From: Tritonibacter multivorans
GTDB taxonomy: Bacteria; Pseudomonadota; Alphaproteobacteria; Rhodobacterales; Rhodobacteraceae
Length of the DNA stretch: 64,000 bases
Reading direction: 5' to 3'
Assembly: GCF_001458415.1 (NCBI RefSeq)
Contig: NZ_CYSD01000043.1
Span: 124,001-188,000 of the forward strand
Shown here: in pieces, positions 1-64,000 of the stretch
Layout: every line of letters starts with the position of its first letter
Numbering within the stretch: position 1 is the stretch's first letter
The notes under the pieces: model-generated
Seen by the model: the letters and a program-made list of their open reading frames with translations, nothing else
Databases searched by the model: none
Told to the model about the DNA's origin: nothing
Made by a program: the position numbers and the translations under genes

Positions 1-2198
<2,198 letters not shown>

Positions 2199-2237
2199 TC
2201 ACGTTCCGCACAAGTGTTCTCAATTTTGTTCGCAAAT

Positions 2238-2252
2238 GTTCCTAAAAAGTTC
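2238..2252 (+). promoter_or_regulatory. Alphaproteobacterial LexA (SOS) box, GTTC-N7-GTTC
   Basis: GTTCCTAAAAAGTTC is an exact match to the GTTC-N7-GTTC direct repeat described as the LexA site of Rhodobacter-type alphaproteobacteria. Three more GTTC words lie just upstream, at 2203, 2216 and 2228, so five copies fall within 50 bases. The box is 78 bases before the start of a small membrane protein gene. Operator function is inferred from the pattern alone. Confidence 0.65.
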
Positions 2253-2329
2253 TTTACTCGAATCGGGGTAAATGAGAACAAATAGGCAACAAGCGGCACA
2301 GCCGCCCGACAGAGCAGAGGAGAGAGAGT

Positions 2330-2452
2330 ATGGTGGCCCAGATCAAATCGACCGTTCGCAATGCACAATCCACATTGCTGCAGGATATTGCCGGCGCTGC
2401 TGCGCTGGTGGTGATGCTTGTCGTGGCGCTGCATTTGCCGAGCCTTGTGTAA
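2330..2452 (+). CDS. Putative SOS-induced single-pass membrane microprotein (40 aa)
   Basis: ATG at 2330 opens a 40-codon frame ending at TAA 2450-2452, preceded by a purine-rich ribosome-binding site (GAGGAGAGAGAGT). The first 18 residues are polar and include VRNAQSTLLQD. Residues 20-39 form one hydrophobic stretch (AGAAALVVMLVVALHL), a likely single membrane helix. A LexA box sits upstream and a terminator-like hairpin downstream, giving a complete monocistronic unit. Caulobacter SidA, a 29-residue SOS-induced division inhibitor, has the same design, but I see no sequence identity that proves homology. Function is unknown; an SOS checkpoint role is inference. Confidence 0.6.
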   Translation: MVAQIKSTVRNAQSTLLQDIAGAAALVVMLVVALHLPSLV

Positions 2453-2665
2453 ACAAAGTCGACGGCACGGCGTCTTTGGCATGCCGATATGCCTGCGATG
2501 GCCCTTTGCGGCTGCTAATTGATTTTCTTCATTAGTTTCTTGGTTCTTCGCGTTTTCATGCCGGGCGCGCCCTGCCTATGTCCCAAAGGGATCTTCCGCC
2601 CGTGGATCCCGCATCAGTCATGCTGATGTTGGCGCGACCCGGGTCCCGCATGAAGTCGCTGCACT

Positions 2666-2704
2666 GCCGCCGCCATCTGCCCGGATGCGCGGCGGCTTTT
2701 TTTA
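2666..2704 (+). terminator. Rho-independent terminator after the SOS microprotein gene
   Basis: GCCGCC at 2666-2671 can pair with GGCGGC at 2691-2696 and is followed by a run of eight T. It ends plus-strand transcription and overlaps the stop codon of the convergent chemoreceptor gene. The 200 bases between the microprotein stop and this hairpin hold no convincing frame. Confidence 0.6.
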
Positions 2705-4126
2705 CTGGATCTTATAGGCCAGCCGCAGGCCACCCCAATGGCGTCCTTCCACTTTGATTGGGGCGGAAAGGTCTTTCATCAGGACAAATTCGCCGCCCCC
2801 CATATCGCGTCGGTAGACCTGCAACAGGAAGGCACCGGTGCTGCGCCCGGCCTTTAGGCCGACACGGTCATCAAAGATCCGCCGGTTGCGGCAATTGGCC
2901 ATGTTCCACACTGGATCAGCCGAGGGGGGGTGCGAAAATTTCTTGTTATGCGTCGGCAGATAGCCATTTGTGTCAACGGCGGCGCTGAACACCACGCGCG
3001 GGTCAAGATCGAGGGCTTTTTCCAAAATCTCTGGTAGCAGCCGATCCGTAAGCGGGGTGAATTTTGCCATGAGCTGCTGTGGATCGGTGCCGCCAATGGG
3101 TTTGTATTTGCGGTCGAACAGATCATCCCGGCTGATCGCGCCTTCCGCGACGGCCTGCGAAAATCTTTCGCTGATTTCCTGAGCAGAGGCGATTACATGG
3201 TCGATGAACTTCCCATCCGAAGAACGGCCCCCCAAAGCCACCGTGCCCTGAACCAGTTGCTCTGACACGCTGATCAGCTGCTCCACCCGTTCATGTGTCG
3301 CGTGGATGCCGGTGCTGGTCTCATCGACGGAGGCGCCAATGGCGCCGATGTCGGTTTGAAAGGCCTCAACCGTGCCCTGAACACTCTGCGCCTCGCTGCC
3401 GATTTCGGTATTGCGGCTGGCGACCTGCTGCATATGTGTTTCAATGTCAGCCAGTGCCCGATCCGTGTCCTGGGATTGCTCCAGAACGGTTTTGGCGGTT
3501 GCGGCGACTTCAAAGGACTGTGTTTGCAACCCTTCGATCCAATCGGCCAAAGTATTGATATTGCCGCTGATCTGTTCGGCTGCGGTCTGGGTGCGCAGGG
3601 CCAGTTCGTTGATGGCCTCTGCCACGACCGCAAAGCCACGCCCGGCCGCGCCGGCGCGGGCGGCTTCGATTTTGGCATTGATGGCGAGGATGTTCACTTG
3701 CGACGCGATAGAAGAAATCTGCGCATTGTCGGATCGCATGGCTGTGACCGCGTCGGTGACGGCCTCGGTCCGTCCGCTCAGGTCATTGACCCATTCCGCC
3801 ATTTCCGTGGTGCTTTGACTGCCGCTGCGCACCGATTGCGCAGAGTGTTCCACAGAGGTGATCATCTGCGTCACCGCGTCAGAAACCTCCGAGACGGTCT
3901 GCATCATGCGCCCGTTTGACTCGACCACTTTGGTGGCGCCCTGTTTCAATGCGTTAAGATTGGTTTTCTGCGTTTCGGCCTTGGTCTCAAGATCATCCAG
4001 AAACCCAGCGACATCCGCAATCTCGAAGCCAAGCTGGGAAGACAGCTTGGCAATGTCATTCAGGCCGTCTTCCTGTGCCAGGGTTTCGGCGGGCACAGTG
4101 TCGGAAAAGTCGTGACGGGCGTGCAT
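2702..4126 (-). CDS. Soluble methyl-accepting chemotaxis-like protein
   Basis: This 474-residue protein has no membrane segment. Residues 45-310 are a long helical region. At residues 144-178 it carries a chemoreceptor signalling tip, [20 protein letters not shown] then [12 protein letters not shown]. The usual NAAIEAARA reads NAKIEAARA and the following residues differ from the consensus. The C-terminal 120 residues contain [11 protein letters not shown] and a [13 protein letters not shown] stretch, resembling the small C-terminal sensory domain of cytosolic receptors. No che genes lie nearby, so the partner kinase is unknown. It could act in chemotaxis or in a related signalling complex. 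Confidence 0.85.
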
Positions 4127-4183
4127 TTGGGCTCCACTCTTTACTTCTACCCATCAGGGTGGAGCCTAAAGTTTTACATTCAA

Positions 4184-4636
4184 TTAAGCGCAATTTGCCT
4201 GTTTTGCGGTCTCAACGGCCTCAACCGTGGCGTCCAGCGCCAGCAGGATGGAGGCATGGCGATTGCGGAATTCCCGTGCGGGCGACAGCACTTCGAGCCC
4301 GTCAAAAGGGGCATCCGGGGTCGGGCCATCTGCGGTGAGCATGGCTTTCAGCTGGTCGCGGGCCGTGGACAGTTCTTCCAGTGATCGGCCAATAACTGCA
4401 CCGCCCACAACCGACGCCGCCGCCTGACCCAGCGCGCAGGCCTTCACGTCCTGCCCAAACTGCGCCACGCGCCCGTCGTCCAGAACCACATCCACCGTCA
4501 CTGTTGACCCGCACAGGGGCGACCGGCGTTTTACTGTGGCATCCGGGCTGTCCAGCCGCGCCTGATGGGGGATGTCCGCAGCGAGCCCCAGAATTTTTGT
4601 CGAATAGAGCTTGATCAGGTCGGTTTCGCCAGACAT
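4184..4636 (-). CDS. Iron-sulfur cluster scaffold-like protein (IscU/SufU/NifU N-terminal family)
   Basis: The 150-residue protein has the IscU/SufU fold signatures: SPLCGSTV with Cys42 and VKACALGQAAAS with Cys67. These two cysteines match the first two cluster ligands of the family. At the expected third-cysteine site the sequence reads RNRHASIL, with His127 instead of Cys, and a cysteine appears only at residue 149. Cluster assembly by the standard three-cysteine site is therefore doubtful. The ATG at 4636 (MSGETDL) is chosen because homologous sequence begins there. It is divergent from hisI, with 78 bases between the starts. Confidence 0.8.
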   Translation of the reverse strand: MSGETDLIKLYSTKILGLAADIPHQARLDSPDATVKRRSPLCGSTVTVDVVLDDGRVAQFGQDVKACALGQAAASVVGGAVIGRSLEELSTARDQLKAMLTADGPTPDAPFDGLEVLSPAREFRNRHASILLALDATVEAVETAKQANCA

Positions 4637-4714
4637 ATCCGGTCCCTCAGGGTTTTTCTTTCTTGCCGTTCCCCTTACATAGGGCGCGAGATGAAAGAGC
4701 AAAAGGTCTTTGCT

Positions 4715-5086
4715 ATGGAAAACGCCACGAAATTCGATGTGTCCTCGTTGAAGTATAACGAAGCAGGATTGGTGCCTTGCATCGCGCAGGATCACAAAAG
4801 CGGCGAGATCCTGATGATGGCCTGGATGAATGCCGAAAGCATCGAAAAGACTCTGGAAACAGGCGAGGTCACCTATTGGTCGCGGTCTCGTCAGGCGTTT
4901 TGGGTCAAGGGCAAGACCTCGGGCCACGTGCAGCACCTTGTGGATTTCCGCGTCGATTGCGACCGCGACGCGCTGCTGGCGCTGGTCACGCAAAAGGGCC
5001 CTGCCTGCCACACCAACCGCCGCAGCTGTTTCTACACGGCCGTGCGCGCCGGTGATGAGGTCGAGCTGATGAAGCCGATGGTCTGA
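4715..5086 (+). CDS. hisI: Phosphoribosyl-AMP cyclohydrolase (HisI)
   Basis: This 123-residue enzyme opens the adenine ring of phosphoribosyl-AMP in histidine synthesis. The signatures are complete: ILMMAWMN, TYWSRSRQAFWVKG, the acidic metal site DCDRD, and the zinc cysteines in GPACHTNRRSC. The start at 4715 (MENATKF) has AAAGG eight bases upstream. An ATG at 4691 would add eight residues but has a poorer ribosome-binding site. It converges on gluQRS, whose stop begins at the next base. No other his genes are in the window. Confidence 0.95.
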   Translation: MENATKFDVSSLKYNEAGLVPCIAQDHKSGEILMMAWMNAESIEKTLETGEVTYWSRSRQAFWVKGKTSGHVQHLVDFRVDCDRDALLALVTQKGPACHTNRRSCFYTAVRAGDEVELMKPMV

Positions 5087-5935
5087 TCAGGTTAGACCGA
5101 CCATTTCACGAATGTCTTTGGGGCTTGCGCCGTCGTCGCGGAATTTGGCAATGGCGCGGGCGTCGTCACGTTTGGCCAGCCGTTTGCCTGCCTCGTCCCG
5201 GATCAGCGGATGGTGATGGTAGACGGGTGTCGGCAGCGCCAGCAATTTTTGCAGCAGCACATGAACTTGCGTGGCCTCAAACAGATCCGCGCCGCGGGTG
5301 ACGTGGGTGATCCCTTGGTCGGCATCATCGACCACGACGCTCAGATGGTACGAGCTGCCCATATTGCGGCGCACCAGAATAATGTCGCCGACCTCGGTCA
5401 AAAGTTGCTCAGCTGAAATTTCATAACGACCTGCAAGCCCTTCACCTTCCTCGGTAAAGTTTACTTTTCCCACCTGCGTGAGGGCCTTCTCGAGGTTGAG
5501 GCGGATAACATCGTTTGCCCCCGGTTCTTCGCCTTTGCGTCCCCGACAGGTGCCGGGATAGATCCGCCCATCGGGGCCAAACTGCGGCACGCCTTCCTGC
5601 GGTGCGCCAGCGGCGGCCTCAATATCCGCGCGATTGCAGCGGCAAGGGTAGGTCAGCCCCATCTCGGTCAGCTGAGCCAGCGCTGATCTGTATCGCGACA
5701 GCCGGTCTGATTGCCGCATCACGGGCGTCGGCCAGCTCAGCCCCAGCCACGCCAGATCCTCGTAAATCTGCGCTTCCCACTCTGGGCGGGCACGCGACTG
5801 GTCAATGTCCTCGATCCGCAGCAGAAACTGGCCGCCGGCACGTGCGGCAAGGCTCTGTGCCAGCAATGCAGAATAGGCGTGCCCCAAATGCAGGGGACCG
5901 GTCGGTGAAGGGGCAAATCTGGTGGTGAATGTCAC
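5087..5935 (-). CDS. gluQ: Glutamyl-Q tRNA(Asp) synthetase (GluQRS)
   Basis: The 282-residue protein is a truncated glutamyl-tRNA synthetase paralogue without an anticodon-binding domain, as expected for GluQRS. This enzyme attaches glutamate to queuosine-34 of tRNA-Asp. It shows FAPSPTGPLHLGHA at residues 7-20, a zinc site formed by Cys98, Cys100, Tyr126 and Cys130, and a KMSKS-type loop reading LAKRDD near residue 260. Its start overlaps the stop of the upstream methyltransferase by four bases, so the pair is one transcription unit. Confidence 0.95.
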   Translation of the reverse strand: MTFTTRFAPSPTGPLHLGHAYSALLAQSLAARAGGQFLLRIEDIDQSRARPEWEAQIYEDLAWLGLSWPTPVMRQSDRLSRYRSALAQLTEMGLTYPCRCNRADIEAAAGAPQEGVPQFGPDGRIYPGTCRGRKGEEPGANDVIRLNLEKALTQVGKVNFTEEGEGLAGRYEISAEQLLTEVGDIILVRRNMGSSYHLSVVVDDADQGITHVTRGADLFEATQVHVLLQKLLALPTPVYHHHPLIRDEAGKRLAKRDDARAIAKFRDDGASPKDIREMVGLT

Positions 5936-6540
5936 GCTTTTTCAATCACATAGACTTCGGATTTCAGGTCCGCACCGGGCAGGTGCGCGCCATAGTCCTT
6001 AAATAGCAACCGCGCCGCCCCACAATCAAGCCACTCATTGATGGCTTGGGTATAGGCCGGGTCTGCAAGCGCATGATCATTCAGGGAAAAAGCAAACAGC
6101 CCACCGCGCGGAAGGGCTTTCATAATCGTCGAAAAGGTTTCCGGCGGCGCGGCCCCGGTGCTGAGCACGCCGCAGCCGACAATGACCGGATAGGCGCCAT
6201 CGGTCAGCGGCTTGTTGATGTTCAGCGGCGTGAGCGTGCGATAGGCCTCTTTGGCCTTGGCCTGGGCCAGCATCTCGGGCGAGGGATCCGTGCCATCCAC
6301 GGTCTCAAATCCCACCGCGCGCAGCGCCAGACCGCTCAGCCCGGTGCCGCAGCCAAAATCCAGAATGTCCAGAAAAGGATCAGGGTATTGCGCCCAAAGC
6401 GCCGCTGCAATGCGGCCGGGCGTGGCATAGCCATTGTCGCCCACTTCGGCATCATAGCTTTCGGCCCAGGCGTTATAATGCGCCAGAAGATCCTCGGGCG
6501 TGGTCAGCCCATAGGTCTTGTTCAGGAATTTTTTGGTCAT
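5932..6540 (-). CDS. Class I SAM-dependent methyltransferase
   Basis: The 202-residue protein has a Rossmann methyltransferase core with motif I LDFGCGTGLSG at residues 60-70 and an acidic motif II region DGTDPSPEML. It resembles the small Methyltransf_11/25 (WBSCR27-like) enzymes; the substrate cannot be read from sequence. It lies upstream of gluQRS with an ATGA overlap. Coupling to a tRNA enzyme, with trmFO next upstream, makes a tRNA-related role conceivable, but this is only context. Confidence 0.8.
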   Translation of the reverse strand: MTKKFLNKTYGLTTPEDLLAHYNAWAESYDAEVGDNGYATPGRIAAALWAQYPDPFLDILDFGCGTGLSGLALRAVGFETVDGTDPSPEMLAQAKAKEAYRTLTPLNINKPLTDGAYPVIVGCGVLSTGAAPPETFSTIMKALPRGGLFAFSLNDHALADPAYTQAINEWLDCGAARLLFKDYGAHLPGADLKSEVYVIEKA

Positions 6541-6572
6541 GGCCCAAGCCTAGCGGGCCATGACCGGATGCG

Positions 6573-7916
6573 TCAATTAAAGTGCGCGAGCCAGGCCGAC
6601 CACTCGGCTTTTGCGCGGTCGGTATAGGCTTTGTAGCGGTCCTTGCGGCCGCGGCGTCCCCCCTTGAGGCCATCCACCGGGCGGAACAGGCCAAAGTTCA
6701 CATTCATCGGCTGGAAGGTTTTCGCCTCCGCACCGCCGGTGATGTGGTGGATCAGGGCGCCCATGGCGCTGTCTTGCGGCACGTCGGGGATCTCTTTGCC
6801 CAGCATCTCAGCCGCCGCCATCCGGCCGGCCAGCAGCCCCATCGCGGCACTTTCCACATATCCCTCAACACCCGTCACTTGCCCGGCAAACCGAATATGC
6901 GGTTTCGACTTCAGGCGCATTTGATTGTCCAGAAGTGTGGGGGAGTTCAGGAAGGTGTTGCGGTGAATGCCGCCAAGGCGGGCAAATTGGGCATTTTCAA
7001 GGCCGGGGATCATCCGGAAAACCTCGGTTTGGGCGCCGTATTTCATCTTGGTCTGGAAACCTACGATATTGAACAGCGTTCCCAGCGCATTGTCGCGGCG
7101 CAGCTGCACCACGGCCCAGGCTTTTTCGTCAAGTTTATGCGGATTGGTCAGGCCCACGGGTTTCATCGGGCCATGGCGCAGGGTTTCACGACCACGTTCT
7201 GCCATCACCTCGATCGGAAGGCAGCCGTCAAAGTAACCTGCGGTTTCGCCTTCGTGGAACTCGGTCTTATCCGCGGCCAGAAGCGCGTCGATGAAAGCCT
7301 CGTATTGGTCCTTGGTCATCGGACAGTTGAGGTAAGCGGTGCGCTCTTCCTCGGTTTCGCCCTTGTCATAGCGCGACTGCATCCACGCCTGCGACATGTC
7401 GATGCTGTCGGCATAGACGATGGGGGCGATGGCATCAAAAAACGCCAGACGCTCTGCGCCGGTTTCCGCCTGAATGGCTTCCCCCAGCGCCGGAGAGGTC
7501 AGCGGGCCGGTGGCAAAGATCCAGTGGCCATCCTCGGGCAGGTCAGTGATTTCTTCATAAGAAACAGTGACATTGGGCAAGGATTTCAACTTCGCGGTCA
7601 CAGTTTCCGCAAACGGGTCCCGGTCCACAGCCAGCGCGCCACCTGCGGGCAGGCGGTGTTCTGCAGCGGTGTTCATAATAATGCCATCTGCGGCGCGCAT
7701 TTCCCAATGCAACAGGCCAACAGCGTTCTGTTCGTCATCATCCGAGCGGAAGGAGTTCGAGCACACCATCTCGGCCAGATTGCCGGTCTGGTGGGCAAAG
7801 GTTTCCACCTTGGGGCGCATTTCGTGGATCACCACATCAACACCCATTTTGGCCGCCTGCCAGGCGGCCTCCGCACCGGCCATGCCGCCGCCAACAATAT
7901 GAAGCTTTTTATCCAT
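6573..7916 (-). CDS. trmFO: Methylenetetrahydrofolate-tRNA-(uracil-5-)-methyltransferase TrmFO
   Basis: The 447-residue flavoprotein makes ribothymidine-54 in tRNA using methylene-tetrahydrofolate. It starts [20 protein letters not shown], an FAD-binding GxGxxG loop at the usual place, followed by [11 protein letters not shown], a TrmFO hallmark with the reactive cysteine region. The C-terminal part has [12 protein letters not shown] and [18 protein letters not shown]. An in-frame ATG at 7943 would add nine residues; the start at 7916 fits the family better, although neither has a strong ribosome-binding site. Confidence 0.95.
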
Positions 7917-8302
7917 GCGCTGCACATAGGGCAGGGCGCGCATGCGCGCAACATTTCACAGGCCGATTAAGGGGGATTGAGGGGATATTTTCGGGCCGCA
8001 GCGTCAAGGATTGTCAGAACCGGTGAGAGAGATCCGGTAGGAGGGACGATCCGACTGCCGCAGCCCGTAAATGTGGCCGCCGTATGGCGTGCCCCACTTT
8101 TGCCATGGTCTTGCCCATATTCATAGCCTCAATATGGAAACAATAAATCGCGAGTGGTAAACAAAGCCTGAATTTTCCTAAAATTCTCAGGGTTTTTTTA
8201 CGGATCCTCCTGTTTAAGCCATCGCAAAAGCCGCGACGTCCTCGTTGCCACCCCGTCTCTAACTTGGGCAAACTGGTCAAAATTGCGCAGGAGGGGCCGT
8301 AA
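7917..8302. other. 386-base intergenic region with no supported gene
   Basis: It separates the divergent trmFO and thioesterase genes and should hold both promoters. Stops are frequent. One 88-codon open frame on the minus strand (8014-8280) has no family signature and no good ribosome-binding site. An AT-rich stretch around 8140-8200 is the likeliest promoter area. I see no strong hairpin. Confidence 0.5.
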
Positions 8303-8725
8303 ATGGAACTGAAGCTAACGGGTGCAGATTTAACGACCTACCTGGCCGAGGTCTTTCCACAGATCGACGGTCAATTCGTTATTGAGTCGCTTGATCCTGG
8401 GGGTGTTCGGATGCGGATGCGGGTGCAAGAGCAGCATTTGCGTCCCGGCGGAACGGTGTCGGGGCCGTCGATGTTCGGGCTCGCTGATGTGACTGTCTAT
8501 GCCCTGGTGCTGGGGCATCTGGGGCGCGAGGCGCTGGCGGTGACCACCAATGCAAGCTTTGACTTCATGCGCAAGCCGGAGGGCGGGCGTGATCTGATCG
8601 CAGAGGGGCGCCTGCTTAAACTTGGGCGCAGCCTGGCGGTGGGTGATGTGCTGATCTATTCTGAAGGCGGCGCGGCGCCGGTTGCGCGCTCAACCATGAC
8701 CTATTCGATCCCGCCGAAACGGTGA
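8303..8725 (+). CDS. PaaI-type hotdog-fold thioesterase
   Basis: The 140-residue protein fits the PaaI/4HBT hotdog family, which hydrolyses acyl-CoA thioesters. Visible signatures are LRPGGTVSGPSMFGLAD, the catalytic-helix region with Asp in the position used by PaaI-like enzymes, and NASFDFMRKP followed by DLIAEGRLLKLGRSLAVGDV. A strong GGAGG lies nine to ten bases before the ATG. It is monocistronic. Its substrate is not predictable. Confidence 0.85.
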   Translation: MELKLTGADLTTYLAEVFPQIDGQFVIESLDPGGVRMRMRVQEQHLRPGGTVSGPSMFGLADVTVYALVLGHLGREALAVTTNASFDFMRKPEGGRDLIAEGRLLKLGRSLAVGDVLIYSEGGAAPVARSTMTYSIPPKR

Positions 8726-8749
8726 TCTTGGTCTGAACAGTGGCGCTGA

Positions 8750-8775
8750 AAAAGGGCCGGGTGCAGGACCCGGCC
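8750..8775 (-). terminator. Terminator of the DUF1127 gene
   Basis: GGCCGGGT (8755-8762) and ACCCGGCC (8768-8775) form a perfect 8-bp stem. Read on the minus strand the stem is followed by five T (8750-8754, AAAAAGG on plus), so it terminates the minus-strand gene. On the plus strand there is no T run. Confidence 0.75.
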
Positions 8776-8803
8776 ATAAAGTTGGTTCTGGAAACCGGGG
8801 ATA

Positions 8804-9037
8804 TCAGGGTTTCCAGAACGGAAGAGAGGCTTCGATGTGGGCTTCCTTGGCGGTCACCCCGATGTCCCGGAGCTGTTCCGGGCTGAGCTCTGCAAGCGCG
8901 CGGCGCGACCGTTTTCGCGCGGACCATTTCGTCACCAGTACCGCAACGCTGATCGCCATCTGTGCGGCAACCGGCAGAACCGGCTGGCTGGTCAGATAGG
9001 TCAGGTTCGAAGGCGGGGTACGGAGTACATTGGTCAT
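8804..9037 (-). CDS. DUF1127 domain-containing small protein
   Basis: The 77-residue protein has a hydrophobic or variable N-terminal half. Its C-terminal DUF1127 segment has WSARKRSRRALAELSPEQL followed by RDIGVT. DUF1127 proteins are small Arg-rich regulators of alphaproteobacteria; some affect phosphate, carbon or RNA metabolism through RNA binding. It is divergent from the MocR gene, with the palindromic MocR sites between them, which suggests it is a target. A GTG at 9049 is an alternative start adding four residues. Confidence 0.85.
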   Translation of the reverse strand: MTNVLRTPPSNLTYLTSQPVLPVAAQMAISVAVLVTKWSARKRSRRALAELSPEQLRDIGVTAKEAHIEASLPFWKP

Positions 9038-9097
9038 GGTCTTGCTCACTTAATGTCTAAGGTCTGAGAAATCTCTGTGCATGTTGCTTTGTGTGTT

Positions 9098-9130
9098 TTG
9101 TATTGATACAATGCGGTTGCATTGATGCAA
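9098..9130. promoter_or_regulatory. Two tandem palindromic operators between DUF1127 and mocR genes
   Basis: TTGTATTGATACAA (9098-9111) and TTGCATTGATGCAA (9117-9130) are two near-perfect palindromes of the same pattern, TTGYAT-TG-ATRCAA, with centres 19 bases apart. This places them on nearly the same helix face. Paired repeats of this kind suit binding by a dimeric GntR/MocR protein. A looser third copy, ATTGTA-ATGGG-TACAAT at 9169-9185, covers the mocR start codon. Binding is inferred. Confidence 0.6.
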
Positions 9131-9174
9131 TTCATGTACTAATTTTGTTACGATCTGTCTAACTGGGGATTGTA

Positions 9175-10578
9175 ATGGGTACAATTTGGACCAGCACATT
9201 GGCCGAAAAACCGGGGCCAAAGTACCGCCGTGTGGCGGATACAATACGTTCGGCGGTGGAAAATGGTACATTGCAGATCGGCGCAAAACTGCCGCCGGTT
9301 CGGGAACTGGCCTACCAGCTCAAGATCACACCGGGCACCGTGGCGCGGGCCTATACCATTCTGACAGATGAAGGCGTGCTGATGGCCGAAGTCGGCCGCG
9401 GCACCTTTGTGGCAGAGCGCGAAACCGCCGTGCAGGACGACGTTTGGTCCCGTCAGTTGCATTTGCTAGAGGCCGCAAACCCCGACCATGTCAGCCTTTT
9501 TTCCCCCAGGCTGGTGGATGTGGGGCAGGTGGGGCTGATCCGGGAAATCCTGCGGAAGACTGCGGATATGGATCGGCTGTCATTGCTCAACTACCCGACC
9601 CGCGACGCCTATGCGCCGGTGCGCGAGGCCATCGTCGACTGGTTGGCGGACTTGCCACTGGGGCCGTTGACGCAGGAAGATATTGTTATGACACATGGCG
9701 GTCAGAACGGGATCATGACCGTCCTGCAGGCCATTCTGCGCGAGGCGCATCCGGTTATTCTGGTCGAAGACCTGTCCTACGCGGGCTTCCGCCGCGCCGC
9801 TGAGATGCTGCGGGCCAAGGTTCAGGGCGTGGGGATGGATACACATGGGATTGTACCCGCCGCGCTTGAGGAGGCGATCCGCAAGTCCGGCGCCACAGTT
9901 CTTTGTACCAGTCCGGAAGTGCACAATCCGACCGGCACCTATACGCCACTGGAACGCCGTCAGGAGATCCTCGAGGTCTGCCGCAAGTATAATGTGCAGA
10001 TCGTCGAGGACGATTGTTACCGCATGGGCGTGGCCCGGGCCCCCAGCTATCGCGCATTGGCGCCGGATATTGGCTGGCATGTGACCTCGATCTCGAAATC
10101 TCTGACGCCGTCGCTGCGGGTGGGCTTTGCTGTGGCCCCCAAAGGCAAATCTGCAGATCTGCGCCGGGCGGCGGAATATGGCTATTTCGGCCTGGCGCAA
10201 CCGCTGGCCGAGGTCACCCGCCTGTTGCTGTCGGACCCGCGTGCCCGTCAGATGGTGGTCGAGGTGCGCGAAGAAATGGCCAAATACGTGCGCGTCGCGG
10301 TGAATGCTCTGGGCGGTTACGAGCTGACCTGGGATGATCAGGTGCCGTTTCTGTGGCTGCGGCTGCCGTCGGGCTGGCGCGCCGCCGCCTTTACCCGCGC
10401 CGCCGAAGCCCAAGGGGTGCAGCTGCGGTCGGCCGATGAATTTGCCCTGCGCGATGGTCGTGCGCCCAATGCCGTGCGGATTGCCGTCAACGGTCACGTC
10501 ACACTAGAGCGGTTCGAGACCGCAATGCTGCGTCTGCGCAGCCTTTTGGCCAATCCGCCAGAACAAATCAGCGTTTGA
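9175..10578 (+). CDS. MocR-type (GntR plus aminotransferase) transcription regulator
   Basis: The 467-residue protein joins a GntR winged helix (residues 15-80, with LPPVRELAYQLKITPGTVAR) to a fold-type I aminotransferase domain (about 95-467). The PLP lysine is Lys308 in SISKSLTPSLRVGF and the PLP-contacting Asp lies in EDDCYRMG. MocR proteins sense PLP or an amino compound; PdxR controls vitamin B6 synthesis and GabR controls GABA use. The ligand here is unknown. Palindromes in the divergent upstream region, including one over the start codon, suggest autoregulation and control of the DUF1127 gene. Confidence 0.92.
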   Translation: MGTIWTSTLAEKPGPKYRRVADTIRSAVENGTLQIGAKLPPVRELAYQLKITPGTVARAYTILTDEGVLMAEVGRGTFVAERETAVQDDVWSRQLHLLEAANPDHVSLFSPRLVDVGQVGLIREILRKTADMDRLSLLNYPTRDAYAPVREAIVDWLADLPLGPLTQEDIVMTHGGQNGIMTVLQAILREAHPVILVEDLSYAGFRRAAEMLRAKVQGVGMDTHGIVPAALEEAIRKSGATVLCTSPEVHNPTGTYTPLERRQEILEVCRKYNVQIVEDDCYRMGVARAPSYRALAPDIGWHVTSISKSLTPSLRVGFAVAPKGKSADLRRAAEYGYFGLAQPLAEVTRLLLSDPRARQMVVEVREEMAKYVRVAVNALGGYELTWDDQVPFLWLRLPSGWRAAAFTRAAEAQGVQLRSADEFALRDGRAPNAVRIAVNGHVTLERFETAMLRLRSLLANPPEQISV

Positions 10579-10645
10579 TGTGGGGTAAAATAATACCTAT
10601 TTTATAAACCGGTGAAAACAAACGATTATTTATGTTTTCCACGTG

Positions 10646-10674
10646 TTGACCTTACCCGCGTCCGGCTTTAGACA
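10646..10674 (+). promoter_or_regulatory. Candidate rplM-rpsI promoter
   Basis: TTGACC (10646-10651) and TAGACA (10669-10674) are separated by 17 bases, a good housekeeping sigma-70 arrangement. It lies about 70 bases upstream of the rplM start, leaving a leader of some 60 bases in which an L13-binding site could sit. No leader structure was identified. Confidence 0.55.
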
Positions 10675-10742
10675 CCCTCCATCGAATTCGGACAGGGCGC
10701 CTTTGGTGACTCGGTCCATCACCCAAACAGGATTGACCTGAC

Positions 10743-11201
10743 ATGAAAACCTTCTCTGCTACTCCGGCAGACATCGACAAGAAGTGGATCATCATCGACG
10801 CCGAGGGCGTGGTGCTGGGCCGTCTTGCTGCGATCGTTGCCACCCGCCTGCGCGGTAAGCACAAGCCTTCCTTCACTCCGAACATGGACATGGGCGACAA
10901 CGTCATCGTGATCAACGCTGACAAGATCCAGATGACCGGCAAGAAGCGTGAAGAAAACTTCTACTGGCACACCGGTCACCCGGGCGGCATCAAATCCCGC
11001 ACCAAACAGCAGATTCTGGACGGCGACCACCCTGAGCGCGTTGTCTACCAAGCTGTGAAACGCATGCTGCCGGGCAACCGCCTGGCGCGCAAGCAAATGA
11101 CCAACCTGCGCATCTACGCCGGCACCGAGCACGGCCACGACGCACAGAGCCCCGAAGTTCTGGATGTGAAATCCATGAACAAGAAAAACACCCGGAGCTA
11201 A
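10743..11201 (+). CDS. rplM: 50S ribosomal protein L13
   Basis: The 152-residue protein is a standard-length L13 of the large ribosomal subunit. It has [19 protein letters not shown], the signature [19 protein letters not shown] and [18 protein letters not shown]. It is followed six bases later by rpsI, the universal L13-S9 pair. Codon use is strongly biased (CTG, CGC, AAG), as expected for a highly expressed gene. Confidence 0.98.
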
Positions 11202-11207
11202 TGACAG

Positions 11208-11693
11208 ATGTCTGATCAGATCACTACTCTCGAAGAGCTGGGCGCTGTCGCAGGCGTTGAAGTTGCAGCCGAAGAACTGGCCCCCCGTGAGCCGGTTCGT
11301 GACGAACTGGGCCGCGCATACGCGACCGGTAAGCGTAAAGACGCTGTTGCCCGTGTTTGGATCAAGCCGGGTTCCGGCAAGATCGAAGTGAACGGCAAAG
11401 AGATGAACAAATACTTCGCTCGTCCCGTTCTGCAGCTGATCGTGCGTCAGCCGTTCGGCGTGGCCGGTGTGGAAGGCGAATTCGACGTCTACGCAACCGT
11501 CAAAGGCGGCGGCCTGTCCGGTCAAGCGGGCGCGGTCAAGCACGGCATCTCCAAAGCTCTGCAGCTCTATGAACCGTCCCTGCGTGGCGCTCTGAAAGCC
11601 GCTGGCTTCCTCACCCGCGACTCTCGTGTGGTTGAGCGTAAAAAATTCGGCCGCCGCAAAGCGCGTCGTTCCTTCCAGTTCTCCAAGCGTTAA
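11208..11693 (+). CDS. rpsI: 30S ribosomal protein S9
   Basis: The 161-residue protein is S9 with an acidic N-terminal extension of about 35 residues, typical of alphaproteobacterial S9. The core begins [15 protein letters not shown] and ends with the conserved basic tail [17 protein letters not shown], which reaches toward the P-site tRNA. It forms an operon with rplM and ends at a strong terminator. Confidence 0.98.
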
Positions 11694-11725
11694 TTCGCTG
11701 TCGAGACCTGCACAGGTTTTCGAAA

Positions 11726-11751
11726 GGGTCCGCAGTTTGCGGGCCCTTTTT
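11726..11751 (+). terminator. Terminator of the rplM-rpsI operon
   Basis: GGGTCCGC (11726-11733) pairs with GCGGGCCC (11738-11745), with a four-base loop and six following T. It starts 33 bases after the rpsI stop. Confidence 0.85.
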
Positions 11752-11878
11752 CTGTTGGGGGTTAAGTTTTTTTGCCCGTGACGGTGCAAGCAATTTGAAA
11801 CGAATTCCTCTTATCCCTGTTGCGACAGCCTTTTGAGCGCATGCGCTAGGATGACAGACTTGGACAGAGGACAGCAAA

Positions 11879-12514
11879 ATGGACGGCTCCACCCCGAACT
11901 TTGAATTCACCAACAACTGGTTCTCTCTGACGGCCCTGCAAAACTGGAAGAGCTTGATTCCGCAGGTGAAACCACAAAAGGTGCTCGAAATCGGGTCCTA
12001 CGAAGGGGCCTCTGCCAGCTATTTGATCGGCACCAACCATTGGTGCGAAAAGATGGCGCTGTTCTGCGTCGACACCTGGGAAGGTGGGGTCGAGCATCAG
12101 GACGCCGCCGTAGACATGGTGTCGGTCGAGGCGCGGTTTGACCACAATATTGCGCAGGCACAAATGCTGGCGTCCAAGCCCAGCACCGTGACCAAGCTCA
12201 AGGGGACATCAGATATTCAACTGGCCAGATTGCTGGCGGACGGCCACGGTGGGACGTTTGATTTCGTCTATGTGGATGGGTCCCATCAGGCGCCGGATGT
12301 GATGCTGGACGCACTTCTGGCGTTCAAGCTGTGCAGGATCGGCGGGTGCATTGCCTTTGATGACTACCTCTGGGCCGAAGATCTGCCGCAGGGGCGCGAC
12401 CCGCTGCGCTGTCCCAAAATGGCGATCGATGCTTTTACCAATATTTTCTTCCGCAAGGTGCGGCTTCTCAGTGCGCCGCTTGGGCAGGTCTATGTGACCA
12501 AGGTGGCGGATTAA
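11879..12514 (+). CDS. Class I SAM-dependent methyltransferase (Methyltransf_24-like)
   Basis: The 211-residue protein has the SAM-binding motif VLEIGSYEGASA at residues 35-46, an acidic residue region FCVDTWEGG, and the downstream strand FVYVDGSHQAPDV followed by GGCIAFDDYLWA. This matches the Methyltransf_24 class, often linked to sugar or small-molecule O-methylation. The substrate is unknown. It stands alone between the rpsI terminator and a weak terminator of its own. Confidence 0.8.
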   Translation: MDGSTPNFEFTNNWFSLTALQNWKSLIPQVKPQKVLEIGSYEGASASYLIGTNHWCEKMALFCVDTWEGGVEHQDAAVDMVSVEARFDHNIAQAQMLASKPSTVTKLKGTSDIQLARLLADGHGGTFDFVYVDGSHQAPDVMLDALLAFKLCRIGGCIAFDDYLWAEDLPQGRDPLRCPKMAIDAFTNIFFRKVRLLSAPLGQVYVTKVAD

Positions 12515-12546
12515 TCCTTCGGTGTCGGGCAGCCCGATACAGAGGC

Positions 12547-12573
12547 GGGGCGCCCAAATCGGCGGCCCTTTTT
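12547..12573 (+). terminator. Probable terminator after the methyltransferase gene
   Basis: GGGGCGCC (12547-12554) and GGCGGCCC (12561-12568) can pair with one bulge and are followed by five T. It is weaker than the other terminators in the window. Confidence 0.45.
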
Positions 12574-12604
12574 CCGTGGGCCGCTGGTCTGCTGGCCGCG
12601 TGCA

Positions 12605-12633
12605 TTAACAGGGTGCATGAAATAAGGTATCAT
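12605..12633 (+). promoter_or_regulatory. Candidate promoter of the globin-cyclase operon
   Basis: TTAACA (12605-12610) and TATCAT (12628-12633) are 17 bases apart, 36 bases before the globin start. Both hexamers are close to the sigma-70 consensus. Confidence 0.45.
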
Positions 12634-12668
12634 TAAGCTATCTGTTTGTGTTTCAAGGTAGCGTTTTC

Positions 12669-13031
12669 ATGTCTCAAACCCTCTATGACAAATACGGCGG
12701 GTTCAAAACCGTCAGCCGCATCGTCATGACGTTTTATGATCTGGTGTTGGATTCCGACGAGGTCGGCGGCTTTTTTGAGGACGTGGATTTGCCACGTTTG
12801 GTCGACCACCAGACCAAATTCATATCGTCTTTGCTGGGGGGGCCGGTGTCCTTCAATGATGACCGGCTTTTGGCTGTGCATCGCACGCTGGACATAGGTC
12901 ACGCCGATTTCGACTTTATTTCAAACCTCTTATGCGAGGCTCTTGAAGCGCATGGCATGAGCGAGGCCGATATAAAGACGACGCTGGCTGCTGTGGACAG
13001 CAAGCGTCATGTCATTGTGACCACCTCATGA
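12669..13031 (+). CDS. Group 1 truncated hemoglobin
   Basis: The 120-residue protein is a 2-on-2 globin of the trHbN (group 1) type. It opens LYDKYGGFKTVSRIV, the helix A/B pattern, and has Tyr23 at the B10 position. His71 in LLAVHRTLDIGH fits the proximal heme ligand, and His47-Gln48 lies in the distal region. Such globins bind O2 or NO. The ATG at 12669 is chosen because the family begins there; AAGG lies upstream. Its stop overlaps the start of the cyclase gene by four bases, so the two proteins are very probably made together. Confidence 0.9.
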   Translation: MSQTLYDKYGGFKTVSRIVMTFYDLVLDSDEVGGFFEDVDLPRLVDHQTKFISSLLGGPVSFNDDRLLAVHRTLDIGHADFDFISNLLCEALEAHGMSEADIKTTLAAVDSKRHVIVTTS

Positions 13032-14092
13032 GCATCACCGCAATCAATGAGCAATTGTTGCGGGCCATTGGCGTTGGCGTCGCCTTGGTGCGCCAGCGCG
13101 ACCTGCAGTTTGTGTTCTTCAATCAATCCTTCGCGGAATGGTTCGGAACCCCGGACCCCGAAACCCGGCTCGACCAGGTGCTAGAGGGTCTGGATGTGGA
13201 AATGCTGAAAGAGCAGGGTGAGGGTGCCTTGCGGTTTTCCTCTGAGATCACAATCAAACGCAAGCGGCGCACCTTGATTTTTGCAGTGAACATCTCTGGC
13301 GCGGATGAAACCGGCGAACCCCTTCTGGTCGTGGAATGTCAGAACATCACCCGTATCCGCGAACTGGAAAGTATGATCGACAGCTATTCCACCATGGTGG
13401 AGCGCAATACGCGGGAGCTGGAGCGGGAAAAGGACCGGGTGGAACGTTTGCTGCTGAACCTGATGCCGCGCAGTGTCTACGAAGAGTTCAAGACGTTTGG
13501 CGTGGTCACGCCGCAGCTCTATCAGGATGTGTCGGTGGTGATGCTGGATTTTGTGAACTTTACCGATTTCGCCTCGCGCACGGATCCCACGGTTACCCTG
13601 TCAGAGCTGAATGACATCTTTACCGCCTTCGACCGCATCGTCGAACAATATGGCTGCGAGCGGATCAAAACGATTGGCGACGCTTATCTGGCGGTCTCTG
13701 GCATGCCGCGACCGACGCCGGATCATGCCTCATCCGTGGCCCATTGTGCGATCCGATTTCTGCGTTACCTCGAGCGGCGCAACCAAAGCCACCCGCACAA
13801 GTGGCAGGCCCGGATTGGTCTGGCCAGCGGCGCGGCTGTTGGTTCGGTGGTTGGCATCCAGAAATATGTTTACGATGTTTTTGGCCCGGCGGTGAACCTC
13901 GCTGCGCGGCTGCAGGTCTATGCACATCCGATGAAAATTGCAGCGCCGCTGACAATGGAGGACGCGTTGCTGGACGAGTTTGATGTCAAAAGGATCGGTT
14001 CAGCGGATCTGAAAGGCATTGGAGAGGTCGAGCTGATCAATGTGGTAGGCGAACATCCTTCCGCAAAAAGGGCAGGAAAATCAATTTTCTAA
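13028..14092 (+). CDS. PAS domain-containing class III adenylate cyclase
   Basis: The 354-residue soluble protein has a PAS-like domain (about 5-108), a helical linker (110-150, NLMPRSVYEEFK at its end) and a class III cyclase catalytic domain (about 165-340). Metal ligands are Asp174 (VMLDFVNFT) and Asp218. The base-selecting pair is Lys214 (RIKTIGDAY) and Asp283 (YDVFG), the adenine-specific combination. Asn290 and Arg294 complete the site. A cyclic AMP product is thus predicted. The layout of PAS, linker and catalytic domain resembles the non-heme part of soluble guanylate cyclases. Coupling to a globin gene suggests gas-linked signalling. Confidence 0.9.
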   Translation: MSITAINEQLLRAIGVGVALVRQRDLQFVFFNQSFAEWFGTPDPETRLDQVLEGLDVEMLKEQGEGALRFSSEITIKRKRRTLIFAVNISGADETGEPLLVVECQNITRIRELESMIDSYSTMVERNTRELEREKDRVERLLLNLMPRSVYEEFKTFGVVTPQLYQDVSVVMLDFVNFTDFASRTDPTVTLSELNDIFTAFDRIVEQYGCERIKTIGDAYLAVSGMPRPTPDHASSVAHCAIRFLRYLERRNQSHPHKWQARIGLASGAAVGSVVGIQKYVYDVFGPAVNLAARLQVYAHPMKIAAPLTMEDALLDEFDVKRIGSADLKGIGEVELINVVGEHPSAKRAGKSIF

Positions 14093-14107
14093 TCCACGAA
14101 GCTGCGC

Positions 14108-14722
14108 TTAATCCGGGTCAATCAAGCCAAGGCCGCGCAGGTAAATCCCAATGCCACTTTCCAAAAGATCCTCTGGCGCATAAGGGGACTGGGCGCCGGG
14201 ATCACCGCGCGAAAACAGCTCTACGACGCCATGGCTCATGGCCATGACATGGGCGGAAAACATTGACGCGGGCGGGCGGCGATCGGCGGGGATGTGCTGG
14301 CTCAGCTCTGCGGCGGCGCGTTCCAGAATGCCGCGGGCCCGCGCCGAAGCTTCGGCCAGTTCCGGCGTGCGGTTCACGGAAATTCCGCTTTCAAACATGG
14401 CGATGTAGTGGCCTGGATGTTTGCGCGCAAACGCCAAATAGGCCCGCCCCGTGGCCTCAAACGCAGCCAGAGCCGAGGGCTGATATTTCTCGTAGGCGTG
14501 TTGCATCAGATCGGCAAACATCACAAAGCCCTGACGCGCTGCCTCTGCGATCAGGTCCTCGCGCCCTTCAAAGTGACGATAGACCGCAGCCGGGGTCACG
14601 CCCGCCCGTTTTGCAGCCTCGGACAGGGTGAAACCGGTCGGGCCCTTGGTTTCAATCAGGCCAAGGGCGGCTTCGACCAGCGCCTGCCGCAAATTGCCGT
14701 GGTGGTAGCCGCGTTTAGCCAT
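14108..14722 (-). CDS. TetR/AcrR family transcriptional regulator
   Basis: The 204-residue protein has a TetR helix-turn-helix at residues 10-55, with [20 protein letters not shown] and [12 protein letters not shown]. It is followed by a helical ligand-binding domain with the WHG-type C-terminal pattern. The start at 14722 ([12 protein letters not shown]) fits the family. This ATG lies inside the end of ppk2 (8-base overlap), so the regulator is translated with the kinase. The ligand is unknown. Confidence 0.9.
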
Positions 14723-15584
14723 CCCAGATCTCGGGGCCTCCGCAAATCTTGTCGTCCTGCGTGCCAATGGCGTCTTCGTTTTTGTTCGCGTAATCAACAT
14801 TGTGCAGCACATGGCGAATGGCGGCGAGGCGCGCACGTTTCTTGTCGTCAGACCGCACAACCGTCCAGGGGGCGTGCAGGCTCTGTCCCCGAAGCAGGGT
14901 TTCGCGGATCGCGTCGGAATAGGCATCCCAGCGTTTCAGCCCCTCAACATCGATCCACGACAGTTTCCACTGCTTCAGCGGATCCTGCTCACGGGCGAGG
15001 AAGCGGCGCAGCTGTTCGGCGCGCCCAACATTCAGCCAAAATTTGAAGACCATAATGCCTTCGTCGCTTAGCATGCGTTCAAAATCAACAACTTGCGAGA
15101 AGAAGTGTTCGCGTTGATTGTCAGTGCAAAAGCCAAAAACTTTCTCCACGACGCCGCGGTTGTACCAGCTGCGGTCAAAGAACACGATCTCACCGGCGGC
15201 GGGCAGATGTTTGATATAGCGCTGGAAATACCATTGCGTCGCCTCGGTATCCGAAGGTTTGGACAGCGCAACAACCCGTGCGCCGCGCGGGTTCAGGTTT
15301 TCGCGAAAGCGTTTGATGGTACCGCCTTTGCCAGCGGCATCACGGCCTTCAAAGACAATTGCAATCCGCGCGCCCGACGCTTTGGCCCAGGCCTGAAGCT
15401 TGACCAGTTCGATCTGCAGCGCCTCGATCTCGCGCTCATAATCCTTGCGGGACATGCGGTCGTCGTGCGGATAGCTGGGGGTCAGGATGTCGTCTTTATC
15501 GGCCTTCTCGATGGCTTTGCGCACGTCTTTTGGGGCCTCACCCTCGAAATAGGCGCTGATCGCCCCGTCAAATGGCAATGTCAT
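14715..15584 (-). CDS. ppk2: Polyphosphate kinase 2 (PPK2)
   Basis: The 289-residue protein is a single-domain PPK2, which transfers phosphate between polyphosphate and nucleotides. It has the Walker A region [16 protein letters not shown] at residues 79-93, the Walker B region [13 protein letters not shown] at 135-147, and the lid [20 protein letters not shown]. The start at 15584 has GGAGGG eight bases upstream; an ATG at 15623 has none. One-domain size and motif spacing fit class I enzymes, which favour nucleoside diphosphate to triphosphate conversion. It overlaps the downstream tetR gene. Confidence 0.93.
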
Positions 15585-15641
15585 GCCTGAGCCCTCCGGT
15601 TTTGCTGTTTTGTTACTTGGCATTATCCGATGTTAATCGGC

Positions 15642-16598
15642 TTAACGCAATTGCGCACGTTGGGCGGCGCGGTCGACAGCTGCGGCCACCTCCTGCGGGT
15701 GGGTCTGATGGGGCATGTGGCCCACAGCTTCCAGCCGGGTCAGATGCGCGCTGGTCGTGTCCTGGATCAGCTTTTCACCGTGAATTTTCACACTGACGGT
15801 GACATCAGCGGTGCCATGGATGATTTCAATCGGCAGGGTGAGATCCCGGTAGTGTGGTTGCAGATCTTGGATTTCTGACAGCAGATCAGCGCGTTGTCGG
15901 GCATTATTGCGCCAAGACGACCGCCGCAGGCTCATCCCCAGCCCAAAATGTTCTGCATAACCGTCGGGCACCGCTTGTGGCGCATAGACCGGCGCCAGCG
16001 CCGATCGGGCGTAGGCATCACTGACAAAGGCCGTCAGCAGCGGGACAATAAATTTTGCGCCCAGTTTGCCAGAGGTCAGCCGATAGAGCGGATCCAGCGG
16101 CGTGTCCCACGGGTGCGACGGGCCTGAAACCGAAATCACACCGGCAATATGGTCGGGGTGGTGAACGGCCCAGGCCAGCGCCACCGCGCCACCATAGCTT
16201 TGACCCAGAACCAGCGGGCGATCTGCGCCCATGGCGGCGGCGGCCTGTTGCAACACGTGGGCCTGCGCCGCAAGGCTGGCGGCCGGCAGCGGGTCGGAAT
16301 AGCCCAGCCCCGGCCGGTCGAACATGAGGATGCGGTAGCGATCTTCCAGTGCGGGCGCCAGTGCAAAGCTCATGTCGCGCGTCGACCCGTTTGATCCGTG
16401 GATCAGCACCAGATCAGGCGCGGTGCCTTGCGGCTGTCCGCGCTCCACCACGTGGATACGGCCCATGGGCAGGTCAAGGAACTGCCCCTCGGGTGGGTAG
16501 GCGGCCATAACGCGGGCTTCGCGCTGGCTGGCCAGCACGCTTACCGTCAAAGCCGCACCAACACTCGCCGCAAACCCTGCTGCCAGCACCACCCGCAT
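15642..16598 (-). CDS. Membrane-anchored alpha/beta hydrolase
   Basis: The 318-residue protein begins with a hydrophobic segment (residues 3-23) that can act as an anchor or signal peptide. A complete alpha/beta hydrolase domain follows. The oxyanion region is LVLIHGSNGS, the nucleophile elbow GQSYGG with Ser134, the acid Asp in HGTADVTVS near 267, and the His in VGHMPHQTHP near 296. The substrate is not predictable. It is six bases downstream of metA on the same strand, so it may be cotranscribed. Confidence 0.85.
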   Translation of the reverse strand: MRVVLAAGFAASVGAALTVSVLASQREARVMAAYPPEGQFLDLPMGRIHVVERGQPQGTAPDLVLIHGSNGSTRDMSFALAPALEDRYRILMFDRPGLGYSDPLPAASLAAQAHVLQQAAAAMGADRPLVLGQSYGGAVALAWAVHHPDHIAGVISVSGPSHPWDTPLDPLYRLTSGKLGAKFIVPLLTAFVSDAYARSALAPVYAPQAVPDGYAEHFGLGMSLRRSSWRNNARQRADLLSEIQDLQPHYRDLTLPIEIIHGTADVTVSVKIHGEKLIQDTTSAHLTRLEAVGHMPHQTHPQEVAAAVDRAAQRAQLR

Positions 16599-16604
16599 TG
16601 GGAT

Positions 16605-17543
16605 TTACGCCCGCAAATCCGTGGTTTCCATGCCGATCTTCGACACGTCATAAGGCGTGGTCAGGTAAAGCTCGGACAGCCAGTTGCCATAAAGCAGATG
16701 CGCGTGGCTGCGCCAGCGGTTGGTCGGCGCCTGAGAGGGATCGTCGTGCGGATAATAGTTCACCGGCACGTTGATTTCGGTCCCGGCTTCCACGTCGCGG
16801 TCATATTCCTGCTTCAGCGTGTCGCTGTCGTATTCAAAGTGGTTGAAGATATAAAGCGCGCGGTGCGCGGGATCTTCGACCAGACAGGGGCCGACCTCTT
16901 CGCTGCCCAGCAACGTCGTCAGACCCTCTGCCGCGTCGATTTCAGACTGGTGCATTTCGGTCCAGCGGGACACGGGGATCACGCAGTCATCCGAGAAGCC
17001 CCGCAACAGGCGCGAGGTCGGCTGCAGGTTCTTGTGCCGGAAACAGCCAAAGGCCTTGGCGTCCAAAATGTGCTTTTTGATGCCGTGGAAATAATTGATC
17101 ATCGCCATGCCACCCCAGCAGACGCCAAAGGTGGAGTGCACATTGGTCTGGGTCCACTCGAAAATCTCGCGCAGCTCGTCCCAATAGGTGACATCGCCGA
17201 ACTCCAGATGTTCGATCGGTGCGCCGGTGATGATCAGACCATCGAACTTCTCGTCCTTCACCTCCTGAAAGGGGCGATAGAACTCTGCCATATGGGCGGC
17301 AGCGGTGTTCTTGGTCTTGTGCTCGGTCATGCGGATCAGCGTGAGCTCAATCTGCAGCGGCGTGGCACCGATCAGGCGGGCGAATTGGTTTTCGGTCTGG
17401 ATCTTCTTGGGCATCAGGTTCAACAGACCGATGCGCATTGGGCGAATATCCTGACGTGCCGCCTGATCCGGCGACATCACCATCACGCCTTCGTTCGTCA
17501 GAACGTCATAGGCGGGGAGGTCGGCTGGAATTTTAATAGGCAT
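16605..17543 (-). CDS. metAA: Homoserine O-acetyltransferase (MetA family)
   Basis: The 312-residue protein is a MetA-family homoserine acyltransferase that activates homoserine for methionine synthesis. Catalytic residues fall at the canonical numbers: Cys142 (FGVCWGGM), His235 and Glu237 (FNHFEYD). Residue 111 is Glu ([11 protein letters not shown]). In this family Glu111 selects acetyl-CoA, while Gly111 (as in E. coli) selects succinyl-CoA, so acetyl transfer is predicted. The AAAGGA ribosome-binding site lies inside a 10-bp hairpin directly before the start, which suggests translational control. It is downstream of a P-loop protein gene. Confidence 0.94.
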
Positions 17544-17546
17544 AGG

Positions 17547-17578
17547 GGGTCCTTTAGCGGCACGAAGTTAAAGAACCC
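17547..17578 (-). promoter_or_regulatory. Leader hairpin that pairs out the metA ribosome-binding site
   Basis: On the transcribed strand GGGTTCTTTA pairs fully (one G-U) with TAAAGGACCC across a 12-base loop, ACTTCGTGCCGC. The downstream arm contains AAAGGA, the only good Shine-Dalgarno sequence for metA, three bases from the ATG. Closing the stem should block initiation. What opens it (metabolite, temperature, translation of the upstream gene) cannot be seen. The loop and arm contain GTGCCGCTAAAGG, vaguely like the 3' part of a SAM-II riboswitch, but the other SAM-II stem is missing. Confidence 0.5.
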
Positions 17579-17589
17579 TGTAAATAGGC

Positions 17590-18456
17590 CTATGTGGCGC
17601 GGGCCTCAAGGGCCGATGCGATCAAGTCTTCGAAACCGGCTTCATCTTTCACTGCCGCGATCTGATCGGCGGTCACGGTGACGCCCCAATGGTCGGCAAT
17701 TGCCTGATAGCGCGGCTGACGGTGCGCAAGCGCCTGCGCATAGGTCCAGCGCAGGAAAGCTGCCGGGTCAACCGCGTCTTCTTTCAAGTTGTTTTCGCTC
17801 AGATATTCGTTCCAGACACGGTCCAGAAATTCGGGCTGATAGGCCATCGGCTTTGGCGCACGGTCAAAGCGGCGGATCAGTTCGGCGGTGTGATCATCCG
17901 TGCCTTTGATCCAGACCAGCAGCGTCTGTTCCGACAGCGCGTTCAGGATGCGGTCATTGGGGTCGCTTGCATCGACCCATTCGCAGAGCGACCCGCCGGT
18001 GTCACAGATGAAATTGTTGTAGCCATAGATGTGGTCGGCGCGGTCAATGAAATAGCCGGTGTCCAAAAGGGCGTCGATCTCGGCCCGGCGGAACTGGTCC
18101 TGACGGCGGCGGTATTCCTCGATGCACATGCCGCCCTTGGCGCGGTCGCCGGGCATGCCCAGATAAGCCGCCACAGCGCCCAGATTTTCAAAGGTGATGT
18201 TCGAGGTGATGTGGATCGAGTCGTTCAGCAGGAGATTGCGCAGGAACGGCACCTGCATCGCCTCGGCCTTGGCGTTGTCGGCGATGTATTCGCCCATGTA
18301 GCGCGTGCCAATGCGGTAATCGATCGAATAGTGAAACCAGCTGCCCGCGCCGCGCAGGATATTGCTGACATAGGTCTTGCCGAGGCCAGACATGCCAAAG
18401 AAGAGAACGCGTTTGCGCGGGGCGTCACGCCAATCCTGCGGGGTCGGGTAGAGCAT
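17590..18456 (-). CDS. P-loop ATPase-like protein of unknown function
   Basis: The 288-residue protein has a Walker A motif FFGMSGLGKTYVSNIL at residues 20-34. No full ABC or AAA signature follows. A cysteine-poor, aromatic-rich C-terminal part contains DHIYGYNNFICDTGGS and VWIKGTDDHTAEL. Phosphotransfer or nucleotide hydrolysis is plausible; the substrate is unknown. The ATG at 18456 has AAGG eight bases upstream; a GTG at 18465 is an alternative. It ends 46 bases before metA, so cotranscription is likely and a link to sulfur or methionine metabolism is possible. Confidence 0.75.
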   Translation of the reverse strand: MLYPTPQDWRDAPRKRVLFFGMSGLGKTYVSNILRGAGSWFHYSIDYRIGTRYMGEYIADNAKAEAMQVPFLRNLLLNDSIHITSNITFENLGAVAAYLGMPGDRAKGGMCIEEYRRRQDQFRRAEIDALLDTGYFIDRADHIYGYNNFICDTGGSLCEWVDASDPNDRILNALSEQTLLVWIKGTDDHTAELIRRFDRAPKPMAYQPEFLDRVWNEYLSENNLKEDAVDPAAFLRWTYAQALAHRQPRYQAIADHWGVTVTADQIAAVKDEAGFEDLIASALEARAT

Positions 18457-18597
18457 TTGGTGCACCTTGAGGTTCTTGGTCTTTTGCAGCCTTGCTAGGA
18501 AACCATGCGCCCGCCGTCAATCGCGAGGAGCGGCAAAGCCATGTCCGTTTTAACCATCTGCCCCCGGTTGGCGCAAATCGTTGGCCCGGGCAGGAAA

Positions 18598-18629
18598 AGA
18601 AAAAGGCCCCGCCAAAAAAAGGCGAGGCC
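18598..18629 (-). terminator. Terminator of the FadL-family gene
   Basis: GGCCCCGCC (18605-18613) and GGCGAGGCC (18621-18629) form a stem with one mismatch and a 7-base loop. On the minus strand it is followed by a T-rich run (18598-18604). It lies 25 bases after the stop of the outer membrane protein gene. Confidence 0.75.
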
Positions 18630-18653
18630 TGTCAGGTCTTTTCGGGGACCGAC

Positions 18654-19802
18654 TTAGAAGTAGTAGCCGACCTTGAAGCCAAGGCTGAGCACGTCATTGT
18701 CGCGCATATTTGCCGCCGCGGTGTCACCGGGGGCTGCAATTGCGTCGCCCACTTTGGTGTAGCGCAGGCCGCCCTGAACCTTGATCTTGTCGGTCTTATA
18801 TTGAACGCCAAGGCGGATGGCTTTCATGCCATTTGTCGGGGCCAGCGGCGATACCAGATCGTCTTCGCCTTCATCTTCATAGATGACTGCCAGCGAACCG
18901 GACCAGTTTTCATTGAAGCGACGACCAACACCCAGCGTGTAAGTGTAAGTGTCATCCAGGCCGATGAGATCGCGGCCGAAGGCTGGCGGGATCAGATTGG
19001 TTTTGGAATGTTGCGCCCAGCGGACACCGCCAAAGACCAGGGTGTCCTTTGCGATGCCGGACTGGAAGTCCAGATTCACAGACTGTGGCGTTTTAGTTTT
19101 TGTGCTGGTTGGAAACTCGTTCGTGCCGCCGGGAAGGAACGGGGCCAGAATGGCCGGAAAGGTTTCGTTTAGGGCAAAGTCGTGCTCGATTTCAGAGCTA
19201 TAGGTCAAGGCCACCCGCAGGGCGATTTCAGGCTTTTCATAGGCCGCACCAGCCACCCAACCCAGCGCGCCGTCTTTGTTGACTTTGACATTATAGCCGG
19301 AGGCAGGCTGCATTGTATTGTAGGCGTCACCGGACAGGGTCACTTCGCCATCCACTTCTTGGTATCGAATACCACCGTGAACGCTGACGTTGTTGTCAAA
19401 CTTGTAGCGCAGCAGGGCGGTAATCGAGTTGGAGTCCGCGCGTGCCATGGTGCCCTGCAGAAGCGGGTCGTCGCCGGGTGTCGGAGTGATGCCGGTGCCG
19501 CCGGGATATTCGACATCCACGCCAAAGGGCTGGTCAAAAATCAGCGACACAGACATTTTGTCGTTCAGGTCGGTTTTATAGCCACCCGAAATGGACGAAA
19601 AATTATTTGCAACATTGCCGGTTTCGTTGCCCAGAAGATCGGTGCCAGACACATCCGGGTTGCTGATGGCAAAACCAAATTCGGCATAGGTGCCTTCTTC
19701 AAAGATGATGCCAATTGGCTGGCCACTGCGATCCAGACCGCCGGCGAGCGCAGTGGTGGACATCAGTGCAAGTGCTGCGGAAGCAGCTGTGACGTTTTTC
19801 AT
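18654..19802 (-). CDS. OmpP1/FadL family outer membrane transporter
   Basis: The 382-residue protein begins with a signal peptide (MKNVTAASAALALMSTTALA, probable cleavage before GGLDRSG). Alternating beta-strand sequence follows, ending in LGFKVGYYF, the aromatic C-terminus of an outer membrane barrel. FadL-family proteins pass hydrophobic compounds such as long-chain fatty acids. GGAGG lies close upstream of the chosen ATG at 19802; longer upstream frames are rejected because they precede the signal peptide. It is monocistronic with its own terminator. Confidence 0.88.
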   Translation of the reverse strand: MKNVTAASAALALMSTTALAGGLDRSGQPIGIIFEEGTYAEFGFAISNPDVSGTDLLGNETGNVANNFSSISGGYKTDLNDKMSVSLIFDQPFGVDVEYPGGTGITPTPGDDPLLQGTMARADSNSITALLRYKFDNNVSVHGGIRYQEVDGEVTLSGDAYNTMQPASGYNVKVNKDGALGWVAGAAYEKPEIALRVALTYSSEIEHDFALNETFPAILAPFLPGGTNEFPTSTKTKTPQSVNLDFQSGIAKDTLVFGGVRWAQHSKTNLIPPAFGRDLIGLDDTYTYTLGVGRRFNENWSGSLAVIYEDEGEDDLVSPLAPTNGMKAIRLGVQYKTDKIKVQGGLRYTKVGDAIAAPGDTAAANMRDNDVLSLGFKVGYYF

Positions 19803-19920
19803 AATTTCCTCCCTCGTGGCCGGGGCGCGAAAGATTGTTGCGCGTAGCCTTGGCACACGACAGTATTCAGACTTGCGAATGGAGCAATGTTGACCAAACG
19901 TTAGCTGTGTGACGTTTGTC

Positions 19921-20790
19921 TCAGGAGGCGCGAACTTGTTGCCGAGAAGATACAATATTAATGTAGTTTCCAGCCAAGATCATTGAACCGCCCAAGATCA
20001 ACCCCATATTGATCGGCTCCCCGTACAGAACCAGACCAAGAAGTGCAACCAGTGGCAGGCGTGCAAAATCGATTGGAATGATCGTGGCCGCCGGGGCAAG
20101 GCTGAGGGCCGTGGTCAGGCAGTAATGCGCGCTCAGACCTGCAAGGCCGACCATCAAAAGGGGCAGGGCATAGGCCCATTTCAGCGGCTCCATCTCGCCA
20201 TCCCAGCCCGCCATCACCAGACCAAAGACCAGCTGCATGGTGGTCAGCCAGAGCAGGATAGAGGCGGTTTCCTCGTGTTTTGTCAGGCGTTTGGTGGCAA
20301 TATTTGTGATCGCAAAGAAGATCGCGCAGGCCGCGGCTGCCAGGGTGCCCAGATTGAGCGTCGCCGTGTCAGGTCTGGCAACCAGCACAACCCCGACAAA
20401 AGCCAAAGCCACCGCAACCATCCGCGCAGGGGTCAGGCGTTCGCCCAGAAACAGCGGCGCCAGCAGGATCAGCCAGATCGGCGAGGTGAATTCAAGCGTG
20501 ATAACCTGTGCCAAGGGCGCCAGCGAAATGCCCAGAAACCAAAGGTTTTGTCCGGTGAAATGTGCGCCATTGCGCAGCAGGTGCAGGCCCAGCCGGTCCG
20601 TTTTCACCTTCCGCCAGCTCTTGGTCAGGCTCAGTACCACGCAGACGACAAGTACCCCCACCATGCTGCGATAGGACATCAGCTCGAATGTGTCATAACC
20701 CGCCATGGCTTCGCGCCCGGCAATGGCCATGGTGGTAAAGGACAGGATTGCGCCGATCATCCACAAGGCGCCACGTGTCAGATCCGTCAT
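19921..20790 (-). CDS. DMT superfamily (EamA) transporter
   Basis: The 289-residue protein has about ten hydrophobic helices in two EamA repeats, with LEFTSPIWLILLAPLFLGERLTP-type signature split around residue 105. The second repeat ends near LVLYGEPINMGLILGGSMIL. Such proteins export metabolites or amino acids from the cytoplasm; the substrate is unknown. Its start overlaps the stop of the upstream ABM-domain gene by one base (TGATG), so the two are coupled. Confidence 0.9.
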   Translation of the reverse strand: MTDLTRGALWMIGAILSFTTMAIAGREAMAGYDTFELMSYRSMVGVLVVCVVLSLTKSWRKVKTDRLGLHLLRNGAHFTGQNLWFLGISLAPLAQVITLEFTSPIWLILLAPLFLGERLTPARMVAVALAFVGVVLVARPDTATLNLGTLAAAACAIFFAITNIATKRLTKHEETASILLWLTTMQLVFGLVMAGWDGEMEPLKWAYALPLLMVGLAGLSAHYCLTTALSLAPAATIIPIDFARLPLVALLGLVLYGEPINMGLILGGSMILAGNYINIVSSRQQVRAS

Positions 20791-21065
20791 CAGAGCCCCG
20801 TCACCCGATAGTGCCGTTCAATCCCGGCGCTGATCCGGCCCCAGTCCGACGCTTTTATCCGCGCCTGATGGGCTTCAAAAGCAGCCGCGTCCGTGAAGGT
20901 TTCACTGACATGGAACCGGCCCGGCACATCCGTGTCTTCGGTGACGTCAAACCGCAGGCAGCCGGGTTCTGCGCGGCTGTGTTGGATGTGGTCGGGCAGG
21001 GCGTGTTTTATCGCAGATCTCCGGGGTTCGGGCACGTCGATGTAGCCTTCAAGTGTGACGGTCAT
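20790..21065 (-). CDS. Antibiotic biosynthesis monooxygenase (ABM) domain protein
   Basis: The 91-residue protein matches small ferredoxin-like ABM/quinol monooxygenases of the YgiN type. It opens MTVTLEGYIDVP, has HSRAEPGCLRFDVTED, and then FHVSETFTDAAAFEAHQA. These enzymes oxidise quinols or similar aromatics without a cofactor, but many members have no known substrate. It lies 11 bases after the DUF218 gene and is coupled to the DMT exporter. Confidence 0.85.
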   Translation of the reverse strand: MTVTLEGYIDVPEPRRSAIKHALPDHIQHSRAEPGCLRFDVTEDTDVPGRFHVSETFTDAAAFEAHQARIKASDWGRISAGIERHYRVTGL

Positions 21066-21076
21066 CTGTCTGATCT

Positions 21077-21733
21077 CTAGTGTAAAATCTGAATTTTGGT
21101 GCTGTCGGGAATACCCAGAAGGCCAGCCATGGAATAGACCTGTGCCCGCAGCGCATTGGCCCAGAGCTTGACCGCTTCCATTGCAATTGTCCAATGACCG
21201 GGCATCAAAGTTTGTGATGGGTCATATGCCGGAAACAGCTGAATGTCGCGCGCACCGGCCCAAAGAAAGGACAGGCCTGATCGGGGCAGGTGAAAACTGT
21301 CAGTGACAAGGATCACGCCCCGCACGGATTCAAGCTTTGGCAGTGTGAACAGGGCGTTCTGGAGTGTGGATTCGGATTGGTTTTCGATCACAATGGCCGA
21401 GGCCGGAACCCCTTCGGCCAGAGCCAGTGCAGCCATCTGCTGGCCGGTGGGCGGTGCCGCGTGGGTCGAGTTCCCGCCCGTGAATGCAATCTTGGGCGCA
21501 AGTCCCTGATGATACAAGGAAATGCAGCTTCGCGCCCGTTGTTCGGTAAAGCGACCAAGGCTGCCGTCGTCCTGTAATCCTGCGGCTAGGCAGACAATCG
21601 TATTTGTCGCGCGCAGATCGGACCGCGCGGGGTAGAGATCCAGAAAGGTCCAGCCATAAACCGCCCCAACGGACAAAAGGCCGAGGAAAACCCCGGCCTT
21701 TGTCAGTCGCGCTGTGACGCGTCTTATTCCCAC
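21077..21733 (-). CDS. YdcF/SanA-like DUF218 protein
   Basis: The 218-residue protein has one N-terminal membrane helix (about residues 12-30) and a DUF218 domain with [30 protein letters not shown] and ESTLQNALF followed by [16 protein letters not shown]218 proteins such as SanA and ElyC affect envelope integrity; their chemistry is unsettled. The start is a GTG at 21733, inside the end of guaA (10-base overlap), so it is probably translationally coupled to guaA. No ATG start fits. Confidence 0.8.
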
Positions 21734-23283
21734 TCGATCGTGCCCGGAGGCTTCGAGGTGATGTCATAGGTGCAGCGGTTGATGCCCTTGACTTCGTTGA
21801 TGATCCGCGTCGCCGTTTCGCCCAGGAATTCATGGGTGAACGGGTAGTAATCCGCGGTCATGCCATCGACCGAGGTCACAGCCCGCAGGGCGCAGGCGTA
21901 GTCATAGGTGCGGCCATCGCCCATCACACCTACGGTGCGCACGGGCAGGATCGCAACAAAGGCCTGCCAGATCTCATCGTACAGACCGTGTTTGCGGATC
22001 TGGTCGATGTAAATGGCGTCGGCTTCGCGCAGGATGTCGAGCTTTTCGCGGGTGATCTCGCCGGGGCAGCGGATCGCCAGACCCGGTCCGGGGAAGGGGT
22101 GGCGGCCAATAAAGCTCGCGGGCAGGCCCAACTCGCGACCCAGGGCGCGGACCTCGTCCTTGAACAGTTCGCGCAGCGGCTCGACCAGCTTCAGACCCAT
22201 CTTTTCAGGCAGGCCGCCCACATTGTGGTGGGATTTGATGGTGACCGATGGGCCGCCAGAGAAGGACACAGATTCAATCACATCCGGGTAAAGCGTGCCC
22301 TGCGCCAGGAACTCCGCGCCCTCAATGGTGTCGGCGTGTTTCTGGAACACGTCAATGAACAGCTTGCCGATGATCTTGCGCTTGGTTTCCGGGTCAGACT
22401 GGCCATCCAGTTCTCCCAGGAACAGCTCTTGTTCGTCGGCGTGGATCAGCTGCATGTTGTAGTTGTCGCGGAACATGGTGACGACCTCTTCGGCCTCACC
22501 CTTGCGCAGCAGACCGTGGTCGACAAACACACAGGTCAGCTGGTCGCCGATCGCCTCGTGGATCAGAACCGCCGCAACCGAGCTGTCAACTCCGCCCGAA
22601 AGACCGCAGATGACTTTCTTGTCGCCAACCTGCTCGCGGATCTTTTCGATCATTTGCTCGCGGTAGGCGCCCATGGTCCAATCGCCTCCGAACCCTGCCA
22701 GTTTGACAAAGTTCTCGTACAGCTTCGCACCGCGCGGGGTGTGGTGCACCTCGGGGTGGAACTGAACCGCATAGAAGTTGCGCGACGTGTCCGCGGTGAT
22801 GGCATAAGGCGCATTGGGAGAGGTGCCATAGACCTCAAAACCCGGTGCGATTTCAGAGACATGGTCGCCGTGGCTCATCCAGACCTGCTCGTCCCCTTCG
22901 GTGAACCAGCCATCCAGAATGGACAGATCGCCCTTGGGCGTCACAAAGGCGCGGCCAAATTCGGCAGTGCCGTGGCCCGATTCCACCTTGCCGCCCAGCT
23001 GGTGCATCATCACCTGCTGGCCATAGCAGATGCCAAGGATCGGCACGCCAAGGTCAAAGATCTCTTGCGGCGCGCGGGGGGAGCCCTCGCGTGTCACACT
23101 GTCTGGGCCACCAGAGAAGATCACCGCTTTGGGCGCAAAGTCACGCACAAATTCGATGGTCACATTCTGGTAGGGGTGAATTTCACAATAGACGTTCAGC
23201 TCGCGCAAGCGACGCGCAATCAGCTGCGTCACCTGGCTGCCAAAGTCTATAATCAGAAGGCGGTCATGGGCTGTCTCGGTCAT
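21724..23283 (-). CDS. guaA: GMP synthase (glutamine-hydrolysing)
   Basis: The 519-residue enzyme converts XMP to GMP. The glutamine amidotransferase domain has nucleophile Cys86 (GICYGQQ) and the FHPEVHHT His/Glu pair. The ATP pyrophosphatase domain has the PP-loop [11 protein letters not shown] near residue 230. The C-terminal dimerisation part ends KPPGTIEWE, the universal GuaA end. The length is normal. The stop overlaps the DUF218 gene start. Confidence 0.98.
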
Positions 23284-23487
23284 GTCAGGGCCATAGGGGA
23301 GCGTGGGTCATTTTGCAATGGGTTTGGTGACCTTGGGAGAGGTCTGGGGGCGAAAAAGATCGCGAACACCGGCAGAGCCGCCTTTGGACCATAATCTGTC
23401 GCGGATCGACAGGAGCTTTGGCGCCGCCGGGGTGCATAACACAGACTTCTAATGTAACAGATTTATGACGGTGTGTTTTGCGGTCTC

Positions 23488-23519
23488 GCCGTGGCTTCGG
23501 GGTGCCGTGGCTTCGGGGT
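23488..23519. repeat. Perfect tandem duplication of a 16-base unit
   Basis: GCCGTGGCTTCGGGGT occurs twice without spacing (23488-23503 and 23504-23519), 70 to 100 bases upstream of the mgtC-like gene. It could be a recent slippage duplication or a doubled protein-binding site. Confidence 0.85.
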
Positions 23520-23535
23520 ATTGAAACGTATCTTT

Positions 23536-23569
23536 GGCGCTGCACGCCGGAACCGGCGGCTTTAGCGCC
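23536..23569 (+). promoter_or_regulatory. Nested inverted repeat in the mgtC-like leader
   Basis: GGCGCT (23536-23541) pairs with AGCGCC (23564-23569). Inside it GCCGG (23546-23550) pairs with CCGGC (23553-23557). The element ends 20 bases before the start codon, just before GAAGAGGGAAGA, and may shape access to the ribosome-binding site. No T run follows, so it is not a terminator. Confidence 0.45.
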
Positions 23570-23589
23570 GTGAAGAGGGAAGACCATAA

Positions 23590-24309
23590 ATGTTGGACAG
23601 CCTTGTGGAACTGGAAGTCTTGGACCTTTTGACCGGACCTGCATTCAATATGCTCATGGCGGTTCTGTGCGGTGCGTTTATTGGGTCCGAGCGGCAGGTG
23701 CGCCAGCGGCTTGCGGGCATCCGCACCAATGCACTGGTGGCATTGGGGGCCGCTTGCTTTGTGATTTTCTCGGCCATGTATGACGATCTGAGCCCGACAC
23801 GTGTTGGTGCGCAGGTTGTATCTGGCATCGGGTTTCTGGGCGCGGGCATTATTTTTCGCGACGGGTTCACAGTGCACGGGCTTAATACGGCGGCCACGCT
23901 TTGGTGTGCCGCGGCGGTTGGGGTGATCTGCGGGGCAGGCGGTCATGCGGTTGCCGCGATTGCGACCGGCGTGGTCATCTTTGTCAATCTGGGTCTGCGC
24001 CCACTGGTCAAATGGGTCAAGCGCAAGACGCGGGCAGGGCTGCCGATGGTGCAGGAATATCGAATTCTGATGACCTGTCGGCCTTCAGATGAACAGGCGG
24101 TGCGTAATAGTATTCTGGCTGCGTTGTCGGCCTCTCCGGCGCATGCGCAGGGCTTTGATGTGGAAACTTCAAAAGAAGACGAAATGCGTCTGGATCTGAC
24201 TTTGGCCATCAACGACAGATCCGAAGAATCGATCAACTCGGTGATTTCGCCGCTGCTGATTGACCCTGCGGTGCTGAGCCTGTCTTGGGAAGCAGGGGCG
24301 GAAGGCTAA
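23590..24309 (+). CDS. MgtC/SapB family inner membrane protein
   Basis: The 239-residue protein has four to five membrane helices with the MgtC signature: GAFIGSERQVRQRLAGIRTN, ALVALGAACFV, GIGFLGAGIIFRDG and GLNTAATLWCAAAVG. A soluble C-terminal domain of about 85 residues follows. MgtC proteins aid growth in low magnesium in intracellular pathogens and modulate membrane ATPases or transporters; in free-living marine bacteria the role is unclear. It is monocistronic. Confidence 0.9.
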   Translation: MLDSLVELEVLDLLTGPAFNMLMAVLCGAFIGSERQVRQRLAGIRTNALVALGAACFVIFSAMYDDLSPTRVGAQVVSGIGFLGAGIIFRDGFTVHGLNTAATLWCAAAVGVICGAGGHAVAAIATGVVIFVNLGLRPLVKWVKRKTRAGLPMVQEYRILMTCRPSDEQAVRNSILAALSASPAHAQGFDVETSKEDEMRLDLTLAINDRSEESINSVISPLLIDPAVLSLSWEAGAEG

Positions 24310-24496
24310 CCAAAGCCGTCCAGTGAACGCTCGCAGGGGGTCTCTGGCGTGACGCTTTTTCGGGCGCTTTGTGAAGAGCCGGCGAGTTTGTACCTGTTTA
24401 TGTCGCATTTATGTTTCAAAGGCCGCAAATATCACTCGGGTCCGCGCGTGATTTCACTAACGTCCAATCAAACAAATTGAGTTGTGAGGACTATCC

Positions 24497-26041
24497 ATGA
24501 CTGAAGCGGCCCCGCGTCGCCGCAGCCGGGGGGGCGGAGGAGCCGCCCGTCGCGCTGAGCGTACAAGCACCAAAATCGAAACCGCCAAGTTCATTGAGCG
24601 CAATATCCCCAATTTCGAGGTCCTGACCACGGAAGCACTGGAGATCATTGAGGCCAATGCCGAAGCGATCCTTGAAGAAGTTGGTGTAAACTTCGTCGAC
24701 AACCCCGCAGCCCTTGACCGCTGGCGCGAGGCCGGCGCGGATGTGCAGGGCGAACGCGTGCGCATTCCGCGTGGTCTGGCGCGCAAGTTGTGCGAAACGG
24801 CGCCCTCGAGCTTTACCCAGCATGCGCGCAACCCCGAGAAATCGGTGGAAATCGGCGGCAAAAACCTGGTTCTGGCCCCGATCTATGGCCCGCCCTTCGT
24901 GCGCGACGCGCAAGGCGGTCGCCGCTATGCAACGCTCGAGGATTTCCAGAAGTTTGTGAAGCTGGGCTATATGTCCAAATGGCTGCACCATTCGGGTGGC
25001 ACCGTATGTGAACCGACCGATGTGCCGGTGAACAAGCGTCACTATGATATGCTGCTGGCGCATATGGAGCTGTCCGACAAACCCTTCATGGGGTCGGTCA
25101 CGGAACCCAGCCGCGCGCAGGATTCGGTTGAGATGTGCGAAATCCTGTTCGGCAAAGAGTTCGTTCAGGACAACACCGTGATGACCTCGCTCATCAACAT
25201 CAACTCGCCGATGACCTTCGATGACGTGATGATGGGTGCGCTGGAAGTTTACGCCAAAAACAATCAGGCCTGCATTATTTCTCCGTTCATCGTAGGCGGT
25301 GCGATGGCGCCGGTTTCGGTTGCGGGCACGCTGACACAGGTTCTGGCCGAAGTGATGGCCGGTATCGCCTATAGCCAGCTGATCCGTCCGGGTGCGCCGG
25401 TGATCTTTGGCGCCTTTGTGTCTTCGATTGATATGAACTCTGGCGCGCCGACCTTTGGCACGCCCGAGGCGTCGATGGTCACCTATGGGGCAGGCCAGCT
25501 GGCGCGCCGTCTGGGTGTGCCGTTCCGCTCTGCGGGGTCGTTCTGTGGGTCCAAACTGCCCGATGCGCAAGCGGCCTACGAGACCGCAAACTCGCTCAAT
25601 ATGGGTCTGATGGCAGGCGTGAACTTCATGCTGCACTCCTGCGGCTGGCTCGAAGGGGGGCTGGTTGCGGACTTTGAAAAGTTTGTGATGGACGCCGATC
25701 AGCTCGGTGTGCTGCACGGCCTGGCCAAGGGCATCTCGGTCGACGAGAACGCGCAAGCCATGGATGCAATCCGCGAAGTGGGCCCGGGCGGTCACTATCT
25801 GGGCTGCGCGCACACGCAGGCGAACTTCAAATCGGCGTTCTGGAAATCCGACCTCTTGGATTACAAGCCGTTTGAAACCTGGGAAGAAGAAGGCGCGCGC
25901 GACACCCGTCAGTTGGCGTCGAGCCGGGTTGAAACCCTGCTGGCGGCCTATCAGCAGCCCGCTCTGGACCCGGCAATCCGCGAAGCGCTCTATGCTTACG
26001 TGGCAAACAAGAAAGAGTCCGTGCCAGACAGCTTCCTCTGA
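24497..26041 (+). CDS. MttB superfamily methyltransferase without pyrrolysine
   Basis: The 514-residue protein belongs to the trimethylamine methyltransferase (MttB) superfamily. It has an unusual Arg/Gly-rich N-terminus (RRRSRGGGGAARRAERTS). Conserved stretches include VTEPSRAQDS, INSPMTFDD, PFIVGGAMAPVSVAGTLTQ, SCGWLEGGL and GPGGHYLGCAHTQANF. The frame has no internal TAG, so it is a non-pyrrolysine member. Known relatives such as MtgB use quaternary amines like glycine betaine with a corrinoid protein. No corrinoid protein or reductive activator is in the window. The substrate is unknown. Confidence 0.88.
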   Translation: MTEAAPRRRSRGGGGAARRAERTSTKIETAKFIERNIPNFEVLTTEALEIIEANAEAILEEVGVNFVDNPAALDRWREAGADVQGERVRIPRGLARKLCETAPSSFTQHARNPEKSVEIGGKNLVLAPIYGPPFVRDAQGGRRYATLEDFQKFVKLGYMSKWLHHSGGTVCEPTDVPVNKRHYDMLLAHMELSDKPFMGSVTEPSRAQDSVEMCEILFGKEFVQDNTVMTSLININSPMTFDDVMMGALEVYAKNNQACIISPFIVGGAMAPVSVAGTLTQVLAEVMAGIAYSQLIRPGAPVIFGAFVSSIDMNSGAPTFGTPEASMVTYGAGQLARRLGVPFRSAGSFCGSKLPDAQAAYETANSLNMGLMAGVNFMLHSCGWLEGGLVADFEKFVMDADQLGVLHGLAKGISVDENAQAMDAIREVGPGGHYLGCAHTQANFKSAFWKSDLLDYKPFETWEEEGARDTRQLASSRVETLLAAYQQPALDPAIREALYAYVANKKESVPDSFL

Positions 26042-26415
26042 TAGTTATCTGACAACACGACGTTTTTATCGGGCGCTCCGGCTTTGGAGCGCCCGTTTTT
26101 ATGTGCGGATGTGCGCGCCGTTGCCTGACTGGCCAGAAACAGTTGCCCTTCAGCCGCAATCGCGATTAGCGTTTCAAGGTGGCGCACAAGTGAATAGCCT
26201 GGGTGTTGATTTTGGCGCGCCTGTTCCTGCTGGCGTTCGCGGTCCAGCAATTTCACCAGCACCGCGCCAGCACTCAGATCAACGGCCTGCTGAAGGGTGC
26301 CCAGAATCCGGGGCAGATCCCGCTTGCGCGTATAGTGACCAATACCTGCGCGCGCCGCCTGCGACAAAAGCCGGGGGCGGGACAGCGATTTGAGTTGGGT
26401 TCCCAGATCTTCCAT
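25996..26415 (-). CDS. DUF6477 family protein
   Basis: The 139-residue protein matches the small Rhodobacterales family DUF6477 in its pattern: MEDLGTQLKSLSRPRLLSQA then GIGHYTRKRDLPRILG, and later YSLVRHLETLIAIAAEGQLF. The last 45 residues are less typical and run through the mttB terminator into the convergent mttB end (46-base overlap), so the stop is a late one. The start at 26415 has TAGGAG nine bases upstream. It is divergent from the DUF6456 gene. Function is unknown. Confidence 0.75.
   Translation of the reverse strand: MEDLGTQLKSLSRPRLLSQAARAGIGHYTRKRDLPRILGTLQQAVDLSAGAVLVKLLDRERQQEQARQNQHPGYSLVRHLETLIAIAAEGQLFLASQATARTSAHKNGRSKAGAPDKNVVLSDNYQRKLSGTDSFLFAT
26070..26101 (+). terminator. 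Terminator of the mttB-like gene
   Basis: CGGGCGCTCC (26070-26079) and GGAGCGCCCG (26086-26095) form a perfect 10-bp stem with a 6-base loop and a run of T. It lies within the coding frame of the convergent DUF6477 gene. Confidence 0.85.
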
Positions 26416-26618
26416 CGCAAACATCTCCTAAATTTCAAAAATCTGGATCATAATAAAACAACCCATGCGGGTGTTGCGTCTGTGGGGCACGCGGCGCGCG
26501 GTGGTTTTTACTGTTGTTGATGAATGGTGAATAAATTTCGTGGAGATCCTCGCTATTGGTCCAGAAAATCGGATTGGGCGCGGCGGGGAATTGATGCGTA
26601 GAAACAAGGAGGCCCTGC

Positions 26619-27704
26619 ATGTCCGACGCGGTTGCGCCCTGTCTGCCCAATTGGGTTCCGGAAGATATTGTTCGTTATCTGATGCATACAGAGTGTGGTG
26701 TTTCGATCCGGCAATTGGCAAAGCAAGCCGATTGCCACCCCTCGACCGTCCTGCGGCAAATACGGCGTCTGGAAGAATGGCGCGACGACTTTCTGATTGA
26801 CGGCGCATTCCGCGCCCTTGCGACGGAGGTCTCCGGTGAAAACGCCACAGGCGCTGCGGGTGATTTCTTTGCCGGTGACGGAGAATTGGCGCGAAATAAA
26901 GAACGTCTGTTAACGGTGCTTGCTCAACCCAAGGCAGTTTTAATTGTTGGCGCGGGTTTCGAAAAAGGCGCGGTTCTGCGGGGGGATGCAGACGATCAGG
27001 AACGGGACCAGATTTCGGTCGAGATGTCATTGGCGCAAATCCTCGCGGTTGAAGGGGCGATTGCAGGGGGCGGCACGGGCCAAATCCTCAAGTACCGGAT
27101 CACGCCCGAAGGCCGTCTGGCGCTGGCAAAACTGGCCGCAGATCGCGAACAATTGGCCCGTGTGCGCAGCGAAGGCGTGTCGCAGTCCGCCATTGGCGCG
27201 GTGCTTGGGCTGGCCCAGATGCAGGCAGCACGCCGGGCCGAACAGGACGCCGCCGGGGCGGGCCCACGTCGTGCCCGCTATGGTGTTCAGGAGACGCCAT
27301 TGCAAATTCTCTCGCGATTTACCAACCGCGATGGCGACCCATTTCTCACGCCGGAAATGGTCAGCGCGGGCGAACGTCTGCGCGAGGACTACGAGCTGGC
27401 GCAGATCGGCGTGCATCTGAACCGCGAGGCAGACCAGTTCCGCGAACCGGGCACCGCGCCGGAAATGGGGGGGCAGGAAATGTCACGCCGCGCGCTGGAG
27501 CGGGTCAATAAGGCGATGATGGCGCTGGGGCCGGGGCTGAGCGATATTGCCATGCGCTGCTGTTGCCACCTCGAAGGGCTGGAAGCGGCGGAAAAAGACC
27601 TTGGTTGGTCGGCGCGGTCTGGCAAAGTGGTGCTGCGGATCGCCTTGGAGCAGCTGCAGGCGCATTATGGCAAACAGCCCACCGTGTTGCGGATGATCGG
27701 CTGA
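26619..27704 (+). CDS. DUF6456 helix-turn-helix protein; candidate GafA-type gene transfer agent activator
   Basis: The 361-residue protein has a helix-turn-helix near residues 25-50 (GVSIRQLAKQADCHPSTVLR) and a C-terminal helical DUF6456 domain (about 220-361) with a CCCHLEGLE segment. AAGGAGG precedes the ATG. From memory, the Rhodobacter capsulatus GTA activator GafA and its neighbour belong to this family, and many Rhodobacterales carry one fused gene of about this size. That makes it a plausible regulator of gene transfer agent expression; sequence alone does not prove it. It is divergent from DUF6477. Confidence 0.75.
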   Translation: MSDAVAPCLPNWVPEDIVRYLMHTECGVSIRQLAKQADCHPSTVLRQIRRLEEWRDDFLIDGAFRALATEVSGENATGAAGDFFAGDGELARNKERLLTVLAQPKAVLIVGAGFEKGAVLRGDADDQERDQISVEMSLAQILAVEGAIAGGGTGQILKYRITPEGRLALAKLAADREQLARVRSEGVSQSAIGAVLGLAQMQAARRAEQDAAGAGPRRARYGVQETPLQILSRFTNRDGDPFLTPEMVSAGERLREDYELAQIGVHLNREADQFREPGTAPEMGGQEMSRRALERVNKAMMALGPGLSDIAMRCCCHLEGLEAAEKDLGWSARSGKVVLRIALEQLQAHYGKQPTVLRMIG

Positions 27705-27819
27705 ATGCGACAGCTTGCTTATGGGTCGCGACAAAGGGGGCAGAATTGCACTGGTGGCCGTCCCGTCAGGCTGATAAGGTCCGGCCAGCCGTGAACAGCA
27801 AAAATTGAAGGATCGTCCT

Positions 27820-28770
27820 GTGCGAGATCTGAAGATCCCCGAGCAGCGCCACCCGGAAAAAGCGCATCGTCCCGACAATGCCCAGCCCAAAAAACCGTCT
27901 TGGATCCGTGTGAAAGCCCCCGGCGGGGCGGGATATGCGGAGACGCATAAGATCATGCGTGAAAACAACCTTGTGACGGTCTGCGAAGAAGCGGGCTGCC
28001 CCAATGTTGGCGAATGCTGGAGCCAGGGTCACGCCACCATGATGATCATGGGGGAAATCTGTACGCGCGGTTGCACGTTCTGCAATATTGCCACCGGCAA
28101 GCCCGACACGCTGGACGCGTTTGAACCCGGCCGCGTGGCCCATGCAGTGGAAAAACTGGGTCTCAACCACGTGGTGATCACATCTGTGGACCGGGATGAT
28201 TTGCAGGATGGTGGCGCGGAACATTTCGCCCAGACCATTCGCGCCGTGCGCCATCGCAGCCCTAAGACCACGATTGAGATCCTGACCCCGGACTTTCTGA
28301 AGTGTTCGCCGGAAGTGCTTGATATTGTTGTGGAAGCAAAGCCAGACGTCTTCAACCACAACCTTGAAACCGTGCCTGGCCTCTATCCCGAGGTCCGCCC
28401 CGGTGCGCGTTACTTCCACTCCCTGCGCTTGTTGCAGCGGGTGAAGGAACAGGATCCGTCGATCTTCACCAAATCCGGCATTATGGTCGGTCTGGGCGAG
28501 GACGAAATGGCGGTGAAGCAGGTGATGGACGACATGCGCGCCGCAGACATTGATTTCCTGACCATTGGTCAGTATCTGCAGCCGACTCCGAAACACCACG
28601 CCGTGGACCGGTTCGTGACGCCGGAAGAGTTCGCCTCTTATGAGAAAGCCGCCTTTGGCAAAGGGTTCCTGATGGTCTCTGCGACGCCGCTGACGCGTTC
28701 GTCGTATCACGCAGGTGATGACTTTGCCCGTTTGCGGGATGCCCGTGAAAAGGCGCTGGCCAAAGGCTGA
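27820..28770 (+). CDS. lipA: Lipoyl synthase (LipA)
   Basis: The 316-residue radical SAM enzyme inserts two sulfurs into protein-bound octanoyl groups. The auxiliary cluster cysteines are in [12 protein letters not shown], the radical SAM cluster is [10 protein letters not shown], and the C-terminal serine ligand motif RSSYHAGD is present. The start is taken as GTG at 27820 ([13 protein letters not shown] follows), with AAGGA seven bases upstream. An in-frame TTG at 27805 is less likely. A shared terminator separates it from convergent hpt. Confidence 0.97.
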
Positions 28771-28799
28771 GCTGGAAAACAGTCTGAATGAAATGAAAA

Positions 28800-28827
28800 G
28801 CCGCGCTGGTGTCAGCGCGGCTTTTTT
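28800..28827. terminator. Bidirectional terminator between lipA and hpt
   Basis: GCCGCGCTG (28800-28808) and CAGCGCGGC (28813-28821) form a perfect 9-bp stem with loop GTGT. Six T follow on the plus strand, and AAAA precedes it, which serves the minus strand. Confidence 0.9.
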
Positions 28828-28829
28828 GA

Positions 28830-29375
28830 TCAGGCCTCGTCGGTGAAGCGCACCTTGCCGATGTGGGGCAGGTTGCGGTTGCGTTGGGCAAAGTCGATGC
28901 CGTAGCCCACAACAAATTCATCCGGGATTTCAAAGCCAATGTGATCGGCGCGGAAATCCACCTCGCGGCGCGACGGTTTGTCCAGAAGCGCAATGGTCTT
29001 CAGGCGCGCAGGATTGCGGCTTTGCAGCAGCTTGCTGACGTGCGACAGGGTGTGGCCTGTGTCGACAATATCTTCGACCACTAGCACGTCGCGCCCTTCA
29101 ATGGCGCCGCGCAAGTCCTTGAGAATACGAACTTCCCGGCTGCTTTCCATGCCGTCGCCATAAGACGAGGCCTCGAGGAAATCCACCTCGATGGGCAGGT
29201 CCAGCTCGCGCACCAGATCAGCGATGAACACAAAGCTGCCGCGCAGAAGGCCCACAACGACCAGCTTGTCGGTGCCCTCAAATTCGGATGCGATCTCTTC
29301 GCTCAGTTCTTCGATCCGTGCGGCGATGGCTTTGGCCGAAATCATCACATCTATGACATACGGGCGATCAGTCAT
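28830..29375 (-). CDS. hpt: Hypoxanthine phosphoribosyltransferase
   Basis: The 181-residue enzyme salvages hypoxanthine (and perhaps guanine) to the nucleotide. It has the PRPP loop [13 protein letters not shown] at residues 98-110, the family start [18 protein letters not shown], and [14 protein letters not shown] in the flexible loop. The length is normal. It is monocistronic, facing lipA across a shared terminator. Confidence 0.95.
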
Positions 29376-29472
29376 GGCTTTCCCCTTGGCTTCCTACGTG
29401 AGTTGCCTCTTGAATTTTCGTTGCGTTCATAGGACACCACGCGCCAGCTGTACAGGAAGCAGATCAAAGACG

Positions 29473-29922
29473 ATGCCGACCCATTCTGAAACCCGACCCA
29501 TGCCGTACACCGCCCAGCAGATGTATGATCTGGTGGCAGATGTGGCCAACTACCCAAAATTCCTGCCCTGGTGTGCTGCTGCGCGCATCCGCAGCCGGGT
29601 GCCGCAAGGCACGTCCGAGCTGATGGAAGCGGATCTGGTGATTTCCTTCAAAGTGTTCCGCGAACGGTTCGGCAGCCGTGTGGTGTTGCATCCGGGTGAA
29701 CATAAGATCGACACGGAATATCTGGATGGTCCGTTTCGCTATATGAAGTCCAACTGGGCCTTTCAGGACCGCGCCGACGGCGGCTGTGATGTCAGCTTCT
29801 TTGTGGATTTCGAATTTAAGAACGCGGTGTTGCAGAGCGTGATTGGCCTGGTGTTCAACGATGCCATGCAGCGTATTGTGCGGGCTTTTGAACGTCGCGC
29901 CGAAGATCTGTATGGCGGGTGA
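29473..29922 (+). CDS. COQ10/RatA-type START-domain protein
   Basis: The 149-residue protein is a SRPBCC/START-fold polyketide cyclase-like protein of the COQ10/RatA family. It begins THSETRPMPYTAQQMYDLVA then DVANYPKFLPWC, with FQDRADGGCDVSFFVDFEFK later. In mitochondria COQ10 binds ubiquinone; in E. coli RatA has been described as blocking ribosome association. The ubiquinone role is more likely in alphaproteobacteria. The start is ATG 29473; an inner ATG at 29500 is less likely. Confidence 0.85.
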   Translation: MPTHSETRPMPYTAQQMYDLVADVANYPKFLPWCAAARIRSRVPQGTSELMEADLVISFKVFRERFGSRVVLHPGEHKIDTEYLDGPFRYMKSNWAFQDRADGGCDVSFFVDFEFKNAVLQSVIGLVFNDAMQRIVRAFERRAEDLYGG

Positions 29923-29927
29923 CATGT

Positions 29928-29951
29928 GGCTCTAATCTGCGGATTAGAGCC
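29928..29951. terminator. Perfect inverted repeat between ratA and cinA-like genes
   Basis: GGCTCTAATC (29928-29937) and GATTAGAGCC (29942-29951) form a 10-bp stem with loop TGCG, between two convergent stop codons. There is no T run on either side, so efficient intrinsic termination is uncertain. Confidence 0.5.
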
Positions 29952-29961
29952 TGAATCCGCG

Positions 29962-30453
29962 TCAGGTCCGAATGGGAAGTTTGGCGACGGCGGTTGCGAT
30001 CAGCATCAGCGCGTGGTCTCGCGTCGCAGCGCGCACCTTGTCGCGACCCAAAGCGCCGAACTCTTTGGTTTCCACAAATGTCGGCAGGCCTGTTGCCGCA
30101 AGACCAAAGCAGACGCGCCCTTCGGGTTTGAACTCTGACCCGCCGGGGCCCGCAATGCCGGTGACGGAGACCGCAATATCGGTTCCCGCGCTGTCCAGCG
30201 CCCCGTCGGCCATTTCCGCGGCGACCTCTTCGCTGACCGCGCCATGGGTGGCAAGCGTTGTCGTCAGGACGCCCAGCATCTCGGTCTTGGCCTGGTTGGA
30301 GTAGGTCACAAACCCCCGGTCCACCACAGCGGAGGAACCGGGGATGTCGGTCAGGGCGGCGGCAATCATGCCGCCGGTGCAGCTTTCGGCGGTGGAAACA
30401 GTCAGGCCCTTGGCCTGCGCATCCCGAAGAAGAGCTGCAACATCAACCGTCAT
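29962..30453 (-). CDS. CinA-like nicotinamide-nucleotide amidohydrolase (PncC type)
   Basis: The 163-residue protein consists only of the C-terminal CinA domain. Signatures are [41 protein letters not shown] and [12 protein letters not shown]. Such proteins deamidate NMN to nicotinate mononucleotide in pyridine nucleotide recycling. The start overlaps the stop of pgpA, and pgpA abuts ispDF, so the three form one minus-strand operon. Confidence 0.92.
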
Positions 30454-30947
30454 AGACCAAGCACCCCGTGGAAAAAGCCCGCCAGCAGGACGACGCCGCC
30501 CGCCGCCATGGCTCCTGCGATGATGTCATCCATCATGACGCCAAAGGGGCCTTTCTTGCGATCCGCCCAGCCAACAGGGCCGGGTTTCCAGATGTCGAAC
30601 AGTCGGAACAGAACAAACGCAGCGATCCAGCCGGGCCAGAGCACGGTAATGCTGAACCCATGCAGCCACGCGGGCAGCGACAGCGCCCAGAGCGCCAGCA
30701 TTTGACCGGCAAATTCATCCAGCACAAATTCGGACGGATCCAGATCCTCTTGCCCCTTTGTCATGTCGGCTGCGGCCCAGAAGCCGATGCCGGTGGCGGC
30801 GAGTGTTGTGGCGGCCACAAGCGGGAAGCCGCCCAGCATATGGAGGCCAAGTGTGGCGGGCAGGGTGACGAGGGACCCCCAAGTTCCGGGCGCAGGTTTC
30901 AAATAGCCCACACCGCCGCAGGTGCCGAGGATCTGAGAGAGTTTCAT
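30450..30947 (-). CDS. pgpA: Phosphatidylglycerophosphatase A
   Basis: The 165-residue membrane enzyme removes phosphate from phosphatidylglycerophosphate to give phosphatidylglycerol. It shows [18 protein letters not shown] near the start, [11 protein letters not shown] in the middle and [16 protein letters not shown] before [12 protein letters not shown], all PgpA hallmarks. The ATG at 30947 has AAGGA upstream, inside the end of ispDF; a GTG one codon earlier is possible. Confidence 0.94.
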
Positions 30948-30950
30948 CAC

Positions 30951-32087
30951 TTATCCTTTGAACAGCGCGGCGGTGGCCAGCGCGGCAATGCCTTCGCCAC
31001 GACCCGTAAATCCAAGCCGTTCCGAGGTGGTGGCTTTGATCGACACACGCGCAGGCTCAATCCGCAGGATTTCGGCCATTTTTGCTTGCATTGCAGCGGC
31101 ATGGGGGCCGACCTTCGGGTATTCGCAGACCAGCGTGCAATCGATGTTCGAGAGGGTAAAGCCGCGGTCGCGGGCCAGATCGGCAGCGTGGCGCAGGAAG
31201 ATTTCCGACGCGGCGCCTTTCCATTGCGGGTCGGACGGCGGGAAGTGGCGGCCAATGTCGCCTTCGGCCAGCGCGCCGTAAATCGCATCCGTCACGGCGT
31301 GCATGCCCACATCGGCATCCGAATGGCCCTGTAGGCTGCGGTCATGGGGCACGGCCACACCGCACAGCATCACATGATCGCCGGGGCCAAAACGGTGCAC
31401 GTCGTAGCCATTGCCAAGTCTGATATCCATGTTCTTTCCCAGAATACGTTCGGCGCGGGCGAAATCCTCGGGCCGGGTGATTTTGATATTGTCGCTGCAG
31501 CCTTCGGTGATGGTAACCGGCAGGCCAGCGGCGCGGGCGACCTCTACATCATCCGCGGCCAGCCCTTGATGGGCCTCATGTGCGGCGAGGATCGCGTCAA
31601 AGTGGAACCCTTGCGGTGTTTGCGCGGCAAACAGCCCGTTGCGGTCCTGGGTTCCGGTCACTTGATCGTCTGCTCCAGTCCAGAGCGCATCTGTGACCGC
31701 CACCCCAGGTGCCGCCGCAGGAGTGTTCGTCAAGCCGTTGATCACATTTGTAATTACGTCTTTTGACACGCAGGGTCGGGCGGCGTCGTGGATCAGGACC
31801 AGATCGGGTTTATGTGCGGCAAGGGCCAGAAGGCCATTTCTGACAGACTGCGACCGTTCCGCCCCACCATCCGCAAGGATGAGATCGGGCTGCGCGGCCA
31901 AGGCTGTATCGGCATCTGCGTCCTTCGGGTTGCGCACAACGGCAATCAGGTCGTGGCCTGCGTCGCGAAACGCCTGTAGGGTCCAGTCAATCACACGGCG
32001 ACCGGACAGGGGCCGCCATTGCTTGGCCAGCCCGCCGCCCGCGCGGCTGCCGCGCCCTGCGGCAACGATGAGAACCGCTGTTTTCAT
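30951..32087 (-). CDS. ispDF: Bifunctional IspD/IspF (MEP pathway isoprenoid synthesis)
   Basis: The 378-residue fusion catalyses two MEP-pathway steps. Residues 1-219 are IspD (CDP-methylerythritol synthesis), with [20 protein letters not shown] at the N-terminus and [13 protein letters not shown]. Residues 220-378 are IspF (methylerythritol cyclodiphosphate synthase), with [17 protein letters not shown] and [13 protein letters not shown]. The fusion is common in alphaproteobacteria; the intervening IspE step is elsewhere. The start at 32087 (MKTAVLI) matches the family; longer frames add only unrelated sequence. Confidence 0.96.
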
Positions 32088-32166
32088 GGCCAACTGCCTT
32101 CGCCTGTAAGAAGCCTTAAAACCTGCCCCGTCTTTACGGTGCCCCCCGGAAAAGCGCAATCCACCT

Positions 32167-32199
32167 GGCGCTAGTGCTTAAAAAATAAGCACCAGCGCC
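32167..32199. promoter_or_regulatory. 33-base dyad between ispDF and dusB
   Basis: GGCGCT-A-GTGCTTA and TAAGCAC-C-AGCGCC flank AAAAA, giving 13 paired bases with one mismatch. It lies in the divergent promoter region. It could be a protein-binding dyad or a hairpin terminator for upstream transcripts; no following T run supports the latter. Confidence 0.5.
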
Positions 32200-32285
32200 G
32201 GGAAAACAGGCTGGAAGGGGCGCTTGGGATGGAGCATACCGGGTTCTCGGTCTAAAACGCTCATATATGCACAAGGATTAAGCAG

Positions 32286-33272
32286 TTGTCCTTCACCATC
32301 GGAACCACCTCATTGGAGCCCCCAATCGCGCTTGCCCCTATGGCGGGCATCACGGACCGTCCTTACCGGGATCTGGTCCGGTCTTTTGGTGTCGGCCTGA
32401 TGGTCAGCGAAATGGTGGCCAGCCAAGAGATGGTGCAGGCCAAACCCGGCGTGCGCGAACGGGCCGAGCTGAGCGCGGATGTGGAAAACACCGCGGTACA
32501 GCTGGCGGGGCGCGAGGCCACCTGGATGGCCGAAGCCGCACGACAGGTTGCAGACCGTGGTGCAAAGGTGATCGACATCAATATGGGCTGCCCGGCCAAG
32601 AAGGTGACCAATGGTTATTCGGGCTCTGCCTTGCTGAAAACGCCGGACCACGCCTTGAGCCTGATCGAAGCGGTGGTCGCGGCCGTTGATGTGCCAGTGA
32701 CCCTGAAAACCCGGTTGGGCTGGGATGACAATTGCCTGAACGCGCCGGATGTTGCGCGCCGGGCGCAGGACGCAGGCGTGCAGATGGTGACCATCCACGG
32801 CCGAACACGCTGTCAGTTTTATAAGGGATCCGCTGACTGGCAGGCGATTTCACAGGTGCGCGCGGCGATTGATGTGCCGCTTCTGGCCAATGGCGATATT
32901 GTTGACACGGCCACGGCGCGCAGTGCGCTGGAAAAATCCGGCGCAAATGGCGTGATGATCGGCCGTGGCGCACAGGGCAAACCCTGGCTTCTGGCGCAGG
33001 TCGCCCATGACATCTGGGGCAGTGCGGCGCCGGAGATCCCTGAAGGTAGTGATCTTGTTGACATGATTTCAAAGCATTACGAGGCGATGTTGGACTTTTA
33101 CGGTTTGGACCTGGGTCTGCGCGTGTCGCGCAAGCATCTGGGCTGGTACATGGATGAGGCAGAAACCCCTGCCGCGCTGCGCCGTCAGGTTCTGACGGCC
33201 AAAACCCCGGCGGAGGTTCTGGCGTTGCTGCCCGAGGCGATCCTTGGCGCCGACAAGGAGGTCGCAGCATGA
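32286..33272 (+). CDS. dusB: tRNA-dihydrouridine synthase DusB (NifR3)
   Basis: The 328-residue FMN enzyme reduces uridines in the tRNA D-loop. It has PIALAPMAGITDRPYRDLVR, the catalytic cysteine region INMGCPAKKVTNGYSGSALL, LKTRLGWDD and MVTIHGRTR. The start codon is TTG at 32286, supported by AAGGA eight bases upstream. The stop overlaps the ntrB start (ATGATG), as in Rhodobacter nifR3-ntrB-ntrC. The gene was first named nifR3 for this position. Confidence 0.96.
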   Translation: MSFTIGTTSLEPPIALAPMAGITDRPYRDLVRSFGVGLMVSEMVASQEMVQAKPGVRERAELSADVENTAVQLAGREATWMAEAARQVADRGAKVIDINMGCPAKKVTNGYSGSALLKTPDHALSLIEAVVAAVDVPVTLKTRLGWDDNCLNAPDVARRAQDAGVQMVTIHGRTRCQFYKGSADWQAISQVRAAIDVPLLANGDIVDTATARSALEKSGANGVMIGRGAQGKPWLLAQVAHDIWGSAAPEIPEGSDLVDMISKHYEAMLDFYGLDLGLRVSRKHLGWYMDEAETPAALRRQVLTAKTPAEVLALLPEAILGADKEVAA

Positions 33273-34357
33273 TGGATACGCTCGCGCAACAGGCCGAAAA
33301 CAGCGCCATCTGGGCGTCGCTGCCGGTGCCGGTGTTTCTGATTTCGCCGGACAACAGCATTCTGGATGTGAACTCTGCCGCCGAGGGCTTTGTAAACACG
33401 TCCAGAAAGTCGCTTCTGGGCAAACCGATCTGGAGACAGGTCGCGATTGAAGAAAGTGTCGAAAACGCTTTTGAGAAGGCGCGCAAGCAGGGCACGCCGT
33501 TGTTTGTGAACGACATTGATGTGGGCGCGCGTCAACGTGCGCCGCTGCAATGCGGCGTTCAGATCGCGCCGGTCCACGGTCACGACGGCTTTATGCTATT
33601 GATGGTCTCTCCGCGTGAATTGGCGGGGCGGATGACGCAAACGCAGTCGGCAAAATCGGCTGCGCAGTCGGCGATTGGCATGGCGGAAATGCTGGCCCAT
33701 GAGATCAAGAACCCGCTGGCCGGCATCACCGGTGCGGCGCAGTTGCTGAGCATGAACCTCGCGCCCGAGGATCTGGAGCTGACCGATCTGATCGTGTCCG
33801 AGAGCCGCCGGATCGTGAAGCTTCTTGAACAGGTGGAACAGTTTGGCAACCTGTCTGAACCTGACTTCCGCGAGGTGAACCTGCACGATGTGCTGGACCG
33901 GGCGCGTCGATCTGCGCTTCTGGGTTTTGGCTCGGAAATGAAGATTATTGAGAAATACGACCCCTCACTGCCAGTGGCCTGGGGGGACCCGGATCAATTG
34001 CTGCAGGTGGTTTTGAACCTGCTGAAAAACGCATCCGAAGCGGCCGGTAAAAAAGGTGGTACAATCATCATCCGGACCTTCTATGAACACTCTTTCCGTC
34101 TGCGTCGTTCGGACGGGACGGGGCGGCTTTTGCCGCTGCAGATCGAGATCATTGATGATGGTCCCGGCCTGCCTGACAGAATTAAAGATGATATTTTTGA
34201 ACCCTTTGTCTCGGGACGTGAAAACGGCACCGGTCTGGGGCTCGCATTGGTAAGCAAAATCATTTCCGACCATAACGGGTGGATCTCGGTCCGGTCTGAA
34301 CCGGGCAATACCGTGTTTCGCCTTTCCCTCTCGCGAATGCCGCGAGAGAGCAAGTAA
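33269..34357 (+). CDS. ntrB: Nitrogen regulation sensor kinase NtrB
   Basis: The 362-residue soluble kinase has a PAS domain (about 10-125), a histidine phosphoacceptor (His144 in [19 protein letters not shown]) and an ATPase domain with N-box [13 protein letters not shown] and G-box [21 protein letters not shown]. NtrB phosphorylates or dephosphorylates NtrC under control of PII. It overlaps dusB and is 14 bases upstream of ntrC. Confidence 0.96.
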
Positions 34358-34371
34358 GCAGGAGTTTCCAA

Positions 34372-35751
34372 ATGGATGGCACCGTTCTCGTTGCAGATGA
34401 CGATCGCACAATTCGCACTGTTCTGACCCAGGCGCTGACGCGCGCGGGGTGTAAAGTGCACGCCACCTCCTCGCTGACCACGCTGATGCGCTGGGTCAGT
34501 GAAGGCAAAGGGGATGTGGTGATTTCGGACGTGATGATGCCGGACGGGAACGGGCTCGAGATGCTGCCGAAGATTGGTCAGGACCGCCCCGGCTTGCCCG
34601 TGATTGTGATCTCGGCGCAGAACACCATTATGACCGCGATCAAGGCGGCAGAGGCGGATGCCTATGATTATCTGCCCAAGCCCTTTGACCTGCCTGAACT
34701 GATGAAGCGCACCGCCAAGGCGTTGTCGGAAAAGCGCACGGCCTCGGCCACCAGCCGGGTCGAAGTGCCGGAAGAGCGCCCCGATGAGCTGCCGCTGGTT
34801 GGCCGCACCGAGGTCATGCAGGCGCTGTATCGTCTGATTGCGCGGGTGATGAACACGGATATGCCGCTGTTGATCACCGGTGAAAGTGGCACCGGTAAGA
34901 GTTTGATTGCACGGGCTATTCACGATTTCTCGGATCGCCGCACCTTGCCTTACGTCTATGCGGACGCGGCCACCTTGGCAGAGCTTGAGGGACCCGCGCG
35001 TCTGCTGGCCGAGGTCAAAGGCGGCACGCTTGTGGTTGACGAGCTGATGGATCTGCCCGACGAGGCTCAGGCCCGTCTGGTGCGGATGATGGACACGCCC
35101 GGTGATCACGCGCCGCGCTTTATTGCCACCACCTCTCAGCAAAATCTTGCCGATGGGATGGAAGAAGGCCGCCTGCGTCAGGATCTCTACTACCGGGTCT
35201 GTGGCACCGAACTGCGTGTTCCGGCGCTGCGCGAGCGGGTCGAGGACATTGCGCTTCTGTGTGAACACTTCCTGATGCGTGCCGAAAACGATGGCGCCCC
35301 ACATCGCACACTCAGCGAAGAGGCCCGCGAGCTGCTGCGGCATCACGCCTGGCCGGGCAATGTGCGTCAGCTTGAAAATATCATTAAAAGACTGGCGCTT
35401 ACCGCACGCAGTGAAGAGGTCGGCAAGGCCGAGGTCGCGGCGGCACTGGGCCCGCAGTCCACCGGCGTTGAACCGGTGATGGGCGCAGGCGCAAGCAATG
35501 AAAAACTGTCGGATGCGGTGGCGCGCCATCTTCAGCGTTACTTCGACCTGCATGGCGAAGAGCTGCCACCGCAGGGGCTCTATGCGCGTCTGCTGCGGGA
35601 AGTTGAAACCCCGCTGATCGAAATTGCGCTGTCTGCGACGGGCGGAAATCAGGCAAAATGTGCCGATCTTTTGGGAATCAACCGCAATACCCTGCGCAAG
35701 AAGATCACTGACCTCGATATTGAGGTGACACGGCGTCGAAAACTGATGTAA
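34372..35751 (+). CDS. ntrC: Nitrogen response regulator NtrC, lacking the GAFTGA loop
   Basis: The 459-residue regulator has a receiver domain (phosphoacceptor Asp53, [11 protein letters not shown]), an AAA+ domain with Walker A GESGTGKS at 170-177, and a Fis-type HTH near the end ([20 protein letters not shown]). Between the two Walker motifs the text runs [19 protein letters not shown] then [11 protein letters not shown]: the sigma-54 contact loop GAFTGA is absent and the region is shortened. Rhodobacter capsulatus NtrC has the same loss and works with sigma-70 polymerase, so this protein probably does too. Confidence 0.95.
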
Positions 35752-35770
35752 TATCGCCACATAACCGTGA

Positions 35771-35794
35771 CCCCCGAGTGAGAACGCTTGGGGG
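35771..35794 (+). promoter_or_regulatory. Hairpin in the ntrC-ntrY gap
   Basis: CCCCCGAGTG (35771-35780) pairs with CGCTTGGGGG (35785-35794) with two G-U pairs and loop AGAA. No T run follows. It lies 20 bases after ntrC and may stabilise the ntrBC transcript or partly separate it from ntrYX. Confidence 0.45.
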
Positions 35795-35850
35795 AACCAC
35801 GAGATCATGTGGGGGAGTGCAGTTGCTCCTCATGTTATTGGGGGCAGTAG

Positions 35851-38130
35851 GTGGCGCATAAGTCACATATCCGAACGGCCTATTCTGGTTTGATGGCCTT
35901 GGATGCATGGCGCAAAACGCGCCGGGTCCGAAATTTCACCACCTTTGGGCTGGTGATTCTGGGGCCGGTGATGGCGCTGGTGACATTCATTGTCATTGGT
36001 CCATTGGGGGAAGGCGCGAGTTCTCCGACGATGCGGCTGGTCCTGCTGGCTGACCTTATCTATGTGCTGGCCATTGCCACGCTGGTGATGAGCCAGATTG
36101 CCAAGCTGATTGCCGCGCGCCGTGACAAATCAGCGGGCTCCCGGCTGCACCTGCGGCTGAGCGGTGCCTTTGCCTTCCTTGCGTTGATGCCGACCGTTTT
36201 GGTTGCCGTCTTTGCGATGCTGACCGTCAACCTTGGCCTCGAGGGCTGGTTTTCGGAACGTGTGCGGGATGTGATCGGCAATTCGCGCACCGCGGCCGAG
36301 GCCTATCAGAACCAGCAACGCGGTGACCTGCAGCAGGATGCGGTGTTGTTGGCGCGGTTGCTGGACCACAGCCGCACCGTTGATTTCTTTATTGATGACG
36401 GGAAGTTGCGGGAGGTTCTGGTCCAGGGGCAGTCGCAAATTCAGCGTGGTTTGCAAGAAGCCTATATCATCGACGGCAGCGGTGAAATTCAGGTGCGGGG
36501 CGACCGGTCTTACGAGTTTGATTTCGAACGCCCCAATGACGAGGATATCCAGGCCGCCGCCCGCAGCGGTATGCGGATTATTCAGGACTGGGAAAACAAT
36601 GAGTTTCGCGCCCTTGTGAACCTCGACGCGTTTCTGGATCGCTATCTCTATGTCAGCCGTGATGTGGATGGCGAACTGCTCAACCTGCTGGATGACACGC
36701 AGGAAACGGCCGATCTTTATGTGCAGATGGAAAGCGAACGCGGCCGAGTGCTGTTCGAATTTGGCCTGCTGTACCTCGGCTTTGCTGTGATCCTGATCCT
36801 TGCCTCCATGTGGCTGGGTCTTTGGTTTGCCGAACGTCTGTCGCGTCCGGTCGGGCGCTTGACTGTGGCCGCGCAGCGTGTTGGCGCCGGCAATCTGAAT
36901 GTGCGGGTCATGGAAGAGCAGGGCGATGATGAGATCGCGCAATTGGGGCGTTATTTCAATCAGATGACGCAGGAGTTGAAACTTCAGCGCGAAACGCTTC
37001 TGGACAATACACGCCAGATTGAAAGCCGCCGTCGCTTGTTTGACTCGGTTCTGTCCTCGGTGACCTCGGGGGTGGTTGGGCTTGACGAAGATGGCCGCGT
37101 GACTTTCGTGAACAAATCGGCGCAACGTCTGCTGGACTGGCAGGGCGAACAGAAATCGCTGGCGCTGGCGGTTGCGGTGCCAGAGTTTGGGCCGCTGTTT
37201 GATGAACTGGTGGAAGGCGGCGCGCAGGTGGTGCAGGGCGAGGTCAAAGTGTCCCGTCAGGGCCGTCTGGAGAACTTGCTGGTTCGGATGACCCCGCGCG
37301 AATCCGGCGACAACAGCCTTGAGGGCTATGTTGTGGCTTTTGAAGACGTGACCGATCTGGTGAGCGCCCAGCGGATGGCCGCCTGGGGCGATGTCGCGCG
37401 CCGGATCGCCCATGAAATTAAAAACCCGCTGACCCCGATCCAGCTGAGTGCGGAACGGATCAAACGCAAATTCTCGCGCCAGCTTGAAGAGAAAAACGCC
37501 GAAGTTCTACAGGACATGACGGATGTCATCGTGCGTCAAACCAATGACCTGCGCCGCATCGTGGATGAGTTCTCCAAATTCGCGCGTATGCCCGAACCAG
37601 AGCGCCGCGAAGAGGATCTGGGCCGTCTGGTGCAGGAAGCCGTGCTGCTGCAGGAAGCGGGGCAGCCGGATCTGACGATTACATCCGACATTCCAAAGGT
37701 GGACATGCCGGTGGATGTGGATGCAACGATGATTGGACAGGCGCTGACCAATCTGATCAAAAACGCAGGCGAGGCCATTGGCTCTTTGCGTGCGAAGGGC
37801 GCGCCCGAGGGATTTGTGCCTGAAATTCAGGTGACGGTGTCTGCGTCGGATGCGGGCTTTGTCATTACAATCGCTGACAATGGTATTGGACTGCCCGAAG
37901 ATCGGGCCCGGCTGTTTGAGCCTTATGTGACCACGCGCGACGAGGGCACCGGGCTGGGGCTGCCGATTGTCAAAAAGATTATTGAAGAACATGGTGGGAC
38001 GCTGACGCTCGAAGATGCGCCGGTGTTCGAAGGAAACGCGCATCATGGCGCCATGGCGATTGTTCGTCTGGCACCGGCCGCCCCGCGGGCAAATGCGCAG
38101 AGACAGATGGTGAAAGCAGGGCTGACATGA
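35851..38130 (+). CDS. ntrY: Membrane sensor kinase NtrY
   Basis: The 759-residue kinase has several N-terminal membrane helices (about residues 30-135) and a further one near 300-325. A periplasmic sensor region lies between them, followed by a HAMP linker, a PAS domain and a kinase core. The phosphoacceptor is His521 in [21 protein letters not shown]-box NLIKNAGEA and GTGLGLPIVKKII follow. NtrY-NtrX responds to nitrogen or redox state in alphaproteobacteria. The start is taken as GTG 35851; an ATG at 35893 is the alternative. The stop overlaps ntrX. Confidence 0.95.
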   Translation: MAHKSHIRTAYSGLMALDAWRKTRRVRNFTTFGLVILGPVMALVTFIVIGPLGEGASSPTMRLVLLADLIYVLAIATLVMSQIAKLIAARRDKSAGSRLHLRLSGAFAFLALMPTVLVAVFAMLTVNLGLEGWFSERVRDVIGNSRTAAEAYQNQQRGDLQQDAVLLARLLDHSRTVDFFIDDGKLREVLVQGQSQIQRGLQEAYIIDGSGEIQVRGDRSYEFDFERPNDEDIQAAARSGMRIIQDWENNEFRALVNLDAFLDRYLYVSRDVDGELLNLLDDTQETADLYVQMESERGRVLFEFGLLYLGFAVILILASMWLGLWFAERLSRPVGRLTVAAQRVGAGNLNVRVMEEQGDDEIAQLGRYFNQMTQELKLQRETLLDNTRQIESRRRLFDSVLSSVTSGVVGLDEDGRVTFVNKSAQRLLDWQGEQKSLALAVAVPEFGPLFDELVEGGAQVVQGEVKVSRQGRLENLLVRMTPRESGDNSLEGYVVAFEDVTDLVSAQRMAAWGDVARRIAHEIKNPLTPIQLSAERIKRKFSRQLEEKNAEVLQDMTDVIVRQTNDLRRIVDEFSKFARMPEPERREEDLGRLVQEAVLLQEAGQPDLTITSDIPKVDMPVDVDATMIGQALTNLIKNAGEAIGSLRAKGAPEGFVPEIQVTVSASDAGFVITIADNGIGLPEDRARLFEPYVTTRDEGTGLGLPIVKKIIEEHGGTLTLEDAPVFEGNAHHGAMAIVRLAPAAPRANAQRQMVKAGLT

Positions 38131-39536
38131 GTGATATTCTTGTTGTCGATGACGAACGCGATATTCGCGAGCTGATCTCGGATATTCTGGAAGACGAAGG
38201 CTATTCCACCCGGAAGGCCGCCAATTGCGATGAATGCATGGCCGAGTTTGAGGCAGAGCCGCCTGCGCTGCTGATCCTCGATATCTGGCTCAAAGACAGC
38301 GAGATGGACGGGATCGACATTCTGAAGACCGTCAAACGGGATTTCCCCGAAGTCCCGGTCGTCATCATCTCGGGTCACGGCAATATCGAAATCGCGGTCG
38401 CGGCGATCAAGCAGGGCGCTTATGACTTCATTGAGAAGCCCTTTAATATTGACCAGTTGATGGTGGTGATCCGCCGCGCGATGGAAACCTCGCGACTGCG
38501 TCGTGAAAACACCGATCTCAAGCGCAAAGACAGCGGTGCCAGCGATATGGTTGGCAGTTCTGCGCCGTTTAAAACGCTTGTGTCGCAGCTGGAAAAGGTC
38601 ACCAAATCCAACGGTCGCATTATGCTGAGCGGCCCGGCAGGCAGCGGCAAAGAGGTGGCGGCGCGCTATGTGCATGCGCACTCCAACCGCGCCTCTGCGC
38701 CGTTTGTGGTGGTGAACTGCGCCAGCATTGAACCCGACCGGATGGAAGAAGAGCTGTTTGGCCGTGAAAGCCGCGAGCAGGGGGTGGAACCCGGCCTGCT
38801 GGAGCAGGCTGACGGCGGCGTGGTCTTTTTTGACGAGGTGGCAGATATGCCGCTTGGTACACAATCCAAGATCCTGCGCGTGCTGGTCGACCAACAATTC
38901 ACCCGCGTTGGCGGCAGCGAGCGGGTCAAGGTGGACCTGCGGGTCATTTCCGCAACGAACAAAGACTTGGAACAGGAAATTGCCGAAAACCGCTTCCGCG
39001 AGGAACTGTTTCACCGTCTGAACGTGGTGCCGATTCAGGTGCCGTCGCTGGCCGATCGTCGCGAGGATATTCCAGAGCTTTGCAGCCATTTCATTTCGTA
39101 TTTCAACGAAACCCAAGGCCTGCCGCTGCGCGACCTGACCGAGGATGCTTTGGCTCTGCTGCAAACCATGGTCTGGCCGGGCAATGTGCGTCAGCTGAAG
39201 AACATGGTGGAACGCATTCTGATCCTTGGCGATGGCACCGGGCCGATCAATGCCAAAGACCTGCCGCGCGACGAAGAAAAGGTCGACGTGGAGGGCCGTG
39301 TGGTGCTGTCTGGTGCGCTGGCAACCCTGCCGCTGCGCGAAGCCCGCGAAGCCTTCGAGCGTGAATATCTGCTGACGCAGATCAACCGCTTTGGCGGCAA
39401 TATCAGCCGGACAGCGGCTTTTGTGGGCATGGAACGCTCTGCGCTGCACCGCAAGCTGAAATCCTTGGGCGTTGTGACCTCCAGCAAGGCCGGTGGCCGT
39501 GTTGCACGGGTGGAAAACGAAGAAGACTTGGTCTGA
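38127..39536 (+). CDS. ntrX: Response regulator NtrX
   Basis: The 469-residue regulator has a receiver domain (Asp52 in LLILDIWLKD), an AAA+ domain with Walker A GPAGSGKE and Walker B VVFFDEVADMP, and a C-terminal Fis-type HTH (GGNISRTAAFVGMERSALHR). The text between ELFGRES and LLEQADGG lacks GAFTGA, so direct sigma-54 activation is unlikely. It overlaps ntrY by four bases and completes the ntrYX pair. Confidence 0.95.
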   Translation: MSDILVVDDERDIRELISDILEDEGYSTRKAANCDECMAEFEAEPPALLILDIWLKDSEMDGIDILKTVKRDFPEVPVVIISGHGNIEIAVAAIKQGAYDFIEKPFNIDQLMVVIRRAMETSRLRRENTDLKRKDSGASDMVGSSAPFKTLVSQLEKVTKSNGRIMLSGPAGSGKEVAARYVHAHSNRASAPFVVVNCASIEPDRMEEELFGRESREQGVEPGLLEQADGGVVFFDEVADMPLGTQSKILRVLVDQQFTRVGGSERVKVDLRVISATNKDLEQEIAENRFREELFHRLNVVPIQVPSLADRREDIPELCSHFISYFNETQGLPLRDLTEDALALLQTMVWPGNVRQLKNMVERILILGDGTGPINAKDLPRDEEKVDVEGRVVLSGALATLPLREAREAFEREYLLTQINRFGGNISRTAAFVGMERSALHRKLKSLGVVTSSKAGGRVARVENEEDLV

Positions 39537-39648
39537 CCACGGACCAAAGAACAGGATCGCGGGGTGGGACATTTGAATTGACCCATCCCCGGTCATCTGT
39601 CACTGAGCACCCTGCAAGCCGACGGTTACGGGCCCAAGGACAAAGATC

Positions 39649-41025
39649 ATGAAAGTAATTATCTGCGGCGCGGGCCAGGTTGGCTGGCAAATCGCACGCC
39701 ATCTTTCCGGTGAAGCAAACGACGTCACAGTGGTTGACAGCAACCCCGACCTCGTGCGTCGGGCGACGGATACGCTGGATGTTCAAGGCGTTGCGGGCTT
39801 TGCCTCATATCCTGATGTGCTGGACCGGGCGGGCGCGCGGGATGCGGATATGATTATTGCCGCCACCCATTCCGACGAGGTGAACATGGTCACCTGTCAG
39901 GTGGCGCATTCGGTGTTCTCAATCCAGCGCAAGGTGGCGCGGCTGCGCTCCAAAAGCTATCTGACGGCGATCTATTCCGACCTGTACCGCCGCGATCACC
40001 TGCCGATTGACGTGGTGATCAGTCCCGAACGCGAAGTGGCGGCTGCGGCAATGCAGCGCCTGCGCGCGCCTGCGGCCTTTGACACCGAAGTGTTCATGGA
40101 GGGCAAAGCGCAGCTTCTTGGCATTATGATCGACGAAGACTGCCCGGTGGTGAACACCGCGCTGCGGCAGTTGACCGAGCTGTTCTCGACGCTGCGGGCG
40201 ATTGTTGTGGGGGTGCGGCGCGATGGGTCGCTGTTTGCGCCCGAACCCGGCGATCAGCTGTTTGTCGGCGATGCGGCCTATATCTTCTGCCACGCAGATG
40301 ACGTGGGCCGCACCATGGAAATCTTTGGCAAGAAAGAGAAACGCCAGGATCGCGTGGTCATCGTTGGCGGTGGCAATGTGGGTCTGGAGGTTGCCAAGGC
40401 GCTGGAGGGGCGGTCTGGCCGTAACCGCGCCAAGGTGATCGAGAAGGACCGAAAATGCGCCGAAAAGGCCGCTGAAACCCTTGAGCGTACAATTGTGCTG
40501 AATGGCGACGGTCTGGACCGCGGATTGATGATCGAGGCCGGCATCGACAAGGCGGATGCCATGCTGGCGGTCACCGACGACGACAAGACCAATATGCTGG
40601 CGGCCGTGCGCGCCAAGGCCGAGGGCTGCCCTTTTGCCATTGCGCTGATCAATGACCCAACACTGGTGCCCTTGTTGTCGCATCTAGGGATCGACGCCTA
40701 TATCAACCCGCGGTCGACCACGGTGAGTTCGATCCTACGGCACATCCGCTATGGTCGGATCCGTCAGGTCTATTCCATTGGCGATGCCGAAGCCGAGGTG
40801 ATCGAGACCGAGGTTCTGTCTACCTCGCCTATGGCGGGGCAAACCATTGGCGAGATTGATTTTCCCGAAGGGGTGCTGGTGGGGGCGGTTGCCAAGGACG
40901 GCAAGGTGGTGCGCCCGGCAGCCAATCTGCGGATCGAGGCAGGCGATGTCATTGCCCTGTTTGCAATGGCCGACGATGTGCCAGAGGTCGAGCGCCTGAT
41001 GCAGGTCTCGATCGATTACTTCTAG
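39649..41025 (+). CDS. trkA: Trk potassium uptake NAD-binding protein TrkA
   Basis: The 458-residue peripheral protein has two RCK (TrkA-N plus TrkA-C) repeats. The first begins MKVIICGAGQVGWQIARHL; the second begins RVVIVGGGNVGLEVAKAL near residue 237. It gates TrkH potassium uptake by nucleotide binding. The trkH start follows the trkA stop with no gap. Placement after ntrX is usual in Rhodobacterales. Confidence 0.96.
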   Translation: MKVIICGAGQVGWQIARHLSGEANDVTVVDSNPDLVRRATDTLDVQGVAGFASYPDVLDRAGARDADMIIAATHSDEVNMVTCQVAHSVFSIQRKVARLRSKSYLTAIYSDLYRRDHLPIDVVISPEREVAAAAMQRLRAPAAFDTEVFMEGKAQLLGIMIDEDCPVVNTALRQLTELFSTLRAIVVGVRRDGSLFAPEPGDQLFVGDAAYIFCHADDVGRTMEIFGKKEKRQDRVVIVGGGNVGLEVAKALEGRSGRNRAKVIEKDRKCAEKAAETLERTIVLNGDGLDRGLMIEAGIDKADAMLAVTDDDKTNMLAAVRAKAEGCPFAIALINDPTLVPLLSHLGIDAYINPRSTTVSSILRHIRYGRIRQVYSIGDAEAEVIETEVLSTSPMAGQTIGEIDFPEGVLVGAVAKDGKVVRPAANLRIEAGDVIALFAMADDVPEVERLMQVSIDYF

Positions 41026-42567
41026 ATGCCGCGCCGGTCTCGTCAAACGGGTCCGTGGATCCTGCGGCTGCCGCTGTTGCTGCTGATCTGGGGCGGGTTT
41101 TCCCTGGCCATGTGGGTGCCAGCCATCCATGCGGTGATCACCGACGACCACAAAACCTCGCAAAGCTTTTTCTATGCAGGCCTTTTGGGGCTGATGCTGG
41201 TGTCGTTTATCGGGCTCTCGGTGGCGAACCATGTGCCACGTTACGGGATGCCCGGGCAGCTGATGACGCTGCTTGCGACCTTTGTGTTCCTGCCGCTGTA
41301 TCTGGCCATTCCGTTGCAGGATGCGCTGCAGAACACCAGCTATCTGAATGCTTATTTCGATATGGTCAGCGCTCTGACCACCACAGGCGCGGATATTTAT
41401 GCAGATCCGGGGCGGCTGTCGCCCAGCATCCATCTGTGGCGCGTGATGGTGGCCTGGCTGGGTGGTCTGTTTATGTGGATCGCGGCCTCGGCCGTTCTGG
41501 CACCGCTTTCGTTGGGCGGGTTTGAGGTCACGGCGCGGGCGGAACCCGGTGACGGGCAGGGGATCGGGATCCGTCAGGTGCACCGTCCCGGCAGTCGACG
41601 CAAGCTGATCAAAGTGGCCGCAACCCTCGCGCCGGTGTATTTTGGTCTGACACTGGCGCTGAGCATCCTGCTGTTGTTGACCGGTGAGGTTGGTTTTGTG
41701 GCCGTCTGTCACGCGATGTCGATCATGGCGACATCTGGCCTGTCGCCGGTCGGCGGGCTGGAAAACGCAGGCAGCGGGCTGGCCGGTGAAATGGTGATGT
41801 TCCTGTTCATGCTGTTTGCCCTGTCGCGCCTGACCTTCTCCAGCGACACAGTGGCGCATGGCCAGAACAGGTTGGACAAAGATCCCGAGTTTCGCACCGG
41901 TCTTTTGATCATTTTTGCCGTGCCGGGGCTGTTGTTCCTGCGCCACTGGCTGGCCGCTTTTGAGGTCGACACCTCTGATGATCTGTCGATGGCGCTTTCG
42001 TCGTTCTGGGGCGCGGTGTTTACCGTGACCTCATTCCTGACCACCACCGGGTTTCAAAGCATCGACTGGGAAAGCGCGCGCCAGTGGTCCGGGCTCAGCA
42101 CGCCGGGGATGATCCTGATGGGGCTTGCAGTGATGGGCGGCGGTGTTGCCACCACGGCAGGCGGGGTAAAGCTGCTGCGGGTTTATGCGCTGTACCTCAA
42201 TGGGTTGCGGGATATGGAGCGGTTGGTTCTGCCAAATTCGGTCTCGGGTATGACACGGGGCACGCGGCGCTTGCAAAGCAATGGGGCCTTTGTGGCCTGG
42301 ATCTTTTTCATGCTGTTTGCCTTGTCGCTGACCGTGATTTCGATCGCGCTGTCCGCCGCGGGTCTGAACTTTGAGGATGCGCTGATCCTGACCGTTGCAA
42401 CCCTGTCCACAACCGGCCCCCTGACCGAAGCCGCCGGGGCCAGCCCTATCGATCTGGGTCTTCTGACCACACCGGCCAAGCTGATCCTCTGTGGCGCGAT
42501 GGTTCTGGGGCGGCTTGAAACGCTGGCAATCATCGCATTGTTGTCGCCAAACCTTTGGCGGAATTGA
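41026..42567 (+). CDS. trkH: TrkH family potassium transporter
   Basis: The 513-residue membrane protein has about ten to twelve hydrophobic helices and four pore-loop repeats with filter sequences such as LTTTGADIY, MATSGLSPVGG, LTTTGFQSID and LSTTGPLTEA. It conducts potassium into the cell with TrkA. The start codon directly abuts the trkA stop (TAGATG), so translation is coupled. Confidence 0.95.
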   Translation: MPRRSRQTGPWILRLPLLLLIWGGFSLAMWVPAIHAVITDDHKTSQSFFYAGLLGLMLVSFIGLSVANHVPRYGMPGQLMTLLATFVFLPLYLAIPLQDALQNTSYLNAYFDMVSALTTTGADIYADPGRLSPSIHLWRVMVAWLGGLFMWIAASAVLAPLSLGGFEVTARAEPGDGQGIGIRQVHRPGSRRKLIKVAATLAPVYFGLTLALSILLLLTGEVGFVAVCHAMSIMATSGLSPVGGLENAGSGLAGEMVMFLFMLFALSRLTFSSDTVAHGQNRLDKDPEFRTGLLIIFAVPGLLFLRHWLAAFEVDTSDDLSMALSSFWGAVFTVTSFLTTTGFQSIDWESARQWSGLSTPGMILMGLAVMGGGVATTAGGVKLLRVYALYLNGLRDMERLVLPNSVSGMTRGTRRLQSNGAFVAWIFFMLFALSLTVISIALSAAGLNFEDALILTVATLSTTGPLTEAAGASPIDLGLLTTPAKLILCGAMVLGRLETLAIIALLSPNLWRN

Positions 42568-42700
42568 CACGCTGGCGCTAACCCGCGTTAAAAAATAACG
42601 TTTTCGGCTGGAATCTGTCGCCAACTCCGTTCATAGTTCGAGAACAATGAGCGCGTTGAGCCGCAACGTGCATAAAAAAAGCAAGGCGAGATAAAAACAA

Positions 42701-42940
42701 ATGGCTTCGGACAGACAGAATCTTCAGGACGCATTCCTGAATCACGTTCGCAAAACCAAAGTCCCGGTGACGATTTTCCTGATCAATGGTGTGAAACTGC
42801 AGGGTGTCATCACCTGGTTTGACAACTTCTGTGTCCTCCTGCGCCGCGATGGTCAGTCGCAACTCGTGTACAAACACGCGATTTCGTCTATCATGCCGGC
42901 ACAACCAATCAGCCTATATGAGGGTGAAGACTCCAATTGA
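42701..42940 (+). CDS. hfq: RNA chaperone Hfq
   Basis: The 79-residue protein is a normal alphaproteobacterial Hfq. The Sm1 motif reads [20 protein letters not shown] and the Sm2 motif [10 protein letters not shown]. The hexamer pairs small RNAs with mRNAs. Its stop overlaps the hflX start by one base. The short acidic tail lacks the long C-terminal extension of enterobacterial Hfq. Confidence 0.97.
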
Positions 42941-44211
42941 TGGAGCACGAAAGGAAGCGAACCCGCGCCTGGGTTCTGCATCCGGACATCAAATCTGATA
43001 GGGCGCGCCGCGATCCCGAGGCCGCCCGCGCGGAAGCTGTGTCTCTTGCGGCAGCTTTGCCCGATCTCGATGTGATCGGGTCAAATGTTGTGCGCCTGCC
43101 AAAAGCGCACCCCGGCATGCTGTTCGGCTCTGGTAAGATCGACGAACTCGCCGCGATCTTGAAGGCCGAAGAGATTGAGCTTGTCCTGATTGATGGTCCG
43201 GTCTCCCCCGTACAACAACGCAATCTGGAAAAGGCCTGGAAGGTCAAACTTCTCGACCGTACCGGGTTGATTTTGGAAATCTTCTCTGACCGCGCGCGCA
43301 CCCGCGAGGGTGTGTTGCAGGTGGAAATGGCAGCGCTCAGCTACCAGCGCACGCGGCTCGTGCGCGCCTGGACCCACTTGGAACGGCAGCGCGGTGGTCT
43401 TGGCTTTGTTGGTGGTCCGGGGGAAACCCAGATCGAGGCCGACCGCCGTGCCATTGACGAACAGCTGGTGCGCCTGCGCCGTCAGCTGGAAAAGGTGGTT
43501 AAAACCCGCACGCTGCATCGCGCCGCGCGGGCCAAGGTGCCCTATCCGATTGTCGCGCTTGTGGGCTATACCAACGCCGGGAAATCGACGCTGTTTAACC
43601 GGCTGACGGGCGCCGAAGTGATGGCCAAAGACATGCTTTTTGCCACGCTGGACCCGACCATGCGCCGCGTTGTGCTGCCCGATGGGCCTGAAGTGATCCT
43701 GTCCGATACAGTGGGCTTTATCTCGGATCTTCCGACCGAACTGGTTGCCGCCTTCCGGGCGACGCTCGAGGAGGTTCTGGCCGCTGATGTGATCCTGCAT
43801 GTGCGTGACATTTCGCACGAGGAAACGGAAAATCAGGCGAAGGATGTGGAGGCCATTCTGGCCTCGCTTGGCGTGGATGAGCACCGCCCGCAGATCGAGG
43901 TCTGGAACAAGCTGGATCAGCTGTCTGACGAAGAGGCCGAGGCCTGCCGTCAACGGGCCGACCGTCTGGACGACCTGCACGCCATTTCGGCGCTGACTGG
44001 CGAAGGGCTTGACCCGCTGCTGGAAGATATCGCGACAAAGCTGCAAGGCGTACGCCGCGAAGAAGTCCTGACCCTTGGGTTTTCGCAAGGCCGCGAACGC
44101 GCCTGGTTGTTCAAGCAGGATGTGGTCCAGTCAGAGGACCAAAGCGAAGAGGGCTTTGTCCTCACGGTGCTTTGGACCGACAAACAGAAAGCAAAATTCG
44201 AGGCGCTCTGA
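42940..44211 (+). CDS. hflX: Ribosome-associated GTPase HflX
   Basis: The 423-residue GTPase rescues or splits stalled ribosomes. The N-terminal domain has the glycine-rich linker RGGLGFVGGPGETQIEADRR. The G-domain has G1 GYTNAGKSTLFN near 208, G3 DTVGFISDLP and G4 NKLD. ATG 42940 overlaps the hfq stop, the standard hfq-hflX arrangement. Confidence 0.96.
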   Translation: MEHERKRTRAWVLHPDIKSDRARRDPEAARAEAVSLAAALPDLDVIGSNVVRLPKAHPGMLFGSGKIDELAAILKAEEIELVLIDGPVSPVQQRNLEKAWKVKLLDRTGLILEIFSDRARTREGVLQVEMAALSYQRTRLVRAWTHLERQRGGLGFVGGPGETQIEADRRAIDEQLVRLRRQLEKVVKTRTLHRAARAKVPYPIVALVGYTNAGKSTLFNRLTGAEVMAKDMLFATLDPTMRRVVLPDGPEVILSDTVGFISDLPTELVAAFRATLEEVLAADVILHVRDISHEETENQAKDVEAILASLGVDEHRPQIEVWNKLDQLSDEEAEACRQRADRLDDLHAISALTGEGLDPLLEDIATKLQGVRREEVLTLGFSQGRERAWLFKQDVVQSEDQSEEGFVLTVLWTDKQKAKFEAL

Positions 44212-44232
44212 TCAGAGCGCCTCTTTTCTTTT
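44200..44232. terminator. Terminator between hflX and the convergent acylase gene
   Basis: GAGGCGCTCT (44200-44209) and AGAGCGCCTC (44214-44223) form a perfect 10-bp palindrome with loop GATC, followed by TTTTCTTTT on the plus strand. The hflX stop codon lies inside the stem-loop. No equivalent T run serves the minus strand. Confidence 0.85.
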
Positions 44233-44236
44233 GGGA

Positions 44237-46705
44237 TTAGCGCGGGGTGATCTGCGTGATCCCCACGGCGGCGGCGCGCGCCAGCTCTTCATCCAGCGAC
44301 ATTGGAATATATTCGCCGCGGCGCCACAGCTGGGACATGTCATCGTAGTGGCGCGACAGGAAATGGCCCGACTGGCCGGTGGCCGCAATAAAAACAGAAC
44401 TGTCTGGGTCGTCAAAATCATAGACGCCACGGTAGCTTGCTGAGTGAACGTTCTGATAGGGGTTTGGGCCATCGCCCGAGGTCAAACCGCGTTGCAATGT
44501 GTTGTCGCCGCCGCTGGTGGACTGGCGGATGTTGACAAAGAACCGCAGCAAGGGGACCTCACCCAGAACCGGATGGTCGTGAGTGGCCTGATGGGCATCC
44601 CCCCAGCGCAGCGCTTCCAGATTGCGGCCGTAGGTTTCCCCGAGTTCGACCAGCGCATCGTCCAGAGACAGGCGGGCCATGTCGGTGCAGCTTTCGGTGC
44701 GCGCGCTTTGCCGGATGTCACACCAGACGGCGGCCCCTTCGACATTTCGGAACACCCGTTCCAGAAACAGGGGGTCAACATGGCGATACGCATCCGCGAG
44801 CAGGCCTAGATCATCGGCGATCAGGCGTTTTTGCAAGGCCCGGATCCAGGCGGCATAGATCAACGGTTCGGGAAGATGTTCGTTCATCTCGCCATTCCAT
44901 TCAGCCAGAAGCGCCAGCGCGTCGTGACGCAGGCGTTCGGGCGTGCCGTCGGGCGCTGCCTCTCCGCTGTACCACAGGTCCGCCCCAATCAGCGGCAGCA
45001 GGGTGCGCGCGGAATACGACACGGTGTCCAGTTGCGCCTCAATAAAGCTGTCCCGGGTGTGCACCTCGCGCGCCTGCATCAGGCGACGCCAGCGGTTGAT
45101 GCGCTGGGTGTCGCCCCATTCAAAGGACACGTGGTTGGGAAAAGGGCGATCTACCGTTTTGTTGTTTGTATTGCCCAGAATGCCGCCGGTTGGCGCGACA
45201 AATTCCGGATTTGCAGCATAGTTGAACGTGCCGTTCCATTTGTTCTCGCGGCGCCAGCCGGGGTTGGGCAGGCGCCCCTGGCTTTGGTTTCGCGCGTCCC
45301 GGCGGGGCATGGCCCCCATGGTTTTCAACGCAATGGTGCTGCGGTCGGCAAGGGTCAGATTCTGGGACGGCGCGACAAATTTCTCGCCCGCTTTCAGACC
45401 ATCCGCGACCGTCTGCGCGCGCATCAGATCCAGCGCTGCGGTCATAGAGGTGTCTTGATCGGACAGGGCGGTCCACGACAGGGACACCACATGGCCCGGC
45501 GGGGTGATCCTGTCCAGATCAAACAGCGAACCGGGCAAAACAGGGCCGTTCTCGCTCCAGCGCAGGGTCAGCGTAACGGGCGGCTGATCTTTAATCTGGA
45601 TGATCGACGGGCGCGACAGGAATTTCTTGTGGCCCGTCGGGCTGAGGTATTCCTGCGGGTTGTCTGGATTCAGTTTTTCGATGAACAGATCCTGATCATC
45701 CAGATAAGAGGACGTCACCCCCCAGCCCATAACCTGGCTGCGGCCTGCGATCACGGCGGGCATGCCGGGAATGGTGCCGCCGATCACGCCGCCAGTCGCC
45801 AGTTCCAGCCGCGCCAGATACCAATATCCCGGCGCGGTCAGGCCAAGGTGCGGATCATTGGCAAGCAACGTGCCACCCGCAGCAGATCGGCTGGGGGCGG
45901 CCGCCCAGGCGTTGGAGGCCCCCGCAAGCCCGCGCGGTGCAACGGGCATCCAGGGATCTTCTGGGCTTTGGGCCTGTGCAATGCGCGGCAGTTCTGGAAA
46001 CAGGGCTGCATATTCCGGCAGGGCTGTCACGCCCTTGCCCGGCGCATCCGGCAGGATATCGCGCAGGCGGTCTGGGTCCTCCAGCGCCAGTGCCGTTTGC
46101 GCCCGCAGGATTTCCTCGCGCATATGGCCGGACAGCTGCAGCGCCATCAGCTTCATGATGGCCAGACTATCGGCGGGCTGCCACGGGGCGATTGGCATAT
46201 TGACGAGGAACATCTCGGGCGCGCCGCGACCAAGGGCCTGTTCATTGATCTCCAGAAGGCGGGCGTTGATACCGGCAGAATAGGCCTCGAGCGCGGCCAT
46301 GGTCGCAGGCGACTGGACCGCGACAGAGCGTTGGGCCAGACGGTACATGTCAAGGCGCCGCAGGAAACTGTCGGTTTCAACCGTGCGGGTGCCAAAGACT
46401 TCGGACAGGCGGCCCTGAACGGTGCGGCGCAAGACAACCATCTGCCACAGGCGATCCTGCGCATGGGCATAGCCGAGGCCAAAATAGACATCTTCGTCAC
46501 TGGCGCCAAAACTGGGGAAGATATGCGGCACATTGGCATTGTCGCGCACAATTTCGATCGGGGCTGTGGGCCCGGGCAGTGCGATGGTCTTGTCGTATTC
46601 CGGCAGGGACTGCGACGCGAGGAAATAGACCAGAAGGACACCCGCAAGACACAGCAGAATCGCCCCGGCTGCAATCCGCAGGAGCCACTTAAAGAGCAGG
46701 CGCAT
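44237..46705 (-). CDS. Penicillin acylase family Ntn-hydrolase (possible AHL acylase)
   Basis: The 822-residue precursor has an N-terminal hydrophobic helix (about residues 7-30) for export. An alpha-subunit region follows, then the autocleavage site GLAGASNAWAAAP near residue 263, where the serine becomes the N-terminal nucleophile of the beta subunit. NDPHLGL and PGMPAVIAGRS are further family marks. Members hydrolyse penicillin G, acyl-homoserine lactones or other amides; the substrate cannot be predicted. It acts in the periplasm. Roseobacters use homoserine lactone signals, so signal turnover is a fair but untested idea. Confidence 0.88.
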   Translation of the reverse strand: MRLLFKWLLRIAAGAILLCLAGVLLVYFLASQSLPEYDKTIALPGPTAPIEIVRDNANVPHIFPSFGASDEDVYFGLGYAHAQDRLWQMVVLRRTVQGRLSEVFGTRTVETDSFLRRLDMYRLAQRSVAVQSPATMAALEAYSAGINARLLEINEQALGRGAPEMFLVNMPIAPWQPADSLAIMKLMALQLSGHMREEILRAQTALALEDPDRLRDILPDAPGKGVTALPEYAALFPELPRIAQAQSPEDPWMPVAPRGLAGASNAWAAAPSRSAAGGTLLANDPHLGLTAPGYWYLARLELATGGVIGGTIPGMPAVIAGRSQVMGWGVTSSYLDDQDLFIEKLNPDNPQEYLSPTGHKKFLSRPSIIQIKDQPPVTLTLRWSENGPVLPGSLFDLDRITPPGHVVSLSWTALSDQDTSMTAALDLMRAQTVADGLKAGEKFVAPSQNLTLADRSTIALKTMGAMPRRDARNQSQGRLPNPGWRRENKWNGTFNYAANPEFVAPTGGILGNTNNKTVDRPFPNHVSFEWGDTQRINRWRRLMQAREVHTRDSFIEAQLDTVSYSARTLLPLIGADLWYSGEAAPDGTPERLRHDALALLAEWNGEMNEHLPEPLIYAAWIRALQKRLIADDLGLLADAYRHVDPLFLERVFRNVEGAAVWCDIRQSARTESCTDMARLSLDDALVELGETYGRNLEALRWGDAHQATHDHPVLGEVPLLRFFVNIRQSTSGGDNTLQRGLTSGDGPNPYQNVHSASYRGVYDFDDPDSSVFIAATGQSGHFLSRHYDDMSQLWRRGEYIPMSLDEELARAAAVGITQITPR

Positions 46706-46832
46706 GGTGTTCTATTCCCTCGATTTTTCTTGCTGTTGTCGCATGGGGAGATTGCGCTTTGCAATCGCCCTGTTAGGGTTGCCGCAACCATAGGCGAAGT
46801 TTCAATTAGGGAAAAGAGAGGGGGCACCGACA

Positions 46833-47705
46833 ATGGCAAAAGTGGCGTTTCTGGGACTTGGGGTCATGGGCTATCCGATGGCCGGTCATTTGCAGGCAGC
46901 GGGCCATGAGGTGACTGTTTACAATCGCACAACCGCAAAGGCCGAAGCCTGGTCCGCAGCGCATGGCGGACGCTTTGCCCGCACACCGCGCGAAGCGGCC
47001 GAGGGGACAGAGTTTGTGATGTCCTGTGTCGGCAATGACGATGACCTCCGGTCCGTTTGTGTCGGTGAGGATGGCGCATTTGCGGGCATGTCGGCGGGGG
47101 CTGTTTTTGTGGACCACACCACGGTCTCTGCCAAAGTCACCCGAGAGCTGTTTGATATCGCTGCGGAAAAAGGCATCGGCTTTGTCGATGCGCCGATCTC
47201 TGGCGGGCAGGCCGGGGCCGAAAACGGTGTCTTGTCCGTGATGTGTGGCGGCGAAGAAGACGTTTACGGCAAAGCCGAACCTGTGATTGGCGCCTATGCC
47301 CGGATTTGTCGTCGTATTGGTGACAGCGGCGCGGGTCAGATGACCAAGATGTGTAACCAGATTGCCATCGCGGGGCTGGTGCAGGGCCTGAGCGAGGCGC
47401 TGCATTTTGCCGAAAAAGCCGGTCTGGATGGCCGAGCAGTGGTCGAGGTGATCAGCCAGGGCGCTGCGGGCAGCTGGCAGATGGCCAACCGGTCTGACAC
47501 CATGTTGGACGATCATTTTGATCACGGCTTTGCCGTCGATTGGATGCGCAAGGATCTGGGCATCTGTCTGGATACAGCGGATGAAACCGGGGCAAGCCTG
47601 CCGGTCACTGCGCTGGTGGATCAGTTCTACAAGGATGTTCAGAAGATCGGTGGCGGGCGTTGGGATACGTCATCCCTGATTAAACGTCTGCGCGCACTGG
47701 ACTGA
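46833..47705 (+). CDS. NAD(P)-dependent beta-hydroxyacid dehydrogenase family protein
   Basis: The 290-residue protein fits the 3-hydroxyisobutyrate dehydrogenase/GarR/GLYR family. The N-terminal NAD(P)-binding site is AFLGLGVMGYPMAGHL. The substrate motif is DAPISGGQAGAENGVLSVM and the catalytic Lys lies in GAGQMTKMCNQ. The conserved start of the cofactor domain has NRTT, favouring NADP. Candidates are tartronate or succinate semialdehyde; which is unknown. It is divergent from the acylase. Confidence 0.9.
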   Translation: MAKVAFLGLGVMGYPMAGHLQAAGHEVTVYNRTTAKAEAWSAAHGGRFARTPREAAEGTEFVMSCVGNDDDLRSVCVGEDGAFAGMSAGAVFVDHTTVSAKVTRELFDIAAEKGIGFVDAPISGGQAGAENGVLSVMCGGEEDVYGKAEPVIGAYARICRRIGDSGAGQMTKMCNQIAIAGLVQGLSEALHFAEKAGLDGRAVVEVISQGAAGSWQMANRSDTMLDDHFDHGFAVDWMRKDLGICLDTADETGASLPVTALVDQFYKDVQKIGGGRWDTSSLIKRLRALD

Positions 47706-47713
47706 TTAAACAC

Positions 47714-47740
47714 AAAAAAACCCTCCCGAAAGGGAGGGTT
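47714..47740 (-). terminator. Terminator of the SYLF lipoprotein gene
   Basis: AACCCTCCC (47719-47727) and GGGAGGGTT (47732-47740) form a perfect stem with tetraloop GAAA. Seven A in the plus strand (47714-47720) give the T run for the minus strand. It also sits just after the convergent dehydrogenase stop. Confidence 0.85.
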
Positions 47741-47762
47741 CTCGCCACTCAAGACGCACCGA

Positions 47763-48338
47763 TCAGGGAATGATGCGTGTGTATTTGATGCCTTCGACAG
47801 TGGCGCCAATGCGCAGACCGGCCTGGCCAAAGACGGCGGCGATCACCGGGGCGGTCAGCGTGTTGGAATCTGCGGTAATTGAATTGCCTTCGTCGCTGAT
47901 GACATATTCCAGATCAGCGCCCGCCGCCCAGCCAGAGGACCGGCGGAAGTTCGCAAGCGCGTCCTGAGTCATGAAGAACAGAACATGCGCATATTGCTGC
48001 GCGCCGATCTGTAGGCCAGCATTGCCTTTGATCGCGGAGTAATAATCCACGGTCACATCATCAATGCGCAGCGCACCACGGCCGAAGGCACCGCCAAAGA
48101 CAAATCCGGCTTCGGTGACCAATGGCATCACCAGCATACCCGCTGCCTTATTGGACAGGTCAATGGTGCTGGGATATTGGCTGTACATTTGGTTCAGCGT
48201 GGCATCCACGCGGGCGTCCAGGGTGCTGGCATTGGTATTGCCGACGCCATTGCCGCAGGCGCTGGTCACACCAGCGGTTGCAAGCGCGCCAAAGGCAAAT
48301 GCCCGGCGGGACATGATTTTAGGGGTCTGACTGCTCAT
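47763..48338 (-). CDS. SYLF/YSC84 domain lipoprotein
   Basis: The 191-residue protein has a twin-arginine-like, hydrophobic N-terminus (MSRRAFAFGALATAGVTSAC) ending in a cysteine that could be lipidated. The rest is a SYLF (YSC84, formerly DUF500) domain with AAGMLVMPLVTEAGFVFGG, YYSAIKGNAGLQIGAQQYA and GWAAGADLEYVIS. SYLF domains bind phosphoinositide-type lipids in eukaryotes; in bacteria the role is unknown, presumably in the envelope. It is monocistronic. Confidence 0.85.
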   Translation of the reverse strand: MSSQTPKIMSRRAFAFGALATAGVTSACGNGVGNTNASTLDARVDATLNQMYSQYPSTIDLSNKAAGMLVMPLVTEAGFVFGGAFGRGALRIDDVTVDYYSAIKGNAGLQIGAQQYAHVLFFMTQDALANFRRSSGWAAGADLEYVISDEGNSITADSNTLTAPVIAAVFGQAGLRIGATVEGIKYTRIIP

Positions 48339-48491
48339 TTTTTTGTCTCTCGTGCCTGTCGAGGGGGATTTCTGTATTGTTTATTGCCCCATACCATATG
48401 CGCAAAAAACCGCTCTGTCATCCTTGCCGGAGTTTTGATGCGCGGGTTCCTGCTGCCACGGCGGAGCTGGGACAGAGGTGGGCTGTCTGGC

Positions 48492-50259
<1,768 letters not shown>

Positions 50260-50319
50260 GCGCGATTGCCCACTGACATGAGCCGCGCGCGTTGCGGCGC
50301 AAGGAAAGGAACAGCGCAA

Positions 50320-53300
50320 ATGGCGCAGAACACTTTGGTCATGGGCGGCGCGCCCGAGGGCTTTGATGCGCGGCTTCTGCTGGCAGAGGTCGCCAAAACT
50401 GGCGCGCCGGTGGTGCATGTGGCCCGTGATGACAAGCGGATGGAGGCGATGCGCGCCGCGCTTGCGTTTTTTGCGCCGGATATGCCCGTTGTCATTTTCC
50501 CCGGCTGGGACTGTTTGCCCTATGACCGGGTGTCGCCCAATGCCGATATCGCGTCTGCCCGGATGGCAACACTGGCGGCGCTGGTACATCAGATGCCGTC
50601 GCAGTTCATTTTGCTGACCACCTTGAACGCGGCAACCCAACGGGTGCCTGCGCGATCCGTCCTGCGCGAAGCCGCCTTTACCGCCCGCGTTGACACCCGC
50701 GTGGATGAAGAAGCGCTGCGCAAGTTCTTGGTTCGTATGGGTTTCACCAAAGCGCCGTCTGTGATGGAGCCGGGCGATTATGCGGTGCGTGGCGGTATTA
50801 TTGACATCTTTCCGCCGGGCGAAAGCGGTCCGGTGCGGTTGGATCTGTTTGGCGATGTTCTGGACGGTGCACGCCGGTTCGACCCGGCCACCCAGCGCAC
50901 CACCGAAAAGCTGGAAGTTGTTGAGCTGGCGCCGGTGTCCGAGGTTATTCTGGACGATGCGGCGATCACCCGGTTCCGCCAGAACTACCGGTTGGAGTTT
51001 GGCGCCGCAGGCAATGACGATCCGCTGTACGAAGCCGTGAGTGCCGGGCGCAAACATCAGGGGATGGAGCATTGGCTGCCGTTCTTCCACGAAGACCTCG
51101 AGACGCTGTTTGACTACCTGCCCACCGCGAGCATCACGCTGGACGATCAGGTGACGCCTGCGCGTCTGGCGCGGTGGGACACAATCGCCGACCAGTATGA
51201 AACCCGCAAAGTTGCGATGCAGGCCAAGGGGCGCTTGGACAGTGTGTATAAACCCGTGCCGCCGGGGTTGCTGTACCTTGATGATAGCGCCTGGGAGGTC
51301 GCCATTGCCGACCACCGCGTGATCCAGTTCCACCCGCTGCCGCAGGCCTCTGGCCCCGGTGTGGTGGATGCCGGCGGGCGGATTGGCCGCAATTTTTCGC
51401 CCGAGCGGCAACTGGAAAGCGTCAGCCTTTTCGGGGCCTTGGTCGATCATGTGAAAGCAAAGCTGCAAAAGGGGCCGGTGCTGATCGCGTCCTATTCCGA
51501 AGGCGCGCGTGAACGGCTGACCGGTCTGATCGAAGACGAAGGCTTGGCCGAAGCGATCCCGGTGATGGATGGCACCCGGCTGGGGAAATCCGGTCTGCAT
51601 CTGGCCGTCTGGGCGCTGGAGCATGGGTTCGAGACGCCGGATATGACGGTGATCTCGGAACAGGATGTGTTGGGGGATCGCCTGATCCGCGCACCCAAAA
51701 AACGCCGCAAGGCCGAAAATTTCCTGACCGAAACCCAATCTCTGTCACCTGGCAATCTGGTGGTTCATGTGGACCACGGAATTGGCCGTTATATGGGACT
51801 GGAAGTGGTCACCGCTGCGGGCGCTGCGCATGAGTGTATTCTGTTGGAATATGCCGAAAACGCAAAGCTTTACCTGCCGGTGGAAAACATTGAACTCCTG
51901 TCCAAATATGGCCATGACGAGGGGCTTCTGGACCGTCTCGGTGGCGGTGCCTGGCAGGCGAAGAAAGCCAAGCTCAAGGAACGCATCCGCGAGATGGCGG
52001 ACCGGCTTATTCGCATTGCTGCGGAACGCGCCCTGCGTAAAGCCCCGGTTATTGATCCACCGCCTTCGGCCTGGGAAGAGTTCTCGGCCCGTTTCCCTTA
52101 TCAGGAGACCGAAGACCAGCTGCGCGCCATTGGTGATGTGATGGACGACCTGCACTCCGGCGCGCCGATGGATCGTCTGGTCTGCGGCGATGTGGGCTTT
52201 GGCAAGACCGAGGTCGCCATGCGCGCGGCCTTTGTGGCGGCGATGTCGGGCCTTCAGGTTGCCGTGGTCGCTCCAACCACGCTGCTGGCGCGCCAGCACG
52301 CGGCAGGCTTTGCCGAACGCTTCCGGGGCTTTCCCTTGGAAGTCAGGCAGTTGTCCCGATTTGTTTCCACAAAAGAAGCGTCCGAGACCAAAAAAGGCAT
52401 GGCGGCGGGCACCATTGATATTGTCGTTGGCACCCATGCGTTGCTGGCCAAAAACGTCAAATTCCAGAACCTTGGTCTGCTGATCATCGACGAAGAGCAG
52501 CATTTCGGCGTGGCGCACAAAGAACGCCTCAAGCAGCTGCGCAGTGACATTCACGTGCTGACGCTGACCGCGACGCCGATTCCACGGACCCTACAGCTGA
52601 GCCTGACCGGCGTGCGCGATCTGTCGATCATTGGCACGCCACCGGTGGACCGTCTGGCGATCCGCACCTATGTCAGCGAATTTGACGCGGTGACCGTCCG
52701 CGAGGCGCTGCTGCGCGAACATTATCGCGGCGGGCAGAGCTTTTATGTGGTGCCGCGCATTAAGGATCTGGCGGAAGTCGAGGATTTCTTGAAACAACAG
52801 CTGCCAGAGCTGACCTATGTGGTCGCCCATGGTCAGCTGGCTGCCGGAGAGCTGGATGACCGGATGAATGCCTTCTATGACGGCAAATATGACGTCCTGC
52901 TGGCAACCACGATTGTCGAAAGCGGTCTGGACATTCCAACAGCGAACACCATGGTGGTACATCGTGCGGATATGTTTGGTCTTGCGCAGCTTTATCAGAT
53001 CCGGGGGCGCGTGGGGCGCTCCAAGACGCGCGCCTATGCCTATCTGACAACAAAACCGCGCCAGCGCCTGACCGACACAGCTGAAAAACGCCTGCGTGTG
53101 CTGGGCTCGCTCGACACGCTGGGAGCAGGATTTACCCTTGCGTCCCAAGACCTTGATATCCGCGGTGCAGGTAACCTGTTGGGTGAAGAACAATCGGGCC
53201 AAATGCGCGATGTCGGTTATGAGCTGTACCAATCCATGCTGGAAGAAGCGATCGGTAAGATCAAATCGGGCGAGCTTGATGGGCTGACCGATGGTGATGA

Positions 53301-53775
53301 CCAATGGGCGCCGCAGATCAACCTGGGTGTTTCTGTTCTGATCCCCGAGGACTATGTCCCGGATCTGGATGTGCGTCTGGGGCTCTATCGCCGACTGTCG
53401 TCGCTGACCACCAAAGTCGAATTGGAAGGCTTCGCCGCTGAACTCATCGACCGCTTTGGCAAATTGCCCAAAGAGGTGAACACCTTGATGCTGATCGTTC
53501 GCATCAAGGCCATGTGCAAGAAGGCGGGTATTGCCAAGATGGATGGCGGGCCAAAGGGCGCGACCATTCAGTTCCACAATGACAAGTTTGCCTCACCGCA
53601 GGGGCTGGTGGAGTTCATTCAGGCGCGGAATGGGCTGGCCAAGGTCAAAGACAATAAGATCGTTGTGCGGCGCGACTGGAAGTCGGATGCGGATAAGATC
53701 AAAGGGGCCTTTGCCATTGCCCGTGATCTGGCCGAAAAGGTTGTCGCCGAGAAGAAAAAAGCCAAGGCCAAGTAA
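50320..53775 (+). CDS. mfd: Transcription-repair coupling factor Mfd
   Basis: The 1151-residue translocase removes stalled RNA polymerase and recruits UvrABC. The N-terminal UvrB-homology part includes [14 protein letters not shown], the polymerase-binding CarD-like domain includes [18 protein letters not shown] near 485-505, and the RecG-like motor has Walker [12 protein letters not shown] at 623-633 and DEEQHFGV near 724. The TRCF C-terminal domain ends the protein. The start at 50320 ([10 protein letters not shown]) follows AAAGGAACAGCGCAA; an upstream frame adds only unrelated residues. Confidence 0.97.
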
Positions 53776-53799
53776 CCCCGGCCTAAAGCTCACAAAGAA

Positions 53800-53833
53800 A
53801 AACCCCGGTCCGCAAAGGCCGGGGTTTCTTTTT
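53800..53833. terminator. Bidirectional terminator between mfd and the MFS gene
   Basis: AAACCCCGG (53800-53808) and CCGGGGTTT (53819-53827) form a perfect 9-bp stem, with CTTTTT after it on the plus strand and GAAAAA-type sequence before it for the minus strand. Confidence 0.85.
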
Positions 53834-53836
53834 GTC

Positions 53837-55060
53837 TTAGGCGGCTGCCGTGTCTTTTGCCTCGGCGCGGGCCAGTGCCAGCATACAGAGGAACCCAAGC
53901 GCCACATTGACCAGCACCCCGGCAACCAACGGCACGATGGTGCCGTTGAACATCAACCCCGTGGGCGCGGCGATCAGCGCGGACAGCACGGTCGACACGG
54001 CGCCCATAACAGAGGCACCGATCCCGGCAATATGGCCCAGCGGCTCCAGCGCGATAGAGTTCAGGTTGCCCATGGTCACACCGATCATGAAAAAGACGGT
54101 AACCTGCCAGACCAGGAACAGTGGGAAGGCGGCGGCGCCAAGATCAAACTGTGTCGACAGCAGCATGAGCATGCTGCCAACGGTCTGAAGCCCCAGCGAC
54201 CACGTCACAACTTTGCGCATGCCCACACGGCCCACAATCCGCGCGTTCACATAGGAGGCAGAGCCCGCAAGCAGTGCAACGCCCATGAACCAGAACGGAA
54301 AGGTTTCGGCCTTGTCGAACACCTTGTCATAAACGGGCTGCACCAGAACGATCATGGTGAACAGCATGCCCTGACACAGCGCCAGACACAGCAGCGGCAG
54401 GCGGAACGACGGGTATGTGGCCATTTCCTGAATGGCGGACCAGATCAGCGGGGCAGACAGCGGGCGACGGTCCTCTTTGGCAAGTGGCTCCTCAATACGG
54501 AAGCACGTCCAGACGGCAATGATCGCACCAAAGATGGCAAAGCCAATAAAGATCGCACGCCAGTCGGCCAGCCAGATAATACCGGTGCCCAGAAGCGGCG
54601 CAAAGGCAGGAACCACGGTAAAGATCGTCATCGCCAGCGAGATGATCCGCGCCATATCGCGGCCAGAGTACAAATCACGGACAATCGCCACGCCCACAAC
54701 CCGCGGCGCGGCAACGCCAAGGCCCATTAGCACACGGGTGATCAGGATCATGTCCAGCGACTGGGCAAAATAGCCCGCGATGCCGCCAACACCATAAAGC
54801 GCCAGCCCCCACAGCAGAACAGGCTTGCGGCCAAAGGCGTCAGACAGGGGGCCGGTAAAGAAGGTGCCTATCCCCATACCGAGGATAAAAGCAGAGATGA
54901 TCAGCTGCGCCCGGTTCGGATCACTTGGGCTCAGGCTGGCGCCAATATCGGGCAGGGCCGGAAGAATGGCGTCGATGGAAAAGGCGATGCAGGCGAACAT
55001 CATTGCAATCAACACAACGAATTCACCTTGGGACGGGATCGTCCGGCGGGGGGTAGTCAT
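53837..55060 (-). CDS. MFS multidrug transporter (Bcr/CflA family)
   Basis: The 407-residue protein has twelve predicted membrane helices with Bcr/CflA-type features: FSIDAILPALPDIGASL in helix 1, GPLSDAFGRKPVLLWGL between helices 2 and 3, and RVLMGLGVAAPRVVGVAIVR in helix 4/5. It should export drugs or metabolites by proton exchange; the substrate is not visible. It is monocistronic and faces mfd. Confidence 0.9.
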   Translation of the reverse strand: MTTPRRTIPSQGEFVVLIAMMFACIAFSIDAILPALPDIGASLSPSDPNRAQLIISAFILGMGIGTFFTGPLSDAFGRKPVLLWGLALYGVGGIAGYFAQSLDMILITRVLMGLGVAAPRVVGVAIVRDLYSGRDMARIISLAMTIFTVVPAFAPLLGTGIIWLADWRAIFIGFAIFGAIIAVWTCFRIEEPLAKEDRRPLSAPLIWSAIQEMATYPSFRLPLLCLALCQGMLFTMIVLVQPVYDKVFDKAETFPFWFMGVALLAGSASYVNARIVGRVGMRKVVTWSLGLQTVGSMLMLLSTQFDLGAAAFPLFLVWQVTVFFMIGVTMGNLNSIALEPLGHIAGIGASVMGAVSTVLSALIAAPTGLMFNGTIVPLVAGVLVNVALGFLCMLALARAEAKDTAAA

Positions 55061-55219
55061 ATTCGGAACCTCTGGAAACTCCGTGCGCAGATGATGCTGC
55101 CTACGGAAGATGGCTGCGCTAACATGAATTGCAAGCGAACGAAAGGTCCGAGCCCCCCTGAAGGTAAAGCAAATGCCAAGAACCAGCGGCCAAATAGGCC
55201 ACTGGGACGCGGCTATGCG

Positions 55220-55906
55220 TTAGGCGTTTGGCTCTTCGTCCGTCACGGGGGGCTGATCCGCAAGCTGCGCCTGAATGTCCGCGATGACCTGTTTCCACAG
55301 CTCGGGCTTTTGCGCACCCGGAACGGCGTGCTGGTTGGCAACGATGAAGGTGGGCACCGAGGAGACACCCATTTCACGGGAATGGGCATCGCGGCCCTGG
55401 ATCAGCTCTGCGTCTGCATCGCCGGACAGAAGACGTTCGACCATGGCGCGGTCCAGACCGGCCTCGGCTGCGATGTCCAGCAGCACGTCAACCGCGCCAA
55501 TGTCCTTGCCATCCTCGAAATAGGCTTTGAACAGCGCATCAACCACGGCGGTCTGTTTTTCTTCCAGACCGGCCCAGTGGATCAGGCGGTGGGCTTTCAT
55601 CGTATTCGGGGTACGCGCAATGCCTGCAAGGTCAAGCGTCAGCCCCGCAGCTTCGGCGTGTTCGGCGATCTGGGCATAGACTTTGACGGCATTTTCCTTG
55701 CCGCCGAACTTCTGTTCCAGATAGTCGCGACGATCCATGCCCTCGGCTGGCATATCGGGGTTCAGCTGGAAGGGATGCCATTCAATGACAAAGGGGTGAT
55801 CTTCGGCCTCGGCCAAGGCCTTGTCGAGGTGCGTCTTGCCAATATAGCACCAAGGGCAGATCGGGTCGGAAAGAATGTCGAGTTTGACTTTCTGGATCGG
55901 GCTCAT
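55220..55906 (-). CDS. DsbA family oxidoreductase (FrnE-like)
   Basis: The 228-residue protein is a thioredoxin-fold DsbA/FrnE-type protein without a signal peptide, so it is cytoplasmic. The active site is DPICPWCYIGK (CPWC) near residues 14-24 and the cis-Pro loop is GVSSVPTFIV. FrnE-like proteins act in polyketide isomerisation or thiol stress. It overlaps the stop of the upstream adenylate-forming enzyme by four bases. Confidence 0.9.
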   Translation of the reverse strand: MSPIQKVKLDILSDPICPWCYIGKTHLDKALAEAEDHPFVIEWHPFQLNPDMPAEGMDRRDYLEQKFGGKENAVKVYAQIAEHAEAAGLTLDLAGIARTPNTMKAHRLIHWAGLEEKQTAVVDALFKAYFEDGKDIGAVDVLLDIAAEAGLDRAMVERLLSGDADAELIQGRDAHSREMGVSSVPTFIVANQHAVPGAQKPELWKQVIADIQAQLADQPPVTDEEPNA

Positions 55907-57420
55907 GTGCGATGTCCTTCGTATAATGCGGGCAGGGCGCGGCGGCGGAGCTTGCCATTGGGGCCCAGCGGCAGGGCCTCGACGCGCTGATAGGTCTTGG
56001 GCTGCTTGTAATCGGCCAGCCGGGATTTGGCAAAGTCACGAAGCACCTCTGCGGTCAACTCTTTGCTACCGGAATAGAACCCAACAATGATCTGCACGTC
56101 TGGCTTCACCTCAATGGCGGTCACGGCAAACTGGGTCAGATGCGGGCAGGTGGCCATTGCGGCCTCAACCTCGAGCGGGGAGACCCGGTATCCGCCCGCA
56201 TTCATCATATCGTCGGCGCGTCCCAGATAGGTGACCTGCCCGTCAGCATCCATGGACCCGCGATCTCCGGTCAGGAACCATTCGCCCTGCATCCGTGCGC
56301 GCGTGGCCTCAGGCGCACCAAAATAGCCGATCATCAGACCGGGGTCGGTGCGGTGCACGGCAATCACACCGGGGTCATTCAACGGCGCTGGGCCATCGTC
56401 GCCAAGGATCGCCACACGCCGTCCGGTTTGCGGCTGACCAAGGCTGGATCCCGCGCTGGGCAAATGCGGCGCGGCAGAGATAAAGGTTGAGCATTCCGAC
56501 ATGCCGAAGGCTTCATAGATCTCGCGGCCTGTACGGTCCCGCCACGCGGCGTGGAGCGCAGGGGACAGTTTCTCTCCGGCGGAAAGGCAGTGGCGAAGGC
56601 GTGGGAAGGCCAACGCGGCCTCCTGCTTCAGAATGTGGCGGTAAATACCCGGTACGCCTGCAAAAATGGTTGCCTCTGAACGATCGAGAAGCCTTGCGAG
56701 ATCGCCAGGCTGCGTCCCGGCCTTCGGCACCAGAGCGGTCGCGCCTACAGTCAGCGGATCCATCAGGCCGGTGCCAAGGGTAAAGGTCCAGTTGAACGCC
56801 CCCGCGTGCATCATGCGATCATCTGGGCGCAGGTCATACCAATCGCGGATCATCATGCGTCGGGCCCAGATGGCGCGGTGCGCATGGGCGACGGCGCGCG
56901 GCCGCCCGCTGGTGCCAGAGGTATAGACAATATAGGCCAGATCATCCCGGCCACTGTTGTGCTGCGCGTGGGGTGTGGCTGTCTGTAGGCGGCGCAGTGT
57001 CTCGGTGGTCAAAATGCGCGGGTGCGCTGGGCACGACAGGTCGGGTTCATGCAGAATGGCGGCAGGGCCCAGATCCGCAATTATGCCCTGCACTTCAGGT
57101 TCGCTCAGCTGGCCTGAGGTGGGCACCGGGATCAAACCGGCCCAGATGGCGGCCAGAAATGCAATTGGGAAGTCCACAGTATTTCCAAGCCGCATCAACA
57201 GGATATCGCCCGGCGTGAAGCCTTCGTCCAGCAAGCCTGCCGCCAATCCGCGCACGGCGCGCGAAAACTCTGCCCGTGTCCAGACCTCGGTGGATTGCGC
57301 CCCCAGCACTTCGAGCGCGGGTTTGTCGGGGGACACATCCGCCTGCGTCAGCACATACTGCGCCAGGTTCAGGTGACATGGGCAGGGCGTCGCAGTGCCG
57401 CGGTCAAAGATAGAAAGCAA
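55903..57420 (-). CDS. Adenylate-forming acyl-CoA synthetase-like enzyme
   Basis: The 505-residue protein is an ANL-superfamily enzyme activating a carboxylate with ATP. It has the P-loop YTSGTSGRPRAVAHAH near 170-185, A5-type EAFGMSECS, the hinge WFLTGDRGSMDADGQVTYLG, GYRVSPLEVE and the C-terminal lysine region LGPNGKLRRR. Sequence style is closest to benzoate/acyl-CoA ligases; the acid is unknown. The best start is TTG at 57420 (LLSIFDRG), with GGGAGA six bases upstream. It is coupled to a FrnE-like gene and divergent from an XRE regulator. Confidence 0.85.
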   Translation of the reverse strand: MLSIFDRGTATPCPCHLNLAQYVLTQADVSPDKPALEVLGAQSTEVWTRAEFSRAVRGLAAGLLDEGFTPGDILLMRLGNTVDFPIAFLAAIWAGLIPVPTSGQLSEPEVQGIIADLGPAAILHEPDLSCPAHPRILTTETLRRLQTATPHAQHNSGRDDLAYIVYTSGTSGRPRAVAHAHRAIWARRMMIRDWYDLRPDDRMMHAGAFNWTFTLGTGLMDPLTVGATALVPKAGTQPGDLARLLDRSEATIFAGVPGIYRHILKQEAALAFPRLRHCLSAGEKLSPALHAAWRDRTGREIYEAFGMSECSTFISAAPHLPSAGSSLGQPQTGRRVAILGDDGPAPLNDPGVIAVHRTDPGLMIGYFGAPEATRARMQGEWFLTGDRGSMDADGQVTYLGRADDMMNAGGYRVSPLEVEAAMATCPHLTQFAVTAIEVKPDVQIIVGFYSGSKELTAEVLRDFAKSRLADYKQPKTYQRVEALPLGPNGKLRRRALPALYEGHRT

Positions 57421-57512
57421 AGGCGGGTCTCCCTTTGGTTTTGCCGTGTTTTCTGCGGCTGGTGGCGCGACTGAGCGTTGCAAGCTGTCCGGGGCGGATT
57501 TATACCAGCTTC

Positions 57513-58136
57513 ATGGATGAACGCGACCCCAAAAGCCTGATTTCCATTGCGCATGCAAATGGTGAAGAGACGGCCCCCGAACCTCTTGATCTTGGTGCAC
57601 GTGTGCGCGAGCTGCGAAAGCAGCGGGATTGGACCCTGGAGCACGCAGCGCAGCAGGCGGGTCTTGCGCGCTCGACCCTGTCCAAGATTGAAAACGGTCA
57701 GATGTCGCCGACCTATGACGCGCTGAAAAAGCTGGCCGTTGGCCTGCAAATTTCGGTGCCTCAGCTGTTTACACCGCCGCAGAAAGATCAGGTGAACGGG
57801 CGCATGGTGGTGACCAAAAGCGGCGAGGGTGCCGCCCATGCCACGGCGACCTATGAACATGAAATGCTGGCTGATGGTCTTACCCGCAAAAACATGTTGC
57901 CCTATCGGGCGCGTGTGCGGTCGCGGTCGATGGATGAGTTCGACGGCTGGGTCCGTCATGACGGGGAAGAGTTTCTCTATGTGCTGACGGGCGTTGTGCG
58001 CCTTTACACCGAATTCTATGAACCCGTTGAAATGCGCCGCGGTGACAGCGCCTATTACGATGGGGCTATGGGTCACAATGTGGTGTCAGTCAGCGCAGAA
58101 GATGCGACAATCCTGTGGGTCACATCCCTTGCCTGA
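57513..58136 (+). CDS. XRE family regulator with cupin domain
   Basis: The 207-residue protein has a helix-turn-helix of the XRE type at about 28-85 (VRELRKQRDWTLEHAAQQAG then LARSTLSKIENGQMSPTYDA) and a C-terminal cupin (about 130-205, FDGWVRHDGEEFLYVLTGVV). Such regulators often control the adjacent catabolic or transport gene with a small-molecule ligand. The start at 57513 (MDERDPKS) lies 93 bases from the divergent TTG start of the acyl-CoA synthetase-like gene, a likely target. Confidence 0.92.
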   Translation: MDERDPKSLISIAHANGEETAPEPLDLGARVRELRKQRDWTLEHAAQQAGLARSTLSKIENGQMSPTYDALKKLAVGLQISVPQLFTPPQKDQVNGRMVVTKSGEGAAHATATYEHEMLADGLTRKNMLPYRARVRSRSMDEFDGWVRHDGEEFLYVLTGVVRLYTEFYEPVEMRRGDSAYYDGAMGHNVVSVSAEDATILWVTSLA

Positions 58137-58171
58137 AGCAGGTGAACTCGCGTTCTGAATTTTAAGGTGTT

Positions 58172-58396
58172 TTAGCTGTGATCCAGCTCGCGGTGGAGGC
58201 TTTCCAGATACAGGAAGTCTTCCACTTCGGCGCGCGCTTCACTTTCGGTGATATGCTGTTTTTTGGCCATGAACCGAATGAAGCGGTCCAGGTCATCCGT
58301 CGGCAGATTGTCATCGAAGTTCTGGATAATCGGGAAGCGCTGCCGCAGGCGCGGCAGACACTTTCTTAGATCGGAGGCTTTCATGGGCTTGAACAC
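58172..58396 (-). CDS. Small protein of unknown function
   Basis: About 74 residues, with FKPMKASDLRKCLPRLRQRF then DDNLPTDDLDRFIRFMAKK and an acidic helical tail. Charge and helix pattern suggest a soluble helical protein; I recognise no family. The start is uncertain: a GTG at 58396 has GGAGG nine bases upstream, while TTG 58405 and ATG 58384 are alternatives. It is upstream of, and on the same strand as, nothing obvious: the region before it is the arsenic operon end. Confidence 0.5.
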   Translation of the reverse strand: MFKPMKASDLRKCLPRLRQRFPIIQNFDDNLPTDDLDRFIRFMAKKQHITESEARAEVEDFLYLESLHRELDHS

Positions 58397-58483
58397 GTCG
58401 GACAACCTCCGGTTTCACCAATCACACAGATTGCCGTCCATTGTAACAAAGAACCATAAAAAAGGAACTTGTTTTAGCTTCGC

Positions 58484-59143
58484 TTAATCCTTCGGCGGAA
58501 AAAGGCGAGGCAGGATCAGATGAGCGACACCGACGCCGATGATCTGCATCACAATGAACATAAAGATGTGACCCGGGTAAATCCCTGCAAACGTGTCAGA
58601 AAATCCGCGCGCAATGGTGACCGCAGGGTTCGCGAAGCTGGTCGAAGATGTGTACCAGTAAGCGCCCGTGATATAAAGCGCGACAAGCGTCGGCACGGCC
58701 TCGGCCCGAGATTTCAGTCCGCCAAAGATCACAAAAAGCAGGCCAAATGTTGCAATCACTTCCGAAAACCACTGCGCGCCGCCGGTGCGATGCATGGTTG
58801 CGGACGCCTGAAGGACAGGCAGATCGAACATGATGTGGCTGGCCCAGACCCCCAGAATGCCGCCCGCGACCTGAACGCCAACATAGGCCGGTGCGTCTTT
58901 CCAGGCAAAATCGCCGCGCAGGGCAAAAGCCAGCGTCACGGCTGGGTTGAAATGAGCGCCCGACACAGGGCCCAGCGTGGTGATCAGCGAATAGAGGATA
59001 CAGCCAGTGGCAATCGCATTGGCGAGCAGCGCCAGGGCAATGTTTCCGTCCGCAAGGTTCTGGGCCATAATACCAGAGCCAACAACGCCAATCAGCAGGA
59101 AGGCGGTTCCGAGCCCCTCGGCGAGCAGTTTTTGCGCGCTCAT
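58484..59143 (-). CDS. Aquaporin/glycerol facilitator family channel of an arsenic operon (AqpS-like)
   Basis: The 219-residue membrane protein has six hydrophobic helices and two NPA loops, HFNPAVTLAFALRG and SFANPAVTIARGFSD. In Sinorhizobium meliloti AqpS of the ars operon lets arsenite leave the cell after ArsC reduces arsenate; this gene has the same setting and no arsB is seen. The start overlaps the upstream arsC stop by four bases. Confidence 0.9.
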   Translation of the reverse strand: MSAQKLLAEGLGTAFLLIGVVGSGIMAQNLADGNIALALLANAIATGCILYSLITTLGPVSGAHFNPAVTLAFALRGDFAWKDAPAYVGVQVAGGILGVWASHIMFDLPVLQASATMHRTGGAQWFSEVIATFGLLFVIFGGLKSRAEAVPTLVALYITGAYWYTSSTSFANPAVTIARGFSDTFAGIYPGHIFMFIVMQIIGVGVAHLILPRLFPPKD

Positions 59144-59616
59144 AGGATGTCCCCAATGCGGGTGAGATGCGGTTTCAGCGCGTCTTTGCTCAGGGTTTCC
59201 AGCGGCAGGTCCAGAAACGCTTTTGCGCGCTTTTCCAGAATGTCAAACGCGGTGCGGAAGGCTGGATCCCAGTCGGGCTCGGACGCGGCAGCGGGGTCTT
59301 CTACGCCCCAATGGGTGCGCAGCGGTGCACCGGGCCACATGGGGCATTCCTCGTTGGCGGCCGACCCGCAAACGGTGACGACCAGATCCATGACCGGCGC
59401 GTCCTCAGTGCCAAATTCATCCCAGCTTTTGGACCGCGCATCTGATGTATCGTGGCCCTTTTCTCCTAGCAAAACAAGAGATTGCGGGTGGACCTTGCCC
59501 GAAGGTTTGGACCCTGCGGAATAGGCAGTGACGCGGCCCTGTCCCAATGTGTTCAAAAGGCTTTCCAGCAGAATAGAGCGCGCCGAATTACCGGTGCAAA
59601 GCACAAGAATATTCAT
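59140..59616 (-). CDS. arsC: Arsenate reductase ArsC (low-molecular-weight phosphatase type)
   Basis: The 158-residue enzyme has the phosphatase loop LCTGNSARSILLE near residues 6-18 with the catalytic cysteine Cys7, and the acidic residue region MDLVVTVCGSAANEECP with two more cysteines. It should reduce arsenate to arsenite with thioredoxin or glutathione. It is the second ArsC in the operon, between the ArsR-ArsC fusion and the channel gene. Confidence 0.92.
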   Translation of the reverse strand: MNILVLCTGNSARSILLESLLNTLGQGRVTAYSAGSKPSGKVHPQSLVLLGEKGHDTSDARSKSWDEFGTEDAPVMDLVVTVCGSAANEECPMWPGAPLRTHWGVEDPAAASEPDWDPAFRTAFDILEKRAKAFLDLPLETLSKDALKPHLTRIGDIL

Positions 59617-59639
59617 GAGTGGTGGCTTTCCCTAAAATA

Positions 59640-60509
59640 TCAATCCGTGAGTGGGGTGTTGAGGCTGTGAGTGGTGGTGTCTGGCCCCGGCTTGGCGCGG
59701 CCAATATCATCGAGCTGGTGCTGCAATGACATCTTGTCGAGCGTCTCAAATGGCAACGCGACAAAGGCTTTGAGGCGGTTCAGAAGCAACCCGTAAGTTT
59801 GCTGAAACGCGAGGTTCTTTTCGGCTTCGGTGCCTTCGACACTGGCCGGGTCCGGCAGCCCCCAATGGGCCGACATGGGCTGGCCGGGCAATGTGGGGCA
59901 GACCTCGTTTGCGGCGTGGTCGCAAACGGTAAAGACAAAATCCATGTCCGGTGCCAGATCGGCGAATTCATCGATCGACTGGCTCGACAGATAGGAGGTG
60001 TCATAGCCTTTGGCTGTCAGCAGCGACAGGACCTCGGGCCGCGGGCCGTTGCCGGGCGTGGCGCCAGCCGAAAAAGCACGGAATTTGCCGTTGCCCAACT
60101 GGTTCAGAATGGCTTCGGCCAGAATGGAGCGGGCAGAGTTGCCGGTGCAGATGAACAAGACATTGAACGGCACTTGCTTGGACATGGTTACGTCTCCTTG
60201 AGGCTGAGCCGCCAGGCACACATCCGGCCGGTTCTGACAGCATCCCCCAAGGAGCGTGCCCATAAGGGCTGTCATGGCTTCGACATTGGCCTGATAGCGC
60301 AGTGAGGCGCCCTGGCGCTGCTGCGAAATCAGACCTGCTTGGCGTAGGTGGCCAAGGTAGGTCGAAGCGGTATTGGCCTTTAGATCCAGACTGCGCGAGA
60401 TTTCCCCTGCGGGCACAAAGTCGGGAAACCGGCGCATAAGCAGGCGAAACAGGTCCAGCCTGTTTGGATGTGCCAAAGCGGCGAGCTGATCTGTGATCGT
60501 TAATTCCAT
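59640..60509 (-). CDS. ArsR-ArsC fusion: arsenic-responsive repressor joined to arsenate reductase
   Basis: The 289-residue protein combines an ArsR winged helix (residues 1-80) with a low-molecular-weight phosphatase-type ArsC (about 112-275, FICTGNSARSILAEAILNQL). Between them lies CCQNRPDVC, a cysteine cluster suited to arsenite sensing. The phosphatase half has a second cysteine pair in FVFTVCDHAANEVCPT. Repressor and reductase on one chain is a compact design found in some Alphaproteobacteria. An operator-like palindrome lies directly before the start. It heads the arsRC-arsC-aqp operon. Confidence 0.9.
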   Translation of the reverse strand: MELTITDQLAALAHPNRLDLFRLLMRRFPDFVPAGEISRSLDLKANTASTYLGHLRQAGLISQQRQGASLRYQANVEAMTALMGTLLGGCCQNRPDVCLAAQPQGDVTMSKQVPFNVLFICTGNSARSILAEAILNQLGNGKFRAFSAGATPGNGPRPEVLSLLTAKGYDTSYLSSQSIDEFADLAPDMDFVFTVCDHAANEVCPTLPGQPMSAHWGLPDPASVEGTEAEKNLAFQQTYGLLLNRLKAFVALPFETLDKMSLQHQLDDIGRAKPGPDTTTHSLNTPLTD

Positions 60510-60529
60510 ATTTCATGAATATGTGAAAT
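60508..60529. promoter_or_regulatory. Operator-like palindrome before the ars operon
   Basis: CATATTTCATGAATATG (60508-60524) is a palindrome with 6-bp arms, overlapping a second one, ATTTCA-N8-TGAAAT (60510-60529). It touches the start codon of the ArsR-ArsC gene, as expected for an autoregulated repressor. Binding is inferred. Confidence 0.55.
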
Positions 60530-60555
60530 TATCGCGCGCGCCAAGTGATTTTTCC

Positions 60556-60584
60556 AAAAAAAAAACGGCCCGCGATGGGGCCGT
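60556..60584 (-). terminator. Terminator of the YejA-like gene
   Basis: ACGGCCC (60565-60571) and GGGCCGT (60578-60584) form a 7-bp stem. Ten A precede it on the plus strand (60556-60565), giving a long T run for the minus-strand transcript. It ends 15 bases after the gene stop. Confidence 0.8.
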
Positions 60585-60598
60585 TCTCCGGTGCTGGT

Positions 60599-62437
60599 TT
60601 AGGGGCTCTGGTGCCACCAGACTTCGGGCATGAAATAGTAGCCATCTCCATAGATCGGAAGGCGCATGGGATACCGCAGGCTGGCGTCATGTAGAATGCG
60701 GCTTTTTGAGTAATGCCAGATCGGGATGACATAGCGACCGGCGGTCAGGATCCGGTCCAGCGCTTTGGTGGCCGCGATAAAATCCTCCTGCGTGCGCGCC
60801 GACAGCATTGCGCCGATCATCGCGTCTGCAGCGGGGCTCTGGACGCCCATCAGATTCCGGGATCCTTGGGCATTGGCGGATTCGCTGCCCCAGTAGAGGT
60901 ATTGTTCCGTTCCAGGGCTGAGCGACAGGGCGCGGCGCACAAAGGTCAGATCAAATTCGAACGCCGACTGCCGTTCCTGATATTGCGCGCTGTCGACCAG
61001 ATCCACGGTCAGTGTGATGCCAAGCCGTTCCAGCGCAGGCGCATAGATGTCGGCAGCGCGTTGGACTTCTTCCTCGCCCAGATTGCCGTGTTTGATCAGC
61101 AGGCTCAGGTCCAGAGGTTGGCCATCGGCATTGCGCAGCACGCCGTCCTGCACGGTCCAGCCTGCGTCTTCCAGCAGTCCACGGGCCTTACGCAGGTTTT
61201 TGCGATTGCGTTCGCTGCCATCGCTCACCGGCAAGTCATAGCCCTCAAGCGTGCCTGCAGGCAGATCCGCCGCAAAAGGTTCGAGCAGCTCAAGCACCTT
61301 GCCAGTGGCGGGTCCATGATCCATCGCAAGGTAAGAGTTCGAGAAATACGACGTGATCCGGGGCAGGCGGCTGCCGGTGATCGTTTCATTGATGAACTCG
61401 AAATTGAACGCCTGGATCAGCGCTTCGCGGACTCGCCAGTCACTCAGAGCGGGGTGGCGTGTGTTGATCGCAATCCCGGTGATGCCCGAGGGTTTTTGAT
61501 TTGGAATTTCCGTCTTGATCGCGCTGCCGTTTTGCACGGCTTCAAAGTCATAGGCGGTGTCCCACTTGTGGGCATTGAATTCTCGCATGGCCGACAGTTC
61601 GCCCGCTTTCAGGCTTTCGAACAGAACGGTCTGGTCGCCAAAGAAATCCAGTTTGATTTCATCCAGGTTGTTGGTGCCACGCCGAAGGGGCAGATCTTTG
61701 CCCCAATAGTCCGGATTGCGCATAAAGGTGACCTGGCGGCCGAATTCAAAGTCTTTGACGCGGTAGGGACCGGTGCCGATGACTTCTTCGTTGGACGGTG
61801 CGTCGGCAAAGCTGCGGCCGTCCCATTGTGCCTTCTTGAGGATCGGGCGCAGCCCTGCGATCAGGGCCAGCTCGCGGTTGTCACCGTCAAAGGTCAGCCG
61901 CACGGTGCGATCGTCCACAGCCTCGATGCTGGAAATCTGCGCCCACAGCCCGCGATAGCGCAGGTTGCCCTCGGTGCCGAGTGTTTCATAGGACCAGATC
62001 ACGTCCTCAACCGTGACCGGGCTGCCGTCCCAGAACGTGGCTTCGGGACGCAGGGTGAATTGGACCCAAGACCGGTCTTCGGCAGTCTCGATGCTTTCTG
62101 CCAGCAGACCATAAAGTGTGAAGGGCTCGTCAAAGGATCGGCCCATCAGCCCTTCATATCCCCAGAACCGGATCTGCCAAGGGGGCGTGCCTTTCTGGAC
62201 AAAGGGGTTCAGAGTGTCAAAGCCGCCCGTGTTGCCAAAGACAACGGCGCCGCCCTTCGGGGCGTCGGGGTTGACGTAAGGGAGGGCATTGAAATCGGCC
62301 GCAAGGGCTGGGTCGCCGTACATGGCAATGCCGTGGCTTGGGGCTGCAAGCGATTCGGATGCTGCCACTGCAGAAGACGCCAAGAGGGCGATTCGGAGCA
62401 GGCCGGGGCGGAGGCGGGTGAAAAAACTTTGTCTCAC
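60599..62437 (-). CDS. Extracellular solute-binding protein family 5 (YejA-like)
   Basis: The 612-residue protein has a signal peptide (first about 30 residues, LLRIALLASSAVAASESLAA) and a family 5 periplasmic binding fold for peptides or other large solutes. Marks are GIAMYGDPALAADFNALPYV, WVQFTLRPEATFWDGSPVT and GTGPYRVKDFEFG near 215. YejA binds peptides for the YejBEF importer in other bacteria. No permease or ATPase gene is next to it here, so it is orphaned at this locus. The start is GTG at 62437 with no clear ribosome-binding site. Confidence 0.88.
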   Translation of the reverse strand: MRQSFFTRLRPGLLRIALLASSAVAASESLAAPSHGIAMYGDPALAADFNALPYVNPDAPKGGAVVFGNTGGFDTLNPFVQKGTPPWQIRFWGYEGLMGRSFDEPFTLYGLLAESIETAEDRSWVQFTLRPEATFWDGSPVTVEDVIWSYETLGTEGNLRYRGLWAQISSIEAVDDRTVRLTFDGDNRELALIAGLRPILKKAQWDGRSFADAPSNEEVIGTGPYRVKDFEFGRQVTFMRNPDYWGKDLPLRRGTNNLDEIKLDFFGDQTVLFESLKAGELSAMREFNAHKWDTAYDFEAVQNGSAIKTEIPNQKPSGITGIAINTRHPALSDWRVREALIQAFNFEFINETITGSRLPRITSYFSNSYLAMDHGPATGKVLELLEPFAADLPAGTLEGYDLPVSDGSERNRKNLRKARGLLEDAGWTVQDGVLRNADGQPLDLSLLIKHGNLGEEEVQRAADIYAPALERLGITLTVDLVDSAQYQERQSAFEFDLTFVRRALSLSPGTEQYLYWGSESANAQGSRNLMGVQSPAADAMIGAMLSARTQEDFIAATKALDRILTAGRYVIPIWHYSKSRILHDASLRYPMRLPIYGDGYYFMPEVWWHQSP

Positions 62438-62519
62438 TGTCGGGTAAATCCTGTTCTCGTCCTTATTTTCAGGGCTAGGCCACGCTAACTTCGCCTTTCC
62501 GAGAATTCAAACTTTTAGC

Positions 62520-62548
62520 TTGGATGGGCGCTGGAAATTGCTTATAAC
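62520..62548 (+). promoter_or_regulatory. Promoter of the candidate small RNA
   Basis: TTGGAT (62520-62525) and TATAAC (62543-62548) are 17 bases apart, a strong sigma-70 match. No coding frame starts within 290 bases downstream; instead an intrinsic terminator ends 80 bases later. Confidence 0.55.
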
Positions 62549-62554
62549 GGAGTC

Positions 62555-62630
62555 ACTGCTCGATAGGTTTCTTGCCTGTATGAAACCTGCCTCAATGACT
62601 GAACGCCGGCCTTGCGCCGGCGTTTTTTTT
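62555..62630 (+). ncRNA. Candidate small RNA of about 75 nt
   Basis: Transcription should begin near 62555, seven bases after the -10 box. The RNA would hold stem-loop 1 (AGGTTTC 62565-62571 with GAAACCT 62582-62588, loop TTGCCTGTAT), a single-stranded linker and a terminator stem-loop ending in eight T. A promoter, a compact body and a terminator with no reading frame are the features of a trans-acting small RNA. The A/U-rich loop could pair with mRNAs through Hfq, whose gene is in this window. I know no named family that matches. Confidence 0.5.
62603..62630 (+). terminator. Intrinsic terminator of the candidate small RNA
   Basis: ACGCCGGC (62603-62610) pairs with GCCGGCGT (62616-62623), with a 5-base loop, followed by seven T. 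On the plus strand there is no annotated upstream gene that it could serve. Confidence 0.75.
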
Positions 62631-62834
62631 GTGCGGTTTTTCTGAACTATTCATTTTTCAACATCGATGGCCCCGACGCCAGTGTTGTGCAGGGTATCCC
62701 GACCGTTTGGCGGGAGTGCTCAGAATCTCTTCGCCCCGGAGGGCGATCAATTACACGTATCGTTTGGGATGTGCTAGTGACTTTGCACGTGCAGAATGAA
62801 AATATATCCACAGGTCATTTCTGGGAGAGGTTGA

Positions 62835-63620
62835 ATGGCAATTGAATGGTCGCTGGCGGGCAAAACCGCTGTTATCACCGGGTCGAATTCGGGCATTGGT
62901 CTGGGTATTGCGCAGCAATTGGCGAAGGCAGGCGCAGATGTGGTTCTGAATTCCTTCACGGACCGCGACGAAGATCACGCGCTGGCGGCTGAGATCGCCG
63001 CTGATTACGGTGTCACTGCGCGCTACATCAAGGCCGATATGTCCAAGGGCGACGAATGCCGGATGCTGATCGAAAAAGCGGGTCGTTGCGATATCCTGGT
63101 GAACAACGCTGGCATCCAGCACGTGGCTCCGATTGATGAGTTCCCGATGGAGAAATGGGACGCCATCATTGCGATCAATATGAACTCTGCTTTCCACACG
63201 ACGGCAGCGGCTTTGCCCAAAATGCGCGAAGCAGGCTGGGGCCGGGTGATCAATGTGGCCTCGGCCCATGGTCTGACGGCGTCGCCCTTTAAATCGGCAT
63301 ATGTTGCGGCAAAACATGGGGTGGTGGGCATGTCCAAAGTCATCGCTCTGGAAACCGCCGAGGAACCCATCACCTGCAATGCGGTGTGTCCGGGCTATGT
63401 GCTGACCCCGCTGGTCGAGGCCCAGATCCCTGACACGATGGCCAAATACAATATGGGCCGCGAAGAGGTGATCAAAAAGGTCATGCTGGAGCGCCAGCCC
63501 AGTCGGGAATTTGCGACCGTTGAGCAGCTGGGCGGCACTGTTGCCTTCTTGTGTTCGGATGCGGCGGCGCAGATCACCGGCACCTCGATCAGTGTTGATG
63601 GCGGTTGGACCGCACTTTAA
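62835..63620 (+). CDS. bdhA: 3-hydroxybutyrate dehydrogenase
   Basis: The 261-residue short-chain dehydrogenase interconverts 3-hydroxybutyrate and acetoacetate with NAD. It has cofactor site AVITGSNSGIGLGIAQ, NNAGIQHVAPIDEFP, the catalytic Ser in NVASAHGLTAS, and Tyr and Lys in YVAAKHG. NAVCPGYVLTPLVE is typical of the BdhA group. It feeds polyhydroxybutyrate breakdown. A patatin-type gene follows 27 bases later. Confidence 0.93.
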   Translation: MAIEWSLAGKTAVITGSNSGIGLGIAQQLAKAGADVVLNSFTDRDEDHALAAEIAADYGVTARYIKADMSKGDECRMLIEKAGRCDILVNNAGIQHVAPIDEFPMEKWDAIIAINMNSAFHTTAAALPKMREAGWGRVINVASAHGLTASPFKSAYVAAKHGVVGMSKVIALETAEEPITCNAVCPGYVLTPLVEAQIPDTMAKYNMGREEVIKKVMLERQPSREFATVEQLGGTVAFLCSDAAAQITGTSISVDGGWTAL

Positions 63621-63647
63621 TGACGCAAGCCAAAGGGTTGGACTGAC

Positions 63648-64000
63648 ATGGTAAAGAAGATCAATCTGGCCCTGCAAGGTGGAGGCGCCCATGGTGCCTT
63701 TACCTGGGGCGTGCTGGACCGGTTTCTGGACGAAGATGATCTGGAAGTCACTGCCATCACCGGCACCTCCGCAGGCGCTTTGAACGGTGCGGCGTTCAAG
63801 GCGGGTATGGTCAATGGCGGGCGCGACGGCGCGCGTGCGACGCTTGATAAACTCTGGGCCCGTATGGGCGCGGTTGGCGATATGCGGATGAACCATTGGA
63901 TGACGGGTCCGATGGTCAATGCGCTGCAGTTTTCGCCAATTGAAACCGTGAGCCAGATGGTCTCGCCCTATCTTTATGGGCCGTTTTATAAAAACCCGTT
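63648..64000 (+). CDS. Patatin-like phospholipase, N-terminal part (cut by window end)
   Basis: About 117 codons are present, open to the window edge. The oxyanion loop is LALQGGGAHGAFTWG and the nucleophile elbow is TGTSAGAL, both patatin marks. In polymer-storing bacteria a patatin-type protein beside bdhA may release storage lipid or polymer, but the substrate is not shown. The C-terminal catalytic Asp lies outside the window. Confidence 0.88.
   Translation, partial: MVKKINLALQGGGAHGAFTWGVLDRFLDEDDLEVTAITGTSAGALNGAAFKAGMVNGGRDGARATLDKLWARMGAVGDMRMNHWMTGPMVNALQFSPIETVSQMVSPYLYGPFYKNP

Follow-up and report, generated by a model that had tools for sequence, protein, structure and literature searches.

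In our study, a small gene unit was found directly after recG on the forward strand of the window (the whole stretch of 64,000 nucleotides of Tritonibacter multivorans DNA that was analysed). The unit codes for a 40-residue peptide with one predicted membrane helix, and its message appears, from the sequence, to continue into a conserved folded RNA. Comparison of related loci has shown that the candidate promoter, the one-helix frame, the covarying RNA and the terminator are retained together in nearly all of the members examined. We read this as an autonomous, damage-linked unit specific for the family Rhodobacteraceae with two outputs, a membrane peptide and a 3' small RNA (sRNA), which would restrain growth or division; the probability of this reading is put at about 0.5. 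The original prediction overlooked the structured 3' RNA; the unit is larger than was described, and the RNA is the larger surprise.

The small gene and its conservation

The upstream neighbour recG (108–2198, forward strand) contained the Pfam domains RecG_wedge, DEAD, Helicase_C, and RecG_dom3_C. Its stop codon was found 131 bases from the start of the small frame, which shares its strand, starts with ATG at 2330 and ends with its stop codon at 2452, giving 40 codons (2330–2452). The ATG is preceded by the strong ribosome-binding site AGAGGAGAG at nucleotides 2316–2324, as had been predicted originally. The single helix and the polar N-terminus of that prediction were also borne out. AlphaFold2 gave a single helix from residue 2 to 39 for 57 members (mean pLDDT 85.5), and the mean hydropathy of 131 members was −0.3 over residues 2–19 and 2.0 over residues 21–38. 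Because of this hydropathy and the positive N-terminal residues, the peptide presumably sits in the inner membrane with its N-terminus inside.

The peptide gene is without a convincing counterpart in Pfam, NCBIfam, and PHROGs. The small frame of the window had no match in Pfam even at E 1. In NCBIfam, searched with 29 members, one family was matched by 3 members (best E 0.006), and in PHROGs, also searched with 29 members, two families were matched by 1 member each (best E 0.004); both results were taken as chance. An origin from a mobile element was rejected since no plasmid or phage match was found at E 1. In viral contigs, 24 stretches fitted a pattern, but none of them was a relative.

A search with the single peptide sequence matched 204 of the 295 Rhodobacteraceae genomes, and a profile of 29 members matched 253 of the 295 (252 of 294 genera) and 224 of the 260 good genomes. 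Each listed genome contained one match except G046, which contained two. Among 385 genomes sampled across the class, five of the family matched the peptide well, and outside the family only 4 weak matches were found, which were taken as chance. Three of these lay inside frames of 118 to 770 aa, one of them with a stop, and the fourth was a 35-aa frame (E 0.009). Relatives in other alphaproteobacteria were rejected on this sample.

The loci for comparison were 174 taken from protein matches, minus 9 duplicates, leaving 165 relatives besides the window. They are not a random sample: before the removal of duplicates, 29 and 80 of them were best matches, a further 60 were taken from lower down the profile-search list (including G157 and G196, which are without detected lexA), and the last 5 were from genomes without detected lexA. 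The predicted position right after a recG of the same strand was kept in 162 of the 165 loci; of the three exceptions, two have just 700 upstream bases. The script-called start was ATG in 164 of the 165 loci, and the product was 38–42 aa long in 163 of 164 and exactly 40 aa in 131.

For the 131 products of 40 aa, the median dN/dS was 0.07 for close pairs (57) and 0.25–0.52 in three bins of more distant pairs, the bins omitting pairs too saturated or too close. The majority base had a share of 0.69, 0.82, and 0.52 at the codon positions 1, 2, and 3, respectively. From its presence in 253 of the 295 family genomes and the median dN/dS of 0.07–0.52, the frame is judged to be a real gene under purifying selection; the lack of conservation and the ratio near 1 that had been named as arguments against the original prediction were not what was found.

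The residues D19, G22, L34, and P37 were invariant among 57 aligned members. On a different reading, the sRNA would be the real product, and the frame would be incidental or a leader peptide whose translation only protects or times the RNA. Such a reading would fit the RNA and the terminator being about as widely retained as the frame in the examined loci. However, the constraint on the residues reaches the C-terminal end (in 131 members, D19 was conserved in 130, L34 in 129, and P37 in 127), and the length changes among 29 aligned members were limited to two residues inserted close to the N-terminus and a single residue at the C-terminal end. We hold it to be very improbable that the peptide is only a leader.

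The promoter and its candidate regulator

The region between recG and the frame contained, as the original prediction had described, an array of five GTTC words (2203–2252, forward strand). They begin at 2203, 2216, 2228, 2238, and 2249, with a spacing of 10–13 bases. Five GTTC within 55 bases were found only once in 928,000 strand-bases (the window and 400,000 bases of the same genome). The last two words form the exact GTTC-N7-GTTC site GTTCCTAAAAAGTTC (site A, 2238–2252), a candidate LexA operator abutting the −35-like element TTTACT (2253–2258), which is TTTACA in most relatives. The −35 role is suggested by the 116 aligned promoters, and a promoter scan of the window listed nothing at this element. 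This was followed by TGAGAAC-N7-CAAC (site B, 2273–2290), a further candidate site of LexA-like form that would cover the presumed −10/+1, where TGAGAACAAA was present in 145 and the second word CAAC in 139 of the 165 relatives. Site B resembles the recA box GAAC-N7-GAAC.

The GTTC-N7-GTTC site, whose presence downstream of recG in relatives was to be checked, was found at most 250 bases upstream of the start in 164 of the 165 loci, and the triple GTTC-N6-GTTC-N7-GTTC was kept in 144. The box nearest the start was at −26 in one of the 164 loci and between −69 and −120 in the rest. The only locus without a box (L220, genome G157) had a 75-aa frame, and its genome had no detected lexA and an estimated completeness of 80%. 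The consensus of 116 aligned promoters was GTTC-RCAAAT-GTTC-TYAAAAA-GTTC-TTTACA-N14-TGAGAACAAAGGGGCAACAA; these promoters were selected for having the box and give no box frequency. The exact 30-base form of the consensus was found in 116 of 196 genomes with one copy each, and in the reversed control it was found 0 times. Tritonibacter multivorans itself is outside those 116, having GTTCC where the form asks for GTTCT. The bare GTTC-N7-GTTC is common, the genome containing 131 copies of it and 110 of the reversed control, and such counts alone are no evidence. In these comparisons it is the conservation of GTTC-N7-GTTC, not its occurrence, that exceeds chance.

In 30 lexA and 30 recA loci, the script found 27 and 26 starts, and boxes were present before 26 and 23 of these, respectively. 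A LexA weight matrix was built from 32 lexA and 24 recA boxes, and the known boxes were scored leave-one-out. The median score was 13.7 for site A (164 loci) and 14.1 for site B (151 loci), and only 6 of 1,145,542 background windows, from the flanks of 80 related loci, reached the medians of the sites. The 56 known lexA/recA boxes had a median of 22.1, a 10th percentile of 14.8, and a minimum of 12.8; both site medians thus fall under the 10th percentile. Of the 56 boxes, 50 had T before the second GTTC, 6 had C, and none had A, whereas this base was A in 115 of the 116 aligned promoters of the small gene. The half-sites ATGTTCTC and TGAGAACA of the small-gene promoter are the halves found in recA boxes. 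In relatives, the recA promoters contained AATGTTCTCTTTTTGATC followed by GAAC-N7-GAAC and the small-gene promoter AATGTTCTCAAAAAGTTC followed by GAAC-N7-CAAC. In the family, AATGTTCTC-TTTTT-GATC and then GAAC-N7-GAAC was found before recA, and AATGTTCTC-AAAAA-GTTC and then GAAC-N7-CAAC before the small gene (139 of 165). Many recA promoters of the family (L264–L292) were found to keep an upstream GTTC-N7-GATC besides the downstream GAAC-N7-GAAC.

Six of the 260 good genomes were without lexA by Pfam. The gene was missing in 4 of these 6 against 32 of the 254 others (Fisher p 0.004), a co-absence that is confounded by small genomes losing many genes together and by kinship. Absence by Pfam is also fallible, as the lower-grade genome G233 has a piece of lexA that Pfam missed. 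Two of the six lexA-negative good genomes, G160 (460 contigs) and G150 (3 contigs), kept the gene; both the gene and the box are retained in G160 and in four genomes of lower completeness or purity that are likewise without detected lexA. In G150, estimated to be 100% complete, recG is followed by a diverged frame (E 0.003) together with GTTCTTACTAAGTTCTTTACACGTTC, and the promoter of this frame retains GTTC-N7-GTTC-TTTACA. A search of G150 with the full LexA query gave nothing but a frame of 149 aa that matched in its C-terminal part; this frame is probably UmuD because the adjoining one looks UmuC-like by eye. The 3' region of the G150 locus (L257) was much shortened, with one CTGCCTG ahead of the terminator.

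The LexA-box control claimed originally was upheld only in part: the box itself recurs in nearly all loci, but the operator is atypical in the base before its second GTTC, and G150 keeps the box while its LexA is not detectable. With candidate sites of this atypical kind, LexA control of the promoter is plausible, and we incline towards it. The main text of the D. shibae LexA-target paper does not mention recG. Candidate LexA boxes of T. multivorans picked by eye for AT-rich spacers (L142, L144, L146, L151) were found before lexA, IMS-family polymerase, OB-fold, and TfoX_C genes.

A dual-output unit could also stand outside the SOS response, the GTTC array being the site of another regulator, for example a direct-repeat activator like those of the OmpR family. 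Response regulators of the OmpR family bind direct repeats. Three to four GTTC words at periods of 10–11 bases right upstream of TTTACA, the A in place of T before the last GTTC, the array retained in G150, and the exact composite present as a single copy per genome, where present, would all fit such a regulator. However, the match of the half-sites with the recA-box halves speaks against it, and the motifs described for CenR (TGA-N8-TGA; PMC9275681) and ChvI (TTGC-N3-GCAA; PMC9731502) do not match the GTTC array, so that both were rejected. A regulator other than LexA is a real possibility, to which we give clearly less than an even chance. On the preferred reading, LexA would repress from site A (GTTC-N7-GTTC), next to the −35, and from site B (GAAC-N7-CAAC), which covers the −10/+1, in a two-site layout that parallels recA of the same family, and DNA damage would raise transcription; judging from the promoter comparison, we consider this fairly probable.

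Another alternative is a type I toxin-antitoxin pair in which damage would induce a peptide that depolarises the membrane; such a peptide would likewise be tiny, with one helix and a LexA-like promoter. Most type I toxin-antitoxin pairs are not known to be near-universal within a family, unlike the frame described here, and the leader from the promoter to the start was little conserved in its aligned part, which also argues against such a pair. The likeness, by description, is to TisB/IstR-1 of E. coli, where TisB is an SOS-induced small membrane peptide that depolarises the inner membrane (PMC8145889). We think it quite unlikely that the unit is of this type.

The terminator, the 3' RNA and mraZ

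The original prediction had the unit ending at an intrinsic terminator. The terminator exists, but it was found ~210 nt beyond the frame, not at its end (2666–2703, forward strand), with the stem GCCGCCGC...GCGGCGGC and seven T, on the evidence of sequence, fold, and covariation. A consensus scan of the window did not list it. A GC-rich hairpin with a T-run was present in 160 of 162 sequences (the window plus 161 relatives whose downstream sequence reached 200 bases or more; L072 was excluded since its downstream sequence looked misassigned), ending 109–276 nt past the stop. A stricter first finder gave 139 of 163. In 90 sequences from 127 representatives, 7 of the 10 predicted pairs of the stem showed changes on both sides. 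A convergent gene with an MCP signalling domain was found at 2702–4126, and the stop codon of this gene and the terminator's T-run overlap.

The stretch from the frame to the terminator (2453–2665, forward strand) is, by the tests of motif, folding, and covariation, a covarying multi-hairpin RNA. The heptamer CTGCCTG was observed 111 times and CTGTCCC 90 times in 86 mutually diverse sequences, against 3 expected for each from dinucleotide shuffles. The number of CTGYCY per RNA was 3.1 against 0.4 in single-base shuffles, and only 3 of 86 RNAs were without any CTGYCY. The bases of CTGYCY were in hairpin loops in 41% of cases against 15% overall, and those of CTGCCTG/CTGTCCC had an unpaired probability of 0.72 against 0.39 elsewhere (60 of the 86 sequences). 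The fold energy without the terminator had a mean z of −2.1, with 30 of 60 below −2, and for the whole 3' stretch of the window z was −3.0. In the predicted fold of the window, the closing stem runs from 2550 paired with 2659 inwards to 2571 paired with 2631, and the unpaired stretch 2572–2587 contained CTGCCT (2572–2577) and GTCCC (2580–2584).

When 90 loosely aligned 3' regions were folded to a consensus, the terminator alone was recovered; therefore, an alignment-free test and a clade of 28 members were used. The 42-base end arms were found to pair better within than between species, with 65 of 84 in the best quarter and 26 of 84 in the best 5%. Own-species pairing was in the best quarter for 44 of 66 TGTCCC flanks, followed by the weaker GCCTC flanks (19 of 40), and the CTGCCTG flanks showed little of it (mean rank 0.44; 16 of 46 in the best quarter). 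In the clade of 28, the closing stem TCTCATG/CATGAGA contained compensatory exchanges, of CG for TA and of AT for GC or GT. Rfam gave no match in the window from 2190 to 2730, even at E 1.

The CUGYCY loop motif points to an RNA or protein partner. On our reading, the 3' part would work as an sRNA, either free or processed, with CUGYCY loops that would pair with mRNAs or bind a protein; this is tentative, and we rate it a little short of an even chance. The original version, in which the peptide alone is an SOS-induced, SidA-like division inhibitor and the 3' part a stabilising untranslated tail, would agree with the size, the one helix and the four invariant residues of the peptide, with the LexA-like promoter, and with the precedent of the 29-aa SidA (PMC4211646). 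It leaves the repeated loop motif and the covarying 3' stems unexplained, and we regard it as unlikely.

Returning to the preferred reading with two outputs, a target of the RNA was sought in the dcw cluster. In R. sphaeroides, the sRNA StsR is described to lower the dcw transcript via its long leader, the source of UpsM, and the UpsM-type dcw leader is described as exclusive to Rhodobacteraceae (PMC5089854, PMC11354728). Since StsR acts on the dcw leader, mraZ, the first dcw gene, was examined, and the script placed 21 mraZ starts among 30 loci. GGGACAG, the complement of CUGUCCC, was found at most 40 bases from the mraZ start in 8 of the 21 loci, compared with 2 occurrences among 392 gene starts of T. 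multivorans; mraZ of T. multivorans was without GGGACAG. With the seed CCUGUCCCAA, 14 of the 21 mraZ passed the 5% control threshold, and two other seeds gave 7 and 8. The median was −13.7 in mraZ, followed by −10.6 in recA (25), −9.6 in lexA (26), and −8.6 in 388 genes of T. multivorans, whose own mraZ ranked 15th of 388 against its own loop. These controls come from one genome, some starts called by the script belong to spurious frames, and the orthologues are related to each other, so mraZ is a weak candidate target and a lead only. A GTTC-N7-GTTC site, GAACAATATGGGAAC (L152, C39:89327), was found close to the dcw leader, ~500 bases ahead of the first match to an mraZ domain.

Known systems and the proposed function

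Previous studies reported that SidA of Caulobacter crescentus is a 29-aa SOS-induced protein of the inner membrane whose interaction with FtsW blocks division (PMC4211646), and that the Caulobacter LexA regulon has GTTC-N7-GTTC boxes (PMC4211646, PMC12700426). SidA, with the SOS-independent DidA, is what these papers name as the damage-induced division inhibitor of an alphaproteobacterium. By description, the recG-linked peptide is like SidA in being a tiny, presumed inner-membrane protein of an alphaproteobacterium with a GTTC-N7-GTTC promoter; a very small protein with one membrane helix, for which membrane insertion is predicted, is what was found here. It differs from SidA in its 40 aa and in being trailed by a conserved 3' RNA. 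A damage-induced division inhibitor for Rhodobacteraceae was not found in the open-licence papers searched.

The 3' RNA recalls DinR of Klebsiella pneumoniae, an sRNA from the 3' part of the LexA-controlled dinI that represses ftsZ (PMC10907235). Both units would have an mRNA with an sRNA in its 3' part, LexA control being reported for dinI and a candidate here, and a conserved 3' region ending in an intrinsic terminator was found, with covariation, in the relatives described above. According to the same report, DinR is processed from within dinI and pairs with ftsZ through a stretch specific for Klebsiella (PMC10907235), whereas the recG-linked RNA is conserved across the family, contains repeated CUGYCY motifs, and has only a candidate target.

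Within the family, UpsM and StsR of R. sphaeroides are similarly sRNAs tied to division (PMC5089854, PMC11354728); StsR, compared by description, differs in being under RpoHI/HII control and, by its description, non-coding. For Paracoccus denitrificans, a published list contains sRNAs conserved across Rhodobacteraceae (intergenic 134, intergenic 60, and others), and recG is not named in that text (PMC5107571). The 3' RNA may be one of these already listed sRNAs, StsR or those of P. denitrificans, with which it has so far been compared by description.

For the joint output, the peptide would act at the membrane like SidA and the RNA on a division transcript like DinR, together restraining growth or division. 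This is a conjecture drawn from the analogies, and we consider it rather doubtful. Its most specific form is a family-wide damage checkpoint on one transcript, which LexA would release, with the peptide acting at the divisome and the CUGYCY loops silencing dcw translation at mraZ; this form we regard as improbable.

The gene is of interest since it was present in most of the sampled genomes, belongs to no convincing library family, and is coupled to an RNA with a repeated loop motif. The gene is real and its promoter is conserved; the SOS label is plausible, and the unit is perhaps a brake on growth after damage. If the checkpoint were true, Rhodobacteraceae would halt division at the level of protein and RNA simultaneously.
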